Below, piece after piece: positions 1 through 32,440 of a DNA stretch of 32,440 nucleotides (its first letter is position 1; each line of letters begins with the position of its first letter). A model generated the notes under the pieces. It did no database searches and was not told the origin of the DNA. It saw only the letters and a program-made list of their open reading frames with translations. Both the position numbers and the translations under genes were made by a program. Origin of the DNA: Nanobdellota archaeon (GTDB lineage Archaea > Nanobdellota > Nanobdellia > Woesearchaeales > WJIZ01); assembly GCA_023140175.1 (NCBI GenBank), contig JAGLMD010000026.1, forward strand, positions 1-32,440, read 5' to 3'.

Positions 1-51
1 GTGCAATATCCTATGACCTTAGACATTGATTGTCTCTTGTGCAAATTAGTA

Positions 52-79
52 AATTTTATATAATTAAGAATTCTTAATT
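52..79 (+). promoter_or_regulatory. TATA-like box and perfect 18-bp palindrome
   Basis: An AT-rich TATA-like stretch (TTTTATATAA, about 55-64) runs directly into a perfect palindrome, AATTAAGAATTCTTAATT, at 62-79. The ATG of the next gene is at 87. An archaeal transcript would start near 85, so the palindrome lies between TATA box and start site, where a repressor would block transcription. A second small inverted repeat, AGACA/TGTCT with a 5-nt spacer, lies at 21-35. That it is an operator is an inference. Confidence 0.45.
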
Positions 80-86
80 GTTATTA

Positions 87-683
87 ATGGCTAATAAAGA
101 AGAATTATTATGTAGTATTCTGGATAATGTTTTAAGATCATCTATTCCATTAGTATCAGCTATAGATACTAAACAATATGCAGGACTTTATACGCGGTTT
201 CATCGTAGAGCTACTAAGGAGTATAAGAAATTAGGAGAGTATGAGAAATCTGATAAGTTTTTAGGGGCGTTTGTTGGTTTGTTTGAAAGGAGGATAGAGG
301 GTGATGTTGCTGCTGGATTATCAATATTAAAGAGAGGTGCAATGATAGGGGAAAGAGAAAAGGTAATGAAAAAGGCAGTAGATTTCTTGTCTCAGGGATT
401 TGCGTACCTTTTTGCTGGTATAGAAGTATTGCCAAAACTTATGATTGAACAGCAAAAAAAAGAATGGAGAGGGAGACCAGAAATATTGGAAATTTCAACA
501 GGAATGGCAAAGGTTTATTCAGTAATGATCAGAAACATTATTGATAAATCGGGCAGTAAAGAGTTTGTGCCGATGATAATAGAAAAAATAAAAGATGTTG
601 CTGATAATAATAGATTTTTCCCCGATGATGCCGGAGGAGCTTTTTTACTTAAAGTTGCACAGTATTATAATAAGATTGAGTGA
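87..683 (+). CDS. Hypothetical cytosolic protein, 198 aa
   Basis: I do not recognise this family. The ATG at 87 (protein begins MANKEELL) is preferred over an in-frame TTG at 78, because the TTG lies in the palindrome and the ATG sits about where a leaderless transcript would begin. The product has no signal peptide or membrane segment. It looks mostly helical, with an Arg/Lys-rich N-terminal third and a more hydrophobic middle (about residues 95-125). It stands alone with about 210 bp to the next gene. Codon use resembles its neighbours, so it is probably a real gene. The palindrome beside its promoter suggests regulation, possibly by its own product. Confidence 0.6.
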   Translation: MANKEELLCSILDNVLRSSIPLVSAIDTKQYAGLYTRFHRRATKEYKKLGEYEKSDKFLGAFVGLFERRIEGDVAAGLSILKRGAMIGEREKVMKKAVDFLSQGFAYLFAGIEVLPKLMIEQQKKEWRGRPEILEISTGMAKVYSVMIRNIIDKSGSKEFVPMIIEKIKDVADNNRFFPDDAGGAFLLKVAQYYNKIE

Positions 684-895
684 TGTTATAATATGCTTCT
701 TTGTTAATGATAAAATTAATTTAAGTTTACTGTAAAATTATTGATAAAGTTGATGGTGATTCCGCATAGTTATTACTTCCTGAATAAAATAAAAAATCCC
801 AATCACAGCAAGCTGTGGAGTATGAACTCAATTTGAGCAATCAAAGTAATATTTAAATAAAAGAAGCTAATATATTGATAAAAAGAGGTTTTAAA

Positions 896-1627
896 TTGAA
901 AAAGATTTGTGTTTTGCTTGTTTTAATCATATTTTCATTATTCTTAGTCCAGGCGAGTGGAATATGCGGAGATGGATTATGCGACTTAAAGATAGAGAAC
1001 TACGAGAATTGCCCAAATGATTGTATCAAAGAAGAAAACTTTGATGAAAAGATAATGGGGGAATCCCAAAAATGTTATGTTGGCGATAAAGAAGTGGAAT
1101 GCCCTAGAGATATTAATGATTTAGATAGGAGGGTTCTTCCAAAGCAGTTACAGCAGGATATGGGCAGTTATGTTTTTATAGTGCCTTTTTTGGCTGCAAT
1201 AATTGGTTTTATACTTTTGCTAATATTCAGAACAAAGATCGCAGGAAAAACTCTGAAAGAGTATCTTTGGCCAATCAGATATTATATTCTTGGCTCAATA
1301 CTGGTAGTAATTATGCAATACACTATTACATTTGAGAATCTTTTTATTTTAAGGTTGACACAAGCTTTGTGGGCATTAATGGTTGCTTTATCCATACTTT
1401 TGCTTGTAAAAAAGTATGATTTCAGAATGAAGAATGTAATAATCACAGGAGTTTTATACTGCTTTATAATTCATGGCTTGAAAGTTTCTATTAGGTTTTT
1501 CTTTTATGACAGGCCTGTTTGGTATCTTATTGATAGGTTTATTTATGGAAGCATTCTAGTGATGATACTTGCCTTAATTCTTGGTTTATCGCTTACGTAT
1601 CTAAAAAAGAAGGGAGCGAAGTTATAG
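896..1627 (+). CDS. Secreted-domain membrane protein with Cys-rich CGDG motif
   Basis: The product begins with a signal peptide (MKKICVLLVLIIFSLFL), followed by a short extracellular Cys-rich segment in which CGDGLCD and ENCPNDC can be read. That pattern recurs in exported proteins of DPANN and other archaea. About five hydrophobic helices follow (roughly residues 93-113, 128-148, 152-172, 183-203 and 215-238). The TTG at 896 is chosen over the TTG at 875 because AGAGGT at 884-889 lies 6 nt before it and the signal peptide then begins normally. Function is unknown; the Cys segment may form a small disulfide-held ectodomain. A 6-bp hairpin (CACAGC/GCTGTG, 804-817) lies upstream. Confidence 0.6.
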   Translation: MKKICVLLVLIIFSLFLVQASGICGDGLCDLKIENYENCPNDCIKEENFDEKIMGESQKCYVGDKEVECPRDINDLDRRVLPKQLQQDMGSYVFIVPFLAAIIGFILLLIFRTKIAGKTLKEYLWPIRYYILGSILVVIMQYTITFENLFILRLTQALWALMVALSILLLVKKYDFRMKNVIITGVLYCFIIHGLKVSIRFFFYDRPVWYLIDRFIYGSILVMILALILGLSLTYLKKKGAKL

Positions 1628-1947
1628 AAAAAAATTCATGATATTTCAATTTATACTATTATATCACTGATAAATCCCCAAAATTATATAAATTAACTAT
1701 ATTAGTTAATATTAACCAATTAAACGGGTAAAGAAATAATAATTATTTGGAATCCCCAATATAATATTTATAAAATATTCGGCTGTTTGCGCCATTGTTG
1801 CTGCCTCATTAGTTTTGTCACCCGGGTTGATTGCATTTATGAATCCTAACTTTTATAAATAACAGTCTAATTCTACTCCTTAACAAGATGTGGGCGTAGC
1901 TTGCCTGAATTGTTAGAGATTTTTGCAAATAATGGAGGCTAAGAAGA
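1628..1947. other. Intergenic region with rpl15e promoter
   Basis: About 320 bp of AT-rich sequence without a convincing gene. A TATA box (TTTTATAAATA, about 1851-1861) predicts a transcript start near 1882 and a leader of about 65 nt for rpl15e. The leader contains a stretch (about 1891-1918) resembling the 5' part of a tRNA (GTAGCTT...TAGAG), but no complete cloverleaf follows. Nothing else is recognisable. Confidence 0.45.
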
Positions 1948-2535
1948 ATGGGATTATATAAATATGTAAGGGAGGCTTGGAAGCAGCCCAAAAAAAACGA
2001 ATTCTATAAGCAAAGACTGATTGAATGGAGAAAGGATTTTGTAACAATAAGGATTTCCAGACCGACAAGAATTGATAGGGCGCGTTCTTTGGGATATAGG
2101 GCAAAGCCAGGTTTTATAATTATCAGGCAGAGGGTTTCGAGAGGAAAAAGACAGCACCCTAAAAAGATGTATCATGGCAGAAGGCCTAAAGCAAGCTCAA
2201 GAGTAAAGAACCTTGATAAGAGCTATATGCAGGTTGCTGAAGAAAGATCTGTCCAGAAATATCCTAATTGTGAAGTCCTGAATTCATATCCAGTAGGAGA
2301 GGATGGAAAATCTTTCTGGTTTGAGGTTATACTTGTTGATAGAGCTAACCCGCATATTCTGGCTGACAGCAAGATAAACTGGATATGCAGCAAGAAAGGA
2401 AGGGCAGCTAGAGGATTAACTTCTGCAGGAAAGAAATCAAGGGGATTGAGATCCAATAAGGGCAAAGGAGCTGAGAAGCTAAGGCCAAGCAGGAGAGCTA
2501 ACCTTAACAGAAGAAAAAAGGCCTTAAAGGATTAA
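1948..2535 (+). CDS. rpl15e: Large-subunit ribosomal protein L15e
   Basis: This is the archaeal/eukaryotic ribosomal protein L15e of the 50S subunit, absent from bacteria, so it fixes the domain of the organism. The N-terminus ([14 protein letters not shown]) and the basic, Arg/Lys-rich body and tail ([18 protein letters not shown]) are characteristic. At 195 aa it is full length for the archaeal family. GGAGG at 1934-1938 lies 9 nt before the ATG. It is transcribed alone from the TATA box near 1856 and is separated by about 240 bp from the remnant downstream of the ATPase operon, which converges on it. Confidence 0.97.
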
Positions 2536-2949
2536 ATTTATTAATTCTTAATTTTATTTTTATTTTATATGGCTTTTGATGCTATTGGAGTGTATATAGT
2601 TCTGGGTATTCTTTCACTTAAGTTTACAGAGTAAGTCTTTTTTATTGACGCTGTAGCCGTTATCTCTATTTACTTCAAATAATCTAATTTTTTGTTAGAA
2701 CTTAAACTGAGCATTCAAATTGAATTTATTAATAAATTCAACTTGTTCATGAGAAAGGGCCCCATACTTAAACTCAATTTTTAATATTGTAAAAATCTTT
2801 CTCACACACCAACATTTCAACTTCTTTTCCATTATTAAGAGTTACATTCTTATATTCATTTAAAGGGACAATTAACAGGTCTTTTACTTCAGTGGGCTTT
2901 AAGGATGACACAAAATGAGTTTCAACAAAATTATTTACGCTCCCTCCCT
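2536..2949. other. Intergenic region downstream of rpl15e and the ATPase operon
   Basis: A 414-bp gap between two convergent transcripts. On the plus strand a 21-codon reading frame (2569-2634, MAFDAIGVYIVLGILSLKF) has coding-like content but no ribosome binding site, and may be a gene stump. The minus-strand half holds a longer open stretch listed separately (2774-2980). An imperfect palindrome of AATTTATTAATAAATT type lies near 2726. No RNA gene was seen. Confidence 0.4.
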
Positions 2950-2980
2950 CTAAGCATGCTGCTTTTTCATGACTTTTAAT
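2774..2980 (-). pseudogene. Unrecognised open frame without clear start, after atpD
   Basis: Reading the minus strand, 68 sense codons are open from a TAG at 2981-2983 to a TGA at 2774-2776. The translation looks like protein (for example NNFVETHFVSSLKPTEVKDL and LLIVPLNEYKNVTLNNGKEV). It overlaps the last codons of atpD in another frame. There is no ATG near the 5' end; the only plausible start is a GTG at 2911 (45 aa), and the GGAGGGAG motif near 2945 lies too far upstream of it. It could be a 5'-truncated gene or a small gene with an unusual start. The family is not recognised. Confidence 0.35.
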
Positions 2981-3558
2981 CTAGAGAAATTCTCTCTTTC
3001 TAATTCTTCCAGCCTGAATGTTATGTTCTTTTTTATTCCATTTAGTCTTGGTATTATCAGATATTCCAGGGCATTAACTCTTCTCTTTGTCTTTTTTATC
3101 TCTTCTGCAAGTTTTTTCAGAATCAACTGCTTTTCTGCCAGTTTGATTAAATCAGGAAACAATTTCCTATATTTTACTATTGCGTTATCAAGCTCTACAG
3201 ACTGATCAAAGTAGCCGGGCCATTGGTAGCTTATATCAAGGTTAGTCAGTTTGGGAATCTCAACACCCATAATACGATCAGAGTCAAAGTTAACATTTAC
3301 GTCCTGAGCCAAGCCAAGAGACAATCTTTCGATATCTAGAGTGCCTTCTATTGCTATTGCATTATATAATGAGTTTTGTGCTTTTCCTAATTTATCTGAT
3401 AGATTAATGCGAACTTTCTTTATATCTTTTAAGATTAAAAAGAATTCGATAATCAAGACATCTCTTTTTTGTTTTAATAGTTTATGGCCTTTTTCAGCCA
3501 GCTTTATCCTTTTTTTTGTCCTCAGGAGCTCCATCCTGGTCAGTTTGTAAGCAGGCAT
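2950..3558 (-). CDS. atpD: A/V-type ATPase subunit D (central stalk)
   Basis: Subunit D is the long coiled-coil rotor shaft that turns inside the A3B3 head. The product begins MPAYKLTRMELLRTKKRIKL, a hallmark of the family, and is dominated by N- and C-terminal coiled coils. At 202 aa it has the usual length. The ATG at 3558 is chosen over an upstream in-frame codon because the conserved N-terminus starts there and only 1 nt separates it from the atpB stop codon. It is the last gene of the nine-gene ATPase operon, read on the minus strand. Confidence 0.95.
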   Translation of the reverse strand: MPAYKLTRMELLRTKKRIKLAEKGHKLLKQKRDVLIIEFFLILKDIKKVRINLSDKLGKAQNSLYNAIAIEGTLDIERLSLGLAQDVNVNFDSDRIMGVEIPKLTNLDISYQWPGYFDQSVELDNAIVKYRKLFPDLIKLAEKQLILKKLAEEIKKTKRRVNALEYLIIPRLNGIKKNITFRLEELERENFSRLKVMKKQHA

Positions 3559-3559
3559 T

Positions 3560-4930
3560 TTATTTTCCGTAATATTTCTCAATGAATTTTTCGTCAATTC
3601 TCTTTAGCTCTTCTTTTGGCAATTTCGAGAGCAGACCCCATGCAAGCTTTAATGTCTCGTTTATATCACGTTCTTCGTCATAACCCTGGTTGACAAAGCT
3701 TCCCTCATATTCATCTGCAAAATCTAAGTATTTCTTATCAAGCTCTGATAATGATTCTTTGCCTATGACAGCAACTAAATCTCTAAGTTCCCGGCCGTGC
3801 GCATATGCAGCATACAGCTGATTGGCCACATCAGGATGATCTTCTCTTGTCTTGTCTTTGCCTATCCCTTTTTTCATCAATCTTGACAGGCTTGGAAGGA
3901 CATCTACAGGGGGATATGTTCCTTTTCTATGTAAGTCCCGGCTGAGAACGAATTGGCCTTCAGTTATATAACCAGTCAAGTCCGAGATGGGGTGAGTTAT
4001 ATCGTCGTCAGGCATTGATATTATCGGCATCTGTGTCAAAGAGCCCTGCCTGCCTTTTATTCTTCCTGCTCTTTCATAGATTGATGCAAGGTCAGTATAC
4101 ATATATCCAGGATAGCCCCTTCTTCCGGGGACTTCATTTCTTGCAGCAGATATTTCTCTCAAGGCTTCACAATAATTGGTCATGTCAGTGAGAATAACAA
4201 GAACGTGCATTCCTTTTTCATATGCAAGAAATTCTGCTGCTGTCAATGCAATCCTTGGAGTGATGATTCTTTCTATTGCAGGATCATCTGCCAGGTTGAG
4301 GAACATTATAACATTATTCAGTGCACCCGAATTTTCGAATTCCTGTTTAAAGAACAAAGATTCCTCGTTAGTTATACCCATTGCAGCAAATACAACTGCA
4401 AAGCTCTCATTTTCCCCAAGGACTTTAGCTTGTCTTGCTATCTGGCTGGCTAATTTATTATGGGGGAGGCCTGCTCCTGAAAATATAGGCAGTTTCTGGC
4501 CCCTTACTAATGTATTCATCATATCTATTGAGGAAAGTCCGGTCTGTATAAATTCAGAAGGGTAATCTCTTCTGATTGGATTTATTGGGCTGCCATTTAC
4601 ATCTAATCTTTTTTCAGGTATTATTTCAGGCTGATTATCAATAGGCCTGCCAAGCCCATTGAAGATTCTTCCCAGCATTTCAGAGCTTACATTAAGCTTC
4701 ATTGTTTCTGATATAAATCTCACTTTTGTTTTTTCTGTGTCTATTCCTGTTGTGCCCTCAAATACCTGCACAACTGATTTGTCTTTTTCTATCTCAAGAA
4801 CCTGGCCAAGCCTTTCTTCTCCTGAGGCAGTCTTTATTTCTACAATCTCTCCATAAGAGACATTCTCAATGCCTTCTACAATAATCAGGGGGCCAATAAC
4901 ATTTGTTACTGAGGTGTATTCTTTTATCAT
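3560..4930 (-). CDS. atpB: A/V-type ATPase subunit B (non-catalytic)
   Basis: Subunit B alternates with A in the hexameric head and carries the non-catalytic nucleotide site. Recognisable segments include [14 protein letters not shown] near the N-terminus, [11 protein letters not shown] where catalytic subunits have a P-loop (so no Walker A lysine pattern), and the [13 protein letters not shown] and [19 protein letters not shown] regions. At 456 aa it is full length. Its ATG overlaps the atpA stop codon by 4 nt (ATGA), which implies translational coupling. Confidence 0.97.
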
Positions 4931-6654
4931 TCTTTCACCTCTTTCGAATCTATCTTCTTCATTATCTCGCCGATATATTTAGCATACTCTTTCTGGTATT
5001 TCATTCTTGCAATACTATCATCTAATTCAGGATCCTGCAGGTTTGCAAGCTTGGCATCTTTTCTTATAAATGAATTCAGCTTTTTATGATAATACATTAT
5101 TGTCTTCAGCATCATATATTGTTTTTTGGGTTCGCAGTATGAATCAACTTTATGGTAAGCATACTGCATAAGGAAATCTTCTCTTATTTTCTTTGTTGTC
5201 TGCAGAACTAATTTATTTTCTTCAGGCAGAGCATCAGGGCCAACTAACTGCACTATCTCCTGAAGTTCAGCTTCTTTTTGAAGAAGCACCATTGCCTTTT
5301 CTATTAATTCAGGGTATCCTTCACCTATGCTTTTGTAATATCCCTTTATCTTATCTGAATAAAGAGAATATGATGTAAGCCAGTTTATGGCTGGGAAGTG
5401 TCTTTTGTAAGCCAGTGGAGCGTCCAAAGCCCAGAAGACTTTTGTTATTCTTAGCGTATTCTGGGTTACTGGTTCTGAGAAGTCTCCTCCAGGGGGAGAG
5501 ATAGCCCCTATAACTGATATAGTACTCTCCTGATTATTTAATGTAACTACTTTTCCTGACCTTTCATAGAATTCTGCTAATCTGGAAGCAAGATAAGCTG
5601 GGTAGCCTTCTTCGCCAGGCATCTCTTCAAGCCTTGATGAGATTTCTCTCAGGGCTTCTGCCCACCTTGATGTCGAGTCTGCCATCAGGGCAACATCATA
5701 CCCCATATCCCTAAAATACTCTGCTATTGTTATACCTGTATAAATGGATGTTTCTCTTGCTGCAACCGGCATGTTGCTGGTATTAGCGATTAGAATGGTT
5801 CTTTCCATCAATGGTTTGTTCGTTCTTGGATCTAATAGTTCAGGGAATTCCATCAATACTTCAGTCATTTCATTACCCCTTTCCCCGCAGCCAACATAAA
5901 CAACAATGTCAGCGTCAACCCATTTTGCCAATTGATGCTGAGAAACAGTCTTGCCTGCGCCAAACGGCCCGGGGATAGCTGCTGTTCCGCCTTTGACTAA
6001 TGGAAAGAATGTGTCAAAGACACGTTGTCCAGAAACCAAAGGGTTAATGGGATTTAGTTTTGTCTTATATGGCCTGGGTTTTCTTACCGGCCATTTTTGC
6101 GAGAGGGTTATTTCTTCTATCTTATCTTCTGCCTGAATCTTTGCAATAATATCATCTACCCTGTGCTTTCCCCCATATATCTCAATAAGTTTTCCTTTTA
6201 TACCAGGGGGAACCATTATTTTATGCTGTATCAATTCAGTTTCCTGGACATAACCGAGAATCTGTCCAGGGGATATATCTTCTCCTTGTTTTAATGTAGC
6301 TATGAAATCATGTTCCTTTTCTTTGTCTATTGAAGGAGCATCTATCCCCCGGGAAATAAAGTCACCAGATTTTTCTGCTAATTTTAGCAATGGGCGGCCT
6401 ATGCCATCTAATATCGAGCCTAAAAGGCCTGGGCCAAGTTCAATGCTTAGCGGCATATCTGTTGTTTTGATCTCTTCTCCTGCTTTTAAGCCGGATGTGT
6501 CTTCATATACCTGGATGACAGCATTATCTCCTCTTAGCTGGATTATCTCCCCTGTAAGGTTAAGGTTGCCTACTCTTACAAGATCATACATCTTAGATCC
6601 TTTCATATCTTTGCCAACAACCACTGGACCTGAAATCTTCTTTATTGTTCCCAT
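4927..6654 (-). CDS. atpA: A/V-type ATPase catalytic subunit A
   Basis: Subunit A is the catalytic subunit of the peripheral A1/V1 head, hydrolysing or making ATP at the A/B interface. The P-loop GPFGAGKT lies at residues 229-236 and the catalytic glutamate in the VGCGERGNE segment at about residue 258. The family's extra non-homologous region (about residues 110-200) and the [20 protein letters not shown] signature are present. At 575 aa it is full length with no sign of an intein, which interrupts this gene in some archaea. It overlaps atpF by 1 nt and atpB by 4 nt. Confidence 0.98.
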
Positions 6655-6932
6655 TAGATATCTACCTCTGAACCTATTGCTATTTTTGTTATTTTTTTTA
6701 AATCATCGATGTTAGAGAAATCATGAATTGTGTCCGGAAATACTATCAGATTATCATATTCTTCTAGTTCCGGCATAATCTCTCTAACATTTTGAGTTGC
6801 AATTATGAGCTCTTTTTTATTCACATTCTTCAATATCTCCTGGCCTTGTTTTTTATCAGCTATATAATGGCTATTTTTCACACCAGCAAGCCTAAGGCCG
6901 GTAGCGAACTCTTCATTTGCTAATACAATCAT
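6654..6932 (-). CDS. atpF: A/V-type ATPase subunit F
   Basis: Subunit F is a small Rossmann-like protein attached to subunit D in the central rotor. The 92-residue product begins [17 protein letters not shown], matching the family pattern in which a strand is followed by the conserved G-x-x-L-A-G turn. A second hydrophobic strand ([14 protein letters not shown]) is also typical. Its start codon overlaps the atpC stop (ATGA) and its stop overlaps the atpA start, so it is translationally coupled on both sides. Confidence 0.92.
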
Positions 6933-8020
6933 TGTATTATCATCCTCTCTATATCTTCCTTATCCAGGCCTGAAACAATTCCTTTTGCAATTATAAGTAA
7001 ATTCTTCATTTCAATTTCTTTCTTTGTTATGTATGAGATTATCGGATAAGGGCCTATGTTGTGTTTTAAGTCATTATTCTTTATGAAATTATGATAATGA
7101 GACAATAACCCTTTCTCAAAGCTGTAATAATCGTCGTATTTTTCAAAATCAGCGAGAGCTTTTTTTAATGTCTCTTCATATTCAGTTGATCTGAAAACAT
7201 CTATGAAAGATTTCATATCAGGGGCATCTATTGCTTTTTCTGTATCTACATTCTCTATATGCACGAGTTTTTTCTGTGTATGCTTGTCAAGGTTCCTTAT
7301 CCTGAATTTCAGCAGGGCTAATATTTTCTTAATCTCCTTCTTTTTTCTGAATACCTCTTTTATCGCATCTTTGTCATAGACTCTTATCTTTTCAATAATC
7401 TCATAAGTATCTTTCATTACCTTTTTTTCAATTTCCAGATCGAATTCCCCTATTGTGTTATAGTCTTTTTCGAATAATTCCTTATATTCTGTATCTCTCA
7501 ATACAACTTTCATATCTGCTATTGTCTTTGTATTGTGCAGGTGATTGAGCAGGGCAGGGTATATAGAGCCGGCAGGTACAAGCAGCTGCTCGTCTATTTT
7601 GATATCTGCAAATCTTGATCTGAAAAATGTCTTTATTATTTTTGATTCAATCAATTTTGTGTAGGCGTCAAAGACTTTCTGGAATTTTTTTGGAGAGATC
7701 TTCTTCATCTCTAATATGGTGTTTATCAGCCCTTCTTCTAAGGCCATATTGAATTCTTTGATGCTGTTCTTGTCAATCTTCTCAAGAAATGGATGATATT
7801 CAGTATCTTTCAATTGATTTATGAAATCAGAAAGATTTTTTGCTGCCAGCAGCTGGATAGCCCTGTTCTTATCAATAAGGCAGCTTGTCCTTGATATTAT
7901 CCTGGCATTAGCATAGAGAAATGCGCTTTCTCCTGCGTTCTTTATTATTGATATGCCTAGGACTAGTGCTGTTAAAGTAGATGCTCCTATGACAATTGAT
8001 GTTTCAGCTAACATTTTCAA
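6929..8020 (-). CDS. atpC: A/V-type ATPase subunit C, with hydrophobic N-terminus
   Basis: Subunit C (related to eukaryotic subunit d) is the funnel linking the central stalk to the membrane c-ring. The body shows the expected threefold repeat of helical bundles, with recurring DTEYHPFLEK, DTEYKELFEK and STEYEETLKK segments, one per repeat. The family core starts near residue 36 (FLYANARIISRTSCL). In front of it is a hydrophobic stretch of about 19 residues (SIVIGASTLTALVLGISII) that could be a membrane anchor. The start is either TTG at 8020, with AGGA 6 nt upstream, or ATG at 8014. Both keep the hydrophobic segment and overlap atpE. Confidence 0.9.
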   Translation of the reverse strand: MKMLAETSIVIGASTLTALVLGISIIKNAGESAFLYANARIISRTSCLIDKNRAIQLLAAKNLSDFINQLKDTEYHPFLEKIDKNSIKEFNMALEEGLINTILEMKKISPKKFQKVFDAYTKLIESKIIKTFFRSRFADIKIDEQLLVPAGSIYPALLNHLHNTKTIADMKVVLRDTEYKELFEKDYNTIGEFDLEIEKKVMKDTYEIIEKIRVYDKDAIKEVFRKKKEIKKILALLKFRIRNLDKHTQKKLVHIENVDTEKAIDAPDMKSFIDVFRSTEYEETLKKALADFEKYDDYYSFEKGLLSHYHNFIKNNDLKHNIGPYPIISYITKKEIEMKNLLIIAKGIVSGLDKEDIERMIIQ

Positions 8021-8552
8021 ATAATATCCTGCTTATTTTATGCCTTAAGCCCTGTTTTCCTGATTCTATGAATGTCTTGTAGCTAAAGTCGAATATCTCC
8101 TTGTCGTGCCTGACAATTATGCCATTGATTTTATTGTCTATCCTGATATCGGGGAAATGCTGCCTATATTCCTCAAAACTGCCAATAATTTCTATGTTAT
8201 CCCTCCCTTCTATGAATTTCCTGATGAAGCTTATGTACTCGTTTCTCAACAAACTCTCCTTTGACTTTTCCCTGGCAGCATCGAGAACTTCATTGATCAG
8301 TTCTTCTCTAAAGTTCTCGAATTCTCTTTTTGCATTAAGTTTCTCTTCAGATAAAATTGTCCTAAAGGCCTTTTTTTCTTCGTTTTCAAGCTTTGCTTCG
8401 AGCTTTTTGATTTCCTGCCTGTGTTTATCTTCTATGCCGGATTTTTCTTTGTTGAATCTCTCTAGATTTTCTTTCATGAACTCTTCTAGTTTAGCAGCAT
8501 AGCTATTTTCTATCTCTTTTTTCAATAGCCCTAAGTTTCCTAAGACCTGCAT
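8004..8552 (-). CDS. atpE: A/V-type ATPase subunit E (peripheral stalk)
   Basis: Subunit E pairs with subunit H to form the peripheral stalks that hold the catalytic head against rotation. The first 110 or so residues form a long, highly charged coiled coil. The C-terminal part (about residues 115-182) is the globular head-binding domain and contains the GIIVRHDKEIFDFSYKTFIE segment. At 182 aa it is slightly short for the family but complete. Its ATG directly follows the atpK stop codon with no gap, preceded by a GGGGTG-type ribosome site inside atpK. Confidence 0.9.
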   Translation of the reverse strand: MQVLGNLGLLKKEIENSYAAKLEEFMKENLERFNKEKSGIEDKHRQEIKKLEAKLENEEKKAFRTILSEEKLNAKREFENFREELINEVLDAAREKSKESLLRNEYISFIRKFIEGRDNIEIIGSFEEYRQHFPDIRIDNKINGIIVRHDKEIFDFSYKTFIESGKQGLRHKISRILFENVS

Positions 8553-9038
8553 CTAGCCAAGCACCCCTAATCCTACCACTAAGAGTATCAATGCCACTAT
8601 GAATCCAAATATAGCAGGAGTTTCACACTGTCCAGAAAAAACAAGGCTGGGAGCAAAAGCTTCCTGTGTTTTTGCACAGCTCACAATACCACTGGCTGCC
8701 ACAATGCCTTGATAGATAGCAGATATCCCTGTCAGGCCCACAACTAATCCGGCGCCGAACATAGCTAGGCCTTGTTCTGTGGTCAATTCCCTGATGCTTC
8801 CACCCAGAAGGCCAGCGCCCATCAATATCAATAATGCAGTTATGAATGCATAGACTGTTTGGGTCTGGGGCAATGCCTGCAAGATGAGCGCATTCTTGAA
8901 ATTCTCTTTTTTTTCAGCAACTGCACCTGCACCTGCTACTCCTGCAGCTTTTACACCTACTGCTGTAGCTATGCCTGCTATCCCCATTGCAATCGCAGCT
9001 CCACCGATTGCGAATACTGTTCCTAATGTAATACTCAT
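8553..9038 (-). CDS. atpK: A/V-type ATPase proteolipid subunit K, Na+-type site
   Basis: This is the rotor-ring proteolipid, with two fused hairpins giving four membrane helices in 161 residues. The ATG at 9038 is chosen over an in-frame GTG at 9047 because GAGGTGG lies 5 nt before the ATG and overlaps that GTG. Numbered from the ATG, hairpin 1 has L56, T59, Q60 and Y63 (ALPQTQTVYAF), and hairpin 2 has Q110 and carboxylate E139 (CETPAIFGF). These correspond to the Na+ ligands of E. hirae NtpK (L61, T64, Q65, Y68, Q110, E139), including the 29-residue Q-to-E distance. Hairpin 1 has Q58 where a carboxylate would sit, so there is one ion site per four helices. Confidence 0.95.
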   Translation of the reverse strand: MSITLGTVFAIGGAAIAMGIAGIATAVGVKAAGVAGAGAVAEKKENFKNALILQALPQTQTVYAFITALLILMGAGLLGGSIRELTTEQGLAMFGAGLVVGLTGISAIYQGIVAASGIVSCAKTQEAFAPSLVFSGQCETPAIFGFIVALILLVVGLGVLG

Positions 9039-9066
9039 TTTTTCCACCTCTGCTTAACATAATATT

Positions 9067-10965
9067 TTAATTATCTTTCCCTATCCCAAAGGGAACATAT
9101 TTTTTTCCTGAGCCTTCATAAAATTTCTGAAAAAATTCAAGGAAATGAAGCCTTATAGAATGTACAAAGGCTCCCAGACCGTTCATGGCCATATTAAAGA
9201 TATGGCCTATTACGAATATCAATACTGCAGCAATCGGGCCTATATATTTGATATCCCATGCCATCAATGTCATGAAATTTACAGCTAATGCAATGCCTGT
9301 TGTGCCTAGCGCCAATGCTGTGAGCCTTGCATATGAAAATAAGTCGCCGATAAATCCTGGAAAATTAAATATTGACAGTATTGAGGAAATTCCTCCTGCT
9401 TCTTTGAAAGTGAGTATTACTTGTGTAATCAGTGAAGCGGAGAGAAGGATGTATCCTGGAACTTTTAGATTTAGCATGAATGCCAGTAGTGAGAATACAA
9501 ACATTATCCATACCCCTTGTTTCTGTAATCCTTCCAGGATTCTTGATTTTTTCATATTCTCTATCAGGCCGATTGTCAGGGCTGTAAGCAGATGCACTGT
9601 ACCTATAATCAGGGAAATCATGAGCACTATCATCACTTGATTGAGTGAATCTATAAGTGCTGGTATGTTAAATCCCAGGCTCTGGAAAAAGTTTCCGAAG
9701 TAAGAACCAAATACTATTCCAAGCAATAATGTGAATGCACCAAACACTGTTAATATTATTCCAACATTCTTTGTTTTTTCGTTATAGCTTCCTTTACCTC
9801 TTATCAGTAAGATTCCTAATGCCAGTAAAATGAACCCATAGACAAAATCTGTTAACATGAATCCAAAGAAAAATGAGAATGTTATTGCTAATATTGGAGT
9901 AGGGTCAAATTCATTGTACTTTGGCAGGGAATAGAGCTCTGTGAGGGATTCAAAAGGCCTTATCATCTTTGGGTTATTTAATAATGTTGGTGCATCTTCT
10001 CTTTCATTGTAAGTAAGATAGTAGCCATTTGCCCTTGTTTTAAGAATATTGTTGAATTCTTCTATGTTTTTTGCAGGAACCCAGCATTCAAGAACTGCGA
10101 AGGAGTCTGATTTTCTTATTGATGAGAGCGCATCTACTTTTTCCTTCAGCCTTCTTAATTCATCATGAAGATAGTCAAGCACAGCGTGATACGCTATGTA
10201 AAGCCTGTGCTGATCTTTTAATATATCCTCTTTTTCGGCTGCCAGCCTGGTATTCTCTTCTCTAATCTTATCAATTATCTCTAAGGGTTTCTTGTCTTCA
10301 TATGGGAAGGAGACAATATCAAAGCCTATTTTATGGAGAAACGATTCTATATTTTTGCTTAGTTCATGCTGGCATGTAACTATCAGCAGAGAAGTCTTTT
10401 TGTCAATCTCGTTTATTATTATCAGGGATTTTTTTTCTATCTGTTTTTTTATCTTTTCAATTGTTAAGTTATTCACTATTCCTACTATCTTTTTTAATTT
10501 TTCTGTATCTTTTAGCAGGGAAGTATTCATAGGAGGCATATATGCAAGATTCTCTATGAAGTAATCATTATTGTTTTTTGTTTCATCTATCCTCCCGATC
10601 TCTTTGATGTTTGTCCTTATGGTGTCTTCCACTATATCGAGGCATTCGTCTACTTTTGAAAAGAGCTCCTCTTTTAGCAATAATTTTCTTTTTATCTTTG
10701 TTATCTTTTTCTTGGAGAAGAACTCTTTTATGATATTTGGAGCAACCCTAGAACTGTAATTTTCGAGATTTTCTCTTACGAATTCAAGCCTTGAGTAGAG
10801 ATTAAGGATTTTTTCTTCATCTTCTACTGGCTGAATGGCCTCTAGCTTATTCTCGGCCATCTTTATCTGGCAAACATTTTTTTCGTGCAATAGAGATATC
10901 GTCTTCTGAACCTTATCTCTAGGAATGATCGTGACTGACCTATATATCTTTTCTGGCTTAAACAT
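9067..10965 (-). CDS. atpI: A/V-type ATPase membrane subunit I (a)
   Basis: Subunit I is the membrane stator that provides the ion half-channels and anchors the peripheral stalks. Residues 1 to about 350 form the cytosolic arm with two coiled-coil stretches; the rest carries about seven or eight membrane helices. The essential arginine is in SYARLTALALG (about R547), and a second conserved arginine is in the last helix (HSIRLHFLEFF, about R605). The C-terminal FYEGSGKKYVPF motif is typical. At 632 aa it is full length. It overlaps atpH by 8 nt and leaves a 28-nt gap to atpK, which has its own strong ribosome site, fitting the high copy number of the proteolipid. Confidence 0.96.
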   Translation of the reverse strand: MFKPEKIYRSVTIIPRDKVQKTISLLHEKNVCQIKMAENKLEAIQPVEDEEKILNLYSRLEFVRENLENYSSRVAPNIIKEFFSKKKITKIKRKLLLKEELFSKVDECLDIVEDTIRTNIKEIGRIDETKNNNDYFIENLAYMPPMNTSLLKDTEKLKKIVGIVNNLTIEKIKKQIEKKSLIIINEIDKKTSLLIVTCQHELSKNIESFLHKIGFDIVSFPYEDKKPLEIIDKIREENTRLAAEKEDILKDQHRLYIAYHAVLDYLHDELRRLKEKVDALSSIRKSDSFAVLECWVPAKNIEEFNNILKTRANGYYLTYNEREDAPTLLNNPKMIRPFESLTELYSLPKYNEFDPTPILAITFSFFFGFMLTDFVYGFILLALGILLIRGKGSYNEKTKNVGIILTVFGAFTLLLGIVFGSYFGNFFQSLGFNIPALIDSLNQVMIVLMISLIIGTVHLLTALTIGLIENMKKSRILEGLQKQGVWIMFVFSLLAFMLNLKVPGYILLSASLITQVILTFKEAGGISSILSIFNFPGFIGDLFSYARLTALALGTTGIALAVNFMTLMAWDIKYIGPIAAVLIFVIGHIFNMAMNGLGAFVHSIRLHFLEFFQKFYEGSGKKYVPFGIGKDN

Positions 10966-11278
10966 TTTGATCCAAAAATTCCTGAAAAATTATATTTATG
11001 GCTTCATCAATCTTAGCAGCAGAGCTTTTTTCCAGTTTCTGTGTCTTTTCCTTGAACTCACTTATTGTTTCTAATGCTTGATTTTTTGCCTTTGCCTTTG
11101 CCTGTTTTATTATACTGTGCTTGCTTAAGGATAGTTCATATAATTCCATCTCATTTTTTTCAAGAATCTCTTTTTTCTTTTCTTTTAGCTTATCAATAAA
11201 GAGCTTCTTTTGCTGATCTAATGAGTCTTTATTCTTGTCTTCAAACTCTTTTAGCTCTTTGATAACAGAAATGTCCAT
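10958..11278 (-). CDS. atpH: A/V-type ATPase subunit H (peripheral stalk)
   Basis: This 106-residue protein is almost entirely a charged coiled coil, as expected for subunit H (AhaH), which pairs with subunit E in the peripheral stalk. It is the first gene of the operon, the usual archaeal position. The ATG at 11278, preceded by AAGGT, is preferred over an in-frame TTG at 11302. Sequence alone would give only a coiled coil; the position in front of atpI makes the assignment. Confidence 0.82.
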   Translation of the reverse strand: MDISVIKELKEFEDKNKDSLDQQKKLFIDKLKEKKKEILEKNEMELYELSLSKHSIIKQAKAKAKNQALETISEFKEKTQKLEKSSAAKIDEAINIIFQEFLDQNV

Positions 11279-11337
11279 TTTTACCTTATTTTTGACTCCC
11301 AATACAGAAAAATAATCATCAATGGTTTATTTATAAA
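11279..11337 (-). promoter_or_regulatory. Promoter of the ATPase operon
   Basis: On the minus strand a TATA box (GTTTATAAATAAA, about 11324-11337) lies about 50 nt before the atpH ATG, predicting transcription from near 11305. It sits just downstream (in minus-strand terms) of the three hairpins that follow gap, so the ATPase genes appear to have their own promoter. Confidence 0.5.
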
Positions 11338-11340
11338 CTT

Positions 11341-11417
11341 TTTGAAAAACTCTTCAGGTTTTTCAAAGTCAAAAAAGCCGGGCTTTTTAGCTTTTTGAAA
11401 AACTTTTTCAGTTTTTC
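11341..11417 (-). terminator. Three hairpins between gap and the ATPase operon
   Basis: Three inverted repeats stand in a row. The first is TTTGAAAAAC/GTTTTTCAAA (arms 11341-11350 and 11358-11367). The second is AAAAAGCC/GGCTTTTT (11372-11379 and 11381-11388). The third is GAAAAACT/AGTTTTTC (11397-11404 and 11410-11417). The first and third are also direct repeats of one another (CTTTTTGAAAAACT). They directly follow the gap stop codon and are rich in T-runs, so gap transcripts probably end here. Confidence 0.55.
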
Positions 11418-11438
11418 TAAACTTTTAAGCAGAGTTTG

Positions 11439-12449
11439 TCATTTGTGTTTTATTATATACTTAATCAGGTCAATGACCCTGCAGGAGTAGCCCCATTCAT
11501 TGTCATACCAGGCTGTCAATGAAACCATGTTTGAGTATAGTGTTGTTGTCAGCTGTGAATCAAAGATACAGGAATGGCTATTTCCTATGATATCTGTCGA
11601 GACTAGTGATTCTTCTGAATATTCCAGTATGCCTTTCATCTCATTTTTTGAAGCTTTCAGGAAAAGCTTATTCACTCGCTCTTTTGTCAGCTTTTTTGCC
11701 TCTGTCCTTAATACGAAATTGACCAAAGAGCCATCTGGTGTAGGAACTCTTATGGCTGATGCTGCCAGCCTTCCTTCCATCTCCGGAATGACTTTTGTCA
11801 CTGCTTTTGCAGCTCCTGTTGATGTAGGCACTATGTTCAATGCTGCGGCTTTTCCTCTTCTTAAATCATTGTGAGGAGAATCCTGGATCTTCTGATCTGA
11901 TGTATATGCATGCACTGTTGTCATAACACCGCTCTTAAGCTTTAGGTTGTCGTGGATGATCTTGACTAATGGAGCAAAGCAATTTGTTGTGCATGATGCA
12001 TTGCTTACAAGATTTTCTCCTTTGTATTCTTTCTCATTCACTCCGAGAACTATTGTTTTTACTTCTTTTCCACCATCTCCTTTTACCGGAGCAGAGAGAA
12101 TTACTTTCTTAGCTCCTGCTTTAATATGCTTCATCATACCTTCTTTTGTCCTGAAGAAGCCGGTAGCTTCTATGACAACATCAATCTTTAGTTTTTTCCA
12201 TGGCAATTTTTCAGGGTCTTTTTCTGAGAATACCTTTATATCCTGGCCTTTTGCCTTTATGATATCTTTGTAAGCGAACAAATCGTGCTTGAACCTACCA
12301 TGAATAGAATCAAATCTTAGAAGATGGGATAAAGTGCCCGGGTCTGCCAGATCATTGATAGCAACGAACTGTATTTTTGGGTCTTCAATTCCTGCTCTCA
12401 GGACTAATCTTCCAATCCTTCCAAAACCGTTTATTGCAACTCTGATCAT
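11439..12449 (-). CDS. gap: Glyceraldehyde-3-phosphate dehydrogenase, bacterial (GapA) type
   Basis: This is the phosphorylating, glycolytic/gluconeogenic GAPDH of the bacterial-eukaryotic class. The N-terminal NGFGRIGR nucleotide-binding loop, the SNASCTTNC active site with catalytic C153 and the partner H180 (TVHAYTSDQ) are present. D33 after strand 2 (AINDL) favours NAD over NADP. The length, 336 aa, is typical. Most archaea carry a distinct class II enzyme, so this gene suggests descent from a bacterial source, known in several archaeal groups. A strong ribosome site (GAGGTGGT) lies 7 nt before the ATG, and a TATA box (TTTTAAATATACC, about 12484-12496, minus strand) precedes it. Confidence 0.96.
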   Translation of the reverse strand: MIRVAINGFGRIGRLVLRAGIEDPKIQFVAINDLADPGTLSHLLRFDSIHGRFKHDLFAYKDIIKAKGQDIKVFSEKDPEKLPWKKLKIDVVIEATGFFRTKEGMMKHIKAGAKKVILSAPVKGDGGKEVKTIVLGVNEKEYKGENLVSNASCTTNCFAPLVKIIHDNLKLKSGVMTTVHAYTSDQKIQDSPHNDLRRGKAAALNIVPTSTGAAKAVTKVIPEMEGRLAASAIRVPTPDGSLVNFVLRTEAKKLTKERVNKLFLKASKNEMKGILEYSEESLVSTDIIGNSHSCIFDSQLTTTLYSNMVSLTAWYDNEWGYSCRVIDLIKYIIKHK

Positions 12450-12557
12450 ATGATTACCACCTCATTCTTTGTTTTGGACAATGGTATATTTAAAAGTTTT
12501 GGGGTAGTGGAGTGGGTAGTGAGTGACATCAGCGCTTGTTACACGAAGTATGACGCA

Positions 12558-12587
12558 ACTCGTGAGGACTTTGATGTCCGAACGAGT
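12558..12587 (+). ncRNA. Candidate structured RNA: hairpin with tandem G-A step
   Basis: The plus strand can fold into a stem of ACTCGT (12558-12563) with ACGAGT (12582-12587) and GGAC (12566-12569) with GTCC (12576-12579). The two helices are joined by a symmetric GA/GA internal step and closed by the 6-nt loop TTTGAT. Tandem G-A pairs are common in structured RNAs and would form only on this strand. The surroundings (12530-12640) match no RNA family I know. A short coding-like frame also crosses the site, so this may be a decayed gene instead. Confidence 0.3.
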
Positions 12588-12654
12588 GAGTAATATTGAT
12601 AAAACGAACCGAAGTCCTTTGATGGGCTGAGGGAACACTGCTAGAGTATAGTTA

Positions 12655-12676
12655 TAGGGCAAAAAGAGGGGAAAAA
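12655..12676 (+). repeat. Direct repeat flanking the toxin-antitoxin pair, copy 1
   Basis: TAGGGCAAAAAGAGGG at 12655-12670, then one variable base and AAAAA, recurs at 13221-13242. The two copies bracket the convergent RelE-type pair, so the intervening segment of about 540 bp may have been inserted or duplicated as a unit. Confidence 0.5.
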
Positions 12677-12717
12677 TAATCGAAACCTATATATACTAAT
12701 TAGTCTAATCTATGATT

Positions 12718-12855
12718 ATGACAGACAATATTTGCATACCAAAAAGAGAATATAAAAGGTTAAAGAAAGCAGATAAAGTAGACAAAGAGCTACTTATGGA
12801 TATAGCACAAAGTCTTCACGATATAAAGGAAGGAAGAATAGAGAGAGTTGCATAA
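12718..12855 (+). CDS. Small antitoxin-like protein, 45 aa
   Basis: The product includes IPKREYKRLKKADKVDKEL and ends DIKEGRIERVA. This resembles the short antitoxins accompanying archaeal RelE-type toxins, which wrap the toxin with a helix and a basic tail. No separate DNA-binding domain is visible. A TATA box (CCTATATATACT, about 12686-12697) lies about 25 nt before the ATG, so the transcript would be leaderless; an in-frame ATG at 12712 would add two residues. The gene ends exactly where the opposite-strand toxin gene ends: the two stop codons abut with no gap. Such pairs are normally co-directional, so the convergent layout is odd. Confidence 0.65.
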   Translation: MTDNICIPKREYKRLKKADKVDKELLMDIAQSLHDIKEGRIERVA

Positions 12856-13170
12856 TTATTTTTTAGATAATTCTTCAATTAATTTTAGAAATTCTGACAG
12901 ATATTTCCTTAGTGTATCTATTGTATCTTGCTGGTCTTTTTTGCTTGAGATAGCAACCATAAGAACGATTAGATAATCATCATAGACAATATAGTATATT
13001 CTTCTTCCTTTTATCTTCTTCTCCATAATTCCATGAACATCTAATGGTTTGCCTCTTGGATTGATAGCTAATACTTCTTTGATGAATTTGTCTATAATCT
13101 TCTGCTCTTCTTTAGGAAGCTTTTTGTATTTTTTTGTGAAGGTTGTTGTTCTGAAAACTTTGTAAGGCAT
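12856..13170 (-). CDS. RelE/ParE-superfamily toxin
   Basis: The 104-residue product has the RelE/ParE pattern: an N-terminal strand (YKVFRTTTFTKKYKKLP), a helical hairpin, then the antiparallel sheet GRRIYYIVYDDYLIVLMVAIS. RelE-type members cleave mRNA in the ribosome; ParE-type members act on gyrase. A conserved R-x-Y-Y-x-V core and a Lys/Arg-rich N-terminal half favour a RelE-like mRNA interferase, but this is uncertain. The C-terminus (about residues 85-104) extends as a charged helix. A TATA-like box (AAATATATTA, about 13188-13197) lies some 25 nt before the ATG, suggesting a leaderless message. It faces the small antitoxin gene at 12718-12855. Confidence 0.8.
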   Translation of the reverse strand: MPYKVFRTTTFTKKYKKLPKEEQKIIDKFIKEVLAINPRGKPLDVHGIMEKKIKGRRIYYIVYDDYLIVLMVAISSKKDQQDTIDTLRKYLSEFLKLIEELSKK

Positions 13171-13220
13171 ATTTAGGATAAGAAGGACTAATATATTTAA
13201 ATGTTTGCTAGACTATATTT

Positions 13221-13242
13221 TAGGGCAAAAAGAGGGCAAAAA
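13221..13242 (+). repeat. Direct repeat flanking the toxin-antitoxin pair, copy 2
   Basis: Second copy of the sequence at 12655-12676: TAGGGCAAAAAGAGGG at 13221-13236, then C instead of G, and AAAAA. It lies just outside the promoter of the toxin gene. Confidence 0.5.
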
Positions 13243-13552
13243 CAAGGAGAATTAATGGGGAATTCGATAGATGTTGCATAGAAATAGCCAAGGGGGGCTT
13301 TAATTCCAGTTTTGGAATGGTTTTATAGCACGACCAGAAATCTACTCATGTCCAATTGTCCCCCCTACATGATAGATATACTGACTTCATAATTTATAGA
13401 GAAGAACAATAGGTTAAATATCCATGAGATCTACTTTAGTGGACATTCATATAGCCACTTTGGGATATTATCAACGCTTTTTCGCAGGTAATTAATAAGA
13501 AACAGGGTTCGGCTTGCTAACCATCCCATGAAACCTAAAAGGGTAAACTGGA
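13243..13552. other. Intergenic region between the two toxin-antitoxin modules
   Basis: No intact gene. A perfect hairpin, ATTCCA/TGGAAT with a 4-nt loop, lies at 13303-13318, and AATATCC and GGATATT pair across about 30 nt near 13427-13470. On the minus strand a 32-codon frame (MGWLASRTLFLINYLRKS..., ending in TAG near 13436) has coding-like content and may be a gene remnant; the left inverted repeat of the vapBC locus lies inside it. Confidence 0.4.
13488..13509 (+). repeat. Inverted repeat, left of vapBC
   Basis: GTAATTAATAAGAA at 13488-13501 is the exact reverse complement of 14443-14456. Beyond it the similarity continues with one indel (acaGGGTT here against gcGGGTT there). The pair encloses vapBC in a segment of about 970 bp, as terminal inverted repeats of a small element would. 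Confidence 0.5.
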
Positions 13553-13642
13553 AATAAGCTGCTATTCTATCAAGGCTCCACTCTTTTAATTTCTAGATTA
13601 TTAAAATGTTTATCATAACTAACTATTGAAGAACAGCCTTTA
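13553..13642. repeat. 90-bp exact repeat: vapC 3' end, source copy
   Basis: This stretch, covering the last codons of vapC and 17 bp downstream of its stop, is identical over 90 bp to 21316-21405 in the same orientation. The intact gene is here, so this is presumably the source or the better preserved copy. Confidence 0.9.
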
Positions 13643-13953
13643 AGCAATGCTGTTGTGTAATGCACTAAATCAGAAATTTTTAGATTATATTTTTTACTTC
13701 TTTTTATAGCCTCAAAAAATAGGTTATTATTAAAATTAATTATCTCTATATTATCTGCCTTGTAAAACAGCTTTACCATATCTGTAGCTAATTCTTGATT
13801 CTTTGTTATTGTTGCTACTTTACTATGGCTTTCTAATAGGATCAAAGTGTTAATAGTTATATTCTCTTCTTCAATAAACTCTCGGCATTTATCTTTTCTG
13901 CTATTGTTAGTGAAAGCAAAAACAATAACATCGCTATCTACAAATTTACTCAT
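13570..13953 (-). CDS. vapC: PIN-domain ribonuclease toxin, VapC family
   Basis: PIN-domain nucleases of the VapC family cleave RNA at a Mg2+ site built from four acidic residues. Here these are D6 (with D8 nearby, FVDSDV), E41 (ILLESHSKV), D95 (ISDLVHY) and D114 (SYDKHF), so the enzyme should be active. At 127 aa it is full length. It overlaps the upstream antitoxin gene by 8 nt, the standard module layout. Its last 54 coding bases plus stop and flank are duplicated at 21316-21405. Confidence 0.88.
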   Translation of the reverse strand: MSKFVDSDVIVFAFTNNSRKDKCREFIEEENITINTLILLESHSKVATITKNQELATDMVKLFYKADNIEIINFNNNLFFEAIKRSKKYNLKISDLVHYTTALLKGCSSIVSYDKHFNNLEIKRVEP

Positions 13954-14206
13954 AAATACCCATATCCATAGCTTCTATCTGTTCAGGTGTTAAATTGTGC
14001 CTTTTGGTTTTATCAGCTTCTCTGAACAATCTTTTGAATTGATTTACGTTCTGTGTATTCAATTTATTTTGGGCTTCTAAATTTGCTACAGATTGTTTTA
14101 ATAATATGTTTATAGCATCCCTTTTGTCTTTTAGCTCATGCTCTATCTTAAAATGCTCTATTTCCTTGTTTATTTCCTTTGGTATATCGAGAGTTATCAT
14201 AACCAT
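13946..14206 (-). CDS. vapB: VapB-type antitoxin
   Basis: The 86-residue product starts MVMITLDIPKEINKEIEHF, fitting a ribbon-helix-helix type N-terminus that binds operator DNA. The rest is a charged helical tail (about residues 45-86) that would wrap the PIN toxin. GGTGAT lies just before the ATG at 14206; a second ATG at 14200 is possible. It overlaps vapC by 8 nt. The AT-rich upstream sequence near 14221-14250 (TAGTATAGTATTGTATGATACTAT region) contains imperfect ATAGTAT-type repeats that could be the autoregulatory operator. Confidence 0.75.
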   Translation of the reverse strand: MVMITLDIPKEINKEIEHFKIEHELKDKRDAINILLKQSVANLEAQNKLNTQNVNQFKRLFREADKTKRHNLTPEQIEAMDMGIYE

Positions 14207-14538
14207 TTTACATCACCATATAGTATAGTATTGTATGATACTATATAATCTTTTCGCTTTTTTAGGCTCGTCTCTGACATAATATGGCGATGAATGTGTG
14301 TAAAAGATGTATTTCTCAGTCTGAAGATGTTGTTTTCTAAGAAAGTACACTTGAAGTTCCAGTGGAGTGTAGATAGGAATCTGGAAGTAATAAGATTAAA
14401 ATAAGGCTGTTTTCAGCAGATTTCTTAGGGCTGTTAACCCGCTTCTTATTAATTACATTATGTTCTTCTAATTTTTAACTTATTAGCATATCTCATATTT
14501 AAACATAAGAGCCCCCCTATTTACAAAAAAGAAAAAAA
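14207..14538. other. Intergenic region upstream of vapB with coding remnants
   Basis: The first 50 bp hold the vapB promoter and imperfect TAGTAT repeats. GCTTTTTTAGGCTCGT (14256-14271) recurs at 21410-21425. On the plus strand short coding-like frames occur (MAMNVCKRCISQSEDVVF near 14284, and a 25-codon frame from 14327), each soon ended by a stop, suggesting a decayed gene. The right inverted repeat of the vapBC segment lies at 14436-14456. Confidence 0.4.
14436..14456 (-). repeat. Inverted repeat, right of vapBC
   Basis: TTCTTATTAATTAC at 14443-14456 is the exact reverse complement of 13488-13501; the adjoining AACCC (14436-14440) also pairs with GGGTT on the left, after one indel. Confidence 0.5.
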
Positions 14539-16938
14539 TTAAGAAATAAAAGAGGCAGTCCACTCTGGCATTTCAGGTGGATTTTGTGATAAAATTTCTC
14601 TCCATTTCTCATCTGTTAATCTGTCAGACATTGGATGTTTAAACTCATAATAAGTCATCACAGGACCAGCTCCGACTAAAATCCTTCCATCCGGAACTTT
14701 ATAGGCAACAACAACAATATCAACATAGCCAACCCCCTCTTCTAAAACTTTACCACTATTTCCATCAGTATGAACATCTGCAATGATTGTCGTTTTCTGT
14801 GCTTTTTCATCAACATCTGCAATAACTCCTTTTAGTTGTTTTCCAAAGTATTTTATGAAATCATAGTCTTCCTGAGTCAAAGCATCATTCTCTAACTCTT
14901 TTTTTGAAATTTCTGCTAATCTTTCTAAAATACTTTCTAAACTTTGCAGTCTTCTCTTAGAAGTATCATCTAAAACAGCCATCTCATCTAAGCCATTAAT
15001 AGTCATTCTTGTTAATGCTAATAGCCTATTATAAAATTCTGGAACCGGTTCAACATAGCCAACTACCTCAGGTTCTATTTGTACACTTGTTGTTCCTGCC
15101 ATTGTATAACTTTGTTTAGCATACAAAATTGTGTCATGCCTTAACTCAGCCCAGGAAGCTAAAGCTGTTGTTAATCCCTTATCCTGCCATGCTTCAGTCT
15201 GCATAAAAGTGGGATAGCCATTATCAAACTCTTTCAATAATGGTTTTAAGGAATAAAGCCATGCCCAATATAGGTTTTTATTCCATTCCTCAACACTAAA
15301 TCCATTGAATTCTTCTTCTAATTCAGCAAACTTTTCATCATATTTTTCATATTGGTCATCTCCTGACTCTGTTATTAGTTCTTTTGCCCTATCTGAACCT
15401 AGCAAAGCCATGACATCCAATCCTCTTGGGAAAACTCTTGCCACGATGGATCCAGATGGAGTATCCACTAAACCAGAAGTAAATGGCTCTCCGTTCCAAT
15501 TATTGGGAGTTAATGTAAAATGTTGTGTAACATATCCAAAAACTAAATTCTGGAACATATAAGAATCCGGAATAAATCTCTGTCCCATTAACCTAAATCC
15601 TTTTGTATTTTCTAAACACTTATCTGCCTGTTCTGGATTAAAAGGAGGAGCAACTGAACAACCTCCATCAACTGCAAAACCAGTTCCACCATAAATTGCA
15701 GGAGGATGGTATTCAGCTAATTTTGCTTTTAATTGTCCAACAGCATCTTCATCAAGGTCATTTGCATCAAAACTTGAACCAAAAACACTCTTCATAGATT
15801 CAATATACTCATAGGGTCCCAAATCATCTGACAAACCAACATAAAAAGCAGTCACAGCGTAAATTCTATCCCATTTATTTAGAATATCCTGATTTTCAGC
15901 TAAATGAGAAGCTGTTAGGCTGGCTTGCATTGTTTGGATTCTTGCTTCCTTTATTCTTTCATTTTCTGTAGGCAGGCTAATTAAATCTCCTTTTAATAAC
16001 ATGCTTATTCTTCCATGCCACATAAATGCCTTAAAGTAGTTCTTTAACTTTTCACTTCTTGTATAATGCCCTCTTGGAAGATATTGAGAGTAATCCTCGT
16101 TGTATTGAAATATTGGTGACACGCTAAAACCAGAATGCTTTTCAATTAGTTCTAGTTCATCATCCACATCTTGTTTTACAAAATCAGGAACCTCAAAAGT
16201 ATAGGTATTTAGTTCTTCTTCTGAGAAAAAAGCTGTTTTATCCTGAGCCTGGCATTTCCAGTCTCTTTCTGCACATGGCCCCATCACCTGTTCTTCTGCG
16301 GGCTGTAATGAAGATAAAGCAACTGAAAAATAAGCAACATTGTTTTTTGCAGCTTCTTTTAGCTCACCTGCAGCAGAATTATAATCTTCGATTGATTCTT
16401 CTAATAGTTTTTTATCTATTTCCCAAATAGCATCATAAAACTCTTTCTCTTCTATCTGCCTTAATGTTTCATCAAACTGTATATGGTATAAGTGAAGCAG
16501 AGAATCTGTAGTAATGAAAATAGGAATCTCCCTGTCTTTTAATGTTTCATAGGGAGAAGTTATTGATTCTGTTTTTTCATAAAATGGATTTTTAATAACT
16601 ACAAATCCATTTTTGTTTAATAAATCCAATGCTCCACTATTTAATTGAATTTTCCCTGAAAAATCATCGTAATTTGATATTTCAGCGGCTTTTAATGGCA
16701 ACTCATATTGAGAAGCCTTTAATTCAATTTTAATCGGATCAAGACTATAATGTTCACTAAGTGATAATTTTTCTGTGTCAATTCCAGATAAAAGAATAGG
16801 CTCAACTTCTAAAGTTCCGGTAGCTGGATCTTCAGGCTCTTTTAAGTCTGGCTCAATAACCTTTTTAGTACAACTACTTAAAAGAAAAATTCCTAAAACC
16901 AACAGTACAAATAATATTTTTAAATGATTAAACTTCAT
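14539..16938 (-). CDS. DUF3160-family lipoprotein
   Basis: The 799-residue product starts with a signal peptide ending in a lipobox (LLSSC, C23), so it is probably lipid-anchored outside the membrane. The body matches DUF3160 as I know it: PIFITTDSLLHLYHIQFDETL near residue 140, and a late segment with FMQTEAWQDKGL followed by ASWAELRHDTILYAKQSY. The enzymatic role of the family is not known to me. The ATG at 16938 is preceded by AGAGGTG 7 nt upstream, and a TATA box (CTATTTAAAAAG, about 16969-16981) fits. It is monocistronic and has a rather high Glu/Asp content, as expected for an exposed protein. Confidence 0.85.
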   Translation of the reverse strand: MKFNHLKILFVLLVLGIFLLSSCTKKVIEPDLKEPEDPATGTLEVEPILLSGIDTEKLSLSEHYSLDPIKIELKASQYELPLKAAEISNYDDFSGKIQLNSGALDLLNKNGFVVIKNPFYEKTESITSPYETLKDREIPIFITTDSLLHLYHIQFDETLRQIEEKEFYDAIWEIDKKLLEESIEDYNSAAGELKEAAKNNVAYFSVALSSLQPAEEQVMGPCAERDWKCQAQDKTAFFSEEELNTYTFEVPDFVKQDVDDELELIEKHSGFSVSPIFQYNEDYSQYLPRGHYTRSEKLKNYFKAFMWHGRISMLLKGDLISLPTENERIKEARIQTMQASLTASHLAENQDILNKWDRIYAVTAFYVGLSDDLGPYEYIESMKSVFGSSFDANDLDEDAVGQLKAKLAEYHPPAIYGGTGFAVDGGCSVAPPFNPEQADKCLENTKGFRLMGQRFIPDSYMFQNLVFGYVTQHFTLTPNNWNGEPFTSGLVDTPSGSIVARVFPRGLDVMALLGSDRAKELITESGDDQYEKYDEKFAELEEEFNGFSVEEWNKNLYWAWLYSLKPLLKEFDNGYPTFMQTEAWQDKGLTTALASWAELRHDTILYAKQSYTMAGTTSVQIEPEVVGYVEPVPEFYNRLLALTRMTINGLDEMAVLDDTSKRRLQSLESILERLAEISKKELENDALTQEDYDFIKYFGKQLKGVIADVDEKAQKTTIIADVHTDGNSGKVLEEGVGYVDIVVVAYKVPDGRILVGAGPVMTYYEFKHPMSDRLTDEKWREILSQNPPEMPEWTASFIS

Positions 16939-17015
16939 ATTGATTCACCTCTTTTTGGAAAGTTGATACTTTTTAAATAGCTGCCCATAACTTCCATTAA
17001 ACTTAAAGTTATTAA

Positions 17016-17255
17016 AAGTTTCTATCGGAACTCCACCTGGTGTGTTACACAGATATACATAATAATGTCTCTTTGTCACCTGAAAAATAGCAATTCAATA
17101 ATCCTCCGGCAACATTCTTTTTAGATATTGTAAGGATAAATAAAGATATATGGGATAAAGAAAAACAAGTGAAGTTAGAGAGGATAGAATCATGCAGCCT
17201 AGACCAACTTGAAACTGATAAAGATGGAAGAGAAGGGATTATTAAGCAATCATAA
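17016..17255 (+). pseudogene. Broken gene remnant with internal stop
   Basis: In one plus-strand frame the sequence reads like protein from about 17016 to the TAA at 17253, with a single TAG at 17088. After the stop it gives FFLDIVRINKDIWDKEKQVK and ESCSLDQLETDKDGREGIIK; before it, SELHLVCYTDIHNNVSLSPE. No start codon or ribosome site is present. I do not recognise the family. It ends over the last codons of the zinc-ribbon gene on the other strand. The 311-bp gap 16939-17249 otherwise holds only the promoter of the DUF3160 gene. Confidence 0.4.
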
Positions 17256-17516
17256 GTCAATCCATCTTGCTATAACAGTATGGTCTGTGTTCCAGAAAAA
17301 GTGTACATTACAACCTTCAGTCCGGCATTTTGAATCCACAATGCTCCATCCATATTCTTTTTTGCATTTTGGACAGGTAATTATTAGCTTCTCAACGCCT
17401 TCTTCATAGTCGATTTTATCTCTCAACTTATCATAGCACTTATTACATAGGCCTAAATTATAACCTGATAGGGCCTTTGTTGTGAATTCTTTGTTGCAGT
17501 TTTTGCATTTATTCAT
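17250..17516 (-). CDS. Double zinc-ribbon protein, 88 aa
   Basis: Two Cys4 zinc-binding units can be read: C4-x2-C7 with C24-x2-C27, and C48-x2-C51 with C64-x4-C69. The C-terminal tail (FFWNTDHTVIARWIDL) is aromatic and may be a short helix. Proteins of this size and type often bind nucleic acids or act as adaptors; nothing here is more specific. AGAGG lies 8 nt before the ATG. It is 64 bp downstream of the Fic gene on the same strand and could be co-transcribed with it. Its 3' end overlaps a broken gene on the plus strand by a few bases. Confidence 0.65.
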   Translation of the reverse strand: MNKCKNCNKEFTTKALSGYNLGLCNKCYDKLRDKIDYEEGVEKLIITCPKCKKEYGWSIVDSKCRTEGCNVHFFWNTDHTVIARWIDL

Positions 17517-17580
17517 CTCGATGCCTCTTCTAGTTCATCTTCAAACGCATGCTTAATTATAATGAATTTTGGGTTCATTT

Positions 17581-18822
17581 TTATGAAAGCTTCTCATTGA
17601 TTGCTTTAAGATTAAACAGGATAATCTGCTGAAGCACCTGGCCAAGCCTTTTATCATTCCTTTTCTTTGCCCCTTTTGTAGAAAATACATACTCCTCCAG
17701 CAAGCCTAATGGTATGTCAAGAATCGGAATATCGTTCATAAGCAGAAAATGAAATGTAATTAATCTTGTGGTTCTGCTGTTTCCGTCAAAAAACGGATGA
17801 ATGTGCTGAAATTCATTATGCAAATATGCTGCAAAGCCAAATATTTCACGAAGCGAATGCTTTTTCTTTTCATTAAAAGCATTGTATTTCTTAAGCAATG
17901 CTGCTGCACCCTTTTCAATTTCAGAATAATGGGATACCTTATAATCTACATTCCCCTTAATCCAAACTTGATCATCCCTAAATCTGCCGGCAATCTTTTT
18001 TTTGTGCTGCATTGCAATGAAATGATAATTAAGTATGTTTTCTTTTGTAATAACAGGATCATCCTGGACATTCTGCATCATTCTCAAAAAGGCTTTCTGG
18101 TAATTTTCAACCTCATGAATAGACTCCATGCTCAACTCCCCGGGAACTACTTTGTCTCTAAGAAGTTTGAACATCTGTGCCAGTGTAATTGGATTGCCTT
18201 CAATACTTAAGCTATGGTGAATAAACTGAATCTTGTATGTTTCTGTCAATTCCTGGTACTTTCTTACATTAGCAACTCGAAGCTTTTTGAACTTAGAAAG
18301 CTCATTTTGAATTTCATCAAAATACTCATCATCTCTTTTTCTTGTTACTAATGGATGATGGCCATAGTATGCAGCTAGATCGCCAAGAAATGAATTGTAT
18401 GGAACTACAGCTTTAAATGGCTTTCTTGAAAGCACTAATATAAAACCATTTTTTTCAAGAATGTTTGAAACCTTGGAAACTGTTTTTGCATTCATATCAA
18501 TGTCTTTCATTCCAAACGATTTTTTTAAGAATGCCTTGCTCAAGTATTTGGCAACAGACTCATCAAACAACTCATTATAATTAACCCCGTTCTTCATGCA
18601 GAATTTCAGCATATCAAAAAGATGCTGATGCTTTGCATTCATAGCTGCTTGATACCCGTATTTATTTTTTTCAATGAGTTTCAGCCCTACAAGGGTGTCA
18701 AGTATTTTGCGAATGCGCTGATATTCTGTTTTCTTCTGCCTGAAAATCTTAACAATATCTATAGTGCCTTTTGGGTTTCCACTCTTGTACAATTCAACAA
18801 AGACATCATATTTTGTTACCAT
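17581..18822 (-). CDS. Fic-domain protein with N-terminal winged helix
   Basis: Fic enzymes usually transfer AMP from ATP to a hydroxyl side chain of a target protein. The catalytic motif is HPFFDGNSR (H342, D346, N348, R350); the usual GNGR is GNSR here. An inhibitory helix motif of the S-x3-E-G type precedes it (S204, E208, G209 in HHSLSIEGN), making this a class II, self-inhibited Fic protein. Residues 1 to about 65 look like a winged helix-turn-helix domain, so DNA binding or autoregulation is possible. There is no ribosome site, but a TATA-like stretch about 25-30 nt before the ATG suggests a leaderless mRNA. At 413 aa it is complete. Confidence 0.88.
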   Translation of the reverse strand: MVTKYDVFVELYKSGNPKGTIDIVKIFRQKKTEYQRIRKILDTLVGLKLIEKNKYGYQAAMNAKHQHLFDMLKFCMKNGVNYNELFDESVAKYLSKAFLKKSFGMKDIDMNAKTVSKVSNILEKNGFILVLSRKPFKAVVPYNSFLGDLAAYYGHHPLVTRKRDDEYFDEIQNELSKFKKLRVANVRKYQELTETYKIQFIHHSLSIEGNPITLAQMFKLLRDKVVPGELSMESIHEVENYQKAFLRMMQNVQDDPVITKENILNYHFIAMQHKKKIAGRFRDDQVWIKGNVDYKVSHYSEIEKGAAALLKKYNAFNEKKKHSLREIFGFAAYLHNEFQHIHPFFDGNSRTTRLITFHFLLMNDIPILDIPLGLLEEYVFSTKGAKKRNDKRLGQVLQQIILFNLKAINEKLS

Positions 18823-18862
18823 ATGAACTATCTAATCAGTAATCCTTAATAAATCTTTCTAT

Positions 18863-19135
18863 TTAGTATGAAAAATACAAAATAATTGTACTTTTCGTAC
18901 TATATATCTTGACACATAATGAACTCTCTGTATAATGCACAAAAAGTAAAATTCTTGCAGAGCCATATTTCTGTGTCCGTATATAATTGACAGTAAAATT
19001 TACACTTGTAGGATTTGCTCCATATGATGCTGGACTCCATAGGCCGCTGCCCCAAAACTTCCCACCTTCTTTTTTTGGCTTCTTTAACTCTGGAAATAAT
19101 TTGAAGAACTTCCCTGCAATGAATGTCCGATATAA
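18863..19135 (-). pseudogene. IS200/IS605-type transposase (tnpA) remnant
   Basis: A minus-strand frame without start codon is open from 19135 to the TAA at 18863-18865. It contains KFFKLFPELKKPKKEGGKFW followed by GSGLWSPASYGANPTSV and NFTVNYIRTQ, matching the C-terminal region of TnpA-type transposases of IS200/IS605 elements (FPELKK, WGG-LWSP, YI-NQ). The catalytic HUH region is missing, so it is a 5'-deleted fossil. Two small palindromes near its 3' end (GTATgaaaaATAC at 18867-18879; GTACttttcGTAC at 18888-18900) could be remnants of the hairpin ends of such elements. The rest of the gap (18823-19277) holds the promoters of the flanking genes. Confidence 0.65.
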
Positions 19136-19226
19136 CTACACAAGTAAATAATCAATTCTTATGGCTGAACTTTCATCAGCCAGCATCCTTATTTTACTGG
19201 CTGCACATTTTGGTCAGCTTCTAAGT

Positions 19227-19277
19227 AATATTTATATAATACTTAACACTATCGATATGCTATTAGGAGGGATTTTA
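19227..19277 (+). promoter_or_regulatory. Promoter and ribosome site of the Cys-repeat lipoprotein
   Basis: TATA-like ATATTTATATAATACT (about 19226-19241) and TTAGGAGG (19263-19270), 7 nt before the ATG at 19278, decide the start of the lipoprotein gene. The in-frame ATG at 19161 lies upstream of both and is not used. Confidence 0.6.
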
Positions 19278-20684
19278 ATGAACAAACCAATTATATTGGC
19301 ACTATTTATAGTATCTTTAGTTTTATTACCTGGTTGTGACCTATTCTTTGTTGATGAAGAAATAAGGGACATTGCAAAATCAGGAGATTACTCTGACTGT
19401 GCAGGCCTTGATACTTCAGAGGATAAGAAAAGGATAGATAAATGTTATTCTTATGTTGGAAAAAGACAAGATGATCCAAATGCTTGTGCAGCTGCATCTG
19501 GAAATTACAGAGATGATTGTTATGAAGATGTTGCTGTTGACTTACATAGGGAAGATTTATGCAATAACATAAACTCTAAGTATGATAAAAGGGATTGCTT
19601 TACTGATATTGCAGTCTATAAGGAAGATCCTGCTATATGTGCAAATTTAGCAGGCAATGAAGCCAATATATGTTATAAGCAGTATTCTATCGATGCGGAC
19701 GATTTTGATTCCTGCGCATTGATAACAAGTGATGGCGAAAGTGATGAATGCTATATCTATTTTGCAGTTGAAGATAGTAATCATGAACTATGCGGCGAGT
19801 TGAATTTAAAAACAAACAGGGACGAATGTTATTATGGGATCGCTTTAGCTAATACAAACTCTGAGTTTTGCGAATCAATAGAAAAAGATTCTAAAAAAGA
19901 AGAATGTTATGAGAATATTGAGACTATGTCTGAAGAAGAAGCCGGAGATTGCAAATATGATAGTGACTGCGATGCAATTTGTGAGGGAGATATAAAATGG
20001 AAAATGGGTTGTGATGCCAGGACTAATACCTGCATAAAGACTTTTGACTATGATTGTAAAGAGCAAAAAGAGAAATTTGCATCTTATGAGTTTTCAATGG
20101 TTTGTGCAGATGGTGAATGTGTTAGCAATGATGCTGAAATAGCTGCGATGAAGGCAGAATTAATAGCATTGCAGGCGGAAATTTCTGCGGAGTTCAAGGA
20201 ATTAAATTCATATAGGGAGACTTATAAAAATGAAAAATATGAAGCACAGAATAAATGTTTGGACATACTTTCTGATGTTACAAATAAGTTCATAATTGAT
20301 TCCGCACTCAAGATGGGATCAGTTATAGGAAGTGCTGTCAAGTATATATCTAAAGGGAGCGACATAATATCACATACGCATTCTTTAAGTATAAAAGATG
20401 ATGAATTAACTAGGACAGTTTCAATGAGTGCTAAATTCACAAGTAAGTTTACAAAGGATGCTGCTGGTTATTTTGGGGATTATTCTGGAAAGATGACAGA
20501 TAAACTATATAAACTGACTCAAGCTGCGAAAAGCGGAAATGAAATGACTACAGAACAAGCTGTTGAATTTTATTGCGGTTATAATAATTATTTAAGCGAG
20601 GTTCTTGATGCCACTGCTGAGCAATCGGAGAATTATCAGGCAGCATCGAAACTTTTAAGGGAAAAGATTAATGCTTTTCCTTAA
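19278..20684 (+). CDS. Lipoprotein with seven paired-Cys repeats and coiled-coil tail
   Basis: The product (468 aa) starts with a lipoprotein signal (MNKPIILALFIVSLVLLPGC; lipidated C20). Residues 41-210 hold 14 cysteines in seven units of about 26 residues: C41/56, 70/81, 95/107, 121/132, 146/158, 172/184 and 198/210. The spacing between units is always exactly 14, with CY, CF or VC-type starts and a D-x3-C end. Spacing within units varies from 11 to 15. Disulfides holding a solenoid of short helical hairpins are likely. A further Cys-rich segment (225-260) follows, then a coiled coil near 285-330 and a Ser/Thr/Lys-rich domain. I infer a surface-exposed structural or binding role. A related broken copy lies at 20960-21180. 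Confidence 0.75.
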   Translation: MNKPIILALFIVSLVLLPGCDLFFVDEEIRDIAKSGDYSDCAGLDTSEDKKRIDKCYSYVGKRQDDPNACAAASGNYRDDCYEDVAVDLHREDLCNNINSKYDKRDCFTDIAVYKEDPAICANLAGNEANICYKQYSIDADDFDSCALITSDGESDECYIYFAVEDSNHELCGELNLKTNRDECYYGIALANTNSEFCESIEKDSKKEECYENIETMSEEEAGDCKYDSDCDAICEGDIKWKMGCDARTNTCIKTFDYDCKEQKEKFASYEFSMVCADGECVSNDAEIAAMKAELIALQAEISAEFKELNSYRETYKNEKYEAQNKCLDILSDVTNKFIIDSALKMGSVIGSAVKYISKGSDIISHTHSLSIKDDELTRTVSMSAKFTSKFTKDAAGYFGDYSGKMTDKLYKLTQAAKSGNEMTTEQAVEFYCGYNNYLSEVLDATAEQSENYQAASKLLREKINAFP

Positions 20685-20690
20685 TTTTTT

Positions 20691-20966
20691 TGATTCTTGA
20701 ACATCGGTTCAAATCTGGGCGGGGCTGTTAACCTTTCAGTAAAATGGTGGGTGGCTGATTTCACTGGACAAAAATACTGAAATCAGGGGGATAACCATAC
20801 TGCAATCATTGGAATATTGTTGATATTACCGGCTCTATTGAGGCTTCAGAAGTTCATTGAAGGCTGGCGGGGCCAGATAATTCCAGGAGTTATTCTCATA
20901 ATAGTTTTTAGCATCTGGACTGGGATAGAAGAACATAAAGAAAAAAAGAAAAAAATTGAAAGGTAA
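20691..20966 (+). pseudogene. Remnant of a small membrane protein
   Basis: One plus-strand frame reads like protein across a single TGA at 20778. The first part, from a TTG at 20697, gives NIGSNLGGAVNLSVKWWVAD. The second (20781-20966) gives IIGILLILPALLRLQKFIEG, a glycine/tryptophan turn, another hydrophobic run (IIPGVILIIVFSIW) and a Lys-rich tail. It would encode a two-helix membrane protein but has no intact start. The family is not recognised. It lies between the Cys-repeat lipoprotein and its broken relative. Confidence 0.4.
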
Positions 20967-21180
20967 AAGATGAAAAAAATATTTGTTTAGCTCATGCAAA
21001 ACAGGATTCTTCTTATTGCAAAAAATTGGGTGATAATGAAGCTAAAAAACGTGTTATTTTGGACTTTCGCTGATTAGTGGAAATATTGACATCTGTAGTG
21101 GTATTAATTATGATAAAGATGAAAAACAGCTATGTTATCCCTCTTTTGTAAATACATTATATTGGGGGGGCAAACAGTAG
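20960..21180 (+). pseudogene. Frameshifted fragment of a Cys-repeat protein
   Basis: From 20960 the frame reads DEKNICLAHAKQDSSYCKKL and on to NEAKKR, where a one-base shift near 21052 is needed. It continues with CYFGLSLISGNIDICSGIN to a TAG at 21178-21180. The CY...C spacing of 14 and the K-R-C-Y context match the repeats of the lipoprotein at 19278-20684, so this is a decayed relative or a broken end of a tandem duplicate. No start codon is present. Confidence 0.6.
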
Positions 21181-21315
21181 TTCCGATTGAAAATCTATAT
21201 CCCTAATCTAATTTCTAATTATAAAATATATTCCCTCTATTTTTGCTGGTAAAATGCCTTTTTTTTCACCTCCCATTATGATGCCTACTGAATTAAGCCA
21301 GATTTCTAGCGGTTT

Positions 21316-21425
21316 AATAAGCTGCTATTCTATCAAGGCTCCACTCTTTTAATTTCTAGATTATTAAAATGTTTATCATAACTAACTATTGAAGAACAGC
21401 CTTTATTTTGCTTTTTTAGGCTCGT
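21316..21425. repeat. Deleted second copy of the vapBC locus
   Basis: 21316-21405 is identical to 13553-13642 (the vapC 3' end). Directly after it, TTTT and GCTTTTTTAGGCTCGT (21410-21425) match the sequence upstream of vapB (14251-14271, less one base). The roughly 610 bp between, holding most of vapC and all of vapB, are missing. This is a footprint of a former vapBC locus with an internal deletion, in the same orientation as the intact one and 7,763 bp away. Confidence 0.85.
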
Positions 21426-21539
21426 TTCCAATATAAAATCATTCTTTAAGAGAAATGGGATAAATTCTGCCGATTATTTGCCAAAAAAATGGCGTGTACT
21501 TTTTAAACACATGATTTGAGATAATGTCGGGAACAGATA

Positions 21540-21590
21540 AGGTGGTTATTTAGTGAGTTAGAACCTCGTTTAGCCTCCGAATAACCACCT
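21540..21590. terminator. Palindrome at the 3' end of idi, possible terminator
   Basis: AGGTGGTTATT (21540-21550) is perfectly complementary to AATAACCACCT (21580-21590), with a 29-nt loop. It begins 13 nt after the idi stop codon in the direction of idi transcription. A terminator or 3'-end stabilising hairpin is the simplest reading; an 11-bp stem is strong for so AT-rich a region. Confidence 0.45.
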
Positions 21591-21602
21591 AGTTCACACC
21601 AC

Positions 21603-22163
21603 TTAAAGATTGGTTATATCTTTCTTATATGCAGAAAATAGCTCATTTGCTTCCATCTTAAACCATGGAGTGAATTTCTCCGGGTTTAGGCTTATGGCTC
21701 TTTTTAGCTCATTTAGGCCTATCCATTTATAATCTGAAACTTCTTCAGGATTGGGAATTATAGGATCATCTGATTTTCCAATAAGCACAGCGCATATTTC
21801 ATTCTCAGAGCCTATCTCCTTATACCTGGCCTTATACCTGAATTTATACATATATTTTAATTTACAGGATATCCCTAATTCTTCTTTTAATCTTTTTTCA
21901 GCAGATCCGATATAATTTTCGCTTGGCCTTGGGTGGCTGCAGCAGCTATTGCTCCAGTACGATGGCCATAATCTCTTAAATTTGCTTCTTTGCTGAATTA
22001 ATAATTGTTTCTTATCATTGAAAATAAATATTGAAAAGGCTCTGTGAAGAATTCCATCTTTATCATGACATTTTTCTTTTGATTTGAAACTAATTATATT
22101 ATCTTTTTCGTCAACTACGATTATTCGCATCTCAAATGGTGAAATAAGAACCGCCTGACTCAT
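21603..22163 (-). CDS. idi: Isopentenyl-diphosphate delta-isomerase, type 1
   Basis: Type 1 IDI interconverts IPP and DMAPP, the starter units of isoprenoids, in a Nudix fold needing divalent metal. Key parts are present: HRAFSIFIFN, the active-site cysteine region WSNSCCSHP (C75 aligns with the E. coli catalytic Cys), the Nudix-like helix SAEKRLKEELGI, and the SENEIC glutamate. At 186 aa it is the usual length. Many archaea use the unrelated FMN-dependent type 2 enzyme, so this gene is probably of bacterial ancestry. GGGGGTG precedes the ATG, and a TATA box (minus strand, about 22203-22212) lies some 45 nt upstream. It diverges from the UbiA operon, which would consume its products. Confidence 0.93.
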   Translation of the reverse strand: MSQAVLISPFEMRIIVVDEKDNIISFKSKEKCHDKDGILHRAFSIFIFNDKKQLLIQQRSKFKRLWPSYWSNSCCSHPRPSENYIGSAEKRLKEELGISCKLKYMYKFRYKARYKEIGSENEICAVLIGKSDDPIIPNPEEVSDYKWIGLNELKRAISLNPEKFTPWFKMEANELFSAYKKDITNL

Positions 22164-22245
22164 TTAAGCACCCCCTTTGAACAAAATAGGATAACTACTT
22201 TGATATAAATTTTACTGAAGAAAAATAGCAATAATTCTGCATTTA

Positions 22246-22293
22246 GGATAAGTTTTTTCGATTTTAGGCTGTAAAATCAGTCAAAGTTTATCC
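22246..22293. promoter_or_regulatory. Nested inverted repeats between idi and the UbiA operon
   Basis: An outer pair, GGATAA (22246-22251) and TTATCC (22288-22293), encloses a perfect inner pair, GATTTTA (22260-22266) and TAAAATC (22272-22278), with a 5-nt loop. It lies between the two divergent TATA boxes, outside both predicted transcripts, so a DNA-binding site shared by idi and the operon is more likely than an RNA switch. Confidence 0.4.
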
Positions 22294-22320
22294 CAAAAGC
22301 GCCGCAATATATTAGTAGAA

Positions 22321-22350
22321 CCCCTTGCTTATTGGAATAAGAGGGGTGAT
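22321..22350 (+). promoter_or_regulatory. Hairpin that includes the UbiA-gene ribosome site
   Basis: CCCCT (22321-22325) pairs with AGGGG (22342-22346), and CTTAT (22328-22332) with ATAAG (22037+300, i.e. 22337-22341). There is a 2-nt bulge (TG) and the loop is TGGA. The 3' arm is the core of the ribosome site GAGGGGTGAT (22341-22350). If transcription begins upstream of 22321, the hairpin would mask the ribosome site. The TATA-like CAATATATTA (22305-22314) predicts a start near 22335, in which case it is a palindrome over the start site instead. Confidence 0.45.
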
Positions 22351-22356
22351 AGATTT

Positions 22357-23238
22357 GTGGCATTAGGTAATCTTATCAGAGCTACCAGGCTCTATAGAAC
22401 ATTGCCGGTATTGATGGTAATGATAGTAAGCTCTGCATTTGCCAATCGCTTCTCAATAAAAATAATATATCTTGCTTCCATTTGCCTATTAGTCTATGCA
22501 TGTGCAGGAGTGCATAATGCAATAAAAGACAAGGATTATTTGCTTCCTTCTTATTCAAAATTTATTGTATTTTCATTATTGATAATTTCAGCCATAATAT
22601 CGCTGCAGGATATAGTTATTTTCTTTACGGCAATTCTCTGGATTCTGCTGGGTTTGATATATAACACCGCGGCAAGACATATTCTTTTTGGAGATGCAAC
22701 TATACTATCCATTACTCATTTTGCTTTGCCTTCCTTAAGTACTTCTTTGCTTTTAGATGTTGAGCTTAAGTTTGCTTTATTTTTATCCGGGTTTATGTTT
22801 TTTACATTCTGGTTCATAATGCACAGCAAAAACCTTAAGGATGCTAAAGAGGATAAGCAAAGAGAGTATAAGACGTTAGTTACTATGTTTAAAAATGGCA
22901 GATACTTTACACTTATATTGCTGGATATTTCTTTTATATTGATGTTTATTTCATATTTCCTGTTTGATTTATCGATTAAATATTTATTAATTCTTGTTAT
23001 TGTATCTATCCTGAATTTAGTTGTTATTAATAGGATGGTTAATAGTGAAGCAGGACAAGCTGTTAAGCTTATAAGGTTGATCATGTTAATATTTTTGTTC
23101 GGGCTTATTTTTGATAAAGCTAGTAATGATATTGTTGTTTTATTTTCATTATTCTTGGTTTTTATATCAGCGTTGTTCTTGATTCCTGATGTCATAAATA
23201 TAACTAAGAAACGTTTTGTAGATATAGCGGGGCAATGA
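22357..23238 (+). CDS. UbiA-family membrane prenyltransferase
   Basis: UbiA enzymes join a prenyl diphosphate to an acceptor (quinone precursor, glycerol phosphate, tetrapyrrole) inside the membrane. The product (293 aa) has about eight or nine hydrophobic helices and both Asp-rich Mg2+-diphosphate motifs: N54-x3-D58-x-D60 (VHNAIKDKD) and D162-x3-D166 (KDAKEDKQREYKTL). The first is a shortened form of the usual NDxxDxxxD. It starts with GTG at 22357, 6 nt after GAGGGGTGAT. It heads a six-gene operon and diverges from idi. It could be a geranylgeranylglyceryl-phosphate transferase for archaeal lipids, but the neighbours point to an aromatic or other acceptor. The acceptor cannot be read from sequence. 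Confidence 0.82.
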   Translation: MALGNLIRATRLYRTLPVLMVMIVSSAFANRFSIKIIYLASICLLVYACAGVHNAIKDKDYLLPSYSKFIVFSLLIISAIISLQDIVIFFTAILWILLGLIYNTAARHILFGDATILSITHFALPSLSTSLLLDVELKFALFLSGFMFFTFWFIMHSKNLKDAKEDKQREYKTLVTMFKNGRYFTLILLDISFILMFISYFLFDLSIKYLLILVIVSILNLVVINRMVNSEAGQAVKLIRLIMLIFLFGLIFDKASNDIVVLFSLFLVFISALFLIPDVINITKKRFVDIAGQ

Positions 23239-23245
23239 GTCTGAA

Positions 23246-24388
23246 ATGATCTATAAGTCAAGGCTAAAACAGAAAATTAAGGTTTATGATACAACTTTAA
23301 GAGATGGAGAGCAGATGCCTTCTGTGGTATTTTCTCCTAAAGAAAAGATAATGCTAGCCTCAAAAATAGCAGAATTTGGTGCCGGTATAATTGGCATTAT
23401 GCCTGCCGTATCTGATGAAGAGAAAAAGGTAACTAAAATAATATCGAATATGGGGCTTAAAGCAGACATTACTGCAGCGACTATGTTGAGGAAAGACCAC
23501 ATAGATATTGCAGCGGAATGCGGTGTACAAAGGATAATATTGTTTAGTTCGCTTTCTGATATACATCTTAATACTAAATTGAGGATAACAAGAGAGGAAA
23601 ATATAAGGAAAAGTTTAGGGTTTATTGAATATGCCTCTAGCCGGGGATTAACAGTAGATTTTGCCGGAGAGGATGCGACAAGGACAGATATTGATTATGT
23701 TGTTGAATTTATTAATGCTGTATCAAATAAAATAGATTATTTTCTTCCTTGTGATACCTTGGGGATTTTAACGCCATTCCAGACCTATAATTTTATCAGG
23801 AAAATTAAGCAGAACTGCAGATGTAAAATTGGCTTGCATATACATAATGATTTTGGCCAGGCTACAGCAAATACTCTTGCTGGTTTGGAGGCAGGTGCTG
23901 ATCTGTTCTCCGGGACTTTTAATGGTATTGGTGAGAGGACAGGAAATGCACCTATTGAAGAGGTGGTTATGGCACTTAAAATGCAGTATGGAGTTGATTT
24001 AGGCTTAAAATATAAGCTGATTAGTAATATATGCAGCTCAGTAGAAAGGTATTCAGGAATAGTGCTGCAGAAACATAAACCAATTTCTGGAAGGCATGCC
24101 TTCTCACATGAAAGTGGCATTCATGTTGATGGCATATTGAAGAATCCATTAAATTATGAGAATTTTAACCCGGGAATTATTGGAAGAGAGAGAAGAATAT
24201 TATTTGGAAAGCATAGTGGTATTTGCAGTCTTAGATATTTGTTTGACAATATGTTCGTAGATGAAGAATTAATGATGATATTAAATGATATTAAGCAAAG
24301 GTCCCAAATACAGAAGAGGGCCTTTTCTGAAAGAGAGATAATTGATTTATATGGCCGCAAGGAAGTAGAATCGGTGTTGGTAACATGA
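23246..24388 (+). CDS. Homocitrate/citramalate/isopropylmalate synthase-like enzyme
   Basis: Enzymes of this family condense acetyl-CoA with a 2-oxo acid. Motifs present are DTTLRDGEQ (15-23), the metal-binding HIHND (H198, H200), GERTGNAPIEE (229-239) and HESGIHVDG (288-296), followed by GKHSG. At 380 aa it lacks the C-terminal LeuA regulatory domain, as do NifV and AksA homocitrate synthases, to which HESGIHVDGILK is closest. The segment that usually reads I-E-V-G before PA is IIGIMPA here, so the 2-oxo acid pocket may differ. It starts 7 nt after the UbiA gene and overlaps the next gene by 4 nt. No companion oxidative decarboxylase is nearby. Confidence 0.83.
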   Translation: MIYKSRLKQKIKVYDTTLRDGEQMPSVVFSPKEKIMLASKIAEFGAGIIGIMPAVSDEEKKVTKIISNMGLKADITAATMLRKDHIDIAAECGVQRIILFSSLSDIHLNTKLRITREENIRKSLGFIEYASSRGLTVDFAGEDATRTDIDYVVEFINAVSNKIDYFLPCDTLGILTPFQTYNFIRKIKQNCRCKIGLHIHNDFGQATANTLAGLEAGADLFSGTFNGIGERTGNAPIEEVVMALKMQYGVDLGLKYKLISNICSSVERYSGIVLQKHKPISGRHAFSHESGIHVDGILKNPLNYENFNPGIIGRERRILFGKHSGICSLRYLFDNMFVDEELMMILNDIKQRSQIQKRAFSEREIIDLYGRKEVESVLVT

Positions 24389-25521
24389 AACTTAACACTT
24401 ATGTAGATTATGCTGGATTGAGGCTTAGCAATCCTATAATTGCTGCGTCATCGAATTTAACAAAGACTGTTAAGAGAATGAAGAATCTGGAAGAGAGTAG
24501 TATAGGGGCGATTATTGTAAAAAGTCTTCTTGAGAAAAAAATAGCGAAAAAAGCACCAAAACCAAGATTTAAGATTATATCTAGTGGGATACATTTACTG
24601 AAATCAGATTCTCTCTATTCTTATGAGCCTTCAGACTGGAGTCTTGAAAAGTATGCAGGAGAGATTACTAAAGCAAAAAAAGAGTTAAGAATCCCTGTTA
24701 TTGCCAGTTTGGCATGTATTACAGATGAAGGGTGGATGTCTTACGGAAAAGATTTAGAAGAAGCTGGTGCAGATGCAATCGAGTTAAATTTTTCGTGTCC
24801 GGTTGGGCCCCATATCTCTTCTGAAGATGATTTTATTGATAGATTAGTAAAGATTGTGAAAATGCTTAAGCAGGAACTATATATCCCTATTATCGCTAAA
24901 TTAACACCCCAGCTTACTAACCCCACATATGTTTCTAAGAATTTAGAGAAGGCAGGTGCTGATGCAGTAGTAATGTTCAACAGGTTTTCTGGCTTGGAGA
25001 TCAATATTAAGGAAGAGAAACCCATATTATGTGGATCTTATTGCGGTTATGGTGGAGCATGGCAGATAAATCACTCATTGCGGTGGGTAAGTGCTTCCTT
25101 TAAGGTTCTGGATGTCCCGATAAGTGGATCAGGAGGAGTTTCTTCAGCTGAAGATATAATTAAGTATATTCTTGCAGGAGCAACAACTGTACAGCTATGT
25201 ACTTTAATTCATATGAAGGGGATTTCTGTGATTAAGGAACTTAATAAAGGTTTAAGGAGATTTATGATTGATAAGGGCTATTCTTGTTTAGATGATTTTA
25301 GGGGGAAGGTTGTAGATGATATAATACAGCCATCAGATATAGATGTTAGTTCTAATAATATGCGGGCTAGGATTGACCCTGACAAGTGCAATAGCTGCGG
25401 TATTTGTGAAAAAGTTTGTATGAATAATGCTATAGTGGATTTTCAAGTTAGCTCTAAGTGCGAGGGCTGCGGTTTGTGTGCTGAAGTTTGTGCTAATAAG
25501 GCAATTTCAATGGTGAATTAG
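24385..25521 (+). CDS. Dihydroorotate/dihydropyrimidine-dehydrogenase-like flavoprotein with two [4Fe-4S]
   Basis: Residues 1 to about 310 form a DHOD-type FMN barrel: SNPIIAASSN at the start, ELNFSCPVG with active-site C138, and the phosphate-binding GSGGVSSAEDI. The C-terminus is a bacterial-type ferredoxin with two complete clusters, C335/C338/C341/C345 and C359/C362/C365/C369. This architecture is that of PreA (the pyrimidine-reducing subunit of NAD-dependent dihydropyrimidine dehydrogenase). No PreT partner or pyrimidine gene is nearby, so I infer reduction or oxidation of a different ring or enone, with electrons from ferredoxin. Its ATG overlaps the previous stop codon (ATGA). Confidence 0.82.
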   Translation: MKLNTYVDYAGLRLSNPIIAASSNLTKTVKRMKNLEESSIGAIIVKSLLEKKIAKKAPKPRFKIISSGIHLLKSDSLYSYEPSDWSLEKYAGEITKAKKELRIPVIASLACITDEGWMSYGKDLEEAGADAIELNFSCPVGPHISSEDDFIDRLVKIVKMLKQELYIPIIAKLTPQLTNPTYVSKNLEKAGADAVVMFNRFSGLEINIKEEKPILCGSYCGYGGAWQINHSLRWVSASFKVLDVPISGSGGVSSAEDIIKYILAGATTVQLCTLIHMKGISVIKELNKGLRRFMIDKGYSCLDDFRGKVVDDIIQPSDIDVSSNNMRARIDPDKCNSCGICEKVCMNNAIVDFQVSSKCEGCGLCAEVCANKAISMVN

Positions 25522-25522
25522 A

Positions 25523-26032
25523 TTGATAATTAAAGGTAAGGTATGGAAATATGGAGATCATGTTAACACAGATGTGATTATACCTGGCAGATATGCAATG
25601 TGTGCTTTATCTGAATTAGGAGAGCATTGTATGGAAGATCTTGATCCTGATTTTGTAAAGAAAGTAAGGAAGGGAGATATAATTGTAGCAGGCAAGAACT
25701 TTGGCTGTGGCTCTTCCAGACAGCATGCCCCGATAGCTATACAGGCTGCTGGCGTATCTTGTGTTATTGCTAAATCTTTCGCCAGGATATTCTTCAGGAA
25801 TGCAATAAACATGGCTTTTCCTGCATTTGAGTTAGTTGAGGCAGACAGAATTGAGGAAGGAGATTATTTAAGGATTGATGTAAAAGAAGGGAAAATTGAG
25901 AATTTAACTAAGGAAGAGGATTATACTATCAAACCTATTCCTGAGTTTTTAATGAATATTTTTTCTTCTGGCGGATTATTGAAATATATAAAACAAAGGG
26001 GGGCAAAATATGAAAAAGATATTATTTGTTAA
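25523..26032 (+). CDS. LeuD/HacB-like swivel subunit of a hydro-lyase
   Basis: This is the small (swivelling) subunit of the isopropylmalate/homoaconitate dehydratase family, which isomerises hydroxy-acids with a large [4Fe-4S] subunit. Typical parts are NTDVIIPGRY (15-24), GKNFGCGSSRQHAP (57-70) and AKSFARIFFRNA. In methanogen homoaconitase the substrate loop has Tyr-Leu-Arg-Thr; here it is YAMC (24-27), so another substrate is likely. No large subunit occurs in the window and must be elsewhere. It starts with TTG at 25523, one base after the previous stop, with GGTGA 6 nt upstream inside that gene. It overlaps the next gene by 23 nt. At 169 aa it is normal in length. Confidence 0.87.
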   Translation: MIIKGKVWKYGDHVNTDVIIPGRYAMCALSELGEHCMEDLDPDFVKKVRKGDIIVAGKNFGCGSSRQHAPIAIQAAGVSCVIAKSFARIFFRNAINMAFPAFELVEADRIEEGDYLRIDVKEGKIENLTKEEDYTIKPIPEFLMNIFSSGGLLKYIKQRGAKYEKDIIC

Positions 26033-27332
26033 TCCTGCTTATAAGGGGGATGTTTTACCTAAAGTTTTAAAGATACCGCCTTTAGCTTTGGCAACTTTAG
26101 CATCTTATACTCCAGATAATTATGAGATGAAGATAGTTGATGAGAATGTTTCTACTTTGAATTTAAATGAATGTGTTGATTTAATCGCAATATCATCTAT
26201 GACCTATAATGCTCCAAGGGCTTATGAAATTGCGCAAGGATTTAGGGAAAGGGGTATTCCTGTAGTTATAGGCGGGATACATCCTTCGATGCTGCCAAAT
26301 GAGGCTATCCAATATTGTGATTCTGTTATCATTGGAGAGGCTGAGAGTATTTGGAAACAAGTTATTAAGGACTTTGAGAATAATAAGTTACAACATTTCT
26401 ATTATGGCCTAAGAACGAATCTTGAAAACATGTCAGTTCCACGAAGAGATTTGTTTGAGAAGAAATACAGAATCGATATGGTACAGACTTCGAGAGGTTG
26501 TCCTTTTAACTGCGAATTTTGTTCTGTTACTGAATTTAATGGGGGAACTTATAGAAGAAGGCCCATAAAGGAAGTGATTCATGAAATCAAAAGCCTTCCT
26601 ACTAAAAGATTTATGTTTGCTGATGATAATATAATTGGAAGTGGAAAGAAATCAGAAGAATACTCGTTGGCTTTGTTTAAAGAGTTAAAGGAAATTAATG
26701 TAATCTGGGGTTCTCAAGCCTCCATTAATATTGCAGATAATGATAATGTTTTGAAAGCTGTCGCAGAAGCAGGTGGAATGGGATTTTTTATAGGTATAGA
26801 ATCTTTAAGCGAGGATTCTTTGAAGCAAATGGGAAAAGGTATAAATCTGAAAGAGGGTGTTAAGAATTATAAGAACACAATTAAAAAATTACATGATTAT
26901 GGTATTGTTGTCACAGGAGCGTTTGTTCTTGGAAATGATGGTGATAAGAAAGATATTTTTCAGAGGACTATAGATTTCATTTATGATGCTGACATTGATA
27001 GGGCACAGATAACAATCTCAACGCCTTTGCCGGGCACTAGATTATTTAAGAGACTTGAGAGAGAGGGGAGGATATTATACAAGAATTACCCTTATGATTG
27101 GAGAAAATATGATGTTTTTCATGCTGTCTTTGAGCCAAAGAATATGACTATAGAGGAACTGGAGAATGGATTCTTAGATGTTTATAGTTCTATAACTTCA
27201 AATTATTCTTCATTAAAAAGAGCTTTAAGGAGCTTGGTTAATACAAAGAATGTTTTATCTTCGACGCTTTCATATCTCTATAATCGGGCGTATGGAAAGG
27301 GTGTGTCTACACTTTATAGCAGAACTTGTTAA
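26010..27332 (+). CDS. B12-binding-type radical SAM enzyme
   Basis: The N-terminal 140 residues form a cobalamin-binding-type Rossmann domain (VVIGGIHPSMLPNEA, then DSVIIGEAE), without the base-off DxHxxG motif. The radical SAM core follows, with the cluster cysteines C164, C168 and C171 (SRGCPFNCEFC). The C-terminal 100 or so residues resemble the DUF4070-type tail of enzymes such as the hopanoid methylase HpnR. Members methylate unactivated carbons or remodel rings. AAAGGGGGGC precedes the ATG at 26010, inside the preceding gene. At 440 aa it is complete. In this operon it may methylate, cyclise or couple the prenylated product; the reaction is an inference. Confidence 0.87.
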   Translation: MKKILFVNPAYKGDVLPKVLKIPPLALATLASYTPDNYEMKIVDENVSTLNLNECVDLIAISSMTYNAPRAYEIAQGFRERGIPVVIGGIHPSMLPNEAIQYCDSVIIGEAESIWKQVIKDFENNKLQHFYYGLRTNLENMSVPRRDLFEKKYRIDMVQTSRGCPFNCEFCSVTEFNGGTYRRRPIKEVIHEIKSLPTKRFMFADDNIIGSGKKSEEYSLALFKELKEINVIWGSQASINIADNDNVLKAVAEAGGMGFFIGIESLSEDSLKQMGKGINLKEGVKNYKNTIKKLHDYGIVVTGAFVLGNDGDKKDIFQRTIDFIYDADIDRAQITISTPLPGTRLFKRLEREGRILYKNYPYDWRKYDVFHAVFEPKNMTIEELENGFLDVYSSITSNYSSLKRALRSLVNTKNVLSSTLSYLYNRAYGKGVSTLYSRTC

Positions 27333-27333
27333 A

Positions 27334-28500
27334 ATGGAAAATTATGATGTTGTTATAGTTGGCGGCGGGATTGCCGGGACAGGATTGGCTTATAATCTTA
27401 GCCAGATTTGTCCAAAAAAAGATATTTTAGTTATTGATAAGAATAATGAAGGAGGAAATGCTGGATATGGATACAGAAATGTTTTTAAAAATGTCATAGA
27501 AAAATATGATTTGCCAGTATACCATAAATACAAAGGTGTCAAAGTAGGATCAAATGATGAAGTATATTTTCATTTGGATGTACCACAATATTTTATTGAT
27601 TATAAAGAAGTATGCAGGAAATTCATTGAAAGGTCTTCTGTTCTATTTAAGATAGAAGAGGGATTGAGTATCAAGAATGGTGTTTTAGTAACTAATAAAG
27701 CAGAATATAAGTTTAAACATTTGGTTGATTGTTCGGGTTCAAATCTTTTTTTAAAAAGATTGCATAACCATAATCTTCCTTATAGATATTGGGTAGGTAA
27801 AACTAGAGTTATAAAAAATAATAAGCAATTTAAAACAGACTATTATTATTTTTTCTTTGGTGAAGATGGATATCTCGAAGAGTTATATCCTTTAAAGGAT
27901 AAATTATTACATGGGGATTGGCAATTTTCTAAACAAATAAATTATAAAAAAATAAAATTTTCAAAGAAAAGATTTTATCATAAAATAAGAGATCCCATTA
28001 TTGAAAAATATGATTTTCTATCTATCCCATTGGGTCCTACTTTTCCATTTGTATATAGAAATTACGCAATTCTGGGAGATAGTTGCGGCATGGCCCCCCC
28101 TCCATCTGCACTAGCAATTGACCATATCCTGGAGAATTCTTCTGTATTAGCTCAAGCAATAAAAATGAATAATTTAAAGATATATGAAAAAAACTGGAAG
28201 AAGAAATATTTAGAATTCTATATTAAAACTCTTTCTTCTAAAATAGATAGATATCATTCTTCAGAAATAATTAAGATATTAAAACGATATCCTAAGCAGA
28301 CACTAATAATGAACAGCCTAAAAAAATATCCAAATATTTTCTTATCAATGATGAAGAATATTGAGCATAGCGACAAAAAAGAAATAAAAAAAATTTTATC
28401 AATGTACCCGAAATATCATATTATTTGGGCTGTATATCATTATCTTAATCTAAAATTTAAATATTTATTTATGGACTTAAAAAGTATAGTGAATATTTAG
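27334..28500 (+). CDS. FAD-dependent oxidoreductase, geranylgeranyl-reductase-like
   Basis: The product starts with a dinucleotide-binding fold (YDVVIVGGGIAGTGLAYNL; G10, G12, G15), chosen over an upstream in-frame start because the fold begins there and one base separates it from the preceding stop. A second FAD contact, YAILGDSCGMAPPPSALAI, resembles the GD-x-x-G-x-x-P motif of geranylgeranyl reductases and related flavin enzymes. Such enzymes saturate or oxidise prenyl chains. The C-terminal 120 residues are unusually Lys-, Ile- and Tyr-rich, and the gene is more AT-rich than those before it, so it may have joined the operon later. Its end overlaps the convergent V4R gene by 24 bp. Confidence 0.75.
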   Translation: MENYDVVIVGGGIAGTGLAYNLSQICPKKDILVIDKNNEGGNAGYGYRNVFKNVIEKYDLPVYHKYKGVKVGSNDEVYFHLDVPQYFIDYKEVCRKFIERSSVLFKIEEGLSIKNGVLVTNKAEYKFKHLVDCSGSNLFLKRLHNHNLPYRYWVGKTRVIKNNKQFKTDYYYFFFGEDGYLEELYPLKDKLLHGDWQFSKQINYKKIKFSKKRFYHKIRDPIIEKYDFLSIPLGPTFPFVYRNYAILGDSCGMAPPPSALAIDHILENSSVLAQAIKMNNLKIYEKNWKKKYLEFYIKTLSSKIDRYHSSEIIKILKRYPKQTLIMNSLKKYPNIFLSMMKNIEHSDKKEIKKILSMYPKYHIIWAVYHYLNLKFKYLFMDLKSIVNI

Positions 28501-29595
28501 AGACTTTAAATCTTTCTTTAATATTTTATAATTCGCTTTTTTATTGTATATATTATTTAAGAATCCGTTTAATATAGAGGCCGTATACAGGTAATCATCA
28601 TATTTACTAATTGGCGGATAAACAAAGTTAAACAATATACTGTTCTTTTCTTTCTTATAATATGGAATGCCATAGCCAAATGCACAAAATATTTGCACAA
28701 GAAAATTTAGTTTCCCATCTATGGTTTTACCCTTATTTAGAACCATCGGAGCTATTTTTTCTGCACCCCTTACAAGGCATCTTAGTAAAAACTTTTTCTT
28801 ATGTATTTCAGAGTAATGGGTATACACTATACCAAAAAACCCGTGTTCGGCTGGTGCTATTGGCACATTATTGAAAATAAATTTTCCAGATTCATCTAAT
28901 TTTACTAAACCATTCCTAATAAAATCTCTGAATGAGTATCGCTTTGAAATTACCTTTATATTTTCTGGAAAATTTAGTTTTTCATATGTGCTTAATGGCT
29001 GTAATTTTTTGATAATAGGAATATATTTCTTTTCGATTCTTTTATTGATTATAATCTGACAATTCATAGGACAATCCTTGCACTTAAGTTCTGCTTCCAA
29101 ATTTTCTCCAAATAAGGGGCTAATAATCCCACTTACTAATCCACTAACTATTGAGCCTTGTCCACTCTTTCTACAAAATAAATTATTTTCACCTTCTAAG
29201 ATTATCTCTTTTTTTTCTTTGTTGAATGTTACTTTATTACTTGCAGAAATACCTGAACTTCTAAGATTATCAAATAAATAATGGATTACTAACGGCTGCA
29301 AAAACATGGGCACTTTTTTTGCTTTTGCCAAAAGCATATACCTCATGCCAACATCTTTTCCTATCTTATAAAATAATTCAGAAGTTTTATCTGATCCCAG
29401 TTCTTTTAACGTTTCTTGTTGAAGATATGCAAATATATCCTCAAAATGCCATATCTGCCTTTTTTTACTAGACTGTTTGCCATATTTCTGAGAAGTTTTA
29501 TTATAAATTATCCCCGGCTTATCTATCCTTACAACCTTCGGAAAAAACAGCTTATTTAGAGTATAATTTATTATCTTCTTTCCAATTTCTGCCAT
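28477..29595 (-). CDS. V4R-domain protein, probable small-molecule binder
   Basis: Residues of about 50-185 resemble the V4R (4-vinyl reductase) domain: a helical start, then GLVSGIISPLFGENLEAELK and a Cys cluster at C172, C175 and C179 (KCKDCPMNC). V4R domains occur in BchJ and in sensors of aromatic hydrocarbons and bind small hydrophobic molecules. The second half (about 200-372) looks like a divergent repeat without cysteines. It converges on the FAD gene (24-bp overlap) and has a similar AT-rich, Lys-rich composition. It might bind or sense a product or intermediate of the neighbouring operon. It lies 31 bp from the KaiC-like gene on the same strand. Confidence 0.6.
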   Translation of the reverse strand: MAEIGKKIINYTLNKLFFPKVVRIDKPGIIYNKTSQKYGKQSSKKRQIWHFEDIFAYLQQETLKELGSDKTSELFYKIGKDVGMRYMLLAKAKKVPMFLQPLVIHYLFDNLRSSGISASNKVTFNKEKKEIILEGENNLFCRKSGQGSIVSGLVSGIISPLFGENLEAELKCKDCPMNCQIIINKRIEKKYIPIIKKLQPLSTYEKLNFPENIKVISKRYSFRDFIRNGLVKLDESGKFIFNNVPIAPAEHGFFGIVYTHYSEIHKKKFLLRCLVRGAEKIAPMVLNKGKTIDGKLNFLVQIFCAFGYGIPYYKKEKNSILFNFVYPPISKYDDYLYTASILNGFLNNIYNKKANYKILKKDLKSLNIHYTF

Positions 29596-29626
29596 TTTCT
29601 AAGAATAAATGAGGTTAAATATATAT

Positions 29627-30322
29627 TTAACTCTCTTTCCTGATAACAATGCCTTTCTTTGTTATTTCATAGGCCTTGCTTTCTTTATACTGGTTGGTCC
29701 ACCTCATCTTCGGGATAAAGATTCTTCTTTCAATTGCACCGAGCTCGAGAAAATCAAGGTTAATTATTCCATCAACCAAATAGGGAATATTGTAATAAAA
29801 CCCGTGTTTTGAATCCTGCTGCATTTCAAGTATTAGTATGGTTGTCAATTCTTTTTTCCTAAGCATAGAAAATGCCCGATTTACCATCCTCCTTATGTTG
29901 ACCTCATGTGATAAATTCAGGGATTCTGGACTAAAAGACGATGCAAAGAAACAGTTGAATGAATCTATTACAAGCCTCTTAATACCATTGTCTTCATTAA
30001 TCTTTTGAAATAATTCAGAATAAACTTTTTCATACTCTGGATAGGTCATGCATTTTATTATTATCTTGCCTTCTTTCTCAAGTTTGCGGAACTCTGCTGC
30101 AAAGCTAAATTGTGAGACCATCCTGTCTATATTGCTTCTCGGCTCTTCAAGGCAGATATAAACACATTTTTGCCCTTTTTTTGCGCCTGTTAAAATAAAA
30201 TGTAGGTTAAATATTGTTTTTCCCACGCCAGGGGGGCCTGATATGCCTATAATAGAGCTCTTAGGAATACCTCCTTCAAGCATATCATCAACACCCTTTA
30301 TTCCGATTTTTTCTCTTTCCAT
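29627..30322 (-). CDS. KaiC-like RecA-family ATPase, single domain
   Basis: The product (231 aa) opens with IGIKGVDDMLEGGIPKSSII and the P-loop GPPGVGKT (residues 29-36), then a CLEEPRSN segment and Walker B RLVIDSF. These define the KaiC/RadA-like ATPases often annotated as implicated in signal transduction. Only one domain is present, whereas KaiC itself has two. An EITKKG tail precedes the C-terminus, as in many archaeal homologues. AAGGCGG lies before the ATG. It is 19 bp downstream of one member of the small paralogous pair and is probably co-transcribed with it. The partner or signal is unknown. Confidence 0.87.
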   Translation of the reverse strand: MEREKIGIKGVDDMLEGGIPKSSIIGISGPPGVGKTIFNLHFILTGAKKGQKCVYICLEEPRSNIDRMVSQFSFAAEFRKLEKEGKIIIKCMTYPEYEKVYSELFQKINEDNGIKRLVIDSFNCFFASSFSPESLNLSHEVNIRRMVNRAFSMLRKKELTTILILEMQQDSKHGFYYNIPYLVDGIINLDFLELGAIERRIFIPKMRWTNQYKESKAYEITKKGIVIRKES

Positions 30323-30341
30323 GTATGTTCCGCCTTAAATC

Positions 30342-30647
30342 TTATTCTAATTTAAATTTATCAACCAAATAAATAAATACTGTTTTGGTTTCAGTCTCAA
30401 TCTTCTGGCATGTGACCTTTGAGTTAAATTTAAGATCTTTTCTGAGCTCCTTAGGGATAAGGAAATATTTTGTTGCCTGGTTCTTGCCTCTTAGCGAGAT
30501 ATTTGAGCTGATATCAAGTACATCCTCTGAAAACAAATGGATATTCTTAACATGGCCCTTAAGATGTAATGCCTCGTCATAATCAACTAAAACCTCAAAT
30601 ATGACACTGCCTTCGTTAGTCGTTTTTGAATTTAAAATATTTCCCAT
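30342..30647 (-). CDS. Small conserved protein, paralogue of the 30816 gene
   Basis: The 101-residue product shares with the divergent gene at 30816-31130 the pattern M-G-x-I-L-x-S-K, E/D-EAL-x-L-x-G-x-VKN-x-H-x-FS, RG-x4-TK-x-FL-x-P-x2-LR, and a C-terminal CQKI before a hydrophobic strand. It looks like a small beta-rich domain, and the H-x-F-S and TK-x-F-L-x-P motifs are probably functional. I do not recognise the family. It lies directly upstream of the KaiC-like ATPase gene, so it may be its regulator or partner. A TATA box (minus strand, about 30667-30678) precedes it. Confidence 0.7.
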   Translation of the reverse strand: MGNILNSKTTNEGSVIFEVLVDYDEALHLKGHVKNIHLFSEDVLDISSNISLRGKNQATKYFLIPKELRKDLKFNSKVTCQKIETETKTVFIYLVDKFKLE

Positions 30648-30734
30648 AGTAATCCTTTCTTGTTAAACGTATATAAATATGATATTACACTTTTAAATAA
30701 TAACAGTTTACTATATTAATGTTGCGCTTAATTT

Positions 30735-30762
30735 GGGATAAAAAAATCGAGATTATTATCCC
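30735..30762. promoter_or_regulatory. Palindromic site between divergent paralogues
   Basis: TGGGATAA (30734-30741) pairs with TTATCCCA (30756-30763) across a 14-nt spacer. It is midway between the divergent TATA boxes (about 30672 on minus, 30782 on plus). Its GGATAA...TTATCC arms resemble those at 22246-22293 in the idi/UbiA intergenic region. Confidence 0.4.
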
Positions 30763-30815
30763 ATTTAAATAGTAAGAAAAGATTATAAAGGTCAAATTAT
30801 GGACAATATAGTATT

Positions 30816-31130
30816 ATGGGCACAATACTAAGTTCAAAAATACTGCCAGATGACAGGGTAAAGTTAAGGATTTGCCTGAATGAGGAAGAAGCTTTGTCAT
30901 TGGGTGGATGTGTAAAGAATGTGCATGTGTTTAGTTCTGATTTATGCAAATATGAAAGTAGAGTTATTGAGAGAGGAAGGGATGGTGTAACTAAGCATTT
31001 TTTAGTGCCATCTAATCTAAGAGATAAGACAAAAAGATTATTTTTTGGAATTAAATGCCAAAAAATAGATATGGGGAATAAAGATTTGTATGTCTATGTT
31101 CTTAGCCGGGAGAGAAATATATTATTTTGA
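30816..31130 (+). CDS. Small conserved protein, paralogue of the 30342 gene
   Basis: This 104-residue product is homologous along its length to the divergent neighbour (motifs EEALSLGGCVKNVHVFS, RGRDGVTKHFLVPSNLR and KCQKIDM). It differs by extra cysteines (GGCVKN, LCKYE). It has no ribosome site; the TATA box (GATTATAAAGG, about 30780-30790) lies about 30 nt before the ATG, so its message may be leaderless. The family is not recognised. Divergent duplication around a shared regulatory palindrome suggests two subunits or two differently regulated versions of one component acting with the KaiC-like ATPase. Confidence 0.7.
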   Translation: MGTILSSKILPDDRVKLRICLNEEEALSLGGCVKNVHVFSSDLCKYESRVIERGRDGVTKHFLVPSNLRDKTKRLFFGIKCQKIDMGNKDLYVYVLSRERNILF

Positions 31131-31178
31131 GCTTTTGTAGAAAAGTTTTTTATATATTTATGAACCAGGAAGATAGTT

Positions 31179-31856
31179 ATGAGTATCTCGCTTTGTATGA
31201 TTGTTAAAGATGAAGGAAAAGCATTGGCAGAGTTTTTAGGGCAGCATAAGGAACTAATTGATGAAATCATTATTGTTGACACTGGCTCTTCTGATAATAG
31301 TATAAATATTGCAAAGAAGTTTACTGATAATATATTTTCTTTTGAATGGGTTGATGATTTTTCTTCAGCCAGGAATTTCTCAATAGAAAAAGCAGGCAAG
31401 GAATGGATATTGTGGATGGATCCTGATGAAAAGATAAATGTGAGAGATTTTTCCAGGATAAGGGAGATGATAAAGAATAAGGGTTATCTTGGATATAGCT
31501 TTATACAGAAAAATTATACGAATGTCGAAAAGCATCCAAGGTTTACTAAAGAGCCTAAACATGGTTTTAAAGGATATTATTTGAGAAGGATATGCAAGCT
31601 TTTCCAAAATAAGAAAGGGTTAAAGTTTGTTTATCCTGTGCATGAAAGTGTAAAGAATTCTATACAGGATATTGGCGGCAGAATAAAGAAAACAGATATT
31701 GTTATTGAACATTTTCCTGAAATGAAAGAGAATTTTATTGAGAAGGAAAGATATTATCTGGAATTATTGAAAAAGAAGAAAGAATTGTTTCCTGACAGCA
31801 ATGCTGAAAAAGAGATGAATACAGAGAAAAGTGTATTGGAGCATTTTTCTAATTGA
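31179..31856 (+). CDS. Family 2 glycosyltransferase
   Basis: GT2 enzymes transfer a sugar from a nucleotide-sugar donor. The N-terminal part is diagnostic: SLCMIVKDEGKALAEFL, the DEIIIVDTGSSDNS nucleotide-binding turn, and the metal-binding WMDPDEK (D-x-D motif). The later segment (KLFQNKKGLKFVYPVHESV) is typical of the SPBc2/TPR-associated glycosyltransferase group. At 225 aa it consists of the catalytic domain only, without membrane helices, so it probably acts in the cytosol, for example on surface glycan or lipid precursors. A TATA box (TTTTTATATATTT, about 31146-31158) lies just upstream and the ATG at 31179 gives a very short leader. Confidence 0.88.
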   Translation: MSISLCMIVKDEGKALAEFLGQHKELIDEIIIVDTGSSDNSINIAKKFTDNIFSFEWVDDFSSARNFSIEKAGKEWILWMDPDEKINVRDFSRIREMIKNKGYLGYSFIQKNYTNVEKHPRFTKEPKHGFKGYYLRRICKLFQNKKGLKFVYPVHESVKNSIQDIGGRIKKTDIVIEHFPEMKENFIEKERYYLELLKKKKELFPDSNAEKEMNTEKSVLEHFSN

Positions 31857-31891
31857 TAACTTTTAAATATCTCCATTAAATCCTTTTTCTT

Positions 31892-32440
31892 ATGGATGAA
31901 GAAACACTCAATAATTACAAAAAAGCAGGCAAAATAGCCAAAGAAGCTTTGTTATATGGAAAAGGCCTAATTAAAAAAGGAGCTAAGCTTCTTGATGTTA
32001 CTGAAAAGATTGAATCAAAGATAAAAGAGTTGGGGGGAGAATTAGCTTTTCCTGCCCAGATGAGCTGTGATAATACTGCTGCCCATTACTGTGCTTTTAG
32101 GGATGACCCTATTGTTTTTGAAGATCAGCTGGTTTGCCTGGATATTGGTGTTCATGTTGATGGCTGCATAGGAGATAATGCCTGTTCTGTTGACCTTTCC
32201 GGAGAAAATACTGAGTTAATTAAAGCAAGTGAAGAAGCATTAAAGGCAGCAACAGAAAAGCTTGCTTTAGGGGTGAAGATATCTGAAATCGGCAAAGCTA
32301 TTGAAGATACTATTGTCGGCATGGGATTCCAGCCTGTAAGAAATCTTTCAGGCCATGGGTTGGCCAGCTTTAATATCCATACCAAGCCAACTATTCCTAA
32401 TTATGATACAAAGGAGGATAATGTTCTTGAAGAAGGGTTT
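31892..32440 (+). CDS. map: Methionine aminopeptidase, type II (5' part)
   Basis: The enzyme removes the initiator methionine from new proteins. The 183 visible residues include the substrate-pocket histidine (H65 in TAAHY), metal ligands D84 and D95 (LDIGVHVDGCIGD, 11 apart as in archaeal type II enzymes) and metal ligand H155 (GHGL). The remaining ligands lie beyond the window edge, where the gene is cut in frame. The start at 31892 (MDEETL) follows a TATA-like stretch (TTTTAAATAT, about 31861-31870), so the mRNA is probably nearly leaderless. Confidence 0.95.
   Translation, partial: MDEETLNNYKKAGKIAKEALLYGKGLIKKGAKLLDVTEKIESKIKELGGELAFPAQMSCDNTAAHYCAFRDDPIVFEDQLVCLDIGVHVDGCIGDNACSVDLSGENTELIKASEEALKAATEKLALGVKISEIGKAIEDTIVGMGFQPVRNLSGHGLASFNIHTKPTIPNYDTKEDNVLEEGF

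Follow-up and report, generated by a model that had tools for sequence, protein, structure and literature searches.

The window analysed here, a 32,440-nucleotide stretch of DNA from a Nanobdellota archaeon of the Woesearchaeales, very probably carries the operon of a complete, Na+-coupled rotary ATPase of the archaeal A/V type, which is reversible in principle. This assignment is based on the ligand residues of its rotor subunit K and their alignment with those of E. hirae NtpK, their invariance over six families, the match of the modelled fold to NtpK, the discrete K classes found in the order, the clades formed by subunits A and B, an NtpI-like subunit I with D541, the presence of a single c-subunit gene and the Na+ circuit of the genome. 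The gene set, fold, ligand identity, conservation and clade membership are computed results, and Na+ transport itself, its direction and the ring size are inferred.

The named relatives of the genome are Woesearchaeota, Nanoarchaeia and Nanoarchaeota MAGs, so the placement in DPANN given in an earlier note, made on the sequence of the window, is right. The Na+-binding rotor which that note attributed to a DPANN cell, here a Woesearchaeales-like one, is supported, as a prediction, by the ligands and by the alignment and modelled fold shared with NtpK. Little is known of the ion economy of these reduced archaea, for which the window provides a well-supported Na+-type rotary ATPase.

The ATPase operon

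Subunit K is encoded in a nine-gene cluster with the canonical order H-I-K-E-C-F-A-B-D, located on the minus strand (Table 1), a strand that had been left unstated for the K gene. The cluster co-encodes the complete A1AO/V1VO set (A, B, D, F, C, E, H, I and K), E and H being assigned by position and homologous operons only, and neither the H-like nor the E-like protein has a Pfam or NCBIfam match. The core gene order is the same as that of the E. hirae ntp operon, ntpFIKECGABD.

The best PDB match of subunit I is E. hirae NtpI (8wci, E 3.2e-43, versus 7.5e-17 for Thermus), and its R547 and R605 align with NtpI R573 and R629; subunit I, with these two residues, would load and unload the ion sites of the rotor. 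Position 541 of subunit I is Asp in 8/8 operons of the window type, in 5/5 operons with a giant K and in NtpI, and in none of the 18 other aligned operons, which are mainly of the PETLVIF type. Subunit A, in contrast, is closest to the Pyrococcus horikoshii protein (1vdz, 777 bits), with about 703 bits for Thermus and 702 for E. hirae.

Table 1. Features of the ATPase operon and of subunit K, in window coordinates.
Feature	Position	Strand	Evidence or remark
Stalk subunit H-like coiled coil (ntpF/ahaH position)	10958..11302	minus	operon position, sequence character, homologues in some related operons
Subunit I (a)	9067..10965	minus	PF01496
Subunit K (c, proteolipid)	8553..9038	minus	161 aa, two hairpins, one ion site
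Hairpin 1 ion face of K	8850..8873	minus	sequence, NtpK alignment, conservation
L56	8871-8873	minus	hairpin 1 ion face of K
Q58	8865-8867	minus	hairpin 1 of K, in place of carboxylate
T59	8862-8864	minus	hairpin 1 ion face of K
Q60	8859-8861	minus	hairpin 1 ion face of K
Y63	8850-8852	minus	hairpin 1 ion face of K
Q110	8709..8711	minus	predicted inner-helix Na+ ligand, hairpin 2 of K
E139	8622..8624	minus	hairpin 2; sole membrane carboxylate at ion site of K
Subunit E-like peripheral stalk	8004..8552	minus	position, homologues in related operons
Subunit C (rotor-stalk connector)	6929..8020	minus	PF01992; TIGR02923 below cut-off
Subunit F	6654..6932	minus	position; PF01990 23.0 bits, just under cut-off 23.5
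Catalytic subunit A, P-loop GPFGAGKT	4927..6654	minus	PF00006 and others
Subunit B	3560..4930	minus	Pfam/NCBIfam
Subunit D (central stalk)	2950..3597	minus	PF01813

Subunit K and its predicted Na+ site

The K gene begins with an ATG at 9038, preceded by a ribosome-binding-like stretch (GAGGTGG), and its stop codon ends at 8553. PF00137 is found twice above its cut-off in this one frame, which identifies K as a duplicated ATP-synt_C hairpin. Two NCBIfam models of V-type ATP synthase subunit K were compared with it, PRK08344.1, which is passed with 129.9 bits (cut-off 108), and PRK06558.1, which at 106 bits is not (cut-off 127); the former family presumably has the Thermococcales as its scope. 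With only two hairpins, the window K is not a single-chain multi-hairpin rotor of the M. kandleri kind, although relatives such as that of genome G278 are.

The top PDB sequence match of K is E. hirae NtpK (2bl2, phmmer E 1.8e-18). The phmmer alignment places L56, T59, Q60, Y63, Q110 and E139 on NtpK L61, T64, Q65, Y68, Q110 and E139, and so bears out the one-to-one correspondence with the Na+ ligands of NtpK that the earlier note had claimed. T59 and Q60 thus do not fall off the ion site, an outcome that the note would have taken as a refutation. Between the two hairpins the alignment has a gap of six residues in NtpK, and one residue is inserted ahead of Q110. Two further claims of that note also hold, since Q110 and E139 are separated by 29 residues, the spacing of NtpK, and the place of a hairpin 1 carboxylate is occupied by a glutamine (Q58, a G in NtpK), leaving one carboxylate per four helices. 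In NtpK, the six residues are the Na+ ligands together with the tyrosine that holds the glutamate (PMC2359735). The definition of a Na+-type c/K subunit by Mulkidjanian et al. (2008) comprises Glu, Gln, Thr/Ser, a polar residue at the Gln65 position and a stabilising Tyr (PMC2359735), and the window K possesses this whole set.

The structural comparison with NtpK proposed in the earlier note leads to the same protein, as the AF2 model of K (pLDDT 86.7) has NtpK as its top PDB fold match (TM 0.82/0.85, 2.0 A, 40% identity). This fold, with E139 as the only ion-site carboxylate, makes K an NtpK-like four-helix, one-site rotor subunit. In the mechanism proposed, hairpin 1 would provide the receiving face, through the backbone of L56 and the side chains of T59, Q60 and Y63, and hairpin 2 would contribute the E139 carboxylate and Q110. 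One Na+ would be bound per four-helix K, the number of sites in the ring being that of the K copies.

The E. hirae V-type Na+-ATPase (2bl2, 8wci) shares with the window enzyme the four helices, the single carboxylate, an identical ligand set and the Q-to-E spacing, and supplies the closest K and I in the PDB. The window enzyme differs from it in a K that is 40% identical and scores below the PRK06558 cut-off, in having Q where NtpK has G at the carboxylate position of hairpin 1, and in a subunit A closer to that of Pyrococcus.

Conservation and classes of subunit K in the order

Genomes are designated here by G numbers, G000 being that of the window and the others those of relatives. A two-hairpin K was found in 8 of 353 genomes of the order, distributed over six families. 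In these eight window-type sequences (the window K and seven relatives with 69-86% identity to it), the six ligand residues and Q58 are invariant, so that the residues at these positions are not the random ones by which the earlier note would have seen its reading refuted. Taking into account that 73 of the 161 columns are invariant among these eight, ligand invariance alone is modest evidence, and the discrimination among K classes is the stronger test.

Some c subunit is present in 137 of 338 genomes of the order, mostly with a single hairpin. A survey of the single-hairpin form yielded 62 rows, a few being spurious frames, and about 56 genuine sequences; in 43 of these the Gln110 position is occupied by E, with PET[IL]VIF after it, whereas seven carry the full Q/E/T/Q/Y set and six a partial one. 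The K classes thus differ at the ligand positions, which are sorted by class and not at random. A class-wide scan, thinly sampled, gave no window-type or giant K apart from G000 and G095.

The single-hairpin K of many Woesearchaeales (e.g., L012), with a second Glu at the inner-helix Gln position and PET[IL]VIF, recalls the two-carboxylate ring of Methanosarcina acetivorans, for which a second Glu and coupling to both ions have been reported (PMC3692424). A classification of these proteins as plainly H+-specific was rejected on account of this likeness, and the ion preference of the class is uncertain. G212 (L114) has an extra single-hairpin K gene (7514-7777) between D and B, besides the usual K adjoining I, and G014, a 97% complete genome of the same genus as the window, is devoid of any c subunit, while its genus-mate has a full Na+-type operon.

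Giant K subunits

Giant homologues of K, with 42-48% identity to the window K over the best stretch, are present in five genomes of the order (G278, G012, G002, G044 and G320). The only complete example, that of G278 (L085:9395-12721), is a single frame of 1109 aa with 13 hairpins; its start codon lies within the last nucleotides of gene I. Hairpin 1 of this protein reads PQTQGIY, without carboxylate and without the inner-helix Gln, hairpins 2-12 have Gln and PETQALY, and hairpin 13 has Gln and Glu followed by TYAIF. If, as in NtpK, T, Q and Y are provided by one hairpin and Gln and Glu by the next, 12 Na+ sites are predicted, with a blank junction between hairpin 13 and hairpin 1. An assembly artefact was considered and judged unlikely, as neighbouring repeats have 50-77% DNA identity and exact identity extends over 55 nt at most. 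The 13-hairpin K of Methanopyrus kandleri (1021 aa) is of the same length in hairpins, but it has full ligands in all 13 (PMC2359735), against 12 predicted sites in 13 hairpins for the Woesearchaeales protein. Among the openly licensed papers searched, no report of a giant K from Woesearchaeales was found.

The remaining giant K genes are fragments at contig ends (G012, G002, G044 and G320). In G012, two such ends carry five and eight hairpins (13 if they abut), one hairpin being without carboxylate. An N-terminal extension of about 35-65 residues is present on the giant K of G278 and G002.

Regarding the origin of the long form, hairpin 1 of the window K and hairpin 1 of NtpK both score best against giant hairpin 1, and a hairpin tree groups the three (89/91), a suggestive result obtained with 73 columns. 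A specific relationship of window hairpin 2 with the last giant hairpin was discarded, since its best pairwise matches are hairpins 9 and 4 and the tree support is weak (81/51); the match between the first hairpins is the better one. In a natural reading, the giant K arose when the second hairpin of a K with two hairpins was amplified, and the reverse, shrinkage of a giant K to two hairpins, may have taken place instead. The AF2 model of the 13-hairpin chain (pLDDT 60, pTM 0.62) is too poor for a test of ring closure. Several rotor designs coexist in one order, one of them a one-chain rotor whose junction is apparently blank. This is relevant to the gain and loss of sites in c-rings and to the question of whether ring symmetry is required for function.

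Operon lineages and paired operons

A maximum-likelihood tree of subunit A separates window-type (99/96), giant-K (100/98) and PETLVIF (100/100) operons, and the same three clades appear in the tree of subunit B (98/97, 100/99 and 95/97, respectively). Both trees match the rotor type, which indicates that the rotor type travels with the whole operon.

Window-type and PETLVIF operons occur together in three genomes. In G095 (L038) and G023 (L039) they stand in tandem, in opposite orders, and in G189 they are on two contigs (L035 and L115). The window's own family contains genomes with the window type only, with both, with the PETLVIF type only or with no c subunit, and loss or transfer may account for this spread. 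In seven archaeal genera, paired A-ATPases that differ in predicted ion specificity are on record (PMC11738941). G200 (L110) and G202 (L108) also have a second ATPase operon, its K being of the single-hairpin form with full ligands; the A tree places its A subunits on a very long branch (2.78), and that of G200 is long in the B tree as well.

When these observations are read jointly, we consider it an even proposition that a single order holds both two-hairpin and 13-hairpin (1109-aa) Na+ rotors. In this reading, the long form would retain the site-less first hairpin of the two-hairpin form, followed by 11 full repeats and a final hairpin whose receiving face is dead. The ring would have one blank junction and 12 Na+ sites, or four per ATP for three catalytic sites. 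Some members of the order would have, side by side with the window-type operon, another ATPase that probably differs in ion preference.

Ion circuitry of the genome

The genome of the window comprises 2.07 Mb in 184 contigs, is rated 100% complete and contains a single c-subunit gene. Family searches, covering a few pump families in this 184-contig assembly, detected neither PF00361 (Mrp, complex I, Mbh) nor Rnf/Nqr, OadB (Na+ decarboxylase) or an SSF symporter. They did return one NCX, three PF00999 cation/H+ antiporters and membrane pyrophosphatases, of a class that includes Na+ pumps, so that further Na+ circuitry, of the kind that the earlier note had proposed to look for, is predicted.

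One pyrophosphatase gene is complete (L050, C164) and two partial matches lie at contig ends (L051, C90; L052, C79), which may be one second gene. The complete protein, of the K+-dependent E6.53 class, has the motif GNTTAATGKG, with A at 12.46. Its gate Glu is at 6.53, one helical turn earlier than in the H+ pump of Vigna, and N is found at 16.46, as in the Vigna enzyme. K+-dependent pyrophosphatases with E6.53 are mostly Na+ or dual Na+/H+ pumps, some being H+ pumps (PMC5150537, PMC10897367), and L050 is probably of the Na+ type, as far as its residues allow this to be predicted. In Woesearchaeota, V-type ATPases were already known, and hppA has been noted in some of them (PMC8421398). As the redox pumps searched for were not found in the window genome, a Na+ economy based on pyrophosphatase and ATPase is a testable proposal.

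Coupling ion and working mode

Since the redox- and decarboxylation-driven pumps searched for were not found in the genome, the ATPase would seem, on balance, to serve a fermentative cell chiefly by exporting Na+ at the expense of ATP, beside the probable Na+-type pyrophosphatase, and the Na+ exported could feed NCX and the cation/H+ antiporters.

One ion site per four helices lowers the ion/ATP ratio and raises the ion-motive force needed for synthesis, and the earlier note had argued from known rings of this kind that pumping is favoured. This argument is weak, because a Na+-dependent synthase, that of P. furiosus, has the same architecture; the one-site design does not fix the direction. 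Mayer et al. 2012 (cited in PMC3692424) name in their title an archaeal ATP synthase whose c subunit has four helices and a single Na+ site, presumably the enzyme of P. furiosus. It is conceivable, but less likely, that the window enzyme is Na+-coupled and chiefly synthesises ATP, the gradient being supplied by a Na+-pumping pyrophosphatase or an unrecognised pump. This alternative, a rival on direction only, draws on the Na+-dependent A1AO enzyme of Pyrococcus furiosus, which makes ATP from a Na+ gradient (PMC8415708) and shares with the window enzyme four helices and one Na+ site per K and the archaeal A and B subunits, A being closest in the PDB to a Pyrococcus protein, and pyrophosphatase genes are available. 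It is weakened by the ion/ATP ratio and by the lack, among the families searched, of an Mrp/Mbh-type module, Rnf or Na+ decarboxylase in the window genome; unlike for P. furiosus, no Mrp-containing redox pump that could feed the ATPase was found.

With regard to the ion itself, a ring that keeps its Na+ ligands by descent and is driven in vivo by H+, or by both ions as reported for M. acetivorans, is improbable. In the absence of Na+, rings of the Na+ type are able to transport H+ (PMC2359735), and rotor promiscuity is known in archaea (PMC3692424). However, the full set, including Y63 and Q60, is invariant over six families while the other common K class of the order has changed ligands, and the second Glu of the M. 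acetivorans K is missing from the window K. That the ligands match just because c subunits are conserved in general, and carry no information on specificity, is very improbable and already disfavoured, because, even if six more invariant columns say little alone among so many, these positions differ systematically in other K classes of the order and recur hairpin after hairpin in the giant K, and in NtpK. Na+ coupling is therefore retained as the preferred reading.

Relation to other Na+-type enzymes

Nanoarchaeum equitans, also a DPANN archaeon, has a predicted Na+-type K like that of the window, but with one hairpin per subunit. This K was already listed with all Na+ ligands (PMC2359735), so a Na+-type K is not new to DPANN. 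Predicted Na+ A-ATPases are common, accounting for 4,927 of the 9,167 A-type enzymes in ProAD (PMC11738941). More interesting than the window K are its relatives with paired operons (three genomes) and those with a giant K (five genomes).

Other genes of the window

Upstream of the ATPase operon, and on the same strand, are encoded a large lipoprotein-like DUF3160 protein (14539-16938) and a Fic-domain protein (17581-18822). A run of plus-strand genes (23246-27332) includes some that resemble, by eye, homocitrate/isopropylmalate synthase, a dihydroorotate dehydrogenase with a ferredoxin domain and the small subunit of isopropylmalate dehydratase, together with a B12-binding radical SAM protein identified with Pfam.
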